NCBI RefSeq assembly: GCF_023169885.1
Contig: NZ_AP025516.1
Location: forward strand, 558,001-622,000
Reading direction: 5' to 3'
DNA: 64,000 bases
Origin: Desulfofustis limnaeus
GTDB lineage: Bacteria > Desulfobacterota > Desulfobulbia > Desulfobulbales > Desulfocapsaceae
Shown here: one piece after another, positions 1-64,000 of the stretch
Layout: every line of letters begins with the position of its first letter
Position numbering within the stretch: position 1 is the stretch's first letter
The notes under the pieces: generated by a model
What the model was told of the DNA's origin: nothing
The model's database searches: none
The model's input: the letters and a program-made list of their open reading frames with translations, nothing else
Program-made: the position numbers and the translations under genes

Positions 1-2
1 GG

Positions 3-350
3 GACCCCCAGGTTCTGCCCGCCATCGAGAAGGCGATCCTCAAATCTGATATCGGTTTGACACCGGTCAGCGACGGCAAGGTCATTCGACTCAACATCCC
101 GCAGTTGACCGAAGAGCGACGTAAGGAACTGGTGAAACAGGTGAAAAAAATCGCTGAAGAGTTTCGTGTCGCCATTCGCAATCTTCGTCGTGATGCCATC
201 GATCAGCTGAAAAAGCAGAAAAAGGATAAAGAAATTTCCGAAGACGATCTGTTCAAGCTGCAAGATGAGGCCCAGTCCGAGACTGACACCTATATTGCCC
301 AGATCGACGAGATTACCGCAGCCAAAGAAAAAGAGATGCTCGACGTTTGA
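3..350 (+). CDS. frr: Ribosome recycling factor, 3' part (5' end outside window)
   Basis: C-terminal part of ribosome recycling factor, which with EF-G splits the post-termination ribosome in the cytoplasm. The open frame enters from the left edge (first whole codon at 3) and starts with [12 protein letters not shown], followed by [16 protein letters not shown] and [14 protein letters not shown], the conserved domain II and helical region of the family. The rest is the charged long-helix segment. About 115 residues are visible of the usual ~185, so roughly 70 N-terminal residues lie outside. The stop overlaps the most upstream possible start of uppS, so the two are probably cotranscribed. Identification is by family motifs and is secure. 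Confidence 0.95.
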
Positions 351-394
351 GTCGGCTTTTCGAGCCGGTTTATCCAACATCTGGATACAAAGCC

Positions 395-1147
395 ATGGTC
401 AGACCCGACGATCTCGACCCGCAACGATTGCCCAGCCATGTTGCCATTGTCATGGACGGCAACGGGCGTTGGGCGCAACAGCGGAAAAAGCCGCGTATAT
501 ACGGACATAAAGTCGGCGCCGATTCGGTCCGAGATATTGTGCAAAGCTCGCGGGAGATCGGCATAGGTCATTTGACCCTATACGCCTTTTCCGCCGAGAA
601 CTGGCAGCGGCCGGCTCAGGAAGTGTCCGGTTTGATGAATATCCTCAAGTCTTATCTGGTATCCGAGCTTGAAGAGATGGAAAAGAACCAGATCCGACTC
701 CGTTGTATCGGTGACATCGACCGGTTGCCCGATGGGGTGCGGAAAGTGCTGCTCAATTCCATTGAACGGACCGCCGACAATACTGCTCTGACGCTGAACC
801 TGGCTTTGAGTTATGGGGCTCGTGACGAGATTTGCCGCGCGGCTCGATTGCTCGCACAACGCTGTCGAGACGGTGAGTTGGCGGTCGATTCCATCGATCA
901 GCAGATGATTGCCGGTCACCTCTATACCGCCGGCCAGCCTGATCCGGATCTATTGATCCGCACCGGTGGTGAGCGACGCTTGTCCAATTTTCTTCTCTGG
1001 CAAGCATCCTACGCTGAGATTTATTTTACCGACATCATGTGGCCTGATTTCCGGCGAGATGCCTATCTGCAGGCGATTCAGGATTTTCAGCAGCGAGAGC
1101 GGCGGTTCGGTAAGACCGGAGACCAGGTGCGGAGGCCTCCCACGTGA
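395..1147 (+). CDS. uppS: Isoprenyl (undecaprenyl) diphosphate synthase
   Basis: Makes the long cis-prenyl diphosphate carrier for peptidoglycan and O-antigen from FPP and IPP. The signature HVAIVMDGNGRWA lies at residues 15-27, with the catalytic Asp at 21, and the late motif RTGGERRLSNFLLWQ is present. I chose ATG 395 (250 residues), which puts the signature where it sits in E. coli UppS. An in-frame TTG at 347, overlapping the frr stop, would add 16 residues and cannot be excluded because neither start has a strong Shine-Dalgarno. The 3' end overlaps the GTG start of cdsA by 4 bases, so translation is probably coupled. Confidence 0.94.
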   Translation: MVRPDDLDPQRLPSHVAIVMDGNGRWAQQRKKPRIYGHKVGADSVRDIVQSSREIGIGHLTLYAFSAENWQRPAQEVSGLMNILKSYLVSELEEMEKNQIRLRCIGDIDRLPDGVRKVLLNSIERTADNTALTLNLALSYGARDEICRAARLLAQRCRDGELAVDSIDQQMIAGHLYTAGQPDPDLLIRTGGERRLSNFLLWQASYAEIYFTDIMWPDFRRDAYLQAIQDFQQRERRFGKTGDQVRRPPT

Positions 1148-1947
1148 AACGAGTTGTTCCTGGACTAGTGCTGGCTGCCGGTTGGTTGCTGTTGCTATTG
1201 ACTGGTTCCTTCCTGTTGTTCTGGGCGGCGGTAGTGCTGATTGGGATGCTCGGCGGCCGCGAATATCTGCGGATGACCATGCCGCACGACCTGTTTGCGC
1301 TCGATCGGGTGGTGCTCACGGTGGTTCTCTGTGTTCCGGTCCTGACTGCGGTTTTTGCCGGTTCTCCCCGTTTTACCCCGTCTTTCGGATTGTTTCTTGG
1401 GTTCTGCGGCCTGGTCATGTTCGTCTTCTACCACTTCGGCAGATTCAACAACCCACTACGCATTCTCTATCGGTGCGTTCTCGGGTTGGTCTTCATCGGT
1501 TTTCTTGCCTCGCACCTGGTGCTCCTTCGTCAATTGCCCGACGGTGCCCACTGGCTGGCGATTTTGACTGCTATTACCGCCGGGTCCGATACGGCGGCCT
1601 ATCTGGTCGGAAGTCGCTGGGGACGGCGAAAGATGTGCCCGCAGATCAGCCCGAAAAAGACTGTGGAAGGGGCGCTCGGAGGCATTGCCGGCGGTGTTGG
1701 AGCCGCCATACTGTTGTTTCTGTTTTTTCCCGTCGCCTGGGCCTGGTGGGTCATCCTGGTTTTGGCCTTCGGCTTGTCCCTCGTAGGTATGGCCGGTGAT
1801 CTGCTCGAATCGGCCATCAAACGGGGGACCGGCAGCAAAGACTCCGGCCGCCTGCTTGCCGGTCACGGCGGCGTTCTCGATCGTATCGATTCGCTCTTCC
1901 TCTCTGCGCCGGTGCTCTATTACCTGTTGATCTTTGCTGGTTATTGA
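1144..1947 (+). CDS. cdsA: Phosphatidate cytidylyltransferase
   Basis: Converts phosphatidic acid and CTP to CDP-diacylglycerol, the precursor of all phospholipids, in the inner membrane. The 267-residue protein is almost entirely hydrophobic segments. Near the C-terminus it carries the family signature: [20 protein letters not shown] followed by [11 protein letters not shown]. It starts with GTG overlapping the end of uppS and ends in an ATGA overlap with dxr, the usual arrangement of this lipid/isoprenoid cluster. Confidence 0.95.
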
Positions 1948-3110
1948 TGAAACGCCTTTCTGTCCTCGGTTCCACCGGCTCCATAGGAGTCAATGTCTTG
2001 TCTTTGGTGCGGCAGTTTCCGGACCGCTTTGACATCGTCGGGCTGGCTGCCGGTAAAAATCTCACCCTGCTCGCCGAGCAGGTGAGAGAGTTTCGGCCGC
2101 TGCTTATTTCCGTGCAGGATGAGGAACATGCGGAAAAAGCAGGCAAGCTCTTGCCTGAAGAGTATCGGGGAAGAATAGTATACGGGGTGGCCGGTATGGA
2201 GCAGGTGGCGGCATTGGCCGAGACCGACATGACGGTTTCCGCGGTGGTTGGGGCAGCCGGCCTGCTCCCTACCATCGCTGCCATCGAGGCGGGCAAGGAC
2301 GTGGGGCTTGCTAACAAGGAAACCCTGGTGGTTGCCGGACGCCTGGTCATGGAGAAGGTTCGAGCCAAGGGTATCCGTCTATTACCGATCGATTCTGAAC
2401 ACAGCGCCATTTTTCAGGCTCTGGAAGCCGGCAGAAAAGAAGATGTGGCTCGTATCATTTTGACTGCTTCAGGCGGGCCGTTTCTCCATAAACGAACGGA
2501 AGAACTCGGCCGGGTGAGCCGCGATGAAGCTCTCAATCATCCGAACTGGAGTATGGGACCAAAAATCACCATCGATTCTGCCACGTTGATGAACAAGGGC
2601 CTGGAGGTCATTGAAGCTCGTTGGCTGTTCGATATGGTCCCGGCAACCATCAATGTGGTGGTGCACCCGCAATCGATTGTCCATTCTCTGGTCGAGTTTC
2701 GTGACGGCTCGGTTTTGGCACAGCTTGGTCTGCCGGACATGAGGATCCCGATCGCCTATGCCCTTTCTTACCCGGAACGCATGACGCTCGATCTGCAACG
2801 GTTGAACCTCTGGCAATGCGCTCATCTGGAGTTCTACGAGCCTGATTATGGGCGCTTCCCGGCTCTGCGGCTGGCATTCGAGGCATTGGAACGAGGGGGC
2901 ACCGGTCCGGCGGTGCTTAACGGAGCCAACGAGGTGGCGGTGGCCGCCTTTCTCGAGGAGAAGATTTCTTTTTTGTCCATAGCTGCTATTGTCGAACAGA
3001 CTCTTGCCCAGGTAAACGGCGGCAGCGATACCGACCTGGATGTTCTGCTGGCTGCCGATCGCGAAGCCAGGCGCTGCGCCGAATCCCTGGTTGCAACGGT
3101 GGCGGCGTGA
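1947..3110 (+). CDS. dxr: 1-deoxy-D-xylulose 5-phosphate reductoisomerase
   Basis: First committed step of the MEP isoprenoid pathway: NADPH-dependent rearrangement and reduction of DXP to MEP. The Rossmann motif GSTGSIG is at residues 8-14. The metal/substrate region contains [20 protein letters not shown] and [20 protein letters not shown], all diagnostic. I chose ATG 1947, which overlaps the cdsA stop (ATGA), over the TTG three bases upstream. Length (387 residues) is normal. ispG, another MEP gene, lies downstream in the same run. Confidence 0.96.
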
Positions 3111-3126
3111 TCGCCGATGATGAATT

Positions 3127-4200
3127 ATGAATACGCTTGTTTCCTTTATTGTTGTTCTTGGCGTCCTGATCTTTGTTCATGAGCTGGGCCATTTCCTCTT
3201 TGCTAAACTGTTTCGGGTAAAAGTACTCAAATTTTCTCTGGGGTTCGGTCCGAAGCTGATCAGCAAGGTTTCCGGGGAAACCGAGTATCTTATCTCCGCC
3301 ATTCCGTTGGGCGGATACGTGAAAATGCTCGGCGAGCATCCCGATGAGGCGCGATCGGGAGAACAGAGCGACCGATCCTTTGCCGGCAAGCCGGTCTGGC
3401 AACGCTTCTGCATCGTGCTGGCCGGACCATTGTTCAACCTCTTGTTTTCGGTGGTTCTGTTCTTTGCTATTTTTCTGGTCATGGGAATGCCGGAGAACCG
3501 TGATAGTACAGTGATCGGAGAGGTGGCGGCAGCGTCTGCCGCTGAACAGGCCGGTCTCAAGCCCGGCGACCGGATCCTGAGCATCGACGGTCGACCCGCC
3601 CAGCAATGGCTCGATGTCCTCAACGCGGTCAAGGACAGTGAGGGACGCGAACTGTCTATGGTTGTCCGCCGCGGCGGCGATGAACTCCCCCTGACCGTGG
3701 TGCCGCAGCTGGACAGCGTGAAAAACATCTTTGGCGAGGAACAGGAAAAGCGGTACATGATCGGCATCGTCAAGGAGGACTTGATCGAGTATCGCCCGGC
3801 CGGATTTTTTGAGGCCCTGGGGGCGGCCTTCTGGCAGACTTGGATGTTCATCTACCTGACCTTCATGGGAGTGGTGAAGATGATCCAGAAGGTTATTCCC
3901 GCTTCCGAGCTGGGCGGTCCGATTTTGATTGCCCAGCTTGCCGGTGAGCAGGCCCGGGCAGGATGGCTCAACCTGGCGCATTTCATGGGGCTGCTGAGCG
4001 TCAATTTAGGTATCCTCAACCTGTTGCCGATCCCCATCCTGGACGGCGGCCATCTGGTATTTCTGACCATTGAGGGCATCCGCCGCAAACCCCTGAGCGA
4101 GCGGTTGCAGATCGTTGCTCAGCAGGTGGGTATCGCGCTGCTTGGCACGCTGATGGTGTTCGTCTTTTACAATGATATAATCAGATTGTTCAGCAACTGA
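3127..4200 (+). CDS. rseP: RseP-type site-2 protease
   Basis: Inner-membrane zinc metalloprotease of the S2P family, which cleaves transmembrane segments of anti-sigma factors and remnant signal peptides. The zinc motif HELGH is at residues 18-22 in the first membrane helix and the third ligand motif (LDGGH, Asp about 306) in a C-terminal helix. A single PDZ domain lies between (about residues 115-200), unlike E. coli RseP, which has two. The protein has 357 residues. An ECF sigma factor with a membrane-bound partner is encoded at 34-36.6 kb, but a link to this protease is only speculation. Confidence 0.92.
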   Translation: MNTLVSFIVVLGVLIFVHELGHFLFAKLFRVKVLKFSLGFGPKLISKVSGETEYLISAIPLGGYVKMLGEHPDEARSGEQSDRSFAGKPVWQRFCIVLAGPLFNLLFSVVLFFAIFLVMGMPENRDSTVIGEVAAASAAEQAGLKPGDRILSIDGRPAQQWLDVLNAVKDSEGRELSMVVRRGGDELPLTVVPQLDSVKNIFGEEQEKRYMIGIVKEDLIEYRPAGFFEALGAAFWQTWMFIYLTFMGVVKMIQKVIPASELGGPILIAQLAGEQARAGWLNLAHFMGLLSVNLGILNLLPIPILDGGHLVFLTIEGIRRKPLSERLQIVAQQVGIALLGTLMVFVFYNDIIRLFSN

Positions 4201-4931
4201 TGACCGCCGTCGCCGCCCCACTGATCCTGTCCTTCGACACGGCGACCCGCTATTGCTCGGTAGCGCTGACCCGCGGCGGCATCGGCGATGGCGAGGTGAT
4301 TGCCGCGGTTTCCCTGGCGCTGGAGGTAACCCACTCACGGCGTCTGCTTGGCCTGGTGGAATGGCTGCTTGACCAAGCGGGGGTGGCCCTGAAAGATGTG
4401 GAGGCGATCGCCTTCGGCCTCGGCCCCGGCAGTTTTACCGGGTTGCGTATCGGCATGGCGACGGCCAAAGGGCTGTGTCACGGGGCCGGCAAGCCGTTGC
4501 TCGGCGTCTCTTCTCTCGACGCCATCGGTTGCGGCATCGATTCCAACGAGCTGATCTGCGCGGTACTCGATGCCCGCAAAAAAGAGGTATACAGCTGCTT
4601 CTACCGGCGGCGAGCCGACGGATTGATCGCTCCCTGTTCGGAACCGCGGGTGAGCAGTCCGAGCCGGCTCGCAGACACCATCAATGAACCGGTGGTACTG
4701 GCCGGCGAAGGCGTCGGCGCGTACCTGTCGGTTTGGCGGGAGCACCTTGGTGCCGGGATGCGCATTGCCTCCGCGCGCTACCATTATCCCGCCGCCGAGA
4801 TGATTGGCTTGCTGACCGCGCAACAATATCGGGCCGGCTCGTTTCTTGACCTCGATCTGGCTGGGCCGCTCTACGTTCGGGCCTCGGACGCCGAGTTGAG
4901 TCTGGTTTCGCCTATCATGAAAGAAGCCTGA
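4200..4931 (+). CDS. tsaB: tRNA t6A-synthesis protein TsaB
   Basis: Non-catalytic ASKHA-fold partner of TsaD in making N6-threonylcarbamoyladenosine at A37 of ANN-decoding tRNAs. The N-terminal phosphate motif SFDTATRYCSVAL and the diagnostic GPGSFTGLRIG (residues 75-85) are present. At 243 residues it is of usual TsaB length and lacks the longer C-terminal part of TsaD. The start overlaps the rseP stop by one base (ATGA-type), so it is translationally coupled. Confidence 0.92.
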   Translation: MTAVAAPLILSFDTATRYCSVALTRGGIGDGEVIAAVSLALEVTHSRRLLGLVEWLLDQAGVALKDVEAIAFGLGPGSFTGLRIGMATAKGLCHGAGKPLLGVSSLDAIGCGIDSNELICAVLDARKKEVYSCFYRRRADGLIAPCSEPRVSSPSRLADTINEPVVLAGEGVGAYLSVWREHLGAGMRIASARYHYPAAEMIGLLTAQQYRAGSFLDLDLAGPLYVRASDAELSLVSPIMKEA

Positions 4932-4960
4932 GAGAACATGGCCGGCGGGAGAGCAAAAGG

Positions 4961-6040
4961 ATGATCAAGCGGCGTGATACCAGGCGGATCATGGTCGGTT
5001 CGGTACCCATCGGCGGCGGTGCCCCGATCAGCGTACAGTCCATGACCAATACCGATACCGCCGATGTGGAGCGGACGGTCAGGCAGATCAAACAGCTCGA
5101 AGAGGCGGGCTGCGAGATCATTCGGGTGGCGGTCCCCGATCTGGAGGCCGCTCGGGCCATCCGCGCCATCCGTGCCGCCATCGACATCCCGCTTATTGCC
5201 GACATCCACTTTGATTGGCGTTTGGCGGTGGCGGCCATGGAGCACGGTGCTCAGGGGATCCGTATCAACCCCGGCAACCTCGGTGGTCCGGAAAAACTGG
5301 CCCGGACGGTGGCTGCCGCCAAACAGCATGGGGTGCCGATTCGGGTCGGGGTGAACAGCGGTTCGATCGAGAAGGATCTGTTGCACCGCTACGGCTATCC
5401 CACACCGGATCAGCCGACGGCGCTGATCGAAAGCGCCCTGCGCAATGTCCGTCTGCTGGAGCAGCAGGGATTTGCCGACATCAAGATATCGATCAAGTCC
5501 TCCGACGTACTGACTACCATTAACGGCTATCGTCAGCTCGCCCGGCAGGTCGATTATCCACTGCACCTCGGGGTTACCGAGGCCGGCGGCCTCATCGCCG
5601 GCACCGTCAAATCCAGTGTGGCGCTTGGGATTCTCCTCCATGAGGGGATTGGCGATACGCTGCGGATATCGTTGACCCGCGATCCGCTGGAAGAGGTGCA
5701 GGTGGCTTATAGCCTACTCCGTTCGCTGAAAATCAGGGAACGCGGGCCGGAACTGATTTCCTGCCCGACCTGCGGGCGGACCCGAATCGATCTCTTCGCA
5801 CTGGCCGATGAGGTGGAAAAGGCGATCCAGACCATGCGGACGCCGCTCAAGGTGGCGGTCATGGGCTGTGTCGTCAACGGGCCGGGCGAGGCCCGCGAAG
5901 CTGACATCGGCGTGGCCGGCGGGATCGGGGTCGGCATCATTTTCAAAAAAGGTGAACTGGTGAAAAAGGTGCCGGAAGAGGAATTGCTGACGGTATTTCT
6001 CGAAGAATTGCGTAAGATGGAAGGGTTCCTTGAAAAATAG
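4961..6040 (+). CDS. ispG: 4-hydroxy-3-methylbut-2-en-1-yl diphosphate synthase
   Basis: Iron-sulfur enzyme of the MEP pathway (GcpE) that reductively opens the cyclodiphosphate MEcPP to HMBPP. The N-terminal TIM-barrel region has the RRDTRRIMVG and SVQSMTNTDTADV motifs. The C-terminal cluster-binding region has SCPTCGRTRIDLF and MGCVVNGPGEA, supplying the Cys/Cys/Cys/Glu ligand pattern of the family. 359 residues. It is the last gene before the IS5-family insertion, which separates it from proS. Confidence 0.96.
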   Translation: MIKRRDTRRIMVGSVPIGGGAPISVQSMTNTDTADVERTVRQIKQLEEAGCEIIRVAVPDLEAARAIRAIRAAIDIPLIADIHFDWRLAVAAMEHGAQGIRINPGNLGGPEKLARTVAAAKQHGVPIRVGVNSGSIEKDLLHRYGYPTPDQPTALIESALRNVRLLEQQGFADIKISIKSSDVLTTINGYRQLARQVDYPLHLGVTEAGGLIAGTVKSSVALGILLHEGIGDTLRISLTRDPLEEVQVAYSLLRSLKIRERGPELISCPTCGRTRIDLFALADEVEKAIQTMRTPLKVAVMGCVVNGPGEAREADIGVAGGIGVGIIFKKGELVKKVPEEELLTVFLEELRKMEGFLEK

Positions 6041-6110
6041 GATCTAAAAATCTGCCAAATTATTCAAAAAATCAGCGAAAAATCTCTGAAAATATATTAA
6101 TATCAAGAAG
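6041..6110. other. AT-rich spacer between ispG and the IS5-family element
   Basis: A short AT-rich stretch directly after the ispG stop, rich in A and T runs. I see no strong stem followed by a T run, so no terminator is called. Together with 7294-7421 it is what remains of the original ispG-proS spacer. Confidence 0.4.
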
Positions 6111-7293
6111 TTGAACATTATTTCGTCATCTCAATCCCATTTTCAGAGATAGCGCCATGAAACAATTCGGACTCTTCGACTATCACAAACGCCTCTCCCG
6201 GATCGATAAAGCCGGTGATCCACTGGTCGAGCTCAACAAGGTGGTTGACTGGGAACAGTTCCGTGTCCTCATCAACCGCGCACTTGAGAAACCGCGCAAA
6301 TCTCCAGCCGGCGCCAAGGGCTACGATCCGATCCTGCTGTTCAAGATCCTGATCCTTCAGTCTTTGTACAATCTCTCCGACGAGGCCATGGAGTATCAGA
6401 TTCTCGATCGTTACTCGTTTTCCCGGTTCCTCGGTATTCGTGAAGGCGCCAAGGTGCCCGATGCCACCACCATCTTCCGCTTCCGGGATGAATTGGCCAA
6501 AGCCGGTGTGGTGGAACTGTTGTTTACCCAATTCGATCAATTTCTCCGAGAACATGGTTTCCGGGCCCAGAAAGGCCAGATCGTTGATGCCAACATCGTT
6601 CGCGTTCCCATCCAACGTAACAGCCGGGAAGAAAACGAGGATATCAAAGCCGGCAAACCGATCGCATCATGGGACGAACCGAAACGCCGGCAAAAAGACA
6701 CGGATGCCCGCTGGACCAAGAAGAACGGCAAAGCGTTCTTTGGCTACAAGAACCATGTCAGTATTGATGTCGGTCACAAGTTCATTCGCAGCTATGAGGT
6801 CACCGACGCCAGTGTCCATGACAGCCAGGTGTTTACCGAGTTGCTTGACCCGGACAATACCAGTAAAGATGTCTGGGCCGACTCCGCTTATCGTTCTGAA
6901 GAATCGCTGCAGGAGCTGCAGACGCAAGGCTTTCGCGAACATCTGCAACGCAAGGGCTGCCGCCATAAGAAACTGACTGCAAGAGAGCAACAAGGCAACC
7001 GGAGCAGAGCGAAGATACGCAGTCGTGTCGAGCATGTCTTTGGGGTGATAGCCATGCGTACCGGCAGCACGCTGATGCGGGGAATAGGCATGGTCAGGAT
7101 CAGAGCCAAGATCGGTTTGCGTAATTTGGCTTACAACGTCAGCCGTTTTGCGTTGCTGTCTGCCGTTTAACAGGAGACGTGCGCCTACAGAACGAAAAAG
7201 GCGCACATAGGCTCCTGGAGGACCAGCAAGCGCAATCAAAATGGCAGAAAATCGACTCATCGTCGGCACAATTTGACGAAAAACAGTGTTCAA
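6111..7293 (+). mobile_element. IS5-family insertion sequence, apparently complete
   Basis: About 1183 bp holding one transposase gene. The proposed ends are imperfect inverted repeats: 6111-6128 on the left and 7274-7293 on the right, which read TTGAACA..TTTCGTCA when the right end is complemented, with a two-base length difference between them. Size and single-gene content fit the IS5 family. I could not identify a convincing target duplication, so the exact ends remain uncertain by several bases. The element interrupts the otherwise conserved ispG-proS run. Confidence 0.7.
6157..7170 (+). CDS. IS5-family DDE transposase
   Basis: Transposase of 337 residues. N-terminal DNA-binding part with YDPILLFKILILQ and the DATTIFRFRDEL motif. 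The DDE catalytic residues are visible as Asp144 (VDANIVR), Asp242 (WADSAYRS) and Glu292 (RVEHVFGV). The frame is intact, so the element may be active. ATG 6157 follows the left inverted repeat by about 30 bases. The family is widespread in Proteobacteria; the exact subgroup needs a database comparison. Confidence 0.93.
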   Translation: MKQFGLFDYHKRLSRIDKAGDPLVELNKVVDWEQFRVLINRALEKPRKSPAGAKGYDPILLFKILILQSLYNLSDEAMEYQILDRYSFSRFLGIREGAKVPDATTIFRFRDELAKAGVVELLFTQFDQFLREHGFRAQKGQIVDANIVRVPIQRNSREENEDIKAGKPIASWDEPKRRQKDTDARWTKKNGKAFFGYKNHVSIDVGHKFIRSYEVTDASVHDSQVFTELLDPDNTSKDVWADSAYRSEESLQELQTQGFREHLQRKGCRHKKLTAREQQGNRSRAKIRSRVEHVFGVIAMRTGSTLMRGIGMVRIRAKIGLRNLAYNVSRFALLSAV

Positions 7294-7421
7294 GATTGCA
7301 AATTTTTATTGTTCAGCAACGATTTCTTTAAAAATGTCATTATTCAAGCTGCCCGGAAGAGGAGCGGCTCACTCAATCATGAAACCAGGCGCAGCCATGC
7401 GCCCTACAGGGACTGGAAACC

Positions 7422-9137
7422 ATGCGATATTCTCAGATACTCATACCGACCCTCAAGGAAGATCCGGCCGAGGCCGAGGTGGTCAGCCACCGGCTATTGC
7501 TGCGGGCCGGCTCCATCAGGAAACTGACCGCCGGCGTTTACACCTATCTGCCTTACGGGCTGGCGGCTATTCGCCGGGTGGAGAACATCGTTCGCGAGGA
7601 GATGAATCGAGCCGGGGCCCAGGAGGTGCTCATGCCGATGGTACAGCCTGCCGACCTTTGGCAGGAATCGGGCCGTTACGAGAAATACGGACCGGAGTTA
7701 CTGCGTTTTCGCGACCGACATGAACGTGAATCCTGCCTCGGGCCGACCCACGAGGAGGTCATTACCGATATCGCCCGTCGAGAGCTGCATTCCTATCGCG
7801 ATCTGCCGGTCAACCTCTATCAGATCCAGACCAAGTTCCGCGACGAGATACGGCCGCGCTTCGGTTTAATGCGGGGCCGGGAGTTCATCATGAAGGACGC
7901 CTATTCCTTCGATACAGATGATGCGGGCGCCGAACAATCGTATCGCAAGATGCATGAGGCGTATACCCGTATCTTCACCCGTTGCGGTCTCGAATTCCGT
8001 TGCGTCGAGGCCGATTCCGGTGCCATCGGCGGCAGCTTCTCTCACGAGTTCATGGTGCTGGCGGCTACCGGTGAAGATACCATCGCCGTCTGTACCGCCT
8101 GTGACTGGGCCGCCAATCTGGAAAAAGCGGCAGTCAAGCTGGGTCCGCAACCGGCCGCGGTCGATCCGTTGCCGCTGGTCAAAGTGGAAACGCCCGGTAT
8201 GAAAAAGGTGGAGACGGTCTGCGAATTTCTCGGTGTCGAACCGGAACGGCTGGTCAAGACCATGGTCTACCTGGCTGACGGGGTACCGGTGGCGGTATTG
8301 CTCCGGGGCGATCGAGAACTGGAAGAAGTGAAGCTGAAGAATTATCTCAGGGCCAAAGATATCAGGATGGCTCAGGACCAGGAGGTATTTGACGCTACTG
8401 GAGTCCCGGTTGGTTATCTGGGGCCGGTCGGCCTTTCTCTCCGGTTGCTGGCCGACCAGGAAGTGATGCGCGTGGCTAATGCCATCGTCGGTGCCAACGA
8501 GAAGAATTTCCATCTGCAGAATGTCAACCCAGGTCGTGATTTCCAGGTTGCCGAGGTCGCCGATTTCCGTCAAATCTGCGCCAGCGACCCGTGTCCTTCC
8601 TGCGGCGGCGCGCTACGGCTGGTGGAGGGTATTGAAGTCGGCCACATCTTCAAACTCGGCACGGCCTATTCCGAGGCGATGAATGCCCGGTTTCAGGACC
8701 AGCAGGGCAACGACCGACCGCTGATCATGGGGTGCTACGGTATCGGAGTGAGCCGGGTGGTGGCTGCAGCCATCGAACAGAATCATGATGCCAACGGTAT
8801 CATCTTCCCGGTGCCGCTGGCTCCGTACCCGGTCACGATCCTCAACCTGGGCAACAAGGATGAGGCTATCACCGCGGTGGCGGAACAGCTCTATACCCAG
8901 TTGCAGGAGGCTGGCATCGACGCCTTCCTCGACGATCGGGATGAACGGCCCGGCTCGAAATTCAAAGATGCCGACCTGCTCGGGTTTCCGTTTCGCATTA
9001 CGGTTGGCAAGCGTTATGCCGAAAGCGGCATGGTTGAGTTGCGCCGGAGGCGCGACGGCTTCACCGAAGAGGTCGAGGTGGCTGGTCTGGTGGAGTTGGT
9101 GCGGCAGCGGTTGAACGAGGAAAGCGCAGGCAGGTGA
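7422..9137 (+). CDS. proS: Prolyl-tRNA synthetase
   Basis: Class II aminoacyl-tRNA synthetase that charges tRNA-Pro. At 571 residues it is the long bacterial type with an editing (INS) insertion. Class II motifs are visible: RAGSIRKLTAGVYTYLPYGL (motif 1 region), FRDEIRPRFGLMRGREFIMK (motif 2) and GCYGIGVSRVVAA (motif 3). The C-terminal anticodon-binding domain runs from about residue 465. The gene ends in a GTGA overlap with the rel gene. Because an insertion sequence lies upstream, its promoter must be in 7171-7421 or within the element. Confidence 0.96.
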   Translation: MRYSQILIPTLKEDPAEAEVVSHRLLLRAGSIRKLTAGVYTYLPYGLAAIRRVENIVREEMNRAGAQEVLMPMVQPADLWQESGRYEKYGPELLRFRDRHERESCLGPTHEEVITDIARRELHSYRDLPVNLYQIQTKFRDEIRPRFGLMRGREFIMKDAYSFDTDDAGAEQSYRKMHEAYTRIFTRCGLEFRCVEADSGAIGGSFSHEFMVLAATGEDTIAVCTACDWAANLEKAAVKLGPQPAAVDPLPLVKVETPGMKKVETVCEFLGVEPERLVKTMVYLADGVPVAVLLRGDRELEEVKLKNYLRAKDIRMAQDQEVFDATGVPVGYLGPVGLSLRLLADQEVMRVANAIVGANEKNFHLQNVNPGRDFQVAEVADFRQICASDPCPSCGGALRLVEGIEVGHIFKLGTAYSEAMNARFQDQQGNDRPLIMGCYGIGVSRVVAAAIEQNHDANGIIFPVPLAPYPVTILNLGNKDEAITAVAEQLYTQLQEAGIDAFLDDRDERPGSKFKDADLLGFPFRITVGKRYAESGMVELRRRRDGFTEEVEVAGLVELVRQRLNEESAGR

Positions 9138-11326
9138 GCCGTATCATGCCCCATACGTCGGCGATCCATCCGGGCGGTCTGAAACTTCTCGCCGCCAACT
9201 ACCTGCACGATGTGGATCTCTCTCCGATCGATCGTGCCTGGGAGTTGGCGGTCAAGGTCCATGGCGGCTCCAAGCATTTCTCCGGTGAACCCTACCTGAT
9301 TCACGCCCTCGAGGTGGCCTCGACCCTGGCCTCGATGCACCTCGACCTTGACACCATCCTGAGCGGACTGCTGCACGGTGTACTCAAGAACGGGGTTGAG
9401 TTCGAAGAACTGGAAGAACAGTTTGGCGCCGATGTCGCCTATATCGTCGGCGGCACCACTAAAATCACTTCGGTTCAATACAACAACACGCTGACCAGCC
9501 AGGCGGAAAACGTACGGCGGATGTTACTGGCCATGGCCAAAGACATTCGCGTCCTGCTGGTACGCCTGATTGATCGTTTGCAGGATATGCTGCTGCTGGA
9601 CCTGGTCAGCCGCGACCGACAGCTGGAGGTGGCCCGGGAGACCATGGACCTCTTTGCCCCATTGGCCGGCCGTCTCGGGATCGACTGGTTGAAAAGGCAG
9701 TTGGAGGATTTTTCCTTCAAGTTTCTTTACCCCGCCGAGTACGAAGACCTCAACGAACGGCTGGAGAGTTCGTTGGAGGAACGGCAGCGCTACGTGGATG
9801 AGACCATCGCCGTCCTCTACGCCAAGCTGCGGGAGGGCAACGTTGCCCCGCTCCGTATCTTGGGACGGCCGAAACATCTTTACTCCATCTATAAAAAGCT
9901 GGTTGCGCAGAATATCCCGCTGGAGCGGGTCTATGACAAGGTTGCCTTCCGGATCATCGTCGAGACGGTCAAGGAATGCTACGAGGCGCTCGGCATCATC
10001 CATGCCAGTTGGGCGCCGGTGCCGGGTCGGATCAAGGACTTCATCTCCGTTCCCAAGGCCAACAACTACCAGTCGATGCACACCACCGTGGTCGGGCCTC
10101 GTGAGCATTTCATCGAAATCCAGATTCGTACCGAAGAGATGGACCGGGTGGCTCAGGAAGGCGTTGCCGCCCACTGGGCCTACAAGGAAGGACAAAAAGT
10201 CGACGATCGGGACGCCAAGCTGTTTCGGGAGCTGAAGAAGCTCGTCACCTCCCTGCAGGATGTGGAAGATTCACGGGAATTTCTTGAGAGTCTGCGCGGC
10301 GAGTTGCACGATCCCGAGGTCTTTGCCTTGACTCCCAACGGTGAGGTCAAGGAGCTGCCGGCGCGGAGCTGCCCCATTGATTTTGCCTACGCCGTCCACA
10401 CCGAGGTCGGCAATCATTGTGCCGGAGCCAAGGTGAACGGCCGGCTGGTCCCGCTCAAATACGAGCTGCAGAACGGCGACATTGTCGAAATCATCACCAG
10501 CCCGAATCAGCGGCCGCGTCGTGGCTGGCTGGATATGGTCAAGACCAGCCGGGCCCGGGCCCGGATCAGGTCCTGGTTGCGCCGTGAAGAAAACGAGAAG
10601 GCGCTGGCGCTTGGCCGTGAGCTATGTGAGCGCGAGCTGAAAAAGCATGACATGACCTTGAAGCGGATGGTCAAGAGCGGCCACATCAAACTGCTGCTCA
10701 AAACCTTGCGTTGCAACAGCCTGGACGACATGCTGATCAAGGTCGGTAGCGGGGCGATCACTATCCAGTCCTTGATAAAGGCGCTCAATCCGCCGGAAAT
10801 GCGCCAGGAAGCGGAAGCCGCCGTCGAGCAGATGACTCCGGAAGAGCTGGCCGCTTCCATGGTGACGCAGCAACGGGGCATCGTCAAGGGTGGGTCTGCC
10901 ATCTGCATCGACGGTATCGACGATCTGCTGGCCAAAGTCAGCCAGTGCTGTAACCCGGTACCGGGTGATCCGATTGTCGGGTTTATCACCACCGGCCGGG
11001 GGGTTTCGGTACATAAATCCGATTGCCCGAACTTGCTTAGTTCCGATCCCAAACGGTGGATCCAGGTTTATTGGAACAATCCGGAGAGCCAGCATTTCCG
11101 TGCTGAGATCCAGGTGATTACCGAGAACACCAAGGGCATCTTTGTCGATATCAGTTCGGCGGTTGGCTCGGATCAGGCCACCATCGTCGAGATAGCGGCA
11201 CACAAGACCCCGGCCGATACCGTTGAATTTTCCATCGCCTTGGAAATCAGGGATCTGGAGCACCTGCAGCTGCTGCTGAAACATCTGCGGCAGATGGATA
11301 CGGTAATCTCGGCACGGCGAGTCTAG
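9134..11326 (+). CDS. RelA/SpoT-family (p)ppGpp synthetase with degenerate hydrolase site
   Basis: Long RSH protein (730 residues) of the stringent response. Order: HD hydrolase-like domain (about 20-190), synthetase (about 230-365, with RPKHLYSIYKK, PGRIKDFISVPK, EIQIRTEEMDRVA), TGS domain (about 395-455), zinc-finger/CC region with SQCCNPVPGDP and a C-terminal ACT domain. The canonical hydrolase HD-x3-ED motif is replaced by His81-Gly82 and Lys85-Asn86, so ppGpp hydrolysis is predicted to be lost, as in RelA. The synthetase motifs look intact. GTG 9134 overlaps the proS stop; an in-frame ATG at 9146 is an alternative start. A separate SpoT-type hydrolase should exist elsewhere. Confidence 0.9.
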   Translation: MSRIMPHTSAIHPGGLKLLAANYLHDVDLSPIDRAWELAVKVHGGSKHFSGEPYLIHALEVASTLASMHLDLDTILSGLLHGVLKNGVEFEELEEQFGADVAYIVGGTTKITSVQYNNTLTSQAENVRRMLLAMAKDIRVLLVRLIDRLQDMLLLDLVSRDRQLEVARETMDLFAPLAGRLGIDWLKRQLEDFSFKFLYPAEYEDLNERLESSLEERQRYVDETIAVLYAKLREGNVAPLRILGRPKHLYSIYKKLVAQNIPLERVYDKVAFRIIVETVKECYEALGIIHASWAPVPGRIKDFISVPKANNYQSMHTTVVGPREHFIEIQIRTEEMDRVAQEGVAAHWAYKEGQKVDDRDAKLFRELKKLVTSLQDVEDSREFLESLRGELHDPEVFALTPNGEVKELPARSCPIDFAYAVHTEVGNHCAGAKVNGRLVPLKYELQNGDIVEIITSPNQRPRRGWLDMVKTSRARARIRSWLRREENEKALALGRELCERELKKHDMTLKRMVKSGHIKLLLKTLRCNSLDDMLIKVGSGAITIQSLIKALNPPEMRQEAEAAVEQMTPEELAASMVTQQRGIVKGGSAICIDGIDDLLAKVSQCCNPVPGDPIVGFITTGRGVSVHKSDCPNLLSSDPKRWIQVYWNNPESQHFRAEIQVITENTKGIFVDISSAVGSDQATIVEIAAHKTPADTVEFSIALEIRDLEHLQLLLKHLRQMDTVISARRV

Positions 11327-11361
11327 TCCGGCGATACCGGCCTGCGGATGAGGTCGAAACC

Positions 11362-11811
11362 ATGGTGGAGTGTGCGGTCTGTGGTAACGAGAGTGACGGG
11401 GATACGGTGGCCTGTCCGTTCTGCGGCGCAGATCTGCAGTCGATTGGCGCCGAGAAACGAACGCCGCAGGTGGTGCAACGGACCGTCAACCTGAAGCAGG
11501 GTCGGCCGTTGGTCGATACGGCGGTCAAGCGGATGACCAATGAGCTGGCCCAGGCAACGGCACAAAACGTCAAGGTGCTCATCCTGATCCACGGCTACGG
11601 TTCCTCCGGAAAGGGCGGCAAAATCCGTGAAGAGTGCCGCAAGATCCTGGAAGATTGGCTCCGGCAGCGGCGGCTGCGTCAGGTTATCCCCGGAGAGCAG
11701 TTCCAGCGTCGTCATGGTCCCGGCAAGGCGTTGCTACGCCGGTTTCCGCACGTGGAGACGGAGTGCCCTACTGTGTTCAATAACCCGGGGGTAACCGTTG
11801 CCGTTCTCTAA
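11362..11811 (+). CDS. Zinc-ribbon and Smr-domain protein
   Basis: 149 residues. A CxxC...CxxC zinc ribbon at the N-terminus (CAVCGNE, CPFCGAD) is followed by an Smr domain: VNLKQGRPLVDTAVKRM and the diagnostic loop LIHGYGSSGKGGKIRE. Smr domains are nucleic-acid-binding or endonuclease modules, found at the C-terminus of MutS2 or as stand-alone proteins. Here the domain is stand-alone with an added ribbon, so the substrate is unknown. It follows rel by 35 bp on the same strand. Confidence 0.8.
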   Translation: MVECAVCGNESDGDTVACPFCGADLQSIGAEKRTPQVVQRTVNLKQGRPLVDTAVKRMTNELAQATAQNVKVLILIHGYGSSGKGGKIREECRKILEDWLRQRRLRQVIPGEQFQRRHGPGKALLRRFPHVETECPTVFNNPGVTVAVL

Positions 11812-11940
11812 ATGGAGTGGAGTGTTTTTGTCCCGGTTGCTTTCTCGATCAACGCCTGCAACCGTGATTCTCTTGGCCCCCGAACCCTCATCGAGGGCTG
11901 CAACCCGCGCAGGCATGACCTGCATCTTTCAGGAGTCGTT

Positions 11941-12651
11941 ATGAAAAAACTTATCACAAGTCTGGCCTGTGGCCTGCTTCTGGTGCCGATTGCCTTTACC
12001 GGTAGTGTGGTCGCAGCCGACGATCAGCCGCTGCAGACCCAGAAAGACAAGATCAGCTACAGCATGGGTCTCGATCTGGGCAACTACCTTAACGGGCTCG
12101 GCGACAAGATTGATCTCCAAGTGCTGCAACAGGGCCTGGAAGACGGTTATCACCAAGCCGAGCCGAAGATGAGCCAAGAGGAGATCGCCGCTGCTCAGCA
12201 GGAGTTCGCTACCATCATGAAGGCGGAACAGGAGGCGAATCTGGCGCAGATTAAAGAGAAGAACGCCGCCGCCGGTCAGGCCTTTCTCGATGAGAATAAA
12301 AAGAACAACGAGGTCACGGTTACCGAGAGCGGTCTTCAGTACCAGGTAATCAAAGCCGGTGAAGGCGATAAACCGCAGGCGACCGATAAAGTGAAGGTCG
12401 ATTATGTCGGCACGCTCATCGACGGCACCGAGTTTGACAGTTCGGTCAAGCGGGGCGAACCGGCGGTCTTCACGGTCAATCAGGTGATCCCGGGCTGGAG
12501 CGAAATCCTGCAATTGATGACTGTTGGTTCCAAATACCGGGTAGTCATCCCCGCCGATCTGGCCTACGGTGAACGGGGAGCAGCCCCGGTCATCGAGCCC
12601 AATTCGGTGCTCATCTTCGATATCGAGTTACTCGGCATCGAACAGCCGTAA
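11941..12651 (+). CDS. FKBP-type peptidyl-prolyl isomerase, exported (FkpA/Mip-like)
   Basis: Periplasmic folding factor of 236 residues. A signal peptide (MKKLITSLACGLLLVP, ending near AVA-type AA at 25-27) is followed by a helical dimerisation domain (about 30-130: KISYSMGLDLGNYL, EEIAAAQQEF, AFLDENKKN) and a C-terminal FKBP domain (VKVDYVGTLIDGTEFDSS, VIPGWSEILQLM, PADLAYGERGA, LIFDIELL). ATG 11941 has an AGGAG about 6 bases upstream; an open frame extends 5' to 11812 but lacks this. It converges with the leftward DUF362 gene. Confidence 0.92.
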   Translation: MKKLITSLACGLLLVPIAFTGSVVAADDQPLQTQKDKISYSMGLDLGNYLNGLGDKIDLQVLQQGLEDGYHQAEPKMSQEEIAAAQQEFATIMKAEQEANLAQIKEKNAAAGQAFLDENKKNNEVTVTESGLQYQVIKAGEGDKPQATDKVKVDYVGTLIDGTEFDSSVKRGEPAVFTVNQVIPGWSEILQLMTVGSKYRVVIPADLAYGERGAAPVIEPNSVLIFDIELLGIEQP

Positions 12652-12679
12652 CCCCGTCCCGTAGGCACTGCCCGGCTTC

Positions 12680-13516
12680 TCAGGGGCTGGCGGTGATGTT
12701 TGCTGCTCGGATATCCAGGTGTTCGGCCTCGCCGAGCACCTGGTGGGCCATGGCGATATGGCCGATGTCCCGCCAGTCGCGGTGCAGGAGAGCTGTTCCG
12801 AAACTATCGAGGGCCACCGGGTCGTAACCTGCGGCCAGTTTGCTCACCGGCGGTTGACAGGTTGGTCCCCAGAGATGGGCTCGGGCCATGCCGACCGAGG
12901 CATCGAGGATGGAAAAATCGGGCGTGCGATATCGGTTTAGGTCGAATACTGCCTGCTGAATCCGCCGATGAAAAGCCGATTTTCCCCAGCCACCCTCCTG
13001 GTAGCGGCTCGGCGGCGCGCAGCCCATCATGTTCTTCATGGTCAGGGTGACGCCCGACAGGGAATGGGCTTTCAGGACCGGGACCGAGATCAGAAATGTT
13101 TCGAGCACCATCCGGGGCAGGTACATGTCCGGCCAGCGGCTGCATTCCGGGTTACTCATCCGGATGCACGGTTCCCGGTTCAGGTCCACGAGCCGGACGC
13201 CCGGCAGTCCTCCCAGCGGCATATAGCCGAGCCGGTCGAAGCAATGGAAGGTGTCGTAATCCAACGCGCCGGTTCCCTCCCCGATAATGATCTCCAAGTC
13301 TTCACGCCAGTCCCTCAGATAGCGCACCAGCGCCGTGATCAGGTCGGCGGGAGTGGTGATCGGCGGCTGTAGCGCCTCCACCATGTTTGGTTTGATCAAC
13401 ACCCGGCTCCGGCCGGCCAGGGCCTCGACCAGGCCGGCGGCGTCAAGCAACGGCGGTAGCACCTCCGACCAGGGGCCTGATGGCCCGCACCAGACCACCC
13501 CTTTAGGCTTGTTCAT
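12680..13516 (-). CDS. DUF362 domain protein
   Basis: 278 residues. The conserved DUF362 features are the N-terminal RVLIKPNMV block, the IIGEGTG block and the central ISVPVLKAHSLSGVTLTMKN followed by MMGCAPP. The family (often fused to ferredoxin domains) has no firmly established biochemical role; no ferredoxin domain is seen here. Its start overlaps the stop of the upstream activase gene by 14 bases, so it is translated from the same message. The neighbours suggest an anaerobic radical or ketyl-type reaction, but that is inference. Confidence 0.8.
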   Translation of the reverse strand: MNKPKGVVWCGPSGPWSEVLPPLLDAAGLVEALAGRSRVLIKPNMVEALQPPITTPADLITALVRYLRDWREDLEIIIGEGTGALDYDTFHCFDRLGYMPLGGLPGVRLVDLNREPCIRMSNPECSRWPDMYLPRMVLETFLISVPVLKAHSLSGVTLTMKNMMGCAPPSRYQEGGWGKSAFHRRIQQAVFDLNRYRTPDFSILDASVGMARAHLWGPTCQPPVSKLAAGYDPVALDSFGTALLHRDWRDIGHIAMAHQVLGEAEHLDIRAANITASP

Positions 13517-14177
13517 GGCCGATCTGCTCCAGGGGTGGATTCTCCAGGGATTGCAGCAGTCCGGTAAGCAACACCCAGCGGCCGAGTGACTCCAGGTGGC
13601 AGGGGAAGCTGGCGGTGAATAGCGGGTTGGCGCAAAGCCCGCCGGAGAGGTAGAGGCGTTTCGGCCGGCCGGCGAACTGGTAGGCGTTGAGGGCGATGCC
13701 TTTGACGAACCGGGCGACTGCCTCGGCCTCGTTGAGGCCGTTGATCACCGCGTCGAAAATATGGCTCATTCCGAGCACCCCACAGGTCACGGAGAAGGAA
13801 GAGGCGGGAACTTGCAGTAAAGAAAAATCGAGATCGTAGTAGCGCTCCAGCAGTTCAATGGTGAAGCCCATCGAGGCGCCGCACTCGGCATTCCAGCCCA
13901 TGTCCTTAACGGCGCCGTTTTCGTAGCGAACGAACTTGATGTCTCGGCTGCCGCAGTCGAGCAAGGTGAATGAGTCCTCCGCGATCAGCCGCCTGCCGCC
14001 GCGGGCCAAGGCGGTCAACTCGTTGACCGAGATGGCGGCAAAACGCTTGGCGTTATGGCCGGTGGCCAGATCGACCCGCAGGGTGCGGTCGATATCCTTG
14101 GTTCGAATGACACGAGGGGTCCCGATGTCGGTGTCGAGCAGCTTGCAATAGGACGTGCCGAAATCAGCGAGCAGCAT
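13503..14177 (-). CDS. Small HgdC/BadF-type ASKHA activase
   Basis: 224 residues resembling the ATP-dependent activators of 2-hydroxyacyl-CoA dehydratases and benzoyl-CoA reductases. Visible motifs: phosphate-1 ADFGTSYCKLLD (residues 4-15), phosphate-2 LLDCGSRDIKFV (72-83), NAECGASMG (Cys99, the place of the cluster-ligating CAAGTG cysteine) and TCGVLGMSH (Cys132, the second ligand position). YLSGGLCANPLF is the late adenosine motif. Such activators are homodimers sharing one [4Fe-4S]. I chose ATG 14177, which overlaps the upstream gene by 14 bases; a longer frame to 14342 would lie inside it. No classical dehydratase subunits are in the window. Confidence 0.75.
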   Translation of the reverse strand: MLLADFGTSYCKLLDTDIGTPRVIRTKDIDRTLRVDLATGHNAKRFAAISVNELTALARGGRRLIAEDSFTLLDCGSRDIKFVRYENGAVKDMGWNAECGASMGFTIELLERYYDLDFSLLQVPASSFSVTCGVLGMSHIFDAVINGLNEAEAVARFVKGIALNAYQFAGRPKRLYLSGGLCANPLFTASFPCHLESLGRWVLLTGLLQSLENPPLEQIGHEQA

Positions 14178-14922
14178 CGAAAACTCCCGATAATTCAAGA
14201 AAGGCCTGGATCTTCGCCTTAACGCTGCTGCTGACGGTGACGTCACAGTCGACATAAAGCGCCTGCGGATGGCGTTGAGCCAGGTGCCGGGCCAGGGCGG
14301 TCTTGGCGCAAAATGACTGGGCGAAGAAGACGGTGGGAACACGGTGATTACAGTGCTCTTCCAAGGCTAGATTATCCGGTGTCTTGTTTTCCATGCAGCG
14401 GCTCCAGCCGTACACGTGGGTGGTGTCCGGGAACAGCGACAGCAGCGAAAAATCGCGCGGCGGCACACCCCAGAAGCCGGCGGTAGGCGGACACGGCGGA
14501 TACGGCTCATGGGGGTTCGGATCGGTGACTGAAGCGGTTATCGCCGCCAACTTATCCACAAGCCCCATGCGAGTGCGGCTGACCGGGGTGCCGAAATCGA
14601 CCCGGTCCTGGTTTCTGGTCCTGATAACGGCCGTGGCCGGCAGGGAGTCCTCAAGGATGGTGGCGGTATGGAGGGCGCAATCACATTTACCCGGACCCAC
14701 GTCGATATAGATGGCGTCCAGATCGAGCGATACGGCGTTGATCACCACCGTGCGCAAAATGGCGCAGTAGACCGCCGGCAAAAAGGGAGAGGCCGCCTCG
14801 ATACTGGTCTGCACGATCGGCTCGTCCAAATCGAAGATGAGCGCCTTCTCCCGTCGCAGTCTGTCGATGACCTCCAGCGGCGGGACCCCGACAATACCGA
14901 CTCTCTGCCGGTTGCTTTCCAT
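14164..14922 (-). CDS. Unknown cysteine-containing protein, partner of the activase
   Basis: 252 residues, not recognised. It begins RVGIVGVPPLEVIDRLRRE and carries eight cysteines: 53, 80 and 82 (GKCDCAL), 144, 176 (SRCMENKT), 191, 205 (SFCAKT) and 226. There is no signal peptide or membrane helix. Its stop lies inside the start region of the activase gene, so the two are translationally coupled, which makes it the best candidate for the activase's partner or acceptor. It is shorter than known dehydratase beta subunits (about 380 residues) and I see no full match to them. Confidence 0.6.
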   Translation of the reverse strand: MESNRQRVGIVGVPPLEVIDRLRREKALIFDLDEPIVQTSIEAASPFLPAVYCAILRTVVINAVSLDLDAIYIDVGPGKCDCALHTATILEDSLPATAVIRTRNQDRVDFGTPVSRTRMGLVDKLAAITASVTDPNPHEPYPPCPPTAGFWGVPPRDFSLLSLFPDTTHVYGWSRCMENKTPDNLALEEHCNHRVPTVFFAQSFCAKTALARHLAQRHPQALYVDCDVTVSSSVKAKIQAFLELSGVFDAAR

Positions 14923-14932
14923 CTGTTTCCTG

Positions 14933-16012
14933 CTAACTATCTAGCTTCCTCAGAAGATATACGCCAATGGCGGAAAAGACGAGATGAACGGCAACCGCAG
15001 CCGACAACGGTGGCAGATAGCCGGCCTTGGCGAACGTCTGCAGCGCCCCCCAGATGCCCCAGGCGGCGAATGCCATGAAACAGCTGATGGGAATGGCGAT
15101 GGAGAGGTCTTTTCCCCACTTCTGATAAGAAAACATAAGGATCGGTAGGCCCAGGAGCAAGAGGGGCAGGCCGAGCAGCAGATAGGAGAGGCGGCTGTAT
15201 GCTTCGACCCGGGCCTCGAGCCGTTCCGATACGGTCTCCTTTCTGCCGATGTCGAAAAACAAGTCGGTCAGCGACTGTTCCGCCGACTCGTATTCCGGAA
15301 TGAGAAAATCTTCAGGGTCTTCGGGGAACTCGTAGTCGATCAAGCGGTACGAGCGGACGTGAAATGCCCCGTCTTCCTTGGTGGTGATCTGGCCCTCTTT
15401 CAGTATCCATCGGGGCGGTACCCAGTCGGCGAAGGAGGCCACCACCATCGATTTGACGTTGTAGTTCTCGTCCCAGGTCGAGTAGGAAAAATCCTTGAAG
15501 ATCATCTTCTCCTTGACCGGCCATTGAAAGGAGTAGAAACCCTCCTTGCCTTTGTAGTAGTAGCGGCCGTTGCGGAAGATGCCAAGGGGGACTTTGCCGC
15601 GCACCTGCTCGTGCCAGATGTCGTTGGTGGTGGCGATGGTCTTGGGCAGTATGGTCTGGGCCGCGGTGAGAAAGAGACCGGCGGCGATCAGGGAGCCGAT
15701 CAGGATCGGTCGGATGATCCGGCGCAGCGGGATGCCGGTGGCCTTCAGGGCGAGCAGTTCGTTGTTGTGGTTGAGCAATCCGAGTGTTACCACTCCGGAG
15801 AGCAGGATGAGGATGGGACTGAGTTGGTCGATGATAAACGGGATATTGAGCAGGAAAAATTGGACGACCAGCGATGCCGGCTTTCCTGCATCGATAAAAT
15901 GATCGTATTTCTCAAAAAAGTCGATCAGCAGGTAAAGTGCCGCGAAACCGACGGTCAGCGTTAGGAAGTGTCTGGTGTACTGGGCCAGAAGATAGCGGGT
16001 AAGCAGGTGCAT
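14933..16012 (-). CDS. lptG: LptF/LptG-type permease of the LPS export machinery
   Basis: Inner-membrane permease (359 residues) of the LptB2FG transporter that extracts lipopolysaccharide for delivery to the outer membrane. Helices cluster at the N-terminus (15-120) and C-terminus (270-355) around a periplasmic beta-jellyroll region, the YjgP/YjgQ layout. The motif NELLALKATGIPLRRI is typical. I assign LptG rather than LptF tentatively; its partner is not in the window. It lies 12 bp after fluC and 10 bp before the unknown Cys-rich gene. Confidence 0.85.
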   Translation of the reverse strand: MHLLTRYLLAQYTRHFLTLTVGFAALYLLIDFFEKYDHFIDAGKPASLVVQFFLLNIPFIIDQLSPILILLSGVVTLGLLNHNNELLALKATGIPLRRIIRPILIGSLIAAGLFLTAAQTILPKTIATTNDIWHEQVRGKVPLGIFRNGRYYYKGKEGFYSFQWPVKEKMIFKDFSYSTWDENYNVKSMVVASFADWVPPRWILKEGQITTKEDGAFHVRSYRLIDYEFPEDPEDFLIPEYESAEQSLTDLFFDIGRKETVSERLEARVEAYSRLSYLLLGLPLLLLGLPILMFSYQKWGKDLSIAIPISCFMAFAAWGIWGALQTFAKAGYLPPLSAAVAVHLVFSAIGVYLLRKLDS

Positions 16013-16024
16013 GCGGCTGAGTGA

Positions 16025-16408
16025 TCAATAGGGGCGGAGAATCTGGCTGGCGACCAGAAATCCAGCAGCGGTGAGGGCGATCCCGAATCCGTTGCTCAGT
16101 AAGATATACCACACGGCCACCATTGTCTCGCCGGATTTGAACAGTTGCACGCTTTCCCGGGAAAAAGTCGAAAAGGTGGTGAAGCCACCGAGTATTCCGG
16201 TGAAAATGAAAAGCCGAAACTCGTTGCTCAGCGGGATTCTCTCGAAATACCCCCAGAGCAGACCGATGATCAGGCAGCCCAGCAGGTTGGCGACCAGCGT
16301 CTCAAAGGGGAAGTTCGAACGGGAATAGCGTTCCACCAGGAGCGCGGTCAGGTATCGCCCCATTGAACCGAGCGCGCCGCCGAGGGCTACCGCAAAAAGT
16401 TTGGTCAT
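16025..16408 (-). CDS. fluC: Fluoride ion channel FluC (CrcB)
   Basis: 127-residue, four-helix fluoride exporter that works as a dual-topology dimer. Family motifs: GGALGSMGRYL, ETLVANLLGCLIIG and GILGGFTTFSTFSRE. ATG 16408 gives the usual length; the open frame extends to 16504 but that part has no family similarity. It heads the leftward run with lptG. I checked the upstream leader for a fluoride riboswitch and did not see its conserved core. Confidence 0.93.
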   Translation of the reverse strand: MTKLFAVALGGALGSMGRYLTALLVERYSRSNFPFETLVANLLGCLIIGLLWGYFERIPLSNEFRLFIFTGILGGFTTFSTFSRESVQLFKSGETMVAVWYILLSNGFGIALTAAGFLVASQILRPY

Positions 16409-17030
16409 GACAAAAACAGTGCCGACTTCTCTGCTTCGGACCGGCAGAAAAGAGTATCGTGGATGATTGAAACCCCTTGCATTTTCTGCACCTCTACCTA
16501 CCATTTCGTCAGGTAGTCCGTCAAGGCAAAGCGGCTCCCGAGGTTGGCCGTCACGGCGATCAGGCCGAAGAGCAGCGTTTGGAAGCGAGCCCCTACGCTG
16601 GATCTTTTAGCCGTGACGCTAAAAAAGTACGCTCAACCCGGATGAACCGGATTATTTTCTGCCGGATCCGGTAGAAGAGGCTATAAGTCTAAATATAACA
16701 AGAAGATATTTGGTTTGCCCTTGATTCCGGCGACCATTTGCACTAAGATTGATGTCGATTTGCAGTAGCTGTCCGACGTGTGTGTCTGCAGGTAGAGCTG
16801 CAGGTAGGGTGTTGGGCAGCTTTTCTGTCTCGTATCGGCGAACAACTGGCGAGGCTTTCATAAGCAGGAGGTGGCTGACGGGTACCTTCAAACAGCCCTC
16901 TGTTTGATTGATAGAGCAGAGGGATCAGATCAGGCGCGACATCGCCACCGATGTTGAGCCTGCCGGTCCGGTGGGATGAGTGTGGTCCCGACGGTAAACG
17001 GACCGGTGGTCCGGTCATCAATTTCCCACT
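16409..17030. other. Gene-poor divergent intergenic region between fluC and DHH gene
   Basis: About 620 bp with no credible gene. It must hold the promoters of the leftward fluC run and the rightward DHH gene. It contains one copy of the dispersed repeat (16553-16648) listed separately. An AT-rich stretch near 16680-16710 could hold promoter elements, but I could not assign -35/-10 boxes with confidence. Confidence 0.5.
16553..16648 (+). repeat. Dispersed repeat, copy 1
   Basis: About 96 bp that aligns with 29006-29101. Both copies share GAAGAGCAGCGTTTGGAAGCG, then a more variable middle, then AAAAAAGTACGCTCAA and CCGGATGAACC. Translation in the same frame is also similar in both (EEQRLEA ... 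KKVRS.RMN), so this could be a fragment of a coding unit as well as a DNA repeat. I do not recognise the family. Confidence 0.7.
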
Positions 17031-18053
17031 ATGCCAAAAAAACGCAAAACGAACGGCCTGCAAGTCTGCGAGCAGTCCTATAAAAAAACGGCCAAGAACC
17101 GACTTCAAGAATTTTGGGCTGTTTTTGCCAAAGACGATACCGTTCTCGTCGTGATCAACGCCGACCCGGATGCCCTGGCCTGCGCTATGGCCATCAAACG
17201 GTTGCTGCGCTATCGGATCAAGAGCCTCACGGTTGCCCATCCCAACGAGATCAGCCGTCTCAACAACGTGGAGATGGTGGAGCGGCTCCGTATCCCGCTG
17301 GAACGGTTGGGCAACGTCAAGGTTTCTGAATTCTCCAAAAAAGTCCTGGTGGATTCACAACCCAACCATCTGCCGGTCTTTGAGAAGATCAAGTTTGATG
17401 TGATCATCGATCATCATCCGGTCACTCAGCAATGGGATGCGGCTTACGTGGACATTCGCCCCGATTACGGAGCCGCCTCGTCGATGCTGGTGGAGTATCT
17501 GCGGGCCGCCAACATGAAGCCGTCCACGGCCTTGGCCACGGCGCTGTTCTACGGCATCAAGGTGGACACCCAGGACTTCGAGAAGGAGGCTCGACTGGCG
17601 GACGGTATCTCCTTTCGCTACCTCTTCGACCTGGCCAATCGCAACCTGGTGCGTAAGTTCGAGCTCACCGACCTGCGCCGCAGCGAACTGAAGTATTTCA
17701 GCACCGCCCTCAACGAACTGCAGTATTCCAAGGGCAAGCTCTATGCCCATATCGGCAAGGTCCGCAGCCCCGACATCCTGGTGATCATTGCCGATTTCCT
17801 CAACCACGTATCGGATATCGATTGGGTTTTGGTATCCGGCATCCACAACGACAAGTTGGTGGTGATCTTCCGCTGCGACGGCTACCGCAAAAGTGCCGGC
17901 AAATTGGCGGCCCAGGTGTTCGGCCAGATCGGATCGGCCGGCGGCCACAAAGGGGCGGCACGGGCGGAAATTCCATTGAAAGCGCTGGCGATGACCGAGT
18001 ATGATATCAATACCCAGACGCTGAAGCGCTTGACCATGCGCCACTTGAAATAG
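17031..18053 (+). CDS. DHH/DHHA1-family phosphoesterase (NrnA-like)
   Basis: 340-residue DHH-superfamily hydrolase, probably a nanoRNA or cyclic-dinucleotide phosphodiesterase. Visible: NADPDALACAMA (metal-binding Asp45/Asp47), the DHHP motif (127-130) and the C-terminal DHHA1 substrate loop GSAGGHKGAARAE. Spacing and length fit bifunctional oligoribonuclease/PAP-phosphatase NrnA-like proteins, though a c-di-AMP role is also possible. The first ~30 residues are basic and not part of the core domain. Confidence 0.85.
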   Translation: MPKKRKTNGLQVCEQSYKKTAKNRLQEFWAVFAKDDTVLVVINADPDALACAMAIKRLLRYRIKSLTVAHPNEISRLNNVEMVERLRIPLERLGNVKVSEFSKKVLVDSQPNHLPVFEKIKFDVIIDHHPVTQQWDAAYVDIRPDYGAASSMLVEYLRAANMKPSTALATALFYGIKVDTQDFEKEARLADGISFRYLFDLANRNLVRKFELTDLRRSELKYFSTALNELQYSKGKLYAHIGKVRSPDILVIIADFLNHVSDIDWVLVSGIHNDKLVVIFRCDGYRKSAGKLAAQVFGQIGSAGGHKGAARAEIPLKALAMTEYDINTQTLKRLTMRHLK

Positions 18054-18077
18054 CGGCATTCCGGCAGCGAGATCCTT

Positions 18078-18120
18078 CCGGAGAACAGGCTCGAGCGTGG
18101 CGAAACGGCCGGTTCTCCGG
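18078..18120. other. Stem-loop between DHH and glgC genes
   Basis: Perfect 9-base inverted repeat CCGGAGAAC / GTTCTCCGG (18078-18086 and 18112-18120) with a 25-base loop. It lies 24 bp after the DHH stop and 30 bp before the first pyrophosphorylase gene. There is no T run, so it is not a standard intrinsic terminator. Confidence 0.45.
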
Positions 18121-18149
18121 CTTGAACCAGAGTTGAGCGGGGTGTCGTG

Positions 18150-19403
18150 ATGCTGAGACCCACAACCTTGGCGATGATCCTGGCCGGGGGCCGGGCCGAC
18201 GAGTTGAACGTCCTCACCTATTATCGGCCGAAGTCGGCGGTCCCGTTCGGTGGATTTGTGCGGGTGATCGACTTTGCTCTCTCCAACCTGATGAATTCGG
18301 GGATTGAGAACATCGCGATCCTCAGTCAGTACCGTAGTTATTCCCTGATCAACCATATCGGCACCGGCGCCGCCTGGGATATGATCGGTCGGTATCGCGG
18401 CATCTCCATCCTGCCGCCGTTTATCGATTCCCAGCAGAATGACTGGTATCGCGGCTCTGCCGATGCCGTCTTCAAAAACCTCGATTTTATCCGTTATCAT
18501 GCCCCGGAAGAGATCCTGATCCTCTCCGGTGACCATATCTACCAGATGGATTATCAGGATGTGATTGATTACCATCACAAAAAGCAGGCCGATCTAACCG
18601 TTGTGTGCAAGAAAGTGGCCCGGCAGCGAGCTTCCCGGTTCGGCATGGCCGCTATCGATGATGAGGACGGACAGCGCGGTGGCCGGGTAATCAACTATCA
18701 GGAGAAGACCGAGCGGCCGGAAGGAGAATGGTCGTCGCTGACGGTGCTCTGCTTCCGGCCCGAGACCCTCTATCAGGCTCTTGCGGAAAACCAGGCGGAC
18801 ACCTCCTTCGAGTTCGGCCGGGATATCATCCCCCGCCTGATGAGCCAGGGCAAGCGCATCTATGGTTATAAGTTTCACGGCTATTGGGGGTACACCCGGA
18901 CCATCACCGAGTACTGGCAAGCCAACATGGACCTGCTCGGCGACGATCCGCAGATCGACCTGGAGCAGTGGGGCGTACGCACCAATCTTGATCACCGCAA
19001 CCTGCGCGGTCATCAGCCGGCCCTCTTCGGCGCCCAGGCGAAGATCAGCAACAGCTTGGTTTACAACGGCTGCTTGATCGACGGGACGGTACGCAATTCC
19101 ATCGTCTTCCCCGGGGTTTCCATCGGTCCCGGTGCCGTGGTTGAAGATTCCGTGATTTTTTTCAACAACAGCATCGGCCGGGAGTGTAGGATCCGCAAGA
19201 CTATTTCCGACGTCAATACCTCCTTCGATGCCGGTGTTCGGATCGGCCAGGAGCCGGAAGGGTCGGGCGAGCAGATCAGCGTCGTCGGCTGGAACAATCA
19301 GGTTCCTCCGGGGACGTCCATCGGTCCGGGCGCGACAATCTCGCCCAGTCTGGACGCCACCAAGTGGCCCGCACATGTCGAGGCAGGGAGGGTGCTCTCA
19401 TGA
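18150..19403 (+). CDS. ADP-glucose pyrophosphorylase-like subunit with altered catalytic loop
   Basis: 417-residue nucleotidyltransferase of the GlgC family with a C-terminal left-handed beta-helix. It keeps SGDHIYQMDY and the effector/substrate Lys of RPKSAVPFGG (Lys28), but the loop normally GGxGxRL is GGRADEL (13-19), lacking the conserved Arg. This suggests a regulatory or weakly active subunit. ATG 18150 was preferred to GTG 18147. Its stop overlaps the start of a canonical paralogue (ATGA), strongly suggesting a hetero-oligomer reminiscent of GlgC/GlgD or plant large/small subunits. Confidence 0.85.
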   Translation: MLRPTTLAMILAGGRADELNVLTYYRPKSAVPFGGFVRVIDFALSNLMNSGIENIAILSQYRSYSLINHIGTGAAWDMIGRYRGISILPPFIDSQQNDWYRGSADAVFKNLDFIRYHAPEEILILSGDHIYQMDYQDVIDYHHKKQADLTVVCKKVARQRASRFGMAAIDDEDGQRGGRVINYQEKTERPEGEWSSLTVLCFRPETLYQALAENQADTSFEFGRDIIPRLMSQGKRIYGYKFHGYWGYTRTITEYWQANMDLLGDDPQIDLEQWGVRTNLDHRNLRGHQPALFGAQAKISNSLVYNGCLIDGTVRNSIVFPGVSIGPGAVVEDSVIFFNNSIGRECRIRKTISDVNTSFDAGVRIGQEPEGSGEQISVVGWNNQVPPGTSIGPGATISPSLDATKWPAHVEAGRVLS

Positions 19404-20668
19404 GAAGAAAAGCCAGTGAAGCCCTCGTCCTGCTGCTTGCCGGCGGCGTCGGTAGCCGGCTCAACCTGCTGGTGGAGACCCGGGCCAAGCCGGCGGTCAC
19501 TTTCGGCGGGCTCTACCGAATCATCGACTTCAGTCTGAGCAACGTCATGAATTCCGGTCTCAACCGGGTCGGCGTACTCACCCAATACAAACCGCTGTCG
19601 CTGATGGGCCATATCGGCACCGGCGACGCTTGGGACTTCACCGGTCGCAGCCGTTTCGTCAAGATCCTGCCGCCACGTACCGGCATGAAAGACTCCGACT
19701 GGTATCAAGGTACCGCCGACGCCATCCGGCGCAATATCGATTTCATCGAATCAAATCCTACCGATGAGGTGCTTATCCTCTCCGGCGACCATATCTATCA
19801 TATGGATTTTGCAGCGATGATCGAATATCACCGGTCCAAAAAGGCCGATGTCACGGTTGGCATGATGGTGGTGCCGAAGAGCCAAATCCATCAGTTCGGT
19901 GCCGGTATCACCAACCAGGACAACCGTATCGTCGATTGGGAGGAGAAACCGGCGGTGCCGCGCACCAACCTCGCCTCCATGGGCATCTATGTGTTCGATC
20001 AGAAATATCTGCTCAAAACCCTGGCCAGAGACAAAAACGAAATTGATTTCGGCATGCACATCCTGCCCTGGGCCATCGACAACGATAGCGTTTTTGCCTA
20101 TCCGTTCTACGGTTACTGGCGCGACGTGGGAACCATCCAGGCTTACTGGGAAGCGAATATGGATCTGCTCAAGCCGGAGAGTGGCATCTCCCCCGAGGCG
20201 TGGCAGATCTGCACCAACGTCGAAGCGGAAGGGCGCGGTGCCGACCGTCCGGCCACACGTTATCTGGACGGAGCCGATGTCCGTAACTCGCTTGTTTCGG
20301 CCGGCTGTGTCATCAATGGCCAGGTGATCAATTCAGTGCTGTCGCCGGGAGTGGTGGTGGAAAGAGGGGCCGTGGTGAAGGATTCGATCATCTTTCGTGA
20401 TTGCCGGATAGAAGAAAACGCCACGCTCGATCTGATCATTTCCGACAAGCTGACCTGTTTCGGAGCCGGCTGTAAGGTCGGCATCGGCACTCATCACGAC
20501 ATTGCCAACCGCCTCTACCCGAAACACCTCTACACCGGTATAAGTCTTGTTGGAGAGTTTGCCCGAATTCCAGAACGCATGAGAATCGGTCGCAACTGCA
20601 TTGTCCGCTGCAACGCCACACCGGATCTTTTTACCGCGCCGGTCCTGCAGGATGGGGAGTCGATTTGA
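19400..20668 (+). CDS. glgC: ADP-glucose pyrophosphorylase, canonical subunit
   Basis: Makes ADP-glucose from glucose 1-phosphate and ATP for glycogen synthesis. 422 residues with an intact LLAGGVGSRLNLLVETRAKPAV loop (written in two parts: GGVGSRL at 15-21 and RAKPAV at 28-33), RIIDFSLSNVMNSG and SGDHIYHMDF. The C-terminal part is a beta-helix. ATG 19400 overlaps the upstream paralogue's stop and has GGGAGGG about 8 bases upstream. No glycogen synthase or branching enzyme is nearby. Confidence 0.92.
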   Translation: MRRKASEALVLLLAGGVGSRLNLLVETRAKPAVTFGGLYRIIDFSLSNVMNSGLNRVGVLTQYKPLSLMGHIGTGDAWDFTGRSRFVKILPPRTGMKDSDWYQGTADAIRRNIDFIESNPTDEVLILSGDHIYHMDFAAMIEYHRSKKADVTVGMMVVPKSQIHQFGAGITNQDNRIVDWEEKPAVPRTNLASMGIYVFDQKYLLKTLARDKNEIDFGMHILPWAIDNDSVFAYPFYGYWRDVGTIQAYWEANMDLLKPESGISPEAWQICTNVEAEGRGADRPATRYLDGADVRNSLVSAGCVINGQVINSVLSPGVVVERGAVVKDSIIFRDCRIEENATLDLIISDKLTCFGAGCKVGIGTHHDIANRLYPKHLYTGISLVGEFARIPERMRIGRNCIVRCNATPDLFTAPVLQDGESI

Positions 20669-20814
20669 GGCGGTTCGGTTCGGTCGGTGGCGGCTGCGGC
20701 GAAGGTTTCAGGACCGGAAGCAGGACAGTTGAGAGCATTGCGGCAGACGAACTGCCGAAGAACACGGTTCAGCCTCAGTAATTCTCGCCTGGATGTGGCA
20801 TACGTCTGAACATA

Positions 20815-21450
20815 TCACATGTCAAGAGCGATTGCCCTGGTGTTGGCGATGTGGGTTTTCAAGGCGTGTACCGCCCCATTAAGGTCCTTTTTCCTGATGT
20901 TGTCCAAAATCTGTTCATGTTCCGCACAGGCCTTTTCCAGACGTCCGGCCTGTTGTGCCGACGGGATATACAGCAACCTGACAAAATTATAGATGCTGTC
21001 AAACGTTCGGGAGACCATCTTTCGTTCGCAGAGTTCAACGATATGCTTGTGAAAGAGGATGTCGCTCTCGATAAATTGCCTGTAATTATCGCTCGCTAAG
21101 ACTTTTTCATTGAGTTTTTGGAACTTGTCGACCGGGAATAGAGCAAAATTTTCTCCCGAATTTTCCAAGGCATAGGTTTCGATGAGGAGCCGCAGGTCGT
21201 AAACTGCTTCAATGTCGGAACGCTCCAGGGTAACGACCCGATAACTGCTTCTGGGGCTTGACTGTATAAGGCCTTCCTGCTCCAGCTTATTGAGAGCCTC
21301 TCTGATTGGGGTAATACTCAACTCGATGGTTCTGGCCATCTCGTCGATGATGATTCTGTCACCTTGAAGGAGTCTGCCTGAGAATATCATACCCTTGATT
21401 TCTTCGTAGGCAATGTCTCTCAGGCTCTGATGTTTTCTTCTCGCTGTCAT
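20815..21450 (-). CDS. GntR-family transcriptional regulator (FCD subfamily)
   Basis: 211 residues: an N-terminal winged helix-turn-helix (about 10-75, with IIIDEMARTIELSITPIREAL) and a C-terminal all-helical FCD ligand-binding domain (about 80-205). Divergent placement next to the ureide operon makes it the likely regulator of those genes, probably responding to a ureide or glyoxylate-type effector; that is inference. The IS630 element now lies between this gene and the operon, so the control region is split. Confidence 0.88.
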   Translation of the reverse strand: MTARRKHQSLRDIAYEEIKGMIFSGRLLQGDRIIIDEMARTIELSITPIREALNKLEQEGLIQSSPRSSYRVVTLERSDIEAVYDLRLLIETYALENSGENFALFPVDKFQKLNEKVLASDNYRQFIESDILFHKHIVELCERKMVSRTFDSIYNFVRLLYIPSAQQAGRLEKACAEHEQILDNIRKKDLNGAVHALKTHIANTRAIALDM

Positions 21451-21534
21451 AACCGAAATGGGATTTGTTAAGGTTGGTGGATATCGGGGCGGTTATCACG
21501 GTCGTTTACAAGCTATTAGTTCGTTCGCAAAATA

Positions 21535-22746
21535 ACGTTACGCTTAAGCGGTGGCAATTTCTTCCATTTTATACCGCCACCGGAAGACCACGGGGTCCTT
21601 GTTGATTTCCTCGATCCCCTGGTAAATACGCCCCACGAGTTCTTGCTTTGAATCAACGCGGATATGGCGGAGAAAGGATCGGGCAATCTTGCTGAAAAAC
21701 GATTCGATCAGGTTGAGCCAGGAGCCATGTTTCGGTGTGAAAACAAAATGAAACCGGTTCGGTCGTGACTGAAGATATCGTTGCGTTTCTTTTGACACAT
21801 GAGCAGAATGGTTATCCAAAACAATCCTGATTACCCAGTCTTCCGGGTACCTGCCATCAATCAGATCAAGAAACTCAACAAACTCGCGACTCCGATGGCG
21901 GTCTTTGACCAGTGCATGAACCCTGCCGGTATGGAGATCAATACCGCCGAGCAAGGAGACGGTGCCCAAGCGTTTGTATTCATAATCACGGCCGATGGTC
22001 GAGTGCTTTCCCGGCACCGGTCGGAGTTGGGCAGCAATATTTTTGATGGCTTGAATGCCCGGTTTCTCGTCGTATGACACGGTGGTTGATTCCCGATTCT
22101 GGGTACTGTCAGGAGACTGATTGATCATTTCCACGTCCTTGTAGACACAGAGGACGTCGATCATTTTCTCCTCAAACTGAGGGTCCCGCTGCTCCAGATA
22201 ATAGCTGATTTTATGTGGGCGAATGTCTCCTTCGGTCAGAATATCATGAACCTTGCTCCTGCTCACTTTTTTCAAGCAGTGGTGCCCGCTCCGGTCGGCA
22301 TGAGTCCTGATATGCGTGACGAGACTGCTGTAGGTCCAGGTTTCGGCGGCATAGCCACATTCGGTCGGTCGCTGGCAAGCCAAAGAAATAACCCAGCTCT
22401 TCGCAGCGTCATCGATGACACGACTTCTGCCGGAACGCTTCATATCGTCAAGCGAGGCCATCGGCCCAAAGGCCAATGCTTTATCGATGGTTCGATACAC
22501 CAGCGGGCGGGTGGTGCCCAACGTCTTGGTAATTGCCGTAATGGTGGTTCCGCTGGCATACATCAGAAGTATCGTGGCTCGCTGAACACGGCTTGCCGGC
22601 TCGGTCCGGCTCCGGCTGATTTTGTCGAGTTCTTGCCGGTCGCTGTCGGCAAGAACCAAATCCGGCTTCTGGTTGCGCATTGCACTCCTCCTTGGTTGAT
22701 TATAGCCCAAGAAGGAATGTAACACGATGACAAACAAATGTAACGT
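21535..22746 (-). mobile_element. IS630-family insertion sequence with TA target duplication
   Basis: 1212 bp with one transposase gene. Short terminal inverted repeats ACGTTAC (21535-21541) and its complement GTAACGT (22740-22746), flanked on both sides by TA (21533-21534 and 22747-22748). TA duplication is the hallmark of the IS630/Tc1 group. The inner inverted-repeat match is poor beyond about 7 bases. The element separates the GntR regulator from the allantoin operon. Confidence 0.82.
21544..22680 (-). CDS. IS630-family transposase
   Basis: 378 residues with an N-terminal helix-turn-helix (TITAITKTLGTTRPLVYRTI) and a C-terminal DDE domain: GGIDLHTG, VLDNHSAHVS and PKHGSWLNLIESFFSKIAR provide the Asp, Asp and Glu. 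I chose ATG 22680 (MRNQKPDLVL) rather than the longer frame to 22737, which would begin inside the terminal region. The frame is intact. Confidence 0.93.
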   Translation of the reverse strand: MRNQKPDLVLADSDRQELDKISRSRTEPASRVQRATILLMYASGTTITAITKTLGTTRPLVYRTIDKALAFGPMASLDDMKRSGRSRVIDDAAKSWVISLACQRPTECGYAAETWTYSSLVTHIRTHADRSGHHCLKKVSRSKVHDILTEGDIRPHKISYYLEQRDPQFEEKMIDVLCVYKDVEMINQSPDSTQNRESTTVSYDEKPGIQAIKNIAAQLRPVPGKHSTIGRDYEYKRLGTVSLLGGIDLHTGRVHALVKDRHRSREFVEFLDLIDGRYPEDWVIRIVLDNHSAHVSKETQRYLQSRPNRFHFVFTPKHGSWLNLIESFFSKIARSFLRHIRVDSKQELVGRIYQGIEEINKDPVVFRWRYKMEEIATA

Positions 22747-23180
22747 TATATAGAGAACTTTATACTATATAGCAATCTTTCCGAAGATTAAAGCAGTCTT
22801 TTTGGGCCAGCCCAGGACGGCCGTCAATTGGATCTCCTGTCGTGTCGTCTGGCCATGCCGTTACCGCCGCTTATTCGGCCATGTGACTCATCTCTTTTTA
22901 GTATCCCGATACACACCGGTTTGTCCGTTGGACGTGTCCCTCGGTCTCGCGCGTGATCGTCTTTGTCCTATAAAATATAAAAATATTATAATCTTATAAC
23001 AGATACTGAACAGCCTTTCATCTTGTTTCAATATTTTTCTTGACTTCGCTAAAATCATATATCATATAATATATATCATGCATGAAAGATGGCAAGTGCT
23101 TTTGTTGTCGTCTTGCCGCTGCGTGATCAGGCCAAGAGAAGCGAGTTCCTGAAGGCATCAAGTGAGCAGGGAGGACTACC
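22747..23180. promoter_or_regulatory. AT-rich control region upstream of the ureide operon
   Basis: About 430 bp without a gene, much richer in A and T than its surroundings. A candidate sigma-70 promoter is TTGACT (23040-23045) with TATAAT (23065-23070); the 19-base spacer is long, so an overlapping -10 two bases earlier is possible. The stretch 23055-23080 is a run of near-repeated ATATC/ATATATC units that could be a regulator site. The AT-rich character suggests this is the original GntR-controlled region. Confidence 0.5.
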
Positions 23181-24548
23181 ATGTATGATTTGCTGATCAG
23201 AGGGGGAACGGTTGTTTTTCCGGAACAGGTCAAAACGGCAGATATTGCCGTTTCTGCGGGAAAGATCGCGGGGATTATGCTTGATTCCCGTCACGTTGAG
23301 GCGCGAAAGATCATCGATGCCAGAGGAACGTTGGTTTTTCCTGGGGCGATTGATAGTCATGCCCATCTCAACGATCCAGGCTTTACCTGGCGCGAAGATT
23401 ATGCGCACGGGACAGCCGCTGCCGCCCGGGGTGGGGTGACAACGATAGTTGATATGCCCATGCAGAATGAACCGGCGCTTACCGATAAGGCAATTTTCAC
23501 AAAGAAGCACCAGGTCGTCTCTGCCAACGCCTACGTAGACTATTGTTTCTGGGGCGGTCTGGTCGAGACCAGTTTTCAGAGCCTTCGGGAGCTTGATGAA
23601 TGCGGCGTTACGGCCTTCAAGTCATTTATTGGTCCGGTTTCTCCGGATTATTCAAGCCTCTCGATGGGACAGGTAAAAGAAGCCCTCGAGATCCTGCGAC
23701 ACGTCGATGCACGGGCGGGATTCCATTGTGAAGATTACTCGATCATCAAATGGGAAGAAAAGCGTGCCGCAGCCGAAGGTCGCAGGGCACGGCAAGACTT
23801 CCTCTCATCCCGTCCGGTCATAGCAGAGCTTATCGCCACAAAAAATATTCTTGATCTGGCTAAGCTCACCGGCGCGAAAGTTCACATCTGTCATGTCAGC
23901 CATCCCGATGTGGCTGAGGTGATTCGGCAAGCAAAACGAGACGGTGTCGATGTCACCGGCGAAACGTGTCCCCATTATCTCGTTTTTTCCGAACAAGATC
24001 TGCTGGAAAAGGGGTCTTTTTTCAAGTGTGCCCCGCCGCTGAGAACAGCTGAGGATCGAGACAGGATGTGGGAATACATCCTCGACGGAACGTTCTCTTG
24101 TGTGGGATCGGACCATTCACCCTGTGCACCTGAAGAAAAAGATGAAGAGAAGCATGGAATTTTCGGAGCGTGGGGTGGATTGAGCGGTATCCAGAGTCTC
24201 TTTCAAGTGATGTTTGATCAGAGTGTTCATAAAAAAGGCCTTTCCCCTTCCGTGGTGGCCAGGTGTTTGGCTGAAGGTCCGGCCAAGGCGTTCGGAATCT
24301 ACGGAAAAAAAGGCGCGATCGCACTTGGCTTCGATGCCGACCTGGTGCTTGTCGATCCCGATCGTCAGTGGCTGATCACCGAGGACTCCCTCGAGTATCT
24401 CAACAAAATATCGGCCTTTTGCGGTGTCACAGGGAAAGGGCTGCCGGTTTGTACGGTGCTCAGGGGACAGGTGGTGTTCAACGATGACACGGTATGCGGT
24501 GAAAAAGGGTATGGAAAACTGATTTGCAAAAACGGCAAGGGAGAGTAG
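23181..24548 (+). CDS. allB: Allantoinase
   Basis: Hydrolyses allantoin to allantoate. Amidohydrolase superfamily, 455 residues: metal ligands in DSHAHLNDPG (His60, His62), the lysine to be carboxylated in FKSFIG (Lys147), HICHVSHP, and the Asp in CVGSDHSPC. The dihydroorotase/hydantoinase branch has the same fold; the assignment to allantoinase rests on DMPMQNEPALT-type sequence and on the adjoining allC and allE. It is the first gene of the operon; the permease follows after 2 bp. Confidence 0.88.
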   Translation: MYDLLIRGGTVVFPEQVKTADIAVSAGKIAGIMLDSRHVEARKIIDARGTLVFPGAIDSHAHLNDPGFTWREDYAHGTAAAARGGVTTIVDMPMQNEPALTDKAIFTKKHQVVSANAYVDYCFWGGLVETSFQSLRELDECGVTAFKSFIGPVSPDYSSLSMGQVKEALEILRHVDARAGFHCEDYSIIKWEEKRAAAEGRRARQDFLSSRPVIAELIATKNILDLAKLTGAKVHICHVSHPDVAEVIRQAKRDGVDVTGETCPHYLVFSEQDLLEKGSFFKCAPPLRTAEDRDRMWEYILDGTFSCVGSDHSPCAPEEKDEEKHGIFGAWGGLSGIQSLFQVMFDQSVHKKGLSPSVVARCLAEGPAKAFGIYGKKGAIALGFDADLVLVDPDRQWLITEDSLEYLNKISAFCGVTGKGLPVCTVLRGQVVFNDDTVCGEKGYGKLICKNGKGE

Positions 24549-24550
24549 CC

Positions 24551-25972
24551 ATGGCAAATGCAACGGTAGGTCTTGTCCGCAACGAGGTGCACGGATCGCA
24601 AAGAATGCAAAATGGAGAAGGTATGGCGGCAGATCAGCCCATGCCGGTGATCGATGGTATCCACGACAACCTCAAGCCCACCAGGGACAGGATCATGGAC
24701 AACTGGTCCTACCTCTTCGCCTGGCTGGGAGGGTGTGTCTCGATCGGAACCTTTTCGATGGGGGCGAGTCTCATCGGCGTCCTGAACTTGACTCAGGCGG
24801 TGGTGGCCATGGCGATAGGTTGTTCGGTTATTGCGCTCGGCCTGGTGATTAATGGTAGAGCCGGTCACAAGTATGGGATCCCGTTTACGATTCAGGCGCG
24901 TACCTCCTATGGTATTTATGGAACAAAGTTGTCGGGTGCCATCAGGGCAGTTCCTGCAGTAGTCTGGTTCGGCTTTCAAAGCTGGATAGGCGCCGGGGCT
25001 ATCAACGAGGTCCTAAGAACGTTTAGCGGATTCGATAATATCGTCGTTTGTTTCATTTCATTTCAATTGTTGCAGATTCTACTCTCCCTCAATGGCTTCA
25101 AGGGCATCAAATGGCTGGAGAATATCGGCTCTGTTTTTATCATTTTCGCCTTGATGTACATGTTTTATTCGGTCCTGAATAAATATGGCGCAGAGGTGGC
25201 CGCTTCCGTGACCAATATTGAAGGTACGTGGGGTCTGGAGTTCTGGGGAGGAACCACCGCTTTTCTTGGGATTTACTCGACCATGATGCTGAACGCCTCG
25301 GATTATTCCCGAGAGTTGAAGCGAGAAACAAAGTCCCTCATGCAGGGAACTCTCTATTGGTGCGGGATCCTTCCGGCAACCTTGTTCATGGGGCTCATCG
25401 GCCTCATGGTGTCGAGCGGTACCGGAAGTGCTGATCCCATAGCCGTTTTTTCCTCAGCGGTCGACAATAAATTCTTGCTGGTCATCACCCTGCTTTTTAT
25501 CGCTTTCGCCCAGGTCACCACAAATGTGCTCAACAACGTGGTACCCCCCGTCTATGTGCTCATGGATGCTTTCAAGATGAAATACCGGACCGCTGTCATC
25601 GCGGTCGGTCTTCTGGCATTCGGCACCTTCCCCTGGGAACTGGTCCGGCCTGAGTCGGCTGTCGGACTCTCCCTGTTTGTTCAGACGTATTCGGCATTTC
25701 TCGGTCCGATATTTGCGGTCATGGTGGTCGATTATTATTTCGTCAGGAAGCGGACGCTCGACGTTCAAGCTATTTACGATGTCGATGGGCCATATAAGGG
25801 TGTCAACCTTGCCGGCTTGATCGCCACGGCTGTCGGAGTCGTTGTCGCGATAATCTTCGTCAAGGTCTCCTGGTACGCCAGTCTCCTGCCGGCCGGCCTG
25901 ACCTATTATCTGCTTATGAAAGTTCCTGCAATCGCAAAGGATTTTCGCAAGGGAACCGTTTTCGAGAAGTAG
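24551..25972 (+). CDS. NCS1-family permease, probable allantoin importer
   Basis: 473 residues with about 12 membrane helices, of the nucleobase-cation-symport-1 family (PucI/Fur-type). Typical motifs: DNWSYLFAWLGGCVSIGTF, GIPFTIQARTSYGIYG, and NASDYSRELK. ATG 24551 has GGGAGAG just upstream and lies 2 bp after the allantoinase stop. Substrate is inferred from context as allantoin. The first 25-30 residues are a soluble leader. Confidence 0.85.
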   Translation: MANATVGLVRNEVHGSQRMQNGEGMAADQPMPVIDGIHDNLKPTRDRIMDNWSYLFAWLGGCVSIGTFSMGASLIGVLNLTQAVVAMAIGCSVIALGLVINGRAGHKYGIPFTIQARTSYGIYGTKLSGAIRAVPAVVWFGFQSWIGAGAINEVLRTFSGFDNIVVCFISFQLLQILLSLNGFKGIKWLENIGSVFIIFALMYMFYSVLNKYGAEVAASVTNIEGTWGLEFWGGTTAFLGIYSTMMLNASDYSRELKRETKSLMQGTLYWCGILPATLFMGLIGLMVSSGTGSADPIAVFSSAVDNKFLLVITLLFIAFAQVTTNVLNNVVPPVYVLMDAFKMKYRTAVIAVGLLAFGTFPWELVRPESAVGLSLFVQTYSAFLGPIFAVMVVDYYFVRKRTLDVQAIYDVDGPYKGVNLAGLIATAVGVVVAIIFVKVSWYASLLPAGLTYYLLMKVPAIAKDFRKGTVFEK

Positions 25973-25988
25973 TTATGTCCGGTGAGTA

Positions 25989-26024
25989 GGGATGCGAGAG
26001 AGACCACCGATTCTCTTGCATCCC
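25989..26024. other. Long stem-loop inside the ureide operon
   Basis: A 13-base stem with one mismatch, GGGATGCGAGAGA (25989-26001) and TCTCTTGCATCCC (26012-26024), with a 10-base loop. It lies 17 bp after the permease stop and 66 bp before allC. No T run follows, so it is more likely a message-stabilising or processing element than a terminator. Confidence 0.55.
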
Positions 26025-26089
26025 ATAAAGCGCTGCCGACGATGCAAGTCGAGCCGTCCTAACAATCGAGAGCGATCGGGAGTGACGTC

Positions 26090-27325
26090 GTGGCTATTGT
26101 AGAGGAAAGAATTAAAAAGAACCTGGAAGACCTGGCTCTCTTCACGTCTACGCCGGGAAACGGTACAACCCGTTTACCCTTCACCCCTGAAGCAAGGGGT
26201 GCGGTCGAATATCTCCGCAAAGAGTTGCGCGACGCCGGCATGACGGTGCGAGAAGATGCGGCCGGAAACATCATCGGCAGGTACCCCGGCAGTCGTCCGG
26301 ATGCCCCTGTCCTGATGATCGCCTCCCATTTCGACTCGGTCAAGAACGGCGGCAATTTTGATGGAATAGCGGGGGTGATCGCAGGGATTGAACTCGTTCG
26401 GCATTTCCGGGAAGAAGGTATCGTATTACAGCATCCCATTGAAATCGTTGGAACCAATGACGAGGAGGGGCTGCGCTTTGGCACGGGATATTTCGGAACC
26501 AGAGCCATGGCGGGTGAAATTGGTATTCCCTACCTTAGGTCAATGAAGGATATGGATGGCATATCCATCCACGACGCTATGCTCGCCTATGGGTTGGACC
26601 CGCAGGGGATCTCCACCGCCGAACGTGATCTCGCCGGAGAAATAGCGGCGTTTATAGAGATACACATTGAACAGGGACCCGTATTGTACAACACCGGCGT
26701 GGAAATCGGTTTGGTCGAAGGTATTGTCGGCCTGAAGCGTTTCCGAGTTACGGTGCAGGGCCAGGCCGATCATGCCGGGACCACGCCCATGGACATGAGA
26801 ATCGATGCGATGGATTGTGCCGCCAAGGTGATCGCCAAGATTTCCGACTGGGCTGTGGACGCGGGCGGCAATGCCGTGGCTACCGTCGGCTCTCTGGAAG
26901 TGTTCCCCAACGCCATAAATATAGTTGCCGAAAAGGTGATATTTTCAGTGGATATCAGGTCCATTGATGAAACCGCCATCATCTCGATTTGTGAACGAAT
27001 CAAAAAGGAGCTTGCCGTCACGTGCCGTGCGAAAGGGGCCTCGTTCTCGGTCGAGGAGACGCTCAATGTCCTGCCGGTTCGTCTTGATGAACGCATCCTC
27101 TCGCAGTTTGAAAAAAGCAGTCGGGAACTGGGCTATTCCTCGTTGAGGATGATAAGCGGGGCCGGCCACGATACGCTTCCCATGGCCACTAAACTTCCTT
27201 CCGCCTTGCTCTTCGTGCCCAGCAGGAAAGGGAGAAGCCATTGCCAGGAGGAGTGGACGGACTATGGCGATCTTGTCAAAGCGATCGAGGTGCTTTCTGC
27301 AATGTTGAAAACCAATGACTACTAA
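26090..27325 (+). CDS. allC: Allantoate amidohydrolase (M20-family Zn hydrolase)
   Basis: 411-residue di-metal hydrolase of the M20 / N-carbamoyl amino acid hydrolase family, which converts allantoate to (S)-ureidoglycine plus CO2 and NH3. Metal-ligand motifs: IASHFDSVKNGGNFDGIAGV, TNDEEGLRFG, FIEIHIEQGPVL, and the late SGAGHDTLPMA and SRKGRSHCQEE blocks. It begins with GTG at 26090. Hydantoin-derived carbamoyl amino acid hydrolases are close relatives; the allantoinase and AllE neighbours decide the call. Confidence 0.85.
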   Translation: MAIVEERIKKNLEDLALFTSTPGNGTTRLPFTPEARGAVEYLRKELRDAGMTVREDAAGNIIGRYPGSRPDAPVLMIASHFDSVKNGGNFDGIAGVIAGIELVRHFREEGIVLQHPIEIVGTNDEEGLRFGTGYFGTRAMAGEIGIPYLRSMKDMDGISIHDAMLAYGLDPQGISTAERDLAGEIAAFIEIHIEQGPVLYNTGVEIGLVEGIVGLKRFRVTVQGQADHAGTTPMDMRIDAMDCAAKVIAKISDWAVDAGGNAVATVGSLEVFPNAINIVAEKVIFSVDIRSIDETAIISICERIKKELAVTCRAKGASFSVEETLNVLPVRLDERILSQFEKSSRELGYSSLRMISGAGHDTLPMATKLPSALLFVPSRKGRSHCQEEWTDYGDLVKAIEVLSAMLKTNDY

Positions 27326-27343
27326 AAGTGATGGTGTAGAAGA

Positions 27344-27709
27344 ATGATTAGGAAAGCCAGTGAAATGAGGGTGGAGTCGCTGCCGAACCTCAAGGACGGA
27401 AACAAGACCGTTAAGGTCATCAATTTCATTGAGGGCGAAGAGGCTGAAAATCTCGGGAGATTGTTTGGCATCAGTATCATCCCCGAGGGCGGGTCCATTG
27501 GGTATCATCAGCATGTGGGAGATTTTGAAATCTACTACATCTTGCACGGCAAAGCTTTGGTGAACGACAATGGTGCCGAGGCGGTCTTAACCGTTGGCGA
27601 CATGATGAAGTGTGACGAAGGCGGGTTCCACTCAATCGAAAATATAGGTGATTGCGAGTTGCGATATGTGGCGTTGATCTTGAACTCGCAATCGAAAATG
27701 AGCTGCTAG
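27344..27709 (+). CDS. Small cupin-domain protein of the ureide operon
   Basis: 121 residues forming one cupin barrel: motif 1 GYHQHVGDFEIYYILHGKAL and motif 2 GDMMKCDEGGFHSIEN. It is not a clear match to ureidoglycolate lyase AllA, which is longer, but it occupies the place where an enzyme acting on ureidoglycine or ureidoglycolate would be expected. It lies 18 bp after allC. The reaction is unknown. Confidence 0.75.
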   Translation: MIRKASEMRVESLPNLKDGNKTVKVINFIEGEEAENLGRLFGISIIPEGGSIGYHQHVGDFEIYYILHGKALVNDNGAEAVLTVGDMMKCDEGGFHSIENIGDCELRYVALILNSQSKMSC

Positions 27710-27761
27710 GCCTCCTTGGCTGGGCTGCTCGTCATCTCGTTAGGTATGGTATGGAGAGATC

Positions 27762-28526
27762 ATGGGTTATCCAAGCGATATTTTGACAACAAGGGCAGTA
27801 GTAGAACCCGGTAGGTATGCCGTCATTCCTCCGGAAGGGCTGGTCAACAACGTTATCCCGGGGATAGAAGGGTGCAGGATCAGTATCGTTGCCTCTCCCA
27901 AAATGGGAGCAAGCTTTGTGCAATATGTCATCACCGCTGATCCAAACGGAAAGACGACCCGAACGTTTGCGCAAGAGCCAGGCGTCGAATCCTTCTTTTA
28001 TTGCATAGAAGGCGCTGGCCACGTGAGCGTCGGAGGCAAAAGCGTGCCGCTATCAGGCGGAGCATACGCATATGCGCCGGCTGGAGTCGGGCTTGACTTT
28101 GCCAATACCGGAACGACACCGCTGAAAATCCTTCTCTACAAGCAACGCTATATCCCCGTTGAGGGACATGAGGCGCGGGTGGTGTTCGGCACTGTCAACG
28201 AGATCGAATTTGCCATCTATGACGGCATGGAAAACGTCCTGATCAAGGACCTTCTTCCCACCGACCTCGGGTTTGATATGAATATACATATACTCTCCTT
28301 TAAGCCCGGTGGCTGTCATCCATTCGTGGAAACCCACGTCCAGGAGCACGGGGCCTATATCCTGGAGGGGGAGGGCGCCTATCTGCTCGGTAATGATTGG
28401 CGGATGATCAAAAAAGGGGATTTCGTCTGGTTTGGCCCCTTTGTGCAGCAAGGCTCCTATGGGGTCGGCCGAAGCAATTTTACCTATATTTACTCAAAGG
28501 ACTGTAATAGAGACGTCAGTATCTAA
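27762..28526 (+). CDS. allE: (S)-ureidoglycine aminohydrolase
   Basis: Bicupin Mn enzyme of 254 residues that releases ammonia from (S)-ureidoglycine to give ureidoglycolate. The first barrel spans about 40-125, the second about 160-245, with GGCHPFVETHVQEHGAYILEG holding the metal ligands. The start sequence GYPSDILTTRAVV is typical of YlbA/AllE proteins. It is the last gene of the operon. No ureidoglycolate lyase or dehydrogenase follows, so the pathway must continue elsewhere. Confidence 0.88.
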   Translation: MGYPSDILTTRAVVEPGRYAVIPPEGLVNNVIPGIEGCRISIVASPKMGASFVQYVITADPNGKTTRTFAQEPGVESFFYCIEGAGHVSVGGKSVPLSGGAYAYAPAGVGLDFANTGTTPLKILLYKQRYIPVEGHEARVVFGTVNEIEFAIYDGMENVLIKDLLPTDLGFDMNIHILSFKPGGCHPFVETHVQEHGAYILEGEGAYLLGNDWRMIKKGDFVWFGPFVQQGSYGVGRSNFTYIYSKDCNRDVSI

Positions 28527-28548
28527 CCCCAATACTCTTCAGTTCGGG

Positions 28549-28570
28549 CCGGCAGACAACAAACTGCCGG
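28549..28570. other. Short hairpin after allE
   Basis: CCGGCAG (28549-28555) pairs with CTGCCGG (28564-28570) across an 8-base loop, 22 bp after the allE stop. There is no T run behind it, so it is at most a weak terminator or 3'-end stabiliser of the ureide message. Confidence 0.4.
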
Positions 28571-28747
28571 TCTGGATTGTATGAGCTGTTGAGCCTAACA
28601 GGTAGTTGATGTTGTAACGGTCAGGTAGTACTTGAAAAAATTGGAGCGGCACGGTAAAAGAAGCGGCGTCATCTAAGCTGAACAGATGAACAAACCGGTG
28701 TGGGAAAACCATCGTCAACCCTTCCAACCACCCGGAATCATTATAAA

Positions 28748-28823
28748 GCCCTCGTAGCTCAGGGGATAGAGCACAGGATTCCTAATCCTGGTGTCGCAGG
28801 TTCGATTCCTGCCGGGGGCACCA
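28748..28823 (+). tRNA. tRNA-Arg (anticodon CCT)
   Basis: Complete cloverleaf of 73 bases plus encoded CCA (28821-28823). Acceptor GCCCTCG pairs with CGGGGGC (one T-G pair). The D arm is AGCTCAGGGGATAGAGC, the anticodon stem CAGGA/TCCTG with loop TTCCTAA reading CCT, and the T arm GCAGGTTCGATTCCTGC. CCT reads AGG arginine codons. A hairpin-rich repeat element begins 13 bp downstream. Confidence 0.95.
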
Positions 28824-28836
28824 ACGATTTAAATTT

Positions 28837-29101
28837 GGTTCATCCGACTCAAGCTTACATCTCTGCAACCGGGGAGGCGGAGGGTATCGCTGGAAAACGG
28901 TTCGCGGAGGCCCGTCGGCGCGCCACAGCAGGCCCGAAGGGTTGCGGACAGGACGTCCGCAACTGACAGCAGGCCATGGAGGGCCTGTCTGTCAGCCGTG
29001 GCGTGGCGGCGATGGGGACGAAGAGCAGCGTTTGGAAGCGATGCCTTTCGCCGGGTTCTTTGCCGGTAACTCAAAAAAAGTACGCTCAATCCGGATGAAC
29101 C
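28837..29101. repeat. Hairpin-rich element bounded by 10-bp inverted repeats (MITE-like)
   Basis: About 265 bp starting 13 bp after the tRNA. The ends are GGTTCATCCG (28837-28846) and CGGATGAACC (29092-29101). Inside are two strong hairpins, GTTGCGGAC/GTCCGCAAC with a 5-base loop and CTGACAG..AGGCC/GGCCT..CTGTCAG, both between about 28935 and 29000. The last 96 bp (29006-29101) are a second copy of the dispersed repeat at 16553-16648. No gene is credible here. It could be a non-autonomous mobile element or a structured RNA. Confidence 0.65.
29006..29101 (+). repeat. Dispersed repeat, copy 2
   Basis: Matches 16553-16648 closely at both ends (GAGCAGCGTTTGGAAGCG and AAAGTACGCTCAA..CCGGATGAACC) and less in the middle. 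It forms the right end of the 265-bp inverted-repeat element next to tRNA-Arg. Both copies are in the same orientation in the window. Confidence 0.7.
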
Positions 29102-29355
29102 TTAAATTTGGTATCAATTTGGAGTGATGACTGGCGCTCTTCCTACTCTGGTTCCTGCCAGGTACCACCACCTCATTTCTGGTGTGAACTTTGCTCTTTT
29201 GAGATAAAAAGGCCTCCTTTTTTCAGCCTCAGCGGTTAGTATGCAGAGCGTGCCATGGGAGGAAGGCTGTTCCTGCTGGAAGCGCGTCGCCTTTTCTTTT
29301 GGCAGCAGGAACAACCGTTGGAATACCTGAATTGCGAGGGATTCTGGAGGAGTTC
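29102..29355. other. Spacer before the cysteine-cluster gene, with hairpins
   Basis: Contains AAAAAGG/CCTTTTT around 29205-29222, a weak terminator-like structure, and a larger inverted repeat: GG.TGTTCCTGCTG near 29260-29280 with CAGCAGGAACAACC near 29304-29318. The second lies just upstream of the cysteine-cluster gene and could affect its expression. No gene seen. Confidence 0.4.
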
Positions 29356-29832
29356 ATGAGCGACAACCTCTCTCGAGAAGCAGTTCAGCAAGACGTTGCC
29401 AGGAAGGGGGGCGGCGAGGAGGCTTCGTCGCCGCCGTGCTTGGCGCGCAGTCGCAGCTACTGCAATTTCTGCGTGGGGTACTGCTGCTATCGCTTGCCCG
29501 GGGCCACACTCTATCTTGACTCCCTCGATATCAACCGGATCGCCCGTCATCTCGGAATCTCCGACGGGGTGGTTCGGATGCGGTATCTGGAGGGAAAGAA
29601 CACCTTCAAGGTCAATACTGACGGATCCTGCATCTTTCTCAGCCACGACAGGATTCGGTCCCGATGCACCATCCATGCCGCTCGGCCCCGGCAGTGCCGA
29701 GAATTTCCCTACGATCAGCCGTTCCCGTATCTGGAACGTGAAGATCTCTTGGTGGCCATCTTGCCCAAGATTGAACAGTGGTTGGCCAAACCCTTCGAGG
29801 TATCTCACCACGTGGCGCGGGATTCGGCCTGA
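29356..29832 (+). CDS. YkgJ-type cysteine-cluster protein
   Basis: 158 residues. The zinc/iron-chelating cluster is CNFCVGYCCYRL near the N-terminus, then GSCIFL, and SRCTIHAARPRQCREFP, the standard YkgJ/CxxCxxCC pattern. Function of the family is not established; a metal-binding or flagellin-modifying role has been suggested for relatives. ATG 29356 follows GGAGG by 5 bases. The open frame extends to 29299 but that part is not conserved in type. Confidence 0.8.
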   Translation: MSDNLSREAVQQDVARKGGGEEASSPPCLARSRSYCNFCVGYCCYRLPGATLYLDSLDINRIARHLGISDGVVRMRYLEGKNTFKVNTDGSCIFLSHDRIRSRCTIHAARPRQCREFPYDQPFPYLEREDLLVAILPKIEQWLAKPFEVSHHVARDSA

Positions 29833-29900
29833 CCGGCTTCTCTGGCCGTGGTGGCGGCGGTGGGCCGGGTCGGAAAAGGGGAAAGTACGGTATGAGTCGC

Positions 29901-30584
29901 TCACTCCTTGAGGGTGATTTGGAGGTTTCCTTCCTGCACCTGAATGGCTGCCACGCCGGCGGCAAACGATCGCCAGAAACCGGGTTCGGAGCCGAATACC
30001 TTGACCAGGTCCAGGTTTTTCAGGTTCCCCAGCCAGGCGTTGGGCAGCGGCACACCCATAATGGAAACGCCGCGCAGGACGAATACCGGCATGTTTTCCC
30101 GGAAGTCCACCTCGGCACCTGCTCTTACTTTCAGAATTTTTCCGCCGAGAAGAGGAAAGTCCGGGTCCATGGGGATGAGCATCTTGATGCTCACCAGGTT
30201 ATCGGCGAAGTCAATGGCCATCTTGTCGGCCAAATCGGTGTTTTTCGCGACCATGGCGTTGATCTCACGCTCGGTCAGCTTGATTTCCCTGGATGCTCCT
30301 TCTTCGTTATAGGGCTCGGGTTCCATGGTCGGCACGGGCGACGGTGTTCCGTTCACTTGCTCGGTGGCAGGAGTTGAGGGCGTGCCGATTCGATCGAATT
30401 GTGCCAGTTTGAGTTCAAGTTGCTTTTCTTCGGTTGGACTGAGCACTACCGGCTTGAACGGCGATGGAAAGAGCCAAGCTTTGGCGATAAGAAGGGTCAC
30501 CACCATGGTTATCAGCATGGCGGCAACGACAATGCCGATAATCTGGAGCCCGGAGAGGGCTGTACGCTGCGGTTGCTGTTCCAT
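29901..30584 (-). CDS. Unknown membrane-anchored protein with exported domain
   Basis: 227 residues: a short cytoplasmic N-terminus, one membrane helix (about 13-40: LQIIGIVVAAMLITMVVTLL), a Pro/Thr-rich linker and a C-terminal domain of about 130 residues (KLTEREINAMVAKNTDLADK, then PMDPDFPLLGGKILKV and FVLRGVSIMGVPLPNAWLG). The layout recalls YpmS/DUF2140-type proteins, but I do not claim the family. ATG 30584 follows AGGAA by 7 bases and was preferred to TTG 30599. Confidence 0.65.
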   Translation of the reverse strand: MEQQPQRTALSGLQIIGIVVAAMLITMVVTLLIAKAWLFPSPFKPVVLSPTEEKQLELKLAQFDRIGTPSTPATEQVNGTPSPVPTMEPEPYNEEGASREIKLTEREINAMVAKNTDLADKMAIDFADNLVSIKMLIPMDPDFPLLGGKILKVRAGAEVDFRENMPVFVLRGVSIMGVPLPNAWLGNLKNLDLVKVFGSEPGFWRSFAAGVAAIQVQEGNLQITLKE

Positions 30585-30892
30585 GCGAGTGTTCCTCAAT
30601 CGTGAATGGATTCTTCATTTCTCTATACGAAGCCGGTGCCAGTCTGTCAAATAGCAAACAGGCCTGAGAAGAAGGGGCGATCACCGGTCGCACCCGGTGC
30701 CGGTTTATTTCTCGTCGTTTCGTTGTTACGATGTAGGAGTGGTGGCAAAGGGCCGTGAGCTAGTGCGTCGGAGCCTGGCATCTGTTTCACCATCTTTCCT
30801 GCTCCGGCTTTCCTTGTCCCACATGGCCAGTGGTATGACGCTATGGTTGGAGGATGCCGGCGATCGACCGACCTTTCTAGTGGAGGAACGCC
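30585..30892. other. Divergent intergenic region
   Basis: About 310 bp between the leftward membrane protein gene and a small rightward gene. I see no credible gene, repeat or strong terminator. It should hold two promoters but no box is clear. Confidence 0.4.
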
Positions 30893-31180
30893 ATGAGCGA
30901 TCTGCAGCTCTACAAACGACAGGTGGAAAATAATCTGAAACAGTGGCAGAAAGACCTACTCTCATTTCGCATTCTGGCGGAAGAGGCAGAGCCTGACGAA
31001 CAGATTAAACACTATCAGGTGATCGAAGAAATCGTCGCTAAGGAAGATGCCGTCAAAGAAAAGCTGGCGCAAATGGATCAGAGCGGTGCTGTCGCCGAAG
31101 AATCGTTGCAGGAAGAGCTCGAAGCCCTGCAAAACGATGTGCAGAAGGCCATCGATGCCGCCAGAGTAGTCATCAACTGA
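30893..31180 (+). CDS. Small charged helical protein of unknown function
   Basis: 95 residues, rich in Glu, Gln, Lys and Asp with heptad-like hydrophobic spacing (YKRQVENNLKQWQKDLLSF, EEIVAKEDAVKEKLAQMD), so probably a coiled coil. No cysteine, signal peptide or membrane segment. ATG 30893 has TGGAGGAA about 6 bases upstream, which supports real translation. Function unknown. Confidence 0.65.
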   Translation: MSDLQLYKRQVENNLKQWQKDLLSFRILAEEAEPDEQIKHYQVIEEIVAKEDAVKEKLAQMDQSGAVAEESLQEELEALQNDVQKAIDAARVVIN

Positions 31181-31333
31181 GTGGAGTCGGATAATTCCTG
31201 GAGCGCTGTCTCGTCTTTCTTGTTTGACACCGTTGCTTCAAGTATTCTGAATGCGTACGTCGTTGAGCTTGGTAACCACGGATGAACCGGTTATCCTGCC
31301 GAAGATCGTCTGGTTGGACGGAAGGGGGTGTGT

Positions 31334-32335
31334 ATGGCGGCTAAGTGGGATACAGGCAGTCTTATCGGTACGTCGAGTGCGTACTGGCGCGGCTGCACCC
31401 TGCAAGCCGGGGTACGACTGGGGGTATTTACGGTGTTGGGGGCCCGCTCCCTATCGACGGCGGAAGTGGCCGCGGCTATCGGTGCCGATCACCGGTCTAC
31501 CGGATACCTGCTTGATGCCCTGGCCGGGATGGAGCTCCTGCTGAAATCGGGGGACCGCTACTCCAATTCCGAGGCCGCAGCGACATTGCTCGATGAACAC
31601 AAACCCGGCTATATTGGCCACATCATCCTCCATCACCATCACCTGGTGGACGGCTGGGCCCAGCTCGATGTGGCGGTGCGCAGCGGCGGTCCGGTGGAAC
31701 AGCGCTCTTATGGAGCCGAAGCGGAGAGGCGCAGCTTTCTGCTCGGCATGTTCAACCTGGCCAGCGGCGTGGCGCCGCTGATGGTGGAAGCCATCAGCCT
31801 TGCCGGACGAAAGCGGCTGCTCGACCTGGGCGGTGGGCCGGGTACCTATGCCATCCATTTCTGCCGAGCGAATCCGTACCTGCAGGCGGTGGTGTTTGAT
31901 CGACCCACCACCGAGCCGTTCATGAAGCGCACGGTTGCTTCGTTCGGTCTCAGCGATCGGATCACTTTTGCTGGTGGCGATTTCAACCATGATTCCCTGG
32001 CCGGTGGCCCTTACGATGTGGCCTGGCTGTCGCATGTTCTTCATTCCAACGGCCCCGAGCAGTGTATGGAGCTGGTCCGCAGAACCGCAGAGGTGCTGGA
32101 GCCGGGCGGCTTGATCCTGATCCACGATTTTATTTTGGACGATACCCGGGACAAACCCGAATTCGCCACGCTGTTTTCCTTGAACATGTTGATCAATACG
32201 GCACAGGGCAGAACCTACTGCCGGGCCGAGATCACCGCTATGCTTGAGGCAGCCGGCTTTTCAGCGCCGCACTGTATTGATCCGAAAACACCGAATCAGT
32301 CGCTGGTGATTGCGGCAATTAAAGGTGATACGTAG
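31334..32335 (+). CDS. SAM-dependent O-methyltransferase (winged-helix type)
   Basis: 333 residues. The N-terminal dimerisation/winged-helix domain (about 10-95) resembles acetylserotonin/caffeate O-methyltransferases. The SAM-binding motif LLDLGGGPGTYAIHF is followed by the acidic VVFDRP strand end. SHVLHSNG and ILIHDFILDD occupy the catalytic region. ATG 31334 was preferred over GTG 31328. Relatives act on small aromatic or quinone-like substrates; the substrate here is unknown. Confidence 0.82.
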   Translation: MAAKWDTGSLIGTSSAYWRGCTLQAGVRLGVFTVLGARSLSTAEVAAAIGADHRSTGYLLDALAGMELLLKSGDRYSNSEAAATLLDEHKPGYIGHIILHHHHLVDGWAQLDVAVRSGGPVEQRSYGAEAERRSFLLGMFNLASGVAPLMVEAISLAGRKRLLDLGGGPGTYAIHFCRANPYLQAVVFDRPTTEPFMKRTVASFGLSDRITFAGGDFNHDSLAGGPYDVAWLSHVLHSNGPEQCMELVRRTAEVLEPGGLILIHDFILDDTRDKPEFATLFSLNMLINTAQGRTYCRAEITAMLEAAGFSAPHCIDPKTPNQSLVIAAIKGDT

Positions 32336-32383
32336 CAGGTATCGTTACGACCAAGGACAACCGATACTGAGGGAGAAAGCGGC

Positions 32384-32905
32384 GTGACCATTTGTAATTG
32401 CAAGAAAAAGGGAGCGATGCATGTCATTTGGGGGGGCGTAGCGGTCCTGATGGTGTGTCTGCTGGTCTCGGTATTGCTGATCGGCTGTGCGGGCAAACCG
32501 GAAAAAAGTTATCTGATGGACGGCCGCCAGTTGCAATGGGACGATATGAATCGGGACCAGCGCAAACGTCACATGCGTCAGGAGGTGGTGCCGCTGGCCC
32601 AAGCGATCTTTCAATCCTGGCGCCCGGAACGGTTCAGCACGGTCAGTTGCTTCCTGTGCCATGGTGAAGGTGCGGGGATTGACGATTTTCACATGCCGAC
32701 CGAGCATCTGCCGCGGCTCAGCGGCGAACTCTTCCTCAGCTCCGAGTTTCGCAATCATCCGGACACGACCCGGCTCAAACTGGATCGATTGGTGCCGGGG
32801 ATGGCTGAAATTCTCGGGAAAAGACAATTCAGCCTGATCACCCGACGCGGCTTTGGTTGCTATTCGTGTCACGTGGGACCCGCCGGGCCGCAGTTCGGCA
32901 ATTGA
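32384..32905 (+). CDS. Di-haem c-type cytochrome lipoprotein
   Basis: 173 residues. The lipobox LLIGC (Cys35) after a hydrophobic signal predicts lipid anchoring. Two haem-binding CxxCH motifs are visible: CFLCH (89-93) and CYSCH (159-163), each followed by Gly-rich sequence (HGEGAG and HVGPAG). The domain between is not a classical cytochrome c fold that I recognise. GTG 32384 has GGGAG upstream; ATG 32417 is an alternative that would still keep the lipobox. It is probably cotranscribed with the methyltransferase 48 bp upstream. Confidence 0.75.
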   Translation: MTICNCKKKGAMHVIWGGVAVLMVCLLVSVLLIGCAGKPEKSYLMDGRQLQWDDMNRDQRKRHMRQEVVPLAQAIFQSWRPERFSTVSCFLCHGEGAGIDDFHMPTEHLPRLSGELFLSSEFRNHPDTTRLKLDRLVPGMAEILGKRQFSLITRRGFGCYSCHVGPAGPQFGN

Positions 32906-32956
32906 GCCGGCATTGTGCGGCTTGGCTGCCCAGTTCAATTGCGGAGGTGGAGGGTG

Positions 32957-33742
32957 TTACGGATGCCGGAAGAATAGTTCGAAGAGGGTCAGGGCGATCT
33001 CCACGATGATGAGTATGGCGATGTACCATTCCACCCGCAAGCTGCGGCGGGCATGCAGCAAGCCCAAGGAGGTCTGGGCGGTGCGGGAGATCAGATCGAT
33101 CTTGCGAACCAGGGCCCGCTCCCGCTCCCGCAACTCAAATTCGTCCTCGAGCATCAGGTAAAACCCCTCCAACTCCGAGTGTTCCCAGAGCAGGTCGGGT
33201 TTTTCGGTGAGTTCCGCCCGCCCGACCATGTCGTGTTCGGTGACCAGTGCCGAGCCGATGGTCCTCAGCAGATGACCGCCGCCGCGCGGATGACGGTTTC
33301 GGGCCAGTTTTTCAACCAGTGGCTCAATGTGCTCAAAACTTCGTTTGATTCTCGTCTCGTAACTGGCCAATAGCACTGAACGAGCCAGGACCTCGACGAG
33401 GACCTGCAAGCGAGGTACGGAAGCGTCACGCAGGGTGATCCGATCTCCCAACACCCGCTCTTCCTGGCTCGGGTTGACCGAGACGTCAATCTGTTCCTCT
33501 TCCCCGTTGTCGATTTTTTCTTCCAGATAGCTCGCCAAGGTAACATTGATGAGATGCTGCTGTTCCAGCGATGGAACATTGACAAAAACAACGATGCCAT
33601 AGCGAAATAATGCAACGTAGCCCTGACCCTGAGGAACCATGGTCGGAGAGACAGACAGCGCCGCGTCGGAAGGAAAGCCGCGCAGCAGAATTCGCCGTGC
33701 CACCTGGACGGCGCGAATGGCAAAGGTGACGGGAAGCTGCAT
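32957..33742 (-). CDS. RMD1/DUF155-family protein
   Basis: 261 residues resembling the RMD1/YagE (DUF155) family, whose eukaryotic members are mitochondrial. Core: GYVALFRYGIVVFVNV, then YETRIKRSFEHIEPL, EKPDLLWEHSELEGFYLMLEDEFELRERERAL, and a C-terminal membrane helix (YIAILIIVEIALTLFELFF), the typical tail anchor. Bacterial function is not established. It converges with the di-haem lipoprotein gene. Confidence 0.8.
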   Translation of the reverse strand: MQLPVTFAIRAVQVARRILLRGFPSDAALSVSPTMVPQGQGYVALFRYGIVVFVNVPSLEQQHLINVTLASYLEEKIDNGEEEQIDVSVNPSQEERVLGDRITLRDASVPRLQVLVEVLARSVLLASYETRIKRSFEHIEPLVEKLARNRHPRGGGHLLRTIGSALVTEHDMVGRAELTEKPDLLWEHSELEGFYLMLEDEFELRERERALVRKIDLISRTAQTSLGLLHARRSLRVEWYIAILIIVEIALTLFELFFRHP

Positions 33743-33858
33743 GGGACAGAATCCTAAGCATGGTTCTTGACCGTGGGTGCCTCAAGGTCGTACCAGCTGT
33801 CATCTTCTAATCATAGCTCGTCCCTGGTGGATTGACAATCGGCTTCTGTCTCTGAGAA

Positions 33859-33887
33859 CTCCCTGGAAAATCCAGACTTCCAGGGAG
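33859..33887 (-). terminator. Stem-loop at the end of the sigma/TPR operon
   Basis: Perfect 10-base stem CTCCCTGGAA / TTCCAGGGAG (33859-33868 and 33878-33887) with a 9-base loop, 16 bp beyond the stop of the leftward Gly-rich gene. On the minus strand it is followed only by a weak TTCT stretch, so termination may be partial. Confidence 0.5.
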
Positions 33888-33902
33888 CTCCAGGTTCCGT
33901 CA

Positions 33903-34967
33903 CTACCGTCTCCCCAGGCCACCGCCAAGGCCGCCACCGCTGCCACCGGCATTGCCTTTGCCGTTGCCGGAATTGCCGGGGCCCCCTCCCTTGCCGGAAT
34001 TACCCGGGCCACCACCGTCGTTGCCTGCGGCTCCAGCGCTGCCGCCCTTGCCGGAATTACCGGGACCGCCACCATCGTTGCCTGCGGTTCCAACCCCGCC
34101 ACCCTTGCCGGAATTACCCGGACTGTTGCCGCCGATGTCTGAGCTTCCGAGACCGGCTGCGCCACGGCCTGCATCGTTCCCGCGGTTTGCCGAGGCGGCG
34201 CTGTTACCGCGCCCGGCTGTTTGACCGGGTGCTCCCGATAACCCTTTTCCCGGGGCACTGGCGGCGCCGAGTACTCCGTTAGCCGCCGAACTGCTGGCCC
34301 GGGACAGGCCGATGCCGGTTTCTGCATGAACCCGGTCTCTCTTGGCTAGACCAAGGCCGGGGTGCCCTGCAGCTTTAGCGTTCCTTTGGGTGGCTGCGGC
34401 GATTTCGTCAGCGGGGTCGGTGATCCCGGCTGTTCCGGTAAGATCGTCCGGGGCATCGACCGGATCGATTCCGGCCCGCTTACCGTGGCCGAGTCCGAGT
34501 ACGCCCGGATGCACTCCCAGCTCATGGGCGATCTGGCCCCAGCCCATGCCGTTTTGCCGCATGGACTGGATTTCCTCGCCGTAGACGCCAGCTAGGGCTC
34601 CGATCTGTTCGGCATAGGAATTGCGTGCCTCGTTGAGGCCTTGGGTGGCGCTGTCAAGTGCGTCCTGCAGGGTGTCGAGATCGGCGGCAGGATCGTCAAT
34701 GCCCGCTTGATAAGCGGACTGGGCCTCGTCGAAAGCGTCGCGGGCGGCGGCCAGGGCGTCAGCGGCCAGCTGGGTTTCCTCGCTGGGCTGCATGGCAGCG
34801 GCTTCGGCGAGTTGGGCCGCATGCATGGCTTGAGCGGGATTGCTGAAGGCCGGTTCTTCGACCATCCCCGGGTCCAGTTGGTCGTCAACCGTATCGGCTC
34901 CGGCTGACAGGGGCAAAAGTAGCGCTGTGGCGAGCAGACAGCTGATGAGCGTACGATTTCGGTTCAT
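33903..34967 (-). CDS. Secreted Gly/Asn-rich repeat protein
   Basis: 354 residues. A signal peptide (LISCLLATALLLPLSAGA) leads a mature protein with an Ala-rich helical part (about 40-150, containing QLAADALAAARDAFDEAQ) and a C-terminal half dominated by Gly, Asn, Ser and Ala. The last 80 residues repeat GNDGGGPGNSGKGG three times or so, ending GGSGGGLGGGLGRR. No enzyme domain is seen. The start overlaps the upstream TPR gene's stop (ATGA), so it is part of the sigma-factor operon and probably its exported effector or structural product. Confidence 0.75.
   Translation of the reverse strand: MNRNRTLISCLLATALLLPLSAGADTVDDQLDPGMVEEPAFSNPAQAMHAAQLAEAAAMQPSEETQLAADALAAARDAFDEAQSAYQAGIDDPAADLDTLQDALDSATQGLNEARNSYAEQIGALAGVYGEEIQSMRQNGMGWGQIAHELGVHPGVLGLGHGKRAGIDPVDAPDDLTGTAGITDPADEIAAATQRNAKAAGHPGLGLAKRDRVHAETGIGLSRASSSAANGVLGAASAPGKGLSGAPGQTAGRGNSAASANRGNDAGRGAAGLGSSDIGGNSPGNSGKGGGVGTAGNDGGGPGNSGKGGSAGAAGNDGGGPGNSGKGGGPGNSGNGKGNAGGSGGGLGGGLGRR
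33952..34135 (-). repeat. In-frame DNA repeats encoding Gly-rich units
   Basis: Several imperfect units of roughly 57-66 bp, each containing TTGCCGGAATTACC or a close variant when read on the plus strand. They encode the GNDGGGPGNSGKGG repeats of the secreted protein. Repeat number is likely to vary between strains by slippage or recombination. Confidence 0.7.
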
Positions 34968-36085
34968 ATGGAGACCTCTTTGTTCTGTTGATGGGTGGAC
35001 GAGCCGAAAAGCAGCAGGTCTTCGGCAGGTCTGTCTTGTTCTTTGCCGGGAAATGGAATCGTTTCAGGACTGTCGAACCAACTGACGGCTATGCGGCGAT
35101 CAACCGGGCTGGTTGCCGTTTCAGCGATCAATCGTTTGAATAATAGAGCGCGATGTCTGGCACGGTTCGCATCTCCGCTACAAAAGGTGGTGATGGTCAG
35201 TGTCAGCGCTTGGTTGTCAGTAAGCATCGCCGCCAACATCGCTGCTTCGTGCTGCAGGTCGGCCGCAAGCGGTTCGGCGGCAAGCAGCGCCTGGGCGTGG
35301 ACGATGACGCGTTGAGTCCCGATCCAATAGGCGCGATAGGAGAAATCGCCGGCGCCGTTGAGCCGCTCGACGGCCCGCAGGGCCTTGATGCCGAGCCGCT
35401 GTCGGTGCAGGTAGTTCTTCCAGGCGGCGATTTCTTGTTCTTTTTGGCCCAGCTGCCGGTAGATCAGGCCGCTGTTGTACCAGGCTGCTGGTTCCTCGGG
35501 GGTAATGGTCAGTACCTTGGCATAGGAGTCCAGGGCCTGCTGGTAATCGCCGTTACTCAGGTGATGATGGCCGAGGTTGACCAACAGCGGTAGAGAATCG
35601 GGGGCCACGCGCAGGCCGCGCAGATAGCTCGCCCGTTCTTGGTCAGGCTGGTCATTGGTCCAGTGGGCAATCCCTTCCCAGAGAGCGAATTCGGGGTTTT
35701 CGGGAGACAGCCGGGCGGCGTGACGGAGCAGGGCGAGAGCGTCCGTCCGTTTTTCTGCGGCCAATAATTCGCGGCCGGCCAGGTATGCAGCCTCCGCATC
35801 GGCGAGTTGCAGCGGGTCGGCATCGGTTATCCGGGTCGAAAATCGTCCCAGAACAAAGGCGCCGATCAGCATGGCCGCCAGGCAGACGGTGACGGCAGGT
35901 CGAAAGGTGAGGACGGCCGGGGCTGAAAAAAGACGGGTGAGGCGGAGCCGCCGGCCCGCCGGGCGCTGGCGGATTCGGGCCAGGATTTCGGTGCCGAGTC
36001 CTGGCGGCGGCTGATGGAGCGGCAGCTGCTGGAGCTGCTCAATGAGCTGGTGGTGTGTTTCTTCGAATGGTTGTTTATGAGTCAT
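34964..36085 (-). CDS. Membrane-anchored TPR protein, probable anti-sigma partner
   Basis: 373 residues. N-terminal cytoplasmic region (about 1-60: THKQPFEETHHQLIEQLQQL) resembling the sigma-binding end of anti-sigma factors but without a zinc HxxxCxxC motif, one membrane helix (about 65-85), then TPR repeats (about 100-235) and a C-terminal domain of about 110 residues with GDFSYRAYWIGTQRVIV ... TITTFCSGD ... RRIAVSWFDSPE. The same C-terminal domain recurs in the neighbouring TPR lipoprotein. Start ATG 36085 overlaps the end of the sigma gene by 11 bases. The anti-sigma role is inferred from position and topology. Confidence 0.7.
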   Translation of the reverse strand: MTHKQPFEETHHQLIEQLQQLPLHQPPPGLGTEILARIRQRPAGRRLRLTRLFSAPAVLTFRPAVTVCLAAMLIGAFVLGRFSTRITDADPLQLADAEAAYLAGRELLAAEKRTDALALLRHAARLSPENPEFALWEGIAHWTNDQPDQERASYLRGLRVAPDSLPLLVNLGHHHLSNGDYQQALDSYAKVLTITPEEPAAWYNSGLIYRQLGQKEQEIAAWKNYLHRQRLGIKALRAVERLNGAGDFSYRAYWIGTQRVIVHAQALLAAEPLAADLQHEAAMLAAMLTDNQALTLTITTFCSGDANRARHRALLFKRLIAETATSPVDRRIAVSWFDSPETIPFPGKEQDRPAEDLLLFGSSTHQQNKEVSI

Positions 36086-36626
36086 GGCCGTGTCGCTCCA
36101 TGCTGCGTCCAAGAGCCTCGAGAGAGCGCTGCAGGCGCATCTTGATGGCGCTCTCCGAGGTATTGAAGATCCCGGCAAGTTCGCTGATCGAGCAATCGTG
36201 GCGATAGCGTAGGATGAGCAGTTCCCGGCGATCTTCCGGCAATCGGTTCAGCGCCTGCTGCAGGCCGTCGATTCGCTCCCTCATTTCGCACTCGTGGTCG
36301 GGAGTGCTTGGTGCCTGTAATTCATCGGAGGTGAGGATGCCGAAGAAACGTCGGCCATTTCGCCGTTTCCGCTGCCAGTCTCGGCCGTGGTTGAGAGCCA
36401 TCGTGTAGAGCCAGGGGAAAAACCCTCCTTTTTCCTGGTAACGGTCCAAGTTTTCGTAGGCTCGAATGAAAAGCTCTTGCGTCATGTCGGCGGCCTCATC
36501 GGAGGAGCCGCTGAAGCGATACATCAGGTTGTATATCGGCGTCTGATACCGCTCAACCAGTACCGCAAACGATCGATTGCGGCCGGCACGGATGTCGCTG
36601 ATCAGCTGCTTGTCGCTCGGCTCCAT
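36075..36626 (-). CDS. ECF-type RNA polymerase sigma factor
   Basis: 183 residues. Region 2 (about 20-85) has YRFSGSSDEAADMTQELFIRAYENL and FFPWLYTMALNHGRDWQRKR; region 4 (about 115-170) has LPEDRRELLILRYRHDCSISELAG and TSESAIKMRLQRSLEAL. No region 1 or 3, as expected for the ECF class. Overlaps the downstream membrane TPR gene by 11 bases. A T-run terminator separates it from the upstream lipoprotein gene, so it likely has its own promoter in the 80-bp gap or reads through. Confidence 0.92.
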   Translation of the reverse strand: MEPSDKQLISDIRAGRNRSFAVLVERYQTPIYNLMYRFSGSSDEAADMTQELFIRAYENLDRYQEKGGFFPWLYTMALNHGRDWQRKRRNGRRFFGILTSDELQAPSTPDHECEMRERIDGLQQALNRLPEDRRELLILRYRHDCSISELAGIFNTSESAIKMRLQRSLEALGRSMERHGHDS

Positions 36627-36674
36627 GAAACGTTCCTTTTACCCGGATAAACGTCTGGGCCCGGCTTTGGTCAC

Positions 36675-36704
36675 AAAAAAAAATCTGCCGTTCACACCGG
36701 CCAG
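36675..36704 (-). terminator. Intrinsic terminator after the TPR lipoprotein gene
   Basis: On the minus strand CTGGCCG and CGGCAG form a 6-pair stem with one bulged G (36704-36685), followed at once by A and nine T (36684-36675). It begins 5 bp after the stop codon of the TPR lipoprotein gene and lies before the sigma gene, so most lipoprotein transcripts should end here. Confidence 0.75.
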
Positions 36705-36708
36705 CGGA

Positions 36709-37719
36709 TTATTGTTCGCCGCTGAGGAAAAAATCCACCGACTCGTCGAGCTGATGTTTTTTCTTGCCTAAGGCAAGCATTTGTTCCTGATCGAACCAAC
36801 TGACGCCGATCCGTTCGGCGGCCAGCCCGTCGATGTTATTGACCAGGAAACGCTTGATCTCCAAGGCCCTACGGCGGGCCAGCTCCTTGTTGTTTTTCAG
36901 GAAGACGAGGACCTGCAGCGTGGTTCCGGGATGATTACGGGCGATTGTCCCGATCAGACGCAGGGATTCGTGGCTGTCGGGGTGCGGAGTGGCGCCGAAG
37001 GGGACGAAGGAGACTGATTCGACCGTGACCGTGCGGGCGCCGAGGCGGTGGTTCCGATAGGTGAAGTCGCCCAAGGCATTGAGGTATTCAGTGGCCTGCT
37101 GTGCCTGAGCACCTGACGGATAGTGGGCCATGAAGCGGAGCCAGGCGAGCTTCTCCTCGGCACTGCGGCCGAGTCGGTTGAGAATCAAAGCGCGATTGTA
37201 GAGTGCCGAGGGGCTGGTCGGCCAGATCTGCAGCGACCGGGCGTAGAGATCCAGGGCTTCCTGATAGCGTTTTGCTGCCAGGCGGCTATGGCCTAGATAG
37301 GTAAGGGCGAGGAGGTGGTTGGGATCGATATCCAGGGCGGCCTGATAGTGTTGTTGTTCCTCTTTGGCCATGCCGGATTGGCCGGCGGCCAGGCCGGCCC
37401 AGAACTGGTAGTCGGCTTTCTCCGGGGCCAGGTCGACGGCCGATCGCAACTGATCCAGAGCTGCCCGGCCTTCACCGGCCTGGAGGAGAAACCTGCCGTA
37501 GTAATAGCGAGCCACCGCACTGGTCGGGTGACTGGTCACCTCGTCGCGAAAAGCGGCCAAGCCGGCCTGGTGGTTGCCAGTCTGCAGATACCAGTCGCCT
37601 TTTATGGATTGGCCGAGGGTCCGACCGTAGTCCTGGATAGCGCAGCCGCTGGTCATGACGACGCTGAGCAGCCAGAGGGTTGCAATGGTGCAGGTAGAAT
37701 GAGAAAATCGGTGCAACAT
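36709..37719 (-). CDS. TPR-repeat lipoprotein with OmpA-like C-terminal domain
   Basis: 336 residues. Signal and lipobox VVMTSGC (Cys about 26) predict membrane anchoring. At least five TPR units follow (about 40-205: YYYGRFLLQAGEGRAALDQL, HYQAALDIDPNHLLALTYLG, RYQEALDLYARSLQIWPTSP). The C-terminal part (about 215-336: GDFTYRNHRLGARTVTV ... LQVLVFLKNNKELARRRALE ... AERIGVSWFDQE) resembles an OmpA-like fold in its ARRRALEIKRFL stretch. It is paralogous to the C-terminus of the membrane TPR protein two genes on. Confidence 0.75.
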   Translation of the reverse strand: MLHRFSHSTCTIATLWLLSVVMTSGCAIQDYGRTLGQSIKGDWYLQTGNHQAGLAAFRDEVTSHPTSAVARYYYGRFLLQAGEGRAALDQLRSAVDLAPEKADYQFWAGLAAGQSGMAKEEQQHYQAALDIDPNHLLALTYLGHSRLAAKRYQEALDLYARSLQIWPTSPSALYNRALILNRLGRSAEEKLAWLRFMAHYPSGAQAQQATEYLNALGDFTYRNHRLGARTVTVESVSFVPFGATPHPDSHESLRLIGTIARNHPGTTLQVLVFLKNNKELARRRALEIKRFLVNNIDGLAAERIGVSWFDQEQMLALGKKKHQLDESVDFFLSGEQ

Positions 37720-38180
37720 GATGCGTACCTTGTGGGAGGAGGGGTGGAACTGAAAAATCGTCTGTGCTTCCAGCAGTCCTTTTGATCGCCTGATCGAGGC
37801 CGTAACGGTCGGTGTAACGGTGGTTCGCCGCGGCCTCGATCCTGCCGATAAAGGGTCGGTGGAAACAACGGCGACAGCTTCATTTCCGCCAGCATACCAG
37901 AGATCGAGAGAAAAACAACATGGTTAACTTGTTAGAATAAAATGATTAAATCGTTTCAGCGAGATAGGGTTCATGTCGCTAAACGGCAACAGCGGTGACA
38001 CCACTAATGACCATCTGTACGGCAGGGGGGGACAAGGCTCAGTGAGTTGCTCACGCCAGATGTGGGATTGTTGGTTCCCGGTATGGTATACTGCACGTTG
38101 TCCGGACGGCCGCAGCCCGGCTCTGACATTTCCGCCGGGAACGGGCCGAACGATGAAACCTTGCCACAGAGGAGATAACG
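37720..38180. other. Divergent intergenic region before the selenoprotein gene
   Basis: About 460 bp between the leftward TPR lipoprotein gene and the rightward selenoprotein gene. An AT-rich stretch near 37915-37965 is the best place for promoters. A short open frame at 37973-38197 has no Shine-Dalgarno and an uncharacteristic composition, so I do not call it. Confidence 0.45.
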
Positions 38181-38987
38181 ATGCCGTTAGACCTTGAACG
38201 ATTCAGGGCCGCCTACGATCAGTGGGTAGAGGAGAGCCTGCCGGATTACCAGGCGGGCAAGATGGATCAGATCGTCAAGAAGTATCCGTTTGTTGTCCCC
38301 GACGATATCCCCTGGACGCCGTACCGCGGAAAACCTGCCGATCAGACTTTCGGGTTGGTGACCAGCGGTGGCCTCTATCTCAAAGGGAGCCAGGAGCCCT
38401 TCGACACCGTCTCCATCCATGGGGACACGACCTTTCGCGAAATTCCGAAAACGGTACGCCAGGAAGATATCGGCATCGCCCATCCTCACTATGATCATGG
38501 TCTGGCCCAACAGGATGTCAACGTGGTTTTTCCAGCTCAACGACTGGTTGAGATGGAAGAAGAACGGATCATCGGCCGTTTTGCCGAGACCTGTTACAGT
38601 TTCAGTTACGTCAACGACGTGATCACCCTGATCGAGAAGACGATTCCCGACCTGATTAGTCGGCTCAAGGCCCGCAGCGTCGACGTCCTGCTGCTGGTAC
38701 CGGTCTGACCCAAATGCCATCAGACCGTGGGTCTGATCCAGCGAATGGTCGAAGAGGCGGGAATACCAACCATCTCCACCGGTAACGCCATAGATCGGAT
38801 GAACCTGATCAAACCGCCGCGCGCCTTTCTGGTGAAATTCGCCCGGGGCAGTATGTTCGGCGAACCGGGCAACACCGCACGGCAGAGCCGCATCCTCATG
38901 GATGCGCTCGATGCGCTGCAGACCATGACGGTGCCGGGAACCATCAAGGAACTGCCGTATAAGTGGAAACGGCCCGATCCTGAGTGA
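38181..38987 (+). CDS. GrdB-family selenoprotein with in-frame TGA (Sec176)
   Basis: Read through the TGA at 38706-38708, the frame continues to TGA 38985-38987 and gives 268 residues with selenocysteine at 176. The segment VPVUPKCHQTVG has a UxxC redox motif, and the flanks (GIAHPHYDHGLAQQDVNVVFP before, EEAGIPTISTGNAIDRMN and FVKF/ARGSMFGEPGN-like sequence after) match the selenoprotein B family of glycine/betaine/sarcosine/D-proline reductases. A SECIS-like hairpin follows the TGA. ATG 38181 has GAGGAG upstream. No other reductase subunits are near, so it is probably a stand-alone redox member; the substrate is unknown. A gene finder would split it in two. Confidence 0.85.
38719..38737 (+). 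promoter_or_regulatory. SECIS-like hairpin for selenocysteine insertion
   Basis: Perfect 8-pair stem ATCAGACC / GGTCTGAT (38719-38726 and 38730-38737) with loop GTG. The loop begins 18 bases after the TGA, and its first base is G, as required in bacterial SelB-binding hairpins. It lies within the coding sequence, as bacterial SECIS elements do. Confidence 0.75.
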
Positions 38988-38992
38988 GATGA

Positions 38993-39042
38993 GCAGCGTC
39001 CGTCCGTTGAATCCTTACGAACGGACGCTGCAAACGCTTTTT
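38993..39042 (+). terminator. Strong intrinsic terminator after the selenoprotein gene
   Basis: Perfect 11-pair stem GCAGCGTCCGT / ACGGACGCTGC (38993-39003 and 39021-39031) followed by CAAACGC and five T (39038-39042). It starts 6 bp after the selenoprotein stop and directly abuts the end of the convergent RND pump gene. Confidence 0.85.
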
Positions 39043-42000
39043 CTATCTGATTTCGAGCTGGTCCGGGGCGGTTTCGGCAGCCGTGAGCGAGCGGGTCATC
39101 CCCCAGTCGCCGAACAGCACATAGAGCGCCGGAATCACCCACAGGACAAGCATCGTTGAGACCAGCAGGCCGAACACCACTGAAATGACCACCGGTTTGA
39201 CGGCGGTTGCCTGGGTGCTGGTCTCTAGCAGGATAGGCAGCAGCCCGACGATGGTGGTGCCGGTGGAGATGATAATGGCCCGCAACCGATCGCGGCTGGC
39301 CTGGCCGGCGGCGGCTTGGGCCGTCATTCCCCGCAGCCGGTGTTCCTTGATGAAGTGGATGAGCAGAATGGCATTGTTGACCACGATGCCGGCTAGCGAA
39401 GCGGCGCCGATCAGCGACGGCATGGACAGATAGTAGCCCATCAGGACGTGCCCCCAGACGGCGCCCATGAAGGCCAGCGGGATGGAGAGCATGACGATCA
39501 GCGGCTCGAGGTAGCTGCGGAACTGGAATGACAGGATGACGAAGATGCCGAGCAGACCGATCAGCAATCCGCGACCGATGGATCTGCCGGTCTCGGCCGA
39601 GCGGGTGACCTGCCCCTCGAACGACAGCGAGATTTTCGGATAGTTCTGGCGAAATCCCTGCAGCCAATCCGCTTTCATCGCCTTGACGATGGCCTGCGCG
39701 TTTGCCTGGCGGGCATCCACGTCGGCTCTGACGGTGACCGTCCGCCTGCCATCGATCCTGGTGATGCGTGCCCAGTCACGGGTCTCTTCGCTACGAACGA
39801 CCATATCCAGGGGGATCTGCCGGCCGTCCGGCAGACGAATCGTTTGCTGGGCCAGGTCGTCGAGGCTTGAACGTTCGGCGGTCAACTGACGTACCAGAAT
39901 ATCGATATCCCAGTTGCCGATCCGCTGAGTATCGGTGATCTGGCCCAGCAAGGCGGCCCGTAGCTGCGCCGCCACCTCCTCGGCGGTGAGGCCGAGCCCG
40001 TAGGCCCCTTGGCTCAAGGAAAAGCGGTATTGCGGTTTGCCGAGGCGCAGGTCGTCGATGACATTGGTGACGCCACCATAGCCGGCCAGATGTTGGGCCA
40101 CGTCTTGAGCCGCCCGTTTGAGTGCGGCAAGATCCTGCCCCTGCAGTCTGATCTCGATGGGGATGCCCGCCGGCCCGAACCCGGGTTCGCTGATGATCAG
40201 GCTAAGCAATCCGGGTACGGCACCGATCTCCTTTCTCCAAGCAGCGCTCAGTTCTTCCAAGGTAATGGTGCGGCGCTCGGCGGTGAGCAGGTCGACGCTT
40301 ACCGTGGCCACATGGGAGCCTTTTTCATTGGCGCTGGCATTTTCGTTGAACCGGACCTGGATGGCTTTTGCCAAGGCGACGCCATTCGGCTGGTCTGGCG
40401 TGTAACGCTGGTCGAGTCGGCGCAGGGCCGTTTCAACGTGGCGGGCAACGTCCTCGGTGCGGACCAACGGTGTCCCTTGGGCCATCAGGATACGGGCTTC
40501 AAGTACATCGCCGTCGATCTCGGGCATGGCCTCTCTGCCGATGTGTCCTCCCGCCATGAAACCGACCGAGGCAAGTAAAACGGTGATAACCAAGGCGAGG
40601 ACCGCGTAACGCTGGCGGATGGCGCCGTCCGCCAGCCGCCCGACCTGCTCACGAAATCTGGCGAAACGGTGTTCAAGGGCCGCTCTGAAGCGAGAATCAC
40701 GGTGTTTGCCCGACCGGGAGGAACTGGCGATGAGATGATGCGGCAGGATGAGGAAGGCCTCAACCAGACTGGCTACCAGGGCGGCGACAAGCACCACCGG
40801 CAGGACTTCGAGAACCGATCCCATCTCACCGGCGAGAAAAGACAGCGGCACGAACACCGCCGCCGTAGTCAGAAATGACGACATGACACCGGGAACGACC
40901 TGGCGCGTACCGTCGACGACGCCCTGCAGCGGGGATGCCTGTCCGGCAGCCACGGCCGCACTATTATCGGTGATGACGATGGAGTCGTCCATGACGATGC
41001 CGATCGCCATCAGCAGCGCTACCAGCGTGATCATGTTCAGCGATAGACCGGTGGCGGCCATGACCGCAAACGCACCGGCAAAGGCGGCGGGCAGGCCGAG
41101 CACCGCCCAGAGTGCCAGTCGTGGACGGAAAAACAGACTCATCACCACCAACACCAGAATCAGCCCGGTTATCCCGTTTTTGACCAGCATCTGTAGACGG
41201 TCACGGACGATACTGGTCATATCCTGGGTGATGGCGAGATTTATCAGCCGGTGCAGCCGCTGCTCCTCTGCCTGCCTCAGAGCCTTGATGTCCTCCATCA
41301 CCTGCAAAGAATCGCCGTGCAAAGATTTGCTGATCTCCAACACCAGAGCCCGCTGGCCGTTGAACCAGACCAGTTCTTCCGGGTGTTCGCCAACTTCGCG
41401 GATGGTGGCCATCTCGCCCAGAGTCAGCTCACCTCCCAGGTGATCGGCCACGACCACCAGGGTTTCCAGATCGGCAAGAGAGCGACGCTGGTCGGTGAAG
41501 CGCAGCAGGATATCGCGCTCTGCCGTTTCCAGAATGCCCAACGGCATATCGATGTTCTGCCGGCTCAGACGTTGGGCCAGTTCCCGGGCCGACAGTCCAT
41601 ACTGGGCCAGAACGTCGCGCTCCATCTCAACCTGCCACTGGCGATTCGACAGGCCGCGGATCCGAATGGCGGCGACTCCCGGCAGGGTTAGGAGACGCTC
41701 TTCCAGCTCCAGGACGTAATTTTCCAGCTGGGACAGCGGCAGATTGCCGCTGACAGCCAAGGAGCCGACCAGGTCGGTCCGGTGCATCTCGCGGATCACC
41801 GGCTTTTCGGAGCGGTCCGGAAGGTCGTTCAGGGCGTTGATCTCGGACTCGATGTCGTTGCGAAAGCGGATCACATCGCCGTTTGGCTCCATGGTAGCCG
41901 TGGCCACGGCAAGGTTATCCTGGGCCACACAGATCAGCTCCTCCAGGTACTCGACGCTGCGAACGGCCTCATCTATGCGGCGGCAGAGGGCATCCTCCAC

Positions 42001-42168
42001 ATCGGCAGCACTGGCACCCCGGTATTCGATCTCGATCTGTATCTCGGTCGGTCGAAAATCGGGAAAGGTCTCCCGCCGCAGAGCAGGTGCGGAAAAGAGG
42101 CCGGCCGCCAGTAACAGCAGCAGCAGGAGGTTGGCCGCAGTGGGATGGGCCGCAAACCAGCGGATCAT
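39043..42168 (-). CDS. RND-family efflux permease (AcrB-like)
   Basis: Inner-membrane proton-driven exporter of 1041 residues with the full RND layout: helix 1, a large periplasmic loop, helices 2-7, second loop, helices 8-12. Helix 4 has LMAIGIVMDDSIVITDN with the paired Asp of the proton relay. GRGLLIGLLGIFVILSFQFRS and GAASLAGIVVNNAILLIHFI mark the second half. Length and the separate adaptor point to the HAE-type multidrug branch rather than metal pumps. It overlaps the adaptor gene by 4 bases. No TolC-like gene is in the window. Confidence 0.92.
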   Translation of the reverse strand: MIRWFAAHPTAANLLLLLLLAAGLFSAPALRRETFPDFRPTEIQIEIEYRGASAADVEDALCRRIDEAVRSVEYLEELICVAQDNLAVATATMEPNGDVIRFRNDIESEINALNDLPDRSEKPVIREMHRTDLVGSLAVSGNLPLSQLENYVLELEERLLTLPGVAAIRIRGLSNRQWQVEMERDVLAQYGLSARELAQRLSRQNIDMPLGILETAERDILLRFTDQRRSLADLETLVVVADHLGGELTLGEMATIREVGEHPEELVWFNGQRALVLEISKSLHGDSLQVMEDIKALRQAEEQRLHRLINLAITQDMTSIVRDRLQMLVKNGITGLILVLVVMSLFFRPRLALWAVLGLPAAFAGAFAVMAATGLSLNMITLVALLMAIGIVMDDSIVITDNSAAVAAGQASPLQGVVDGTRQVVPGVMSSFLTTAAVFVPLSFLAGEMGSVLEVLPVVLVAALVASLVEAFLILPHHLIASSSRSGKHRDSRFRAALEHRFARFREQVGRLADGAIRQRYAVLALVITVLLASVGFMAGGHIGREAMPEIDGDVLEARILMAQGTPLVRTEDVARHVETALRRLDQRYTPDQPNGVALAKAIQVRFNENASANEKGSHVATVSVDLLTAERRTITLEELSAAWRKEIGAVPGLLSLIISEPGFGPAGIPIEIRLQGQDLAALKRAAQDVAQHLAGYGGVTNVIDDLRLGKPQYRFSLSQGAYGLGLTAEEVAAQLRAALLGQITDTQRIGNWDIDILVRQLTAERSSLDDLAQQTIRLPDGRQIPLDMVVRSEETRDWARITRIDGRRTVTVRADVDARQANAQAIVKAMKADWLQGFRQNYPKISLSFEGQVTRSAETGRSIGRGLLIGLLGIFVILSFQFRSYLEPLIVMLSIPLAFMGAVWGHVLMGYYLSMPSLIGAASLAGIVVNNAILLIHFIKEHRLRGMTAQAAAGQASRDRLRAIIISTGTTIVGLLPILLETSTQATAVKPVVISVVFGLLVSTMLVLWVIPALYVLFGDWGMTRSLTAAETAPDQLEIR

Positions 42169-43529
42169 TGCTCGTCTCCCAGGGCGCGCCGGCGCAGAAG
42201 AGCGCCCAGGTCCCTGTCCACCTGGGGCTGCAGCGGCATGCCTTCGAGGGCAAGACCCGGATCGTCAACAATGACCAGTTCTCCGGGTTTCACACCGGAA
42301 CTGATTACGGCCAGGTCCTGCTGCCTGAAATCGACGATGACAGAACGTCGCCGGAGGCGGTTCTGCTCGTCGACGAGATAGATTTCGCCTTGATGTATGG
42401 CGGTGGCCGGCAGCGCCAGAAGCGGTAGCGGCGCCGCGGCCGCCAGTTCGACATGAACGAACATGTCGCGTTGCAGGATGGGGCGGGCCGGGGGCGCGGC
42501 ATGGCGATAGGGTTGCTCCACCTCGATCACCACCCGGGCGGTCCGGGTTGCCGGGTCAAGACCGCTGGCGATCCGAGTGACTCGGCCCGACCAACCGGTG
42601 CCGGGAACCCCCACGAGTGTGACCTGGGCCTCGACGGCGGAGAAATCGATGATATCCCCGATGTCCAGGGCCTGGGGGTGCGGTTCGCTGCGCATCGCAG
42701 CAGGCAGCAAGCGCCGTAAGGACGAAAGGGGAATGCGCGCTTCGATTTCCGCAGCTTCGATGTTGTCGGCAGCAAAGAGCCGCTGGCCCGGCGCGACGTA
42801 TTGGTGCAGCGCCGCCTCGACCTCTCCGAGACGCAGGTCGTATGGAGCGATAAAACGGGTATCCTCGAGGTCTCGACGGGCCTGGTCGAGGAGGCTGACA
42901 CCACGCCGGATCTGGGCGTCGAGCCGGGTCCGGCGAGCACTGAACAACCGTTGCTGGTTTTCCAGGGTGGTGACCGCCTGACGCTGCAGCAGCGCCGCGC
43001 GAAGCTGTTCATCGAGTTGGGACTGCGATACCGCGCCGCTGCCGGCCAGGGTTTTGATGCGAGACAACTCCTTTTCCGCCAGGGCCAAACGCCCTTGTTC
43101 CAGTTCCAAGAGACGGCTCGTGTTGTCCTCCTCGGTTTCGATCTGCATCTGCTCAGCCTGGAGCGTGGCGATTTCGGCCTCGGCGGCAGCGATGGCCAAC
43201 TCGTACCGGCTGGGATCCAGCGCCAGCAGGAGCGTCCCCTTGGGCAGCAGGTGGCCGCTTTCCAAGCGGGGATGCTTCTCGATCACTTCACCGGCAACGT
43301 TGGCGATTGCCTGCCAGGTTTCAGCGGGTTGTGCCACGCCGTTTCCGGAGGCCTTGAGCTTGAATGGCAAGAGTTCGGCTTCGATAACCGTTAAGGTCGG
43401 TACGACCGGCGAAACCTCACCGTGCGTCGGATATTGGCGATGTGCCACGAAGAAAAACAGCAGTATCAATCCGAACGCCAGACCGGCGAGGATAGTCGCG
43501 AGTTTCTTGAGATTGATTCGCTCGGGCAT
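42165..43529 (-). CDS. RND pump periplasmic adaptor (membrane fusion protein)
   Basis: 454 residues: an N-terminal membrane helix (about 10-30), lipoyl halves, a long alpha-hairpin (about 105-215, heavily charged with LEQGRLALAEKELSRIKTLA and SQSQLDEQLRAALLQRQ), beta-barrel and membrane-proximal domains. It links the RND pump to an outer-membrane channel. ATG 43529 was preferred to the longer frame reaching 43580, because the helix then starts at the usual place. It is the first gene of the pump operon. Confidence 0.88.
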   Translation of the reverse strand: MPERINLKKLATILAGLAFGLILLFFFVAHRQYPTHGEVSPVVPTLTVIEAELLPFKLKASGNGVAQPAETWQAIANVAGEVIEKHPRLESGHLLPKGTLLLALDPSRYELAIAAAEAEIATLQAEQMQIETEEDNTSRLLELEQGRLALAEKELSRIKTLAGSGAVSQSQLDEQLRAALLQRQAVTTLENQQRLFSARRTRLDAQIRRGVSLLDQARRDLEDTRFIAPYDLRLGEVEAALHQYVAPGQRLFAADNIEAAEIEARIPLSSLRRLLPAAMRSEPHPQALDIGDIIDFSAVEAQVTLVGVPGTGWSGRVTRIASGLDPATRTARVVIEVEQPYRHAAPPARPILQRDMFVHVELAAAAPLPLLALPATAIHQGEIYLVDEQNRLRRRSVIVDFRQQDLAVISSGVKPGELVIVDDPGLALEGMPLQPQVDRDLGALLRRRALGDEQ

Positions 43530-43892
43530 GGTGTTGGCTCCGGCCGGGAGGACGCTTAACGGGCAAGCCTTTCCCGGCACCTCGGGTTTGTGTGCTGGTA
43601 GTGGTTTCTTCTCAACCGTATCTCATGGTACTGCGCTTGGTTTGCAAGTCAATTGACTTAGATCAAATGAAGGGATTGTATCCTCTGGTATGGTTACTGC
43701 CTGCATGGTAGAGACGGAAGGGAACCTTGAAAAGGTGCCATTTCGCCCAATCTTATCGTCGCGCAATCACATTTTTTCTTCTGAATATCATATATCTGCC
43801 TTCGGTAACATGTTCGTGCGCGCCTTGATCTTGAATGAAACTTCTCATTATTCAAGCTCCCTGTAAGTATGAAAAAAGTCTGTCCTTGAGAT
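43530..43892. other. Intergenic region holding one arm of a large inverted repeat
   Basis: About 360 bp between the leftward pump operon and a rightward gene. The stretch 43721-43860 is the left arm of the inverted repeat described separately. An AT-rich segment before it (about 43640-43690) is the best place for the pump promoter. Confidence 0.5.
43721..43860 (-). repeat. Inverted repeat, left arm
   Basis: Its complement aligns over its whole 140 bp with 45970-46109, with the best-conserved part ATTGGGCGAAAYGGCACC then TTTTCAAGGTTCC. By eye roughly three quarters of the bases agree. In the minus frame it translates to HSRSRRARTCYRR..APFQGS-like sequence, and the other arm gives RSRSRHARSWYRK..APFQGS, so similarity exists at both levels. 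Confidence 0.75.
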
Positions 43893-44507
43893 ATGGTCAT
43901 GGCCAAAGAAAAACTCACCATCCTGTTGCCGACCGGACATTTGCCCCTGGGACTTATGGAAGCTGCCCGGCAGCTGGCGGCAGTGCACTCGCTGAGAGTA
44001 TATCTGACCAACCGGCAAAACCTCCGTCTGATCGATATCCCGGGGCACGCTTACGAGGAAGTGCGACAGGAACTGGCAAAGGCCGGGGCCAGATTCCAGG
44101 AACCGGGGTTATTTCCGCTGCCGACCGTGTGCGTGGGGAAACCCGACTGCCGGCACGGCCTTTTTGACACCGAGGCGGTAAGCACGGAGATCATGCGCCA
44201 GTTCGATGGATGTTTCCCGTCCGGATCCCGTCTGAAAATCGCGGTGTCCGGTTGTTGTCGCTGTTGCTCCGGGGCGAAACTGGCTGATATCGGCGTTATG
44301 GGCACCAGGGACGGATGCGATGTGTTTGCCGGCGGCAAGGGCGGGGCAGCCCCGATCGTTGGCTGCCGGGTCGCTCGCGGCGTGGCGCTTGGCGAGGTGA
44401 TCCGGATCATCGAGGACCTGGTCGCTTTCCACCAGCATAAAGGTGTACCAGGTCAGCGGATTGCCGAGCTTATGGACGATCCTGAATTTCCCCTTTCCGC
44501 CTGTTGA
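43893..44507 (+). CDS. Small siroheme sulfite/nitrite reductase-type Fe-S protein
   Basis: 204 residues. It has the ferredoxin-like half domain (LPLGLMEAARQLAAVH, VYLTNRQNLRLIDIP) and the siroheme/[4Fe-4S] cysteine pattern: Cys80-x5-Cys86 and Cys121-x3-Cys125 (GCCRCCSG). The spacing is that of sulfite and nitrite reductases, but the protein is only about a third to half of the usual length and stands alone. Relatives are annotated as NirB-like or assimilatory-type small reductases; activity is unproven. ATG 43899 is an alternative start. Confidence 0.8.
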   Translation: MVMAKEKLTILLPTGHLPLGLMEAARQLAAVHSLRVYLTNRQNLRLIDIPGHAYEEVRQELAKAGARFQEPGLFPLPTVCVGKPDCRHGLFDTEAVSTEIMRQFDGCFPSGSRLKIAVSGCCRCCSGAKLADIGVMGTRDGCDVFAGGKGGAAPIVGCRVARGVALGEVIRIIEDLVAFHQHKGVPGQRIAELMDDPEFPLSAC

Positions 44508-44585
44508 GGGTAGCGGCTCGATTCCGATCCTGTCACCGCCGGAGCGGCGGGCTTCGGAATGGGTGTTGGTGTCGGCGGCGGGAGG

Positions 44586-44978
44586 CTACCAATCGTCGCT
44601 GTCTCCATCGCCGTTTTCCAAGGCAGTCAACTGGTCCTCATCGAAGCCGAAGTGATGACCGATCTCATGGACCAGAGTGTCGTAAATGACATCGTAGACC
44701 GGCAAGTCGTCCACTTCGGCCCAATACTCGATGGGGCGCTGATAGAGGAAAATTTGGTCGGGAAGGGACCCGCTCAGGTCGTGACTGCGTTCATCGAGCG
44801 GCACCCCCTGATAGAGTCCAAGTAGATCGAGGCGGGAGTCGATCCCCATGGCGGCGAGTGTCTCCTCGTCGGGCCACTCTTCGACCACAAAGACCACGTT
44901 GTCGACTTTGGCCAGCAACAAGTCCGGCAGGGCGTCGAAGACCTGCTCGGTCAATTGGCTAAATGTGTCCCGATCCAT
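44586..44978 (-). CDS. Small zincin-like metallopeptidase
   Basis: 130 residues of the metallopeptidase family 'MPF' (DUF1025-like). The zinc motif HEIGH is at residues 104-108 followed by HFGF, and the upstream block PDQIFLYQRPIEYW fits the family. Acidic C-terminal tail. No signal peptide, so cytoplasmic. The physiological substrate is unknown. Confidence 0.82.
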   Translation of the reverse strand: MDRDTFSQLTEQVFDALPDLLLAKVDNVVFVVEEWPDEETLAAMGIDSRLDLLGLYQGVPLDERSHDLSGSLPDQIFLYQRPIEYWAEVDDLPVYDVIYDTLVHEIGHHFGFDEDQLTALENGDGDSDDW

Positions 44979-45048
44979 TTGATATCACGAGTTTGTCAGC
45001 CATTGTTGTGAGGGTTTTGGGGCATATCGCCAGTACCGTTCACTCCCA

Positions 45049-45825
45049 TCAAGACCACTGATGGGCCGCCATCTGGGACGGGTCGTCGACGATCAGGCCG
45101 TCCACCCCCATGGCCAGCAGCCGGGCGCTGTCGATCCGCCCGGCGGCGATGAAGGGGAAGACCCTGGCACCCGCAGTATGCAGCAGAGCAACCTGCGCGG
45201 CGGTGACCACGCGCCAGTCCGGGTGCCATGAGAAGCCGCCCAGCCGTCGATACCAGAAGAGAAGGTGCTCGTCGGCCGGCCGAGCGGAGAGCAATCCGAT
45301 GGCTACCGCCGGGGACAGGCTGCGCACCCGGGCTAGGGACCACCAGGCGAAGCTGGAGATGATGGCATCGTCAAGCATGTTTCGCTCTGCCAGCAGGTCG
45401 AGAATCTGCCGTTCAACAGCGTCGTCCCGGCTCGACGATTCGTACGCTTCCGGTTTGATCTCGATATTGACGGCTATCCGGCCGTTGACCAGATCAAGGA
45501 CGTCTGCCAGTTCGGGAATGGCTTGACCGGCGAATGCAGGATCAAACCAGCTGCCGGCGTCCAGACGCTGCAGCTGCTTCATGGTGTGTGCCGATACCGG
45601 GCCGCGGCCGTTGGTGGTGCGGTTCACCCGTTCATCATGGATGACTGCAAGACGTCGATCTCGGGAGAACGTGACGTCTAACTCGATCATGGCCGCGCCG
45701 GCTGCCATGGCTGCCTCGAAGGCGGCCATGGTATTTTCTGGAAAACGGGCGCTGAGGCCACGGTGCGCAATATAGATCGGGGCCGGTGGGGTGCGGCTGA
45801 GTTCGGTCTGGCTTAGACGATGCAT
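45049..45825 (-). CDS. Glycerophosphodiester phosphodiesterase
   Basis: About 258 residues of the GDPD TIM-barrel family, which hydrolyse deacylated phospholipids to glycerol 3-phosphate. Catalytic motifs: AHRGLSARFPENTMAAF, IELDVTFSRD, VIHDERVNRTTNG, and NIEIKPE. ATG 45825 was chosen; a GTG at 45873 would add 16 residues without a signal peptide. Near-isolated position between a metallopeptidase and a repeat arm. Confidence 0.88.
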   Translation of the reverse strand: MHRLSQTELSRTPPAPIYIAHRGLSARFPENTMAAFEAAMAAGAAMIELDVTFSRDRRLAVIHDERVNRTTNGRGPVSAHTMKQLQRLDAGSWFDPAFAGQAIPELADVLDLVNGRIAVNIEIKPEAYESSSRDDAVERQILDLLAERNMLDDAIISSFAWWSLARVRSLSPAVAIGLLSARPADEHLLFWYRRLGGFSWHPDWRVVTAAQVALLHTAGARVFPFIAAGRIDSARLLAMGVDGLIVDDPSQMAAHQWS

Positions 45826-46130
45826 CGGTATTCGGGGGTGCTCGTTGGGGGTGATATCAGATAATAGTTGCACAAATCATGATTGTATGAACAATAATAA
45901 CCGGTTCGCCGTGATTTTCCCAGCTGAGCCGAAAAAAATGAGGTCACGCCAACCCATCCAACCAACAGGAGAACTTGAAAAAAGAGACATTTCGTTCAAG
46001 ATCGAGGCACGCACGATCATGGTATCGCAAGTACATATTTGATATTAAAGCGATAACTTGTGATCGTGCAACGAGTAGATTGGGCGAAACGGCACCTTTT
46101 CAAGGTTCCTACCAAAAAGGAGGTACTGCC
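45826..46130. other. Divergent intergenic region with right arm of the inverted repeat
   Basis: About 300 bp between the leftward phosphodiesterase and the rightward outer-membrane protein. The right arm of the large inverted repeat fills 45970-46109, and the strong Shine-Dalgarno of the next gene (AAGGAGG) lies at 46117-46123. AT-rich sequence at 45870-45905 may carry promoters. Confidence 0.5.
45970..46109 (+). repeat. Inverted repeat, right arm
   Basis: Counterpart of 43721-43860. The two arms enclose a 2.1-kb interval holding the siroheme-type, metallopeptidase and phosphodiesterase genes. The conserved end, ATTGGGCGAAACGGCACC then TTTTCAAGGTTCC, lies only about 20 bp before the outer-membrane protein start, so it could also work as a control element. 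Confidence 0.75.
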
Positions 46131-47102
46131 ATGAGACGGTCCGGGTTTATCCATCGATTCTCGAACACTTTTGTCGTTGCCTCGCTCGTGGCGGCTGCCG
46201 GCGTCGCTACTGCCCCGTTTGAGGCTGGAGCGGCGCAGTACCAGGTCTCGGTCGGCACGGAGAGGATGAGTGGAGATACCACCTATCAGATCGGTTTCCC
46301 TGGCGTGGCTCCGAACGGAGTCCGCTATGACGGCTATTTCCCGTTCAGCGAATTGGCCTGGCCGCTCGATATCTGGTTGGCCAGGGTGGATGGCCGGGCA
46401 ACCATCAACGACCAATGGCGGATCAACCTCAGTATCAAAAAGAATCTGAGTACCCCCGATGATGAGATGACCGACTCCGACTGGTTGACTCCGGCCGACC
46501 CCTCAATTCTCGATGTCTATTCGGAGTTCAGTATCAGCGATTTCGACGCGCTGATCGTCGATGCCGATATACAGTGGACCTTTCTTCGACAAGATGCCTT
46601 TTCCCTGTTCCTCGGAGCCGGCCTGCTCTATCAGAATTTTGATTATGAATCGAAGCTGCTGTATCAGTATTCGCCGTCCGGCATGCCGGGTTTCGCTTTC
46701 GTCGGCGACGGCCGGGTCGGCATTACCTACGAGATGACCTACACCATGCCGTACCTGAAGATCGGCGGCGATCTGCAACTGGGTCCACGTTTTACCTTGC
46801 AGACCAGTTTCGCCTATTCGCCCTTGGTTGAGGCTGAGGATACCGATCGACATCTGCTCCGGGAACTGGGCGGCAAGTACTCGACCGGTGATCTTGACGG
46901 CACCGGCTATGCCGTTGATGTCAGTGGCACCTACTACATGACTCCGGCGCTCTATCTGGAAGCAGGTTTTCATTACCGATATATCGAAGTGGATGGCGAG
47001 CAGACCCAGGTGTATGGGGTGGGTATACCGATCGGGACGTTCCGGGAAGAGAGCGAATCGACGCAGACATCGGGCTATCTGTCGGTCGGTTATCGGTTTT
47101 GA
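46131..47102 (+). CDS. Omptin-family outer-membrane protease homologue
   Basis: 323 residues: signal peptide (about 1-36), then ten-stranded-barrel-like sequence ending in GYLSVGYRF with a terminal Phe. The omptin catalytic pairs are in place: Asp115-Asp117 in MTDSDW (OmpT Asp83/Asp85) and Asp239-His241 in DTDRH (OmpT Asp210/His212). Surrounding KLNYANEF-like and MPYLKIGGDLQLG stretches fit. Omptins cut dibasic sites on host or antimicrobial peptides. ATG 46131 has a full AAGGAGG at good spacing. Activity would need LPS binding, which I did not assess. Confidence 0.7.
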   Translation: MRRSGFIHRFSNTFVVASLVAAAGVATAPFEAGAAQYQVSVGTERMSGDTTYQIGFPGVAPNGVRYDGYFPFSELAWPLDIWLARVDGRATINDQWRINLSIKKNLSTPDDEMTDSDWLTPADPSILDVYSEFSISDFDALIVDADIQWTFLRQDAFSLFLGAGLLYQNFDYESKLLYQYSPSGMPGFAFVGDGRVGITYEMTYTMPYLKIGGDLQLGPRFTLQTSFAYSPLVEAEDTDRHLLRELGGKYSTGDLDGTGYAVDVSGTYYMTPALYLEAGFHYRYIEVDGEQTQVYGVGIPIGTFREESESTQTSGYLSVGYRF

Positions 47103-47218
47103 CCGTCGCAACCGTCTCTGCTGCAGGAGCGGTACGGTAGCAGCAGCTCCCGGAACCACTGGGTTGGGTGACACCGGGTACTGGCGTGGCTGCAGGTAAT
47201 CGGTTGCTGTGAGGATGT

Positions 47219-47491
47219 ATGGATTTTGATCGTGTTGTAGAATTGGCCTCCGGCTTTGTCTTGGAAGCGGTTGATGACGAGTTCACCGTGTATCATCCCA
47301 CCGAGACGATCACGCTGTACCTCAACAAGACCGGGGCGTTGCTCTGGCAGATGTGCGACGGACGGCGGACCGTGGCCGAGATCGTCGACCTGCTTGTCGA
47401 GGCCTATCCGCATCAGCGGCAAGAGATAGCGACCGAAGTCACCGGGTTCGTCGAGGCGTTGGTAGAGCGTGGCGTAGCCAGGTTACGCTGA
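47219..47491 (+). CDS. PqqD-like RiPP recognition element protein
   Basis: 90 residues with the PqqD fold: LNKTGALLWQMCDGRRTVAEIVDLL and the closing FVEALVERGVARL. Such stand-alone RREs bind leader peptides for radical-SAM or lasso-peptide enzymes, or occur in polysaccharide loci. No radical SAM enzyme or lasso cyclase is in the window. The next gene, a nucleotidyltransferase, is a common neighbour in such loci. Confidence 0.85.
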   Translation: MDFDRVVELASGFVLEAVDDEFTVYHPTETITLYLNKTGALLWQMCDGRRTVAEIVDLLVEAYPHQRQEIATEVTGFVEALVERGVARLR

Positions 47492-47560
47492 TCGGTGGCG
47501 GGGAGGTGTCTTGCAACTGAAAAGTGAAAGACGGCTCATGGCGACTGCGAGTGAACGGTC

Positions 47561-48703
47561 ATGATACGTCGGATACTTGGTCTCTGTTCCCGTAACCATG
47601 GCCATCAGGCCATGTATTTCCTGCTGCAGCAGGCAGTCGCGGCCTTTACCGGTTCAGGCGGTGACTGGGGCGAGCTGATAACGGAGGCGGAGTACCAGGG
47701 AGTGGCACCGCTGCTTGCCAAACACCTGTCTGCCATCGATTGCCGCTTGCCCCGAGAGACCCGGCGCCAGCTGCAGGGGCTTTGCCTGCGCAGCCGTCGA
47801 GCCAACGCTATTCGCGGTGAAACGACGGCGTCAGTTCTCACCAGGTGCCGGGCCGCCGGTATCGAGGTGCTGGCCGTCAAAGGTGTCGCGCTGAGCACCT
47901 TTGCCTATAGTGAACCCGGGCTGAGGCCGATGCGTGATGTGGACCTCCTGGCGGCCGAAAAAGATCTCAGCCGACTGCAGGAAATCCTCGTCGAACTGGG
48001 GTTTCGTCTGGTCGAAGAGGAGTCGGTGCCGGATGATTTCTACCACCTGACGCCGCTGTGCAAGGAGGTAGAGGGATTACCGGTCCCGATCGAGGTACAC
48101 CGCAACCTGCTGCCGTTTCATGCCCAGTATCAACGCTGGCCGCTTGAACGGTCCCTGGCCGGGGCCCGTTCCATCACGATCGGTCACGGCGAGGCTCGTA
48201 CCCTGTCCCTGGAAGACACGCTAACTCACTGTTACCTCCACGGTTTCCAGGCACCGCTGACCTATGAGCCGTTTCGCCTGATCCATGTGGCCGATCTGGT
48301 CAGTCTGGTGGAGACGTATCGGCATGAAATCGATTGGCAGCTGTTGCAACACCACCAGCCGCGCTTCTGCAATGTGCTTTCCCGTCTGCACTTCCTTACC
48401 CCCTGGCAGGACGACGTCGTGGAAGAGTTGCACCTCGTCGTCGACGATGCGCCCCATGGTGTCGGTCGACCCTACCGGGGCTGGCCGCAGCGTAAGCTGA
48501 CTGAGGAGCCCCTGTCCCAGTGGTGGAAATTGACTCGGGAAACCATCTGGCCGGCTCAGTGGTGGTTGCAGCTCTATTACGGCCACCTTGACGGAGTATG
48601 GTATCACCGCATGCGCTGGTTTGAGCACCCGCGTACCGTCTGGCGGTGGATGAAGACCTATGCGCGGGCCGGACGCAAGTCGTCCAAACGGGATACACGC
48701 TAG
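47561..48703 (+). CDS. Nucleotidyltransferase-family protein (NTP_transf_5 type)
   Basis: 380 residues. The signature is GIEVLAVKGVALSTFAYSEPG followed by RPMRDVDLLAAEKD, the Asp-x-Asp nucleotidyltransferase core of the PF14907-type family; no other catalytic domain is seen. Members often sit beside PqqD-like proteins in exopolysaccharide or lasso-peptide clusters. Substrate unknown. The pair with the PqqD gene 69 bp upstream suggests a joint role. Confidence 0.82.
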   Translation: MIRRILGLCSRNHGHQAMYFLLQQAVAAFTGSGGDWGELITEAEYQGVAPLLAKHLSAIDCRLPRETRRQLQGLCLRSRRANAIRGETTASVLTRCRAAGIEVLAVKGVALSTFAYSEPGLRPMRDVDLLAAEKDLSRLQEILVELGFRLVEEESVPDDFYHLTPLCKEVEGLPVPIEVHRNLLPFHAQYQRWPLERSLAGARSITIGHGEARTLSLEDTLTHCYLHGFQAPLTYEPFRLIHVADLVSLVETYRHEIDWQLLQHHQPRFCNVLSRLHFLTPWQDDVVEELHLVVDDAPHGVGRPYRGWPQRKLTEEPLSQWWKLTRETIWPAQWWLQLYYGHLDGVWYHRMRWFEHPRTVWRWMKTYARAGRKSSKRDTR

Positions 48704-48851
48704 CTCTTTCTTCCTGGTAAAAGAGATATATTGTAATACTGCTGATGATAGAGTACCGGATACCGCCTCCATCTGTCGTGGCAGCGGAGCCATTGGCCAT
48801 TGGTGGAGCCGGGTCGTCAACGAGGGTGCAGCGTCACGTGTACAACCAACC

Positions 48852-49565
48852 ATGAGTAACGAGCCAAAAAAGGGAACCGCGAATGCCAGAGTGGTGCCTG
48901 TGCATCGTTCCTCCTCCAGGGAGATAACCTCCTTTCTGAAAAAAGCCGCCCGTGTTGACCCTACCCGCAGCGGCCGGCTGATCTTCGCCCTCGATGCGAC
49001 CATGAGCCGGCAGCCCACCTGGGATCGGGCCATCACCATCCAGGCCTCGATGTTCGATGCGGTCGGCCAGGCCGGCGGCTTGTCGGTACAGCTGGTCTAC
49101 TTTCGCGGGTACGGTGAATGTCGAGCCTCGAAGTGGGTGCTCAATGCCGCTGCCCTGCGCGATCTGATGACCGGCATTGAATGCCGCGGCGGCCATACTC
49201 AGATCGGTAAAGTGCTTGATCACGCCCGACGGGAGACGGCGAAAGAACGGCTGTCGGCTTTGGTCTTCATTGGTGATGCGCTGGAGGAAGATGTCGATCT
49301 GCTGTGCCAGAAAGCGGGGGAACTCGGGTTGTTGGGGGTGCGCGGTTTCTTCTTTCAAGAGGGTGCCGATCCCTTGGTTGAGCGAGCGTTTCGCGAGATG
49401 GCACGGCTCACCAACGGAGCTTGTTTTCATCTCGGTGGTGATTCTGCTCGGGAGTTGGCCGCACTTCTCGGCGCCATCGCGATCTATGCTCACGGCGGTC
49501 TCAAGGCTTTGACCGCCAGCTCCCGTCACGAGGCACGGCGACTGCTCACGCAATTGGGTGGATAA
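48852..49565 (+). CDS. von Willebrand A-type domain protein
   Basis: 237 residues. RLIFALDATMSR (a DxT/S-type MIDAS-like start) opens a VWA-like domain, with TQIGKVLDHARRE and ALVFIGDALEEDVD completing the fold. No signal peptide. ATG 48852 was chosen; the frame is open further upstream without a convincing start. It lies 32 bp before a J-domain gene, an arrangement also known in Alphaproteobacteria, which suggests a chaperone-linked complex. Confidence 0.72.
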   Translation: MSNEPKKGTANARVVPVHRSSSREITSFLKKAARVDPTRSGRLIFALDATMSRQPTWDRAITIQASMFDAVGQAGGLSVQLVYFRGYGECRASKWVLNAAALRDLMTGIECRGGHTQIGKVLDHARRETAKERLSALVFIGDALEEDVDLLCQKAGELGLLGVRGFFFQEGADPLVERAFREMARLTNGACFHLGGDSARELAALLGAIAIYAHGGLKALTASSRHEARRLLTQLGG

Positions 49566-49597
49566 GCATGGTACTCTGGAGATTTGACTGACGGGCG

Positions 49598-50287
49598 ATG
49601 ATCATTTTTGTTTCCCTGATTCTGGCGGTGGCGATCTTGGTGGTGGTCCAACTGCTGCTGCGCACGCCGGCGGAAAAGAGCGCGGCACTGATCACTGGTA
49701 ACTGGCCGTTGCTCATGGTCGCCATCGGTGTCTTGTTGACCCTTTTGGGACGAGGGGGAATCGGGGTGCCGCTCTCTTTGCTGGCGTTGTCCTGGTGGCA
49801 GCGGAAGCGCTACGTCGGTCGAGCGACCGGCGGTCGGGGACGAGGCCAGAAATCGAAGGTCCGGACAACAGTGCTGGAGATGGAGTTGGACCATGACACC
49901 GGTGCGATGGATGGCTGGGTGTTGGCTGGGATGTTCGAGGGGGCACGCCTGTCCCGCCTCGACCGGGAGGATCTGCTGAAGCTCTACCGGGAAAACGCAT
50001 CCGACGGTGAGAGTATCGCTTTGCTGGAAGCCTATCTCGATCGCTGCTTCAACGACTGGCGTGAACAGGCCGGCACCCGGGAAGGAAGCGGGCCGGACGA
50101 TGCTACCGGTTCCGCCCCCATGACCCGGGATGAGGCCTATCAGATACTTGGTCTGGAGCCGGGTGCCTCGGAAGAGGAGATTCATCAGGCCTGGCGTCGC
50201 CTCATGAAAAAAGTGCATCCCGACAGCGGCGGTTCCGCCTTTCTTGCCGCCAAGATCAACGCGGCTCGTGAGACGTTGCTCGATTAA
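49598..50287 (+). CDS. Membrane-anchored J-domain protein
   Basis: 229 residues: two N-terminal membrane helices (about 3-21 and 33-56), a basic linker and a C-terminal J domain with MTRDEAYQILGLEPGASEEE and the HPD motif in KKVHPDSGGS. J domains stimulate DnaK ATPase. The C-terminal position and membrane anchor resemble DjlA-like or TIM14-like proteins. It follows the VWA gene. Confidence 0.85.
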   Translation: MIIFVSLILAVAILVVVQLLLRTPAEKSAALITGNWPLLMVAIGVLLTLLGRGGIGVPLSLLALSWWQRKRYVGRATGGRGRGQKSKVRTTVLEMELDHDTGAMDGWVLAGMFEGARLSRLDREDLLKLYRENASDGESIALLEAYLDRCFNDWREQAGTREGSGPDDATGSAPMTRDEAYQILGLEPGASEEEIHQAWRRLMKKVHPDSGGSAFLAAKINAARETLLD

Positions 50288-50322
50288 CAAACGCAGATTT
50301 GGACGGCTGACCGAACAGTTGC

Positions 50323-51477
50323 TTACCCGTTGACTTTGGTGGGCGGCAAGAAGGTGATGACGACCACCGCCAGCAGCGGTACCGCAGCAATAGCTGCCAG
50401 GACCGGTTCGATGGTGAAGATATCGGCGCATTTACCGATCAGCGGGGTGGTGACACCGCCGAGGCCGTAGGCGAAACCCATCATCAGGCTAGCCACCATG
50501 GACCTGCCCTTCGGGGCCAAGGTCTGGGCCATGGTGACGCCGAGCGGCAGCGGGGCCAGGACAAAAGCGCCGGCCAGGAGCGCCGCCGGGTAGACCCAGA
50601 TGCCGTTAACCTGCAGCAACAGCCAGAGGGTCGGGGGCATGAGCAGAAACGAGACCAGCAGAACCGGCCTAAAACCGATGCGATCGGAGATGTGGCCGGA
50701 GAGCAGCCCGCTGGCGGTGCCGGCCAGCAGGAACAGTGCGTAGATCCCGCCGGCCGTGACCACGCTGAAGCCGATGCCGACAAAATGCACCGGCATAAAA
50801 GTGAGGAAGGACTGGCCGACGACGGCGCGCAGAAACATCACCAGCCAGATGAGGGAGACCGGTTTCCAGGCATCTCCCAGACTTTCCTTGATGGCGCCGA
50901 AGAAACCGAAATTTCTCAGGCCTTCGCTTTGCGGTCGGGGAATCAGGCGGGCCAGCAGAACCATGATCAGCAGACCGAACAACATGGTAGCCGGCATGGC
51001 CGTCAAACCGAAAGAAGCCACATACCAGGTGATGAACAGCGGCCCGAGACCGAAGGCCAGTGTGCCGCCGGTGTTGAAAATAGACATGGAAAAACCGGCA
51101 TTACGTCCGGCGTAGAGCGGTATCATGCCGGTAACCGATGGATGGAACATGGCCGAGCCGATGGAACCGAGCGTGACGAACAAGAGGAGCAGCCAGAAGT
51201 TGGGGGCCAGGCCGGAGAGCGGGATGAAGATTACGGGTAACGCCAGGCCGGTAAAGATAAAGACACGGGTGGGATAGCGATCGGCCAGATAGCCGACCGA
51301 GGGCTGAATGATGAAGGCCATGAGCCGGATAGTGCCGGCGATGATGCCGACCTGGGTCAGCGAGAGACCGAGTTTGTCAACGAACAGCGGGAAAAGCGGG
51401 TTGATGAACGAGCTGTAGAAATCTCCGGTAAAGTGGACCAGGGTCAGCGCGAAGAGGATTTTTAGGTTGGCAGACAC
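50323..51477 (-). CDS. MFS transporter (Fsr-like)
   Basis: 384 residues with about 12 helices. HFTGDFYSSFINPLFPLFV at the start, the helix 2-3 loop GYLADRYPTRV, and FHPSVTGMIPLYAG resemble the fosmidomycin-resistance/sugar-phosphate-like MFS branch. Fosmidomycin targets Dxr, also encoded in the window, but the distance makes this a coincidence as far as I can tell. Substrate unknown. Confidence 0.82.
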   Translation of the reverse strand: MSANLKILFALTLVHFTGDFYSSFINPLFPLFVDKLGLSLTQVGIIAGTIRLMAFIIQPSVGYLADRYPTRVFIFTGLALPVIFIPLSGLAPNFWLLLLFVTLGSIGSAMFHPSVTGMIPLYAGRNAGFSMSIFNTGGTLAFGLGPLFITWYVASFGLTAMPATMLFGLLIMVLLARLIPRPQSEGLRNFGFFGAIKESLGDAWKPVSLIWLVMFLRAVVGQSFLTFMPVHFVGIGFSVVTAGGIYALFLLAGTASGLLSGHISDRIGFRPVLLVSFLLMPPTLWLLLQVNGIWVYPAALLAGAFVLAPLPLGVTMAQTLAPKGRSMVASLMMGFAYGLGGVTTPLIGKCADIFTIEPVLAAIAAVPLLAVVVITFLPPTKVNG

Positions 51478-51760
51478 GGTGAGGCTCCAAAAAACAAGAC
51501 CGGCTCAGCGCCGGAAAAAGGCGTCGGGAGTTCCGGCGACAGGCGGCAACTATATATCCTTTGCCTTCCCGTTACCACTAGAAAAGAATCGGTTGCGGCC
51601 ATGATGGGGCTTGCCTTTTGTGCGCCGATGCGCCATAACTTGCCCTTTTACCAGAGAGACAGACGGCCGTGCGGACAGTGGTGGAGTGCGTCATCGCCGC
51701 GGACAGGAAGGATGATACCCGGCTTCCGCTACGAGCGTTCGTCGGGAGGAACGCGAAATC

Positions 51761-53908
51761 ATGGGGAAGGGCGCAGGTTCAGCGACAATCGACTATCGAC
51801 CGGATATAGACGGTCTGCGTGCCGTTGCCGTTCTCTCCGTATTTGCCTTTCATCTCTTCCCTGAACGGTTGCCCGGCGGATTTCTCGGGGTAGACATCTT
51901 CTTTGTGATCTCGGGCTATTTGATCACGTCGATCATTGTTCGGGAAAACCGGCGGGGGATTTTCTCTTTTTCCCGCTTTTATGCCCGCCGTATTAAGCGG
52001 ATTTTTCCGGCGCTCTTCTTTGTCCTGCTGGTATCGGCTCCGATCGGCATTCTGCTGCTGATCCCGGAGACGTATACCAACTTCATGGCGTCGGCACGCT
52101 ACGCCGCCGGTCAGTTGGCCAATTTCTTCTTCTCGCGTGAGGTCGGCTACTTTGAGGAAGGGTTTTCCGGTCAACCGTTGTTGCATACCTGGTCGCTCGG
52201 GGTCGAGGAACAGTTCTACCTGTGCTGGCCGCTTTTTATCGTGTTCTGTTTCTGGTTGGTGCGCCGGCAGGTGGTCGGCCCCCGATCGTTCCCTGCGGCC
52301 GATCCGCAACGACGTACCGATACGATCGAGCAATCGGCCTTTACCGGTCGGCGGTTTATTTTTGGGGCCTTCCTGGTCTTGGCCGTGGTCTCGTTCGTTG
52401 CCTGTTTCATCCTTGCCGAGAGAGACCCACAACAGGCGTTTTACATGTTTTACAGCCGGGCGTGGGAGTTCTGCGTCGGTGGTGCAGTGGCCTTGTTCCC
52501 GGCTACGGCGGCACGCCGCTCGGCGCTTGCCGGCTGGGTGGCGACGGCCGGGCTGGTACTGCTCGGTTACAGCTTCCTACAGGTTAACCAGGATTATCTT
52601 GGCGGCTCATTTCTCCGTTTCGGCGTCTTGTTGCCCTGCCTCGGCGCCGCTTTTCTGATCTGGGCCGGCACCGTTGCCAGCCCGGCGAATCGGCTGCTGG
52701 CCGGGCCCGTCCCGGTGGCTATCGGCAAGATCTCCTATTCGCTTTACCTCTTTCACTGGCCGATAATCATTTTTTACAAGGTGGCCTTCGACCGCCATGA
52801 AATCCAGCCCGTTCCCGCCCTCATTATCGTTGCCGCTTCTCTGATACTGGCTACACTCAGTTACTTTCTGGTGGAACAACCGGCTCGCAAGAGTCGCTGG
52901 CCCGATAAACGGGTCTTTGCGGTCGGATTGCTGGTGATCGCTGTTTTCGCCTCCAGTTTCAAGTTGTTGGAGAAATACGGTCAGGCATCCTGGCGGATCA
53001 CCGCCTATGCCGAGGCGGCGGCCAGAGAGCCGAAACGGGTACCGGCGGGATGCCACCAGATGGAGATGGACGGTGTTCACTACCTAGACTGTGACGTGTC
53101 CGGTCGTGATGATGCGCCGAAGATCGCCCTGGTGGGCGACAGCCATGCCCCCCACTACCTGCCGGCTCTCGTTTCCTGGGCCGAGGAAAACGGCTACGAC
53201 GTCATCTTTCTCGGGGTCGCCGGTTGTCCGATGCTGCTTGGCGATGTGCGGATCGACAGTACCATCGATGCCGAGCATGAAGAGCAATGTTCGGCAGCGC
53301 TGCCTTTTTTTGCCGAACAGGTCGTTACCGATCCTGCTGTTGAAATGGTGCTGATCGCCCAACGTTTCGACCTGTTCTATGACGGCAAGGGGTATCTCAA
53401 TACGAATCGACGCTATTTTTTCAAGGACGAATCGGGTGGGGTGATCCGGGAGCATACGGAGTATTTCCGCGATCGGCTGGCCGAGACCGTTGCCGGTATC
53501 AGGGCCTTGGGTAAGGAGGTGGTTTTGCTCAAGCAGGTACCCCTTTTTGGCAGCATCGATGCCTGCGTCTGGGAGCCCCGTCTGAAGAGTATGCTGTCGC
53601 GCGAACGGCTCTGCCAGTACGATCCGTCGTTCATCGAGAAATGGCAGCGGCCGAGCATTACCTTTGTGGAGGAATTCGCCCGGAGTCACCAGGTTCCGGT
53701 GATCGATCCGTTTGCCTGTCTTTCCTCGCCGTTACATGGCGGGGTCAATATCTATGGCAATATCGATCATCTCAACGCCCACGGCTTTGTGGCTCTCATC
53801 CCGTGCATCTCCCGGGAAATGGACGTTTTGCTGGAGAACCTCGCCGGGTCTGAGAGCAGACAGCAGAGCACGGCGGAAACCATGAGGACCGACGATGCAG
53901 GTTATTGA
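51761..53908 (+). CDS. Membrane O-acyltransferase with C-terminal SGNH domain
   Basis: 715 residues of the OafA/YrhL acyltransferase-3 family. N-terminal domain (about 10-400) of ten or eleven helices with DYRPDIDGLRAVAVLSVFAFH and FFVISGYLIT. The C-terminal periplasmic SGNH domain (about 440-690) has VGDSHAPHYLPAL (Gly-Asp-Ser) and DHLNAHG (Asp-x-x-His). Such proteins O-acetylate LPS, peptidoglycan or exopolysaccharide. ATG 51761 has GGGAGG about 11 bases upstream. It overlaps the next gene by 14 bases. Confidence 0.88.
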   Translation: MGKGAGSATIDYRPDIDGLRAVAVLSVFAFHLFPERLPGGFLGVDIFFVISGYLITSIIVRENRRGIFSFSRFYARRIKRIFPALFFVLLVSAPIGILLLIPETYTNFMASARYAAGQLANFFFSREVGYFEEGFSGQPLLHTWSLGVEEQFYLCWPLFIVFCFWLVRRQVVGPRSFPAADPQRRTDTIEQSAFTGRRFIFGAFLVLAVVSFVACFILAERDPQQAFYMFYSRAWEFCVGGAVALFPATAARRSALAGWVATAGLVLLGYSFLQVNQDYLGGSFLRFGVLLPCLGAAFLIWAGTVASPANRLLAGPVPVAIGKISYSLYLFHWPIIIFYKVAFDRHEIQPVPALIIVAASLILATLSYFLVEQPARKSRWPDKRVFAVGLLVIAVFASSFKLLEKYGQASWRITAYAEAAAREPKRVPAGCHQMEMDGVHYLDCDVSGRDDAPKIALVGDSHAPHYLPALVSWAEENGYDVIFLGVAGCPMLLGDVRIDSTIDAEHEEQCSAALPFFAEQVVTDPAVEMVLIAQRFDLFYDGKGYLNTNRRYFFKDESGGVIREHTEYFRDRLAETVAGIRALGKEVVLLKQVPLFGSIDACVWEPRLKSMLSRERLCQYDPSFIEKWQRPSITFVEEFARSHQVPVIDPFACLSSPLHGGVNIYGNIDHLNAHGFVALIPCISREMDVLLENLAGSESRQQSTAETMRTDDAGY

Positions 53909-54530
53909 TTTGAGCCACACCCTGGAGACCGGTATGCCGGTCTATCCGGGGACCGAGCCGCCGACCATCGACCTTGCCGCAACGATCGGGGAACAGGGTT
54001 ATCTGGAGCGACGGCTCACGCTCTGGTCACATACCGGTACGCATCTGGACGCGCCGGCCCATGTCATTCCCGCGGGCGCGACGTTGACGGGGCTGGATCC
54101 GGGTACCTTTGTCGGCCAAGCGTTTTGTGTTGATTGTACGGGCCTGACCGGTGCCGAGATCGGCATCGACCAGGTCCGGGCGGTCGCCGATCGTCTCGTC
54201 GGCCAGGCTTTCTGCTTGCTGCAGACCGGCTGGAGCCGCTTGTGGGGTACGAGTCGGTATTATCGGGACTATCCGTTCCTCAGCCAAGAAGCTGCTCGGT
54301 GGCTGGCGCACTCAGGGCTTCGGGGCGTAGGCATCGATGCCATCTCGGTGGATCGAATCGACTCGGAGAGCTTGCCGGCGCACCGGGTACTGCTCGGCGC
54401 CGGCTTGGTGATTGTTGAAAACCTGACAAACTTGGCGGCCCTTCCCAGGTCTTCATTCCTTTTTTCCTGCCTGCCCTTGAAGATTGCCTCCGGCGACGGC
54501 TCTCCGGTACGGGCCGTGGCCATCCTGTAA
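53895..54530 (+). CDS. Cyclase/kynurenine formamidase-family hydrolase
   Basis: 211 residues of the PF04199 family. Metal-binding HTGTHLDAPAH (His46, His50, Asp52, His56) and start MQVIDLSHTLETGMPVYPG. Family members include kynurenine formamidase KynB and isatin hydrolase. No tryptophan-catabolic genes adjoin, so the substrate is open. The start overlaps the acyltransferase gene by 14 bases. Confidence 0.86.
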   Translation: MQVIDLSHTLETGMPVYPGTEPPTIDLAATIGEQGYLERRLTLWSHTGTHLDAPAHVIPAGATLTGLDPGTFVGQAFCVDCTGLTGAEIGIDQVRAVADRLVGQAFCLLQTGWSRLWGTSRYYRDYPFLSQEAARWLAHSGLRGVGIDAISVDRIDSESLPAHRVLLGAGLVIVENLTNLAALPRSSFLFSCLPLKIASGDGSPVRAVAIL

Positions 54531-54567
54531 GGACGGCGCGCGGCTGTTTGGTAGGGTGAGCGGCTAA

Positions 54568-57500
54568 TCAAGAGTAGGGGCGTTTGGCGTCGATTTTTTC
54601 CAGATCGTGCAGATAGGTCTCGTGTCGATCCAGGTAGAAGGAAAGCGCTCGCGAAAAATCTTTGCCCACCAATCCATCGATGAAGAACTGGCTGATTTCC
54701 TTGTACCGTCGCAATACCAGTTGGGAACGGTAGAAAATCAGCCATTCCTCCCGGGTCATTTCCTCGGCTAGATGGAGCAACGCCTTGCGTGCCCGGGGCT
54801 GGTAAAGCCAGAAATGCATCAGATCGAGGGCGTTGACGATGAGCAGCGCCCCTTGCTCACGCGCTTCGTAGTTGAGCGTCTCCAGCATCATCTTCGGTGT
54901 CTGCATGATGTCCAGTACGTCTTCTTCCGGATACATCAGGTCCAATCGTGAGAATACGGCGAACAGCTGAGATATTTTCGAGCGGTAGGCGGCCAGTCGC
55001 GCCTTGATGTTGATTTGCCGGTCGGCCAGGCCCTCGATGGCGGCGGCAACGCAATCGGAGGCCAGTTTGGAGATGATGGCGGCCCACTTCTGCAACTCAC
55101 CGGCCACATCGATGACCCCGAAGAGATGCATGGCCTGACCGAAAACCATATTGAACAGCACTGCCAAAGGGATGGCGAGGATGGATCGGAAGAAATTGCC
55201 GATGGCGGCGTTGCGCGGCAGTCCGCGGAACGTGTTGTGGCTGGATATATAGATGCCGTTGGCCACGCCCATGACCGTGTAAAGCAGGATCGGATTAGTG
55301 GCGGTGGTGATGCCGAAGGTGCGGTCCAGCATCACCGTTTTGACCAGGAAATCCAGCAAGGGGACGGAAAAGCCGGTATAGAGCAGGGAATCGGCGATGC
55401 GACTCCAACTGACAAGCGAGTTCCACGGCAGCAGAGGCGAACGGCGCAAACCGCCACCACCGAGTACCGATTGAATGATGTTGCGTAGACCGGTGATCCC
55501 GAACCAGATAACCGCCCCGAAATAGGCGAGCAACCACCAATCCTTGGTGAGCCAGAAGGTGAGAAAAGCGGGGATAAAGCCGATGAGAACCTTTAGCGAG
55601 TTCTTCAGATGGGTATTCAGGTAGGACCAGTGACCGGTGATCCCTTGATCTTCGCTCGTGGGGCCGTTTTTGCCGTTGTTCGCTGCCACCTGACTGGAAC
55701 CGCCGAGGGTGGCAATATTGCCGTCTTGTCCCGGATGGACGGTAAAACCGTCCAGGGTCCAATCCTGCCAGCTGCCGTTGCGGATGGTGAGCAGGCGGCT
55801 GAGTCGTGATCGACAGGAAGGGGGGCGTCCGGGAGCATCCGGGTCATGGCAGGGGAGATGGGTGTTTTTTGTCAGGCGGGCGGTGACCGGCAGAAGGGAG
55901 CGTGCCTTGCGCGTTACTTCGGTCAGCGCCGCTTTTCTGGATCGGACCGGCAATGTCTCCAGCACCACCAGTCCCATGCCGTGCTGATGTTCCGCTTGGC
56001 CGGTGGAACTGGAGCCGATACGGGAGCCGAGGGTTCGTTTGGTGTAATAGGCATGGAACGTTTCCAGATCATAGAGGATATCGAACAGGTCCTGTTTGCG
56101 TTTGGCACCGAGTTCGTACTCGGTTTCCAGTCGCTGACGCAGGGGGCGGTGGACCGGCAGCCGATCAATGCTCTTGCGCAGGCTCATCCGCCGATCTTCG
56201 TAGTCCCAGATGATGTCTCGGATGGCGCGCTTGAGGCCGATGACGTTGTCCTCGTTCAAGGCCTTCTGCAGTCCGCCGATGAGGCGATAATAGCGGTCCG
56301 GGCTGGTGAGGTCGACGGCAACACCGCTGGTGTAGCGGCAGTCGGCGGCGGTGTCGGTGATTATTCCGTGGGCGGCGTCTTTGAGGTTGTAGATCTCGAT
56401 ATGGCTGATCCGTCCTTCTCCGGCATAAAGGATTTCCAGTGTGTCTTGGACGGAGAGGTTACCCAGATTGAGGGTCAAACGGGAACTGGTATGCAGCGTC
56501 ATCAGCCGGTTGATCAGTTCCTTGGGGGTGAGCCTGAGCAGGTCGGGAACCTCTGGACCGTCCGATGGACGTGATGGATCGGAGACCTCCGGGTTGCGGC
56601 AGGGGGTCAGATAGTGTTCGATGATCGTTTCTACCGTCATCGTCCGGAGACGGTTCAGCACTTGTCGGGGTGACTCGTTGTCTCCGCCTTGATCCTCAGC
56701 GCACTGCTGCTGCAGTCCGTTAATCCGCTGACGGATCTCCGGCAAGAGTCCCTGATAAATAAATCGGGCCAGATGCTGCAGGGAGGGCTGGCCGCTGCCG
56801 ACAAACTCGATGAACGATTCCTGGCTCAAAGGATCGAGGAAGATGCCGAGTTCGCTTTTTAGTTCGGATAGATGACGACTGTTGAAGGCAGCCAGGACAG
56901 CAAACACGTATTGGTGCTGATAATGGGACACGGCTTGGCCTTGCTCCATCAGTCGGGATACCGCTTCTTCCTGGAGGAATTTGAGAAAGGCCTGGTTATG
57001 GCTGAAACCGTGGGGTTCCCAGGTAAAGCGAACGTATTTATCGCGGAATCGAGCCGACAGTTCGATGCCCACCTGGACTCGTATATCGAGGATCGCACTG
57101 GCCTCGATCAGTTCCTCGATGACCTCGCTGGTGACAAAGTTGTAATACACCACGGTGAGATTACGGATCCCCTTGATCCAGGCGTCCATGATCAGGTGGG
57201 TGGGCGTCTTCCGGCCCTTGGTGTAGGCGTCGTGAACCCGGTCGTCGAAGGAGAACTGATTCCACTCTTCGGGCATCTCCAGCAGGTGAAACCTGGCCAG
57301 CTGGGCCCTCACCAGCCGTGGGTTGCCGGTGGAGACCATACGAAAGTCATGAGCCAGTTTGAGTTGACGCAACCGGTTGTCACGGCTGCGCAACAGCTCT
57401 TTCATGATCTGTACCAGGACTCGTGCCGTGTTTTTGCGCAAGGGGATGGTGGGCGAAAGAAATACCTCGTCGCGCAGAGAACGTAGAGCCTTGATACGAT

Positions 57501-57774
57501 CGTTGGCGGTGCCTTTATGGAAAGTGCCGAGAAGGCTGGCGATGGCGTAAGCTATGCGGAGACCTCTCGGCGCCGCCAGTTCTTTGATGCCCTGGGGATG
57601 CATGTGCTCGGCGAGGAGTGAACGCAGAACCTGTGAATCGCTCTCTCGATCGAGAACATCATTAACGATTTCAAGGAGATTGTAGTCGTTCTTGTCGAAG
57701 AGGACGGCAGCGGGGCGTTGGTCGCGCCGGGGTGGGCTGGGGGGGCTGGTCTCCGCTGGTGGCTCTACGGTCAT
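54568..57774 (-). CDS. Large unknown membrane protein
   Basis: 1068 residues, not recognised. The first 580 or so are soluble and helix-rich with many charged residues (for example QIMKELLRSRDNRLRQLKLAHD and RLETEYELGAKRKQDLFDIL). A low-complexity linker follows (about 590-720). Then come about five hydrophobic segments (about 735-905), including HLKNSLKVLIGFIPAFLTFW and PLAVLFNMVFGQAMHLFG, and a soluble tail ending HETYLHDLEKID. No catalytic motif is evident to me. It converges with the cyclase gene and is followed by envelope genes, suggesting an envelope role. Confidence 0.7.
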   Translation of the reverse strand: MTVEPPAETSPPSPPRRDQRPAAVLFDKNDYNLLEIVNDVLDRESDSQVLRSLLAEHMHPQGIKELAAPRGLRIAYAIASLLGTFHKGTANDRIKALRSLRDEVFLSPTIPLRKNTARVLVQIMKELLRSRDNRLRQLKLAHDFRMVSTGNPRLVRAQLARFHLLEMPEEWNQFSFDDRVHDAYTKGRKTPTHLIMDAWIKGIRNLTVVYYNFVTSEVIEELIEASAILDIRVQVGIELSARFRDKYVRFTWEPHGFSHNQAFLKFLQEEAVSRLMEQGQAVSHYQHQYVFAVLAAFNSRHLSELKSELGIFLDPLSQESFIEFVGSGQPSLQHLARFIYQGLLPEIRQRINGLQQQCAEDQGGDNESPRQVLNRLRTMTVETIIEHYLTPCRNPEVSDPSRPSDGPEVPDLLRLTPKELINRLMTLHTSSRLTLNLGNLSVQDTLEILYAGEGRISHIEIYNLKDAAHGIITDTAADCRYTSGVAVDLTSPDRYYRLIGGLQKALNEDNVIGLKRAIRDIIWDYEDRRMSLRKSIDRLPVHRPLRQRLETEYELGAKRKQDLFDILYDLETFHAYYTKRTLGSRIGSSSTGQAEHQHGMGLVVLETLPVRSRKAALTEVTRKARSLLPVTARLTKNTHLPCHDPDAPGRPPSCRSRLSRLLTIRNGSWQDWTLDGFTVHPGQDGNIATLGGSSQVAANNGKNGPTSEDQGITGHWSYLNTHLKNSLKVLIGFIPAFLTFWLTKDWWLLAYFGAVIWFGITGLRNIIQSVLGGGGLRRSPLLPWNSLVSWSRIADSLLYTGFSVPLLDFLVKTVMLDRTFGITTATNPILLYTVMGVANGIYISSHNTFRGLPRNAAIGNFFRSILAIPLAVLFNMVFGQAMHLFGVIDVAGELQKWAAIISKLASDCVAAAIEGLADRQINIKARLAAYRSKISQLFAVFSRLDLMYPEEDVLDIMQTPKMMLETLNYEAREQGALLIVNALDLMHFWLYQPRARKALLHLAEEMTREEWLIFYRSQLVLRRYKEISQFFIDGLVGKDFSRALSFYLDRHETYLHDLEKIDAKRPYS

Positions 57775-57932
57775 CGGTCGATCCGGCTATCTTCTGGAAA
57801 TCGCTGCTTCTCTTCACGGCAGAGTAGCCTGTTTCGGTGAGCTATTCAATGAATATGATGGTGAACAGGGTGGAGTCGGAAGATACGGTGTCTCGATCCG
57901 GCTGTGCTTGTTCGAACCTGACCGGTGACAGG

Positions 57933-60107
57933 TTACCCCCTGCTGTCGATGGTGACGTCGAAGCGGTCAAGTTGAATCCTGGCATCACGGCCGGCACCGA
58001 TGAGGTGAAAGGAAAATGCCTGCCGCGCCTGTTCGTTGGTGAAGGAAAAATCGATGGAACAGGTCTCACCCTGATGGAGAACGGGAAAGGATGGGGGTAC
58101 GATGGCGGTGACTTCGTGTTCGAACTGGCGCAGTATCAGCTTCAGGGAAACGCCGTCAGGAGGTGCCGACAACGCCTGCAACGCGATGCTCACATGTACC
58201 GTCGAGCCCTCGGGAAAGTCGAGGTACTGGGCTCCGACCAAGTTGTCTGCCCATTCGTTGGTAATCGTCTCTGGCAGATCCCGCAATTGTCCGTCGGCAA
58301 AGCGCAACGTCTTCACCGGTGCCCCGGCCAGGTTACGGTCAAGCTGTCTGGCCATGGCGACCAACCGGTCGGTCTGATCGGTAGGCGCCTCAGAGAATGA
58401 AGCGGAGCGTGGACCGACTATTCCGGTCTCGGACCAGACCCGGCAGCTGCCGTCTCGGCTGCACTCGTACAGGTCGCCGTCGGCGGTTTGCCAGCGCAGG
58501 AAGCCGCCGGTGTAAGAAACCATGTCTCGGGGGGCGTGGTAGTCGCGAAACAGGCTCCGGCCGATAACACCCTCCGGGATGGGTAGACCGAGATAATCAA
58601 GAATCGATAGCTCGATGTCCACCAGCCCGTAAGTCCCCGGCTTGACACGAGGCAGTTGGTGGCTTTCCGGCGGTACGACCAGTGCCAGCCCCCAGCTGTT
58701 GGCCCAGCCGACCCCCTCGGCGCCGTGGGATTCATCCGAGGTGATCAGTACCAGGGTGTCCTTCAGAACGTTGTTTCGCCGTAGCTCGGAGATGAACCGA
58801 GCCAGTGCTTGATCCAGGTGGGCGATGGCTGCCGCCCGCCGGGATCCATAGCGGCGTATGGCTTCCTCGTCGGCGGCATAGGGCTGGTGGGTGGCAACCG
58901 TGAGCAGAGAGAGAAACCAGGGCTCGTTCTGCTGCTGCAGGGTTTGTATATAGCGGCTGGCTCCACGGAAAAAATCGTCGTCGGTGGTGCCCCAGATAAA
59001 GTCGGTGTCTACTCGCTCGCTAAACCATTCAAGACCGTAAACGTGCGCGAATCCCATGGTCGGCATGGCTTGGTCCTTGTTCATGAAGGCCAGCGGGGCC
59101 CCTTGCAGGTAATGGGTCTGCCAGCCGTGTTCGGCCAGCTGCGCGGGCAGGCACTGGGCGGCACGATCCGGGGCAGACTGCAGCTCGAAGGCCTTGGGCG
59201 TGTCATACGAAAGTTTGCTGAAATCACCGCAATGAATGGCGTACAGGCCGCGGATGGTCTGGTGGCTATGCGCGACGAAGTCGGGGACGAGCATTGCCTC
59301 CGGGGTCGCCGACGCCAGTTCTTTCATTTCCAAGGCGGGTGTCTGTTCTCCGACGAGCCGGCGGATATCAGGCAGGAAGATGCCGGGCACGCCTTCAAGC
59401 ACTACCAGCAGCACGTTGGGGCGGTGTTGTATCGCGGCGTTGGTGGCCAGCAGCGGTTGACCGGCCAGATCGGCCCTTCTGAGGGAAGCCGGTAAAACGA
59501 CAGCTGGCGCATCAGCCCTGCCCCAGTCGTTTCCTGCCAGGGCATCGGCGATGAGCCAGTGCAACGCCTGATAGCGGGCCAGGGTGCTCTGGTCCGGTTG
59601 CGCGGCGGTGATGGAGCCGTGCAGGGCTAACAGCAGTGGCAGCGCCAGCAGGCCGGTCAACAGGGGTTTGGCGGAGCAGCGAGGTCGCGGTGCCACCATG
59701 GCGACCACGGTCGCCACGCTCATGACCGAGGCAAACCAGGGTGCGAAGAGATGAAATCCGTCGAGGCTGTTGCGAACAAAGGAAGGATCGAGCAGATAAA
59801 TCCCATCCTGCCAACTGGGTAACCGTTGTACCGCTCCCGCCAGCTCTGCGGCACTGATTTGGAAGGTCAGCCAGCAAAGCAGCAAGAGGCCGCGCAATGG
59901 CCGTGGTGCATACCAGCAGAGTAGGAAACAGGCAGCTGCCGTGGCGAGATCGGAGACCAGTCCGGCGGGTTGATTCAGGCCGCTTCCCCAGAGTCGCCAG
60001 AAGAGGGGCAGCAGCAGCGGGGCAAGCAGCCACAGCCAGGTGGGCCGGAGTGCTTGCTGCACCGTTCGCTTTTGCCGGCCCGGACTGGTTGTAGGGGGCG
60101 CATTCAT
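57933..60107 (-). CDS. LtaS/OpgB-like sulfatase-fold membrane enzyme
   Basis: 724 residues: four or five N-terminal membrane helices (about 20-190), then an extracytoplasmic alkaline phosphatase/sulfatase-fold domain (about 225-560). NVLLVVLEGVPGIFLP opens the domain (metal-binding Glu), with SHQTIRGLYAIHCGD holding the nucleophile Thr, and ITSDESHGAEGVGW completing the metal site. The family transfers phosphoglycerol (lipoteichoic acid synthase; OpgB on periplasmic glucans). A C-terminal beta-rich domain (about 600-724) is added. It lies 12 bp after the GH17-GT2 gene, so decoration of its glucan is the likely job. Confidence 0.8.
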   Translation of the reverse strand: MNAPPTTSPGRQKRTVQQALRPTWLWLLAPLLLPLFWRLWGSGLNQPAGLVSDLATAAACFLLCWYAPRPLRGLLLLCWLTFQISAAELAGAVQRLPSWQDGIYLLDPSFVRNSLDGFHLFAPWFASVMSVATVVAMVAPRPRCSAKPLLTGLLALPLLLALHGSITAAQPDQSTLARYQALHWLIADALAGNDWGRADAPAVVLPASLRRADLAGQPLLATNAAIQHRPNVLLVVLEGVPGIFLPDIRRLVGEQTPALEMKELASATPEAMLVPDFVAHSHQTIRGLYAIHCGDFSKLSYDTPKAFELQSAPDRAAQCLPAQLAEHGWQTHYLQGAPLAFMNKDQAMPTMGFAHVYGLEWFSERVDTDFIWGTTDDDFFRGASRYIQTLQQQNEPWFLSLLTVATHQPYAADEEAIRRYGSRRAAAIAHLDQALARFISELRRNNVLKDTLVLITSDESHGAEGVGWANSWGLALVVPPESHQLPRVKPGTYGLVDIELSILDYLGLPIPEGVIGRSLFRDYHAPRDMVSYTGGFLRWQTADGDLYECSRDGSCRVWSETGIVGPRSASFSEAPTDQTDRLVAMARQLDRNLAGAPVKTLRFADGQLRDLPETITNEWADNLVGAQYLDFPEGSTVHVSIALQALSAPPDGVSLKLILRQFEHEVTAIVPPSFPVLHQGETCSIDFSFTNEQARQAFSFHLIGAGRDARIQLDRFDVTIDSRG

Positions 60108-60119
60108 GGGGGTGCTGTG

Positions 60120-62780
60120 CTATACCTTATGGGTTGACTCCCGGTGCAGCGGGGCATAGGCCTGCTTGGCCAATACCTGGGAATCGCTGGAGAGTGGTTC
60201 GGAAAAACCCTCCAGCAGCCGTGTCGGTATGGACCTACCGGTGGCGATGAAGGAGACGGCCACGGCGGCGAGATAGGGAATGGCCTGGATCAACAGGACC
60301 ACTGTCCAGAACTTCAAGTCAGGCGATTGGGTGCCCTGGGCGACGATGACACCGTGGATGGCCAGAAGCAGAGCGATGGCCATCAAACCTTCCTCCCGGG
60401 CTGCTTGCAGTGCGTAGCGGAAGGTGGAGCAACCGGCCTTTTTCGGGGTGCGGAAGAACGGTAGGTTCCTGGTGACGAAGCCGAAGAGAACCGCTTTGGC
60501 GATCGTATGGGTAAGCGACAAGCCCGCGACCGCCGAGGCCAAGGTCTTGGTCAGCGAGGCATCGACCCGGCGCTGGTAGAGATAAAACATCTTGGCCAGT
60601 TTGAAGATGAAAAAAGAGATGGGGATCAGGGAGATGAGGATCAGCGGCGGTTCGAAACGAGCGGGCGCATGGATCATCAGTACCGACCAGCAGAGTGCTG
60701 CCAGGGTGAACAGCAGGTTGACGCTGTCGGCTAGCCAGGGCAGCCAGCCGGCCAGAAAATGGTACCGTTGGCCGTGGGAGAGCCGGCTGCAATGCGGCTG
60801 GAACAGAGCACGGGCGTGGTGACGCATGATCTGAATGGCGCCGTAGGCCCAGCGATATCGCTGCTTTTTGAAATCGACGAAATTGTCAGGCATGAGCCCT
60901 TTGCCATAGCTCTGGGGGACGTAGACCGCTTCGTAGCCTCGTTCGAAAATACGCAAACCGAGTTCGGCGTCTTCGGTTATGCACCACTGGGCCCATCCGC
61001 CGATATCTTCAAGAACCGTTCTGCGCACCATGGTCATGGTACCGTGCTGGATGATGGCATTCCGCTCGTTGCGGGTCACCATACCGATACAGAAAAAGCC
61101 GCGGTACTCGGCAAAACACATGGACTTGAACAGGTTCTCCCGGTCATCCCGGTAATCCTGAGGAGCCTGAACGATAGCCACGCGCGGCCGATTGAAGTGG
61201 GGAACCAGATCACGCAACCACTGCCGGTCCACCACATAGTCGCTGTCGATCACCGCAACGACGGCGACGTCGGGGGCAGTCCTGGCCAAGGCGTAATTGA
61301 GGGCGCCAGCTTTGAATCCCGGCAAACGGTCTTCGTGGAAAAACCGAAAACGTGCTCCGAGGGTCCGGCAATGGGCGGCAACCGGCTGCCACACCTCTGG
61401 GTCCCTGGTGTTGTTATCCATAACGATGACTTCGTAATTCGGATAATCCAGGTTGGCTAACGCGTTGAGGGTCTCGATCAGCATTTCCGGAGGCTCGTTG
61501 TAGGCGGGCACATGGATGGAGACCTTGGGTGGTGGTCCATCGCCGGCAGCGGCCGGCTGGTCGGACCGCCGGCCCACCGATCCCCACAAGGCTTCAGCCC
61601 ATTCATGGGCTTCGGCCAGCAGCACCAGTAAGACACCACTCAAGCCAACGATCAGCAGCACCCCGATGATCAGCGAAGAGATGGTCATGTATTGCCGGGT
61701 ATAGCTGTAGACAATCCAGACGGTGCAGCTGGCGGCAAAAAAAGCGATCACGGCAAGAAAGCTACGGCCGCGTTTGCTGAGTCTTTGGCTGTCGATCAGC
61801 AGCAACCCGGAGACGATCAATGCCAGCAGCACCGAAATACCGGCGAGAAGGTGCCATTTGGGCACGTTGACGATGGGAGAGGTAAACGGGAATTTTGCCC
61901 GACGATCGGCGTCGAAGACCCCCCAGTAGGCTCCCACCGCACCCTCGAGGGTTCGTTTCCATGGTTGATCGAAGGCTTCCATGATGTAGTAGACGTATCC
62001 CAACTCTTCAGCCTGGCGCAGGAAACGGCGCAGAAAGGCGGCCTGGTTGGCCACCGAGGCCACCGCATCCTGGCGAATCCGGCCGTTGCTCGGCCACCCC
62101 ACCTCGGCAATGACAATATCCTTGCCGGGGAAGGTGCGGTTGAGATGCTCGTAGCGGTCAATCACGTAATCGACGGCGCGGTCCACATGGATGCCTTCCC
62201 AATAGGGAAGAATGTGCGTGGCGACAAAGTCGACGTGGTCGGCCAACTCTCGATTGGTATCCCAGATATGCCAGGGCTCTGCGGTGCTGACCGGGATATC
62301 GAGGGCATCGCGGACCCGGTCCAGATAAGCTTGCAGTTGGTCGATGGTCACCTCTTCGCGGAGCAGTGCCTCGTTTCCGATGATGACCCGGATGACGTTC
62401 TGATAGTACTGTTGCGCCAGCCTGATGACGGTCTCGATCTGTTCTTCGTTGGCCTCGAGATCCGGCCCGATCCAGGCGCCGAGCGTGACGTTGAGCCCGT
62501 ATTGCCGGGCAAGAAAGGGCACATGTTGCTGGCTGCCGGCCACCGAATAAACCCTGATGGCGTTGGTTTTCCCGGCGAGCATCTGCAGATCGGCGTCGAT
62601 TTCACTTTCGCTCGGCAGGTTCTGTTTGGCTGGGTCATTCCAGGGGCGCATCGGTGAAAAGGAAAAACCCTGGATCCGCTCCGGCCAAGCCGGTTCAATC
62701 TCAGGGCGATTCAACAGGGCCCAGCAACTGGTGGATACAATCGCAACAGCGATGCAGATCAAAATATTTGTTCTGGTCAT
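60120..62780 (-). CDS. GH17-GT2 beta-glucan synthase (NdvB-like)
   Basis: 886 residues. The N-terminus has a membrane segment and a GH17-like domain (about 35-305: RIQGFSFSPMRPWNDP, VIIGNEALLREEVT, IVIAEVGWPS with the catalytic Glu residues). Two or three helices follow, then a GT2 domain (about 420-660: VSIHVPAYNEPPEMLIETLN, VIDSDYVVD, WCITEDAELGLRI, QRYRWAYGAIQIM) and C-terminal helices. The same order occurs in NdvB-type proteins that make beta-1,3 glucans in the periplasm. With the LtaS-like gene it forms a two-gene run. Confidence 0.88.
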   Translation of the reverse strand: MTRTNILICIAVAIVSTSCWALLNRPEIEPAWPERIQGFSFSPMRPWNDPAKQNLPSESEIDADLQMLAGKTNAIRVYSVAGSQQHVPFLARQYGLNVTLGAWIGPDLEANEEQIETVIRLAQQYYQNVIRVIIGNEALLREEVTIDQLQAYLDRVRDALDIPVSTAEPWHIWDTNRELADHVDFVATHILPYWEGIHVDRAVDYVIDRYEHLNRTFPGKDIVIAEVGWPSNGRIRQDAVASVANQAAFLRRFLRQAEELGYVYYIMEAFDQPWKRTLEGAVGAYWGVFDADRRAKFPFTSPIVNVPKWHLLAGISVLLALIVSGLLLIDSQRLSKRGRSFLAVIAFFAASCTVWIVYSYTRQYMTISSLIIGVLLIVGLSGVLLVLLAEAHEWAEALWGSVGRRSDQPAAAGDGPPPKVSIHVPAYNEPPEMLIETLNALANLDYPNYEVIVMDNNTRDPEVWQPVAAHCRTLGARFRFFHEDRLPGFKAGALNYALARTAPDVAVVAVIDSDYVVDRQWLRDLVPHFNRPRVAIVQAPQDYRDDRENLFKSMCFAEYRGFFCIGMVTRNERNAIIQHGTMTMVRRTVLEDIGGWAQWCITEDAELGLRIFERGYEAVYVPQSYGKGLMPDNFVDFKKQRYRWAYGAIQIMRHHARALFQPHCSRLSHGQRYHFLAGWLPWLADSVNLLFTLAALCWSVLMIHAPARFEPPLILISLIPISFFIFKLAKMFYLYQRRVDASLTKTLASAVAGLSLTHTIAKAVLFGFVTRNLPFFRTPKKAGCSTFRYALQAAREEGLMAIALLLAIHGVIVAQGTQSPDLKFWTVVLLIQAIPYLAAVAVSFIATGRSIPTRLLEGFSEPLSSDSQVLAKQAYAPLHRESTHKV

Positions 62781-63109
62781 AGGGAAAATCCGGAGAGTTC
62801 CGGAGCGAAGGGCCGATTACCGGTCCTAGTTCGTGGTCGGTGGCGGCGACGGTTTGAGCCGGGAAATTGTAAATGTTGGAGTTATGGTCTCTGTCCTTGC
62901 CGAATTTCTCGCCGCCCACCGCGCTGACACGGTCGTTCGGTCGGATCGAGGATTCGGCTTGCTTTCGTCATTGCTGCCGAACGAACTACCAAAAACCAAA
63001 GCGTATTATGCCATATTTTTGAGGAAACGGAAATGATATTTTATTAGGTTTGTAACAATTCCGCTCCGTGTCATCGTATCCGAATGGCGACAAATGCTCT
63101 GCCGACTGG
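62781..63109. other. Intergenic region upstream of the glucan synthase genes
   Basis: About 330 bp between the start of the leftward glucan synthase gene and the end of the leftward EamA gene. It contains an AT-rich stretch at about 62990-63055. It should contain the promoter of the glucan synthase run. I see no gene, repeat or strong terminator. Confidence 0.4.
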
Positions 63110-64000
63110 TCAGGACATGAGCAGGTAGATGCCGAAGATAGCGGTGATGGTTCCGATGATGGCGCGGAGTGAAACATGCTCCCGATAGAGGAAGTAAGAG
63201 AAAGGGATAATGGCAATCGGCACCAGTGACAGGAAGGTGGCAGCGACTCCGGTAGCCAGATAGTGCAGGGACAGCAGGGAGAGTGAGACGCCAAGAAAGG
63301 GGCCGACCAGGGCGCCGGTGCTGGTGAATACCACTGCACGGCTGTCGGCAAGAGCGGATCTGACCAGAAACCAGCGCCGGCTGACGGTGAAATAAAGAGC
63401 GAAGCAGACAAAGGCGGCAATGGCCCTGATCTGGGTGGCGCTGACGGCGTCCAAGTAGTCGGTTTCGGTATGCATGCCGGCCTTGCTCAGGATGTAGCCC
63501 CCCGCCTGGCCGAGCATGGCCCCGAGCCCGTAGACGATGCCGATGGCGGTGACGGCCCGGGCCTGACGGCGACCGATCGGTACGGCGCGGGGCGCCCGCT
63601 CCATGATGACCAGGCAGACGCCGATCAGGGTGACGAGAATACCGAGCCACTGATGAGGGAGATAGCTCTCGTCCAGCAGCAGCCAGCCGATAACGGCTGC
63701 CGACGGGGCGGCCAGGCTGTGCAGCAGCATGGCGAGGCGAGGTCCGAGTTCAACGAGTGCTTTGAATAAAAAGATGTCGCCGATGAAAAATCCGACGATA
63801 CCGGAAAGACTAAGCAGCACCCAAGCGGACAGGGGAAAGCCGGTGGGCAGGGGAGAGCCATCGCGCACCAGGAGGAACACCGAAAAGAGCAGCAGGGCGA
63901 CGCTCAGGCGAATGATGTTCACCGGAGTGGCCCCCACTCGCCGCGAGGCGACTTCGAAACACTGGATGCTGATGGTCCAGCAAAGAACGGTGGTCAGCGC
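63110..64000 (-). CDS. EamA/DMT-family transporter (5' end outside window)
   Basis: The frame is open to the right edge, where it reads ALTTVLCWTISIQCFEVASRR before VGATPVNIIRLSVAL, so the true start lies beyond 64000. About 296 residues are visible, with some nine to ten hydrophobic helices in two EamA repeats and the typical PSAAVIGWLLLDESYLPHQW end of repeat 1. Drug/metabolite exporters of this family carry amino acids or other metabolites; the substrate is unknown. Confidence 0.88.
   Translation of the reverse strand, partial: ALTTVLCWTISIQCFEVASRRVGATPVNIIRLSVALLLFSVFLLVRDGSPLPTGFPLSAWVLLSLSGIVGFFIGDIFLFKALVELGPRLAMLLHSLAAPSAAVIGWLLLDESYLPHQWLGILVTLIGVCLVIMERAPRAVPIGRRQARAVTAIGIVYGLGAMLGQAGGYILSKAGMHTETDYLDAVSATQIRAIAAFVCFALYFTVSRRWFLVRSALADSRAVVFTSTGALVGPFLGVSLSLLSLHYLATGVAATFLSLVPIAIIPFSYFLYREHVSLRAIIGTITAIFGIYLLMS

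Follow-up and report, generated by a model that had tools for sequence, protein, structure and literature searches.

The locus studied here raises two linked questions: whether a TGA within an otherwise continuous reading frame of Desulfofustis limnaeus encodes selenocysteine (Sec), and whether the product is a component of an amino acid reductase or a separate enzyme. Desulfofustis are sulfate reducers of the phylum Desulfobacterota. The stretch of DNA analysed, referred to as the window, comprises 64,000 nucleotides and corresponds to bases 558001-622000 of a 4.23 Mb genome consisting of one contig. Two open frames, 38181-38705 and 38709-38984, share the same phase, and the TGA at 38706-38708 is their sole break; this layout, first described in a sequence-only reading of the window, was confirmed by re-reading and by translation with TGA as U. 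Read in this way, a single selenoprotein gene (38181-38987, forward strand) runs from an ATG to its true stop, TGA at 38985-38987, and encodes 268 amino acids with Sec as residue 176. Seven orthologues are also 268 residues long, and the PrdB profile aligned across the TGA. A ribosome-binding-like AGGAGA is seen 5' of the ATG (38170-38175, forward strand). The gene is preceded by a TPR-repeat gene and followed by an RND efflux gene, both on the opposite strand, and thus stands as a unit of its own; judged by this layout, it is monocistronic. Downstream lies a terminator-like hairpin (38993-39031, forward strand; -25.3 kcal/mol, z -4.8), followed within a few bases by a run of T. The earlier call of a strong terminator holds as to the strength of the hairpin, but the hairpin is not among the results of a terminator consensus scan.

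Eight orthologues were compared, namely that of the window, six loci from the genome collection with 69-85% identity, and one from the phylum search (G411 = L107). In the alignment, codon 176 is TGA in 8/8, window included, whereas the final stop at codon 269 is TGA in three and TAA in five. Residue U176 aligns with the Sec or Cys of PrdB proteins, and translation and homologue alignment agree on a UxxC motif, U-P-K-C, formed by U176 and C179 (38706-38717, forward strand), as had been suggested. On the 3' side of the TGA, dN/dS lay between 0.06 and 0.20 for six pairs among four orthologues, ratios that are rough because several dS values exceed 1 and are saturated. By this measure the codons 3' of the TGA are under purifying selection at the protein level.

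The DNA itself is constrained in one place only. Across the 804-base coding sequence of the eight orthologues, the sole invariant run of at least 8 columns spans 20 bases (CDS 538-557, window 38718-38737), and this lone run is the hairpin just 3' of the TGA, at the spacing of a bacterial SECIS element. Within it, codons 180-185 use one codon each (6/6), compared with 7/117 of the other degenerate amino-acid-invariant columns outside 179-186. The stem reads ATCAGACC-GTG-GGTCTGAT (38719-38737, forward strand), with a G opening the loop 18 bases past the TGA; the perfect eight-pair hairpin described from the window alone thus proved to be invariant in 8/8 orthologues. Together with its lower stem this SECIS-like hairpin folds at -16.5 kcal/mol (z -2.8), none of 200 shuffles being as good, and it was found in 8/8 orthologues versus 35/240 control sequences in which the same peptides were recoded at random with synonymous codons. 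We also applied a simple hairpin test, defined as at least 4 pairs, a loop starting 14-24 bases past the TGA and a G in the first two places of the loop. This was passed by 62/69 of all Sec homologues versus 137/1380 in-frame control positions. The other short forms with Sec from the same phylum all passed (38/38; recoded control 312/1140), as did 15/20 long forms (147/600) and 1/3 PrdB genes with Sec (16/90), while none of the three Cys forms did (4/90). The failures among Sec homologues thus comprise 5 of the 20 long forms and 2 of the 3 PrdB genes. With TGA conserved in all eight orthologues, a frozen hairpin and protein constraint downstream, the proposed recoding is upheld, and on this comparative evidence the TGA at 38706-38708 is a Sec codon within one gene of 268 residues.

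We searched the genome for the selenocysteine machinery, a check suggested with the original observation, and found most of it. A tRNA-Sec (selC; 72.5 bits, anticodon UCA as read in the alignment), SelB (364.7 bits, cut-off 242) and two SelD (369.7 and 365.5 bits, with one in-frame TGA each) are present. The SelD genes lie in the same genome at about 11250-12298 of L024 and about 5565-6620 of L026, both on the forward strand, with the in-frame TGA near the N-terminus. The SelA model TIGR00474 had no match in the readable genome. SelA was matched in 51/58 sampled genomes, 49 of them over the cut-off and Desulfofustis glycolicus among them; in D. glycolicus, selA adjoins genes whose counterparts in the genome of the window border a run of N. 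Since its syntenic slot reads N, we do not take the missing match as an absence. Another route of Sec synthesis was considered and rejected, given SelA in 51/58 genomes and a run of N at its syntenic place between conserved neighbours. A weak match to PF03841 (19.4 bits, cut-off 22.8) was likewise discarded as SelA; it is a PLP enzyme that by eye resembles cystathionine gamma-synthase.

Homologues were sought in samples of genomes from the class and the phylum, which do not cover all species. The class sample gave matches in 20/257 genomes (E 1e-10), and its 25 matches comprised four orthologues of 268 residues (that of the window included), 20 long forms and one fragment. In the phylum sample, relatives of PrdB occurred in 94/395 genomes (E 1e-8), seven of which have the weakest matches (E about 1e-10) and may encode GRDB-type proteins of another sort. 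Among the best 30 places of this sample, those given as loci, 29 contained exactly one TGA and the remaining one is G601; of the roughly 90 other matches, ten were retrieved for reading and the rest are known by their table rows; there were four further partial matches without the TGA of the site (G514, the two-piece G281 and G494). The D. limnaeus genome holds one relative only, the gene itself, in protein and profile searches with E limits of 1e-10 and 1e-8.

The residue at the Sec site could be read in 73 homologues including that of the window, and was U in 69, C in three and G in one. As to whether homologues carry Sec or Cys at position 176, those of the same phylum with a readable site have Sec in 66 of 67, Gly in one and Cys in none. 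The three Cys forms are two homologues on alphaproteobacterial plasmids and one Paraclostridium protein of the PrdB branch. The Gly form (G601, L112; 7264-8076, forward strand) has GGA instead of TGA at codon 170 and keeps an eight-pair hairpin, and may either have lost Sec recently or owe its GGA to an error in sequencing. Residue 179 is Cys in 69/73 homologue rows and Asp in four, and the UxxC exchange is therefore not universal in the wider family. A clade supported at 100/99, consisting of L117 (529-1371, forward strand), L119, L129 and L134, reads U-P-L-D-H-Q, with Sec lacking the second Cys; two of its members precede a gene that by eye is methyltransferase-like. The long forms (L031-L050) have roughly 400-440 residues, with a PrdB-type N-terminal domain (U-P-x-C-T-R-A-V-G) and an unnamed C-terminal part. 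Classing them as GrdB by length was rejected, as two of them scored far below the GrdB cut-offs, and PF09338 was absent from the 11 genomes searched of the 18 that hold them. Outside the phylum, a plasmid of Ligilactobacillus salivarius (L148) carries prdA, a Sec-type prdB with an in-frame TGA and the yedF selenium gene, and further prdB matches were seen on Enterococcus plasmids.

The best NCBIfam match of the window protein was PrdB (TIGR04483), with 130.1 bits over residues 39-263, below the cut-off of 300; control PrdB proteins from plasmids of Acetoanaerobium (L147) and Ligilactobacillus (L148) scored 421 and 402.5 bits on this model. The alignment runs unbroken through the TGA, which agrees with the view that family-like sequence continues across it. 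The Pfam GRDB model PF07355 gave 25.9 bits over residues 39-172, above its gathering cut-off of 22, whereas the GrdB-type models TIGR01917 (38.2 bits, cut-off 602), TIGR01918 (37.5, cut-off 65), NF040794 (35.1, cut-off 800) and NF040795 (33.4, cut-off 775) all remained under their cut-offs, placing the protein outside GrdB, GrdF and GrdH. The label of GrdB family given to this gene at first sight is therefore borne out at the level of PF07355, but length and GrdB-model scores are not GrdB-like and the nearest named family is PrdB.

A tree was built from 73 domain sequences, from which the fragment L051, which lacks the site, was left out, as it was from the site and hairpin counts. In this tree 30/70 inner branches reach the safe mark, and L140, L143 and L146 form long branches. 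The eight window-type proteins form one clade (100/100), the four PrdB rows another branch (100/100) and the 20 long forms a third (100/100); PrdB falls nearest to short U-G-x-C-N forms with a support of 90/89, below the safe-branch mark. Seven residues (H101, D112, P118, E191, R214, G223 and G227) are invariant in every row aligned there (73-74), and R86, N114 and T197 are kept in 99% of aligned homologue rows. An AlphaFold model made with seven orthologues had a mean pLDDT of 60.6, with residues 63-116 below 50, and its fold matches in the PDB were weak (best E 0.028); a sequence search of the PDB returned one match only (E 0.041) and no credible relative. The selenoprotein is closer to PrdB than to GrdB, and is a member of a known selenoprotein superfamily within a clade for which we met no separate name.

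We then considered whether a partner subunit is present. PF09338 is the family of the pyruvoyl partners (PrdA/GrdE) and component B subunits, and it matched prdA in the L. salivarius record. The readable sequence of 21 same-phylum genomes, D. glycolicus included, gave no match (0/21; 0/4 in the first four). The built-in control genomes of these searches were without a match, and real prd/grd records were subsequently added as a control; in that run 3/7 matched, namely all three plasmid records of proline/glycine reducers, those of Ligilactobacillus, Acetoanaerobium and Peptoclostridium (W01, W02 and W05), with no match in the genome of the window, in D. glycolicus or in the Haematobacter or Roseomonas plasmids. 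The initial observation that no other reductase subunits adjoin the gene is thus confirmed, both flanks lying on the other strand and the readable genome holding no member of the PrdA/GrdE family. Within the readable part of the genome, these profile searches confirm that the gene stands alone, and a partner may be encoded in the unread stretches.

Neighbouring genes were compared by BLAST, in which the frames around 46 loci were searched all against all, and by listing of nearest neighbours, with heuristic gene calls and gaps (longest frames, starts extrapolated from the profile). No adjoining neighbour recurred among the eight orthologues where readable, and some loci end at contig ends. Conserved neighbours were rejected as a clue to the substrate, the recurring sets being mostly antisense frames or the shared synteny of a few loci. 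In D. glycolicus (L067), whose strain DSM 9705 carries an orthologue with 76% identity, the selenoprotein gene (6001-6807) lies directly between a gene for a small cysteine-motif protein and a haem c-like CxxCH gene (5525-5929 and 7046-7477). In the window, the counterparts of these flanking genes (29386-29790 and 32483-32914) lie upstream of the selenoprotein gene at 38181-38987, separated from it by 5 to 9 kb. This linkage to two genes within the genus makes a partner outside PF09338 possible.

In PrdB and GrdB, the amino substrate is held by the pyruvoyl group of a partner subunit, next to which a Sec nucleophile acts. For the window protein no pyruvoyl partner was found; therefore no Schiff-base binding of amino acids as in PrdA-PrdB is expected, and the substrate is in turn probably not D-proline. 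We propose that UGA 38706-38708 would be decoded as selenocysteine by SelB and tRNA-Sec, with the hairpin at 38719-38737 as the directing signal, and that the product would be a stand-alone PrdB relative working as a small reductase. The selenolate of Sec176 would attack an electrophilic substrate, or a polarised bond of the substrate, held in a putative pocket by residues common with PrdB (R86, H101, D112, N114, E191 and R214). Cys179 would then resolve the adduct, giving a selenenyl sulfide to be reduced by a thioredoxin-like donor. We consider this explanation as a whole to be likely. The selenoprotein is most likely a Sec-dependent reductase, to judge from its relatives and conserved residues, and the original suggestion of a separate redox enzyme rather than a reductase component is the best reading of the data.

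The alternative that survives best, though we hold it to be unlikely, is a general thiol-disulfide oxidoreductase or a protein of peroxide or metal stress, in which the UxxC would act as a thioredoxin-like pair without a small substrate. The motif itself is consistent with such a role. In two relatives outside the clade of the window (L115 and L114) the gene follows a copper-type P-ATPase-like gene, and two others outside it (L112 and L122) adjoin a small c-type cytochrome, all as judged by eye. The gaps between the P-type ATPase-like gene and the PrdB-like gene are about 8 and -1 bases in L115 (4064-6898) and L114, respectively. However, His, Asp, Asn, Arg and Glu residues conserved beyond the UxxC and common to PrdB point to a substrate pocket, one clade has Asp for the second Cys, and neighbours are not conserved. 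Far less probable is a true PrdB, that is, a D-proline reductase subunit whose PrdA is encoded in another part of the genome or within unread sequence. PrdB is the best NCBIfam match, at least one stretch of the genome is unread, and a 'proline reductase' selenoprotein is listed for Anaeromyxobacter and a Geobacter in the accessible text of one survey (PMC1794560). Nevertheless, the selenoprotein reaches 130 of the 300 required bits, where the plasmid PrdB proteins reach 421 and 402.5; it falls in a separate clade; and PF09338 is missing from all 21 same-phylum genomes, the same-genus D. glycolicus included. Hardly credible at all is a pair of genes, the first ending at TGA 38706-38708 and the second beginning at GTG 38727: an in-frame GTG does follow the TGA, with an ORF of 86 codons open from there, and is identical in all eight orthologues, but it forms the loop of a hairpin in which every base is frozen, the loop codon of relatives is not always a start codon (GTA in L116, GTC in L137), the PrdB profile crosses the TGA without a break, three homologues have Cys mid-frame in a continuous frame, and hairpins of the same spacing occur in each of the 38 other short same-phylum Sec homologues.

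The preferred reading, a stand-alone Sec-dependent reductase, may extend beyond this genome. Tentatively, and with somewhat less than even confidence, we suggest that widespread Sec enzymes of Desulfobacterota employ the active site of PrdB in the absence of a pyruvoyl partner, and with it cleave reductively a non-amino substrate to which an enzyme has yet to be assigned. If this is true, the 'D-proline reductase' counts of selenoproteome surveys would mostly represent partnerless PrdB-type enzymes. What evolutionary comparison does indicate is that a lone PrdB-type gene is a working selenoprotein gene in bacteria where the searches revealed no partner from a proline or glycine reductase. Mechanical reading halts at the TGA and the family names are those of proline reductase or selenoprotein B, and therefore the real reaction is overlooked.

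PrdB selenoproteins have been counted in surveys since 2005 (PMC1088965, PMC2398784, PMC1794560). According to the accessible portions of these papers, the Sargasso Sea yielded 42 of them (PMC1088965) and the GOS data 235 that carry UxxC (PMC2398784), and a 'proline reductase' selenoprotein was assigned to Anaeromyxobacter dehalogenans and Geobacter uraniumreducens (PMC1794560). A 2022 review, in its available text, places PrdB among the five bacterial selenoproteins with the widest distribution (PMC9312934), and the available part of a 2026 review names GrdB and D-proline reductase as families of this kind, D-proline reductase being a Sec enzyme (PMC13188914). FarB/FarE, a proposed fluoroacetate reductase, provides a precedent within the family for action on a non-amino substrate, with a GrdE-type partner kept; the same paper cites work on how GrdE and PrdA are processed to the pyruvoyl form (PMC10838667). 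Our literature searches, which covered few subscription papers, returned no paper on a stand-alone, PrdA-less or 'PrdB-like' PrdB or on a 'selenoprotein B family protein', and none on Desulfofustis together with selenocysteine.

Several known systems can be compared with the window protein. The proteins annotated as 'glycine/sarcosine/betaine reductase selenoprotein B family protein' on Haematobacter and Roseomonas plasmids resemble it in having no adjacent reductase partner and no PF09338 on the plasmids. However, they carry Cys in place of Sec, have no SECIS-like hairpin, and share about 29% identity with it. The marine 'PrdB' proteins of the surveys (PMC1088965, PMC2398784) are, like the window protein, UxxC selenoproteins, and are filed under PrdB or pfam07355, while those of Deltaproteobacteria (PMC1794560) are listed as 'proline reductase', a likeness drawn from their description only; they were named by homology, and the accessible text of the surveys does not discuss a missing PrdA. 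With GrdB of glycine/sarcosine/betaine reductase (PF07355, TIGR01917/01918) it shares the UxxC motif, which GrdB is stated to carry in the available part of the 2026 review (PMC13188914), and its score exceeds the Pfam GRDB cut-off in an alignment to the C-terminal portion of the model. On the other hand, it has 268 residues against a GrdB model of 431 positions, and no PF09338 (GrdE-type) member was found with it. The closest comparison is with PrdB (TIGR04483), with which it has in common the domain at residues 39-263, an aligned Sec in UxxC, a similar length (the PrdB model has 238 positions) and the same invariant His, Asp, Asn, Arg and Glu. In contrast to PrdB, it scores 130 bits against a cut-off of 300 and belongs to a separate 100/100 clade, and its gene has no adjacent PrdA, PrdD or proline racemase gene as in the L. 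salivarius cluster. The two also differ around the Sec residue itself, where the window protein reads U-P-K-C-H-Q-T-V-G and PrdB reads U-G-T-C-H-R-[ST]-[AS].
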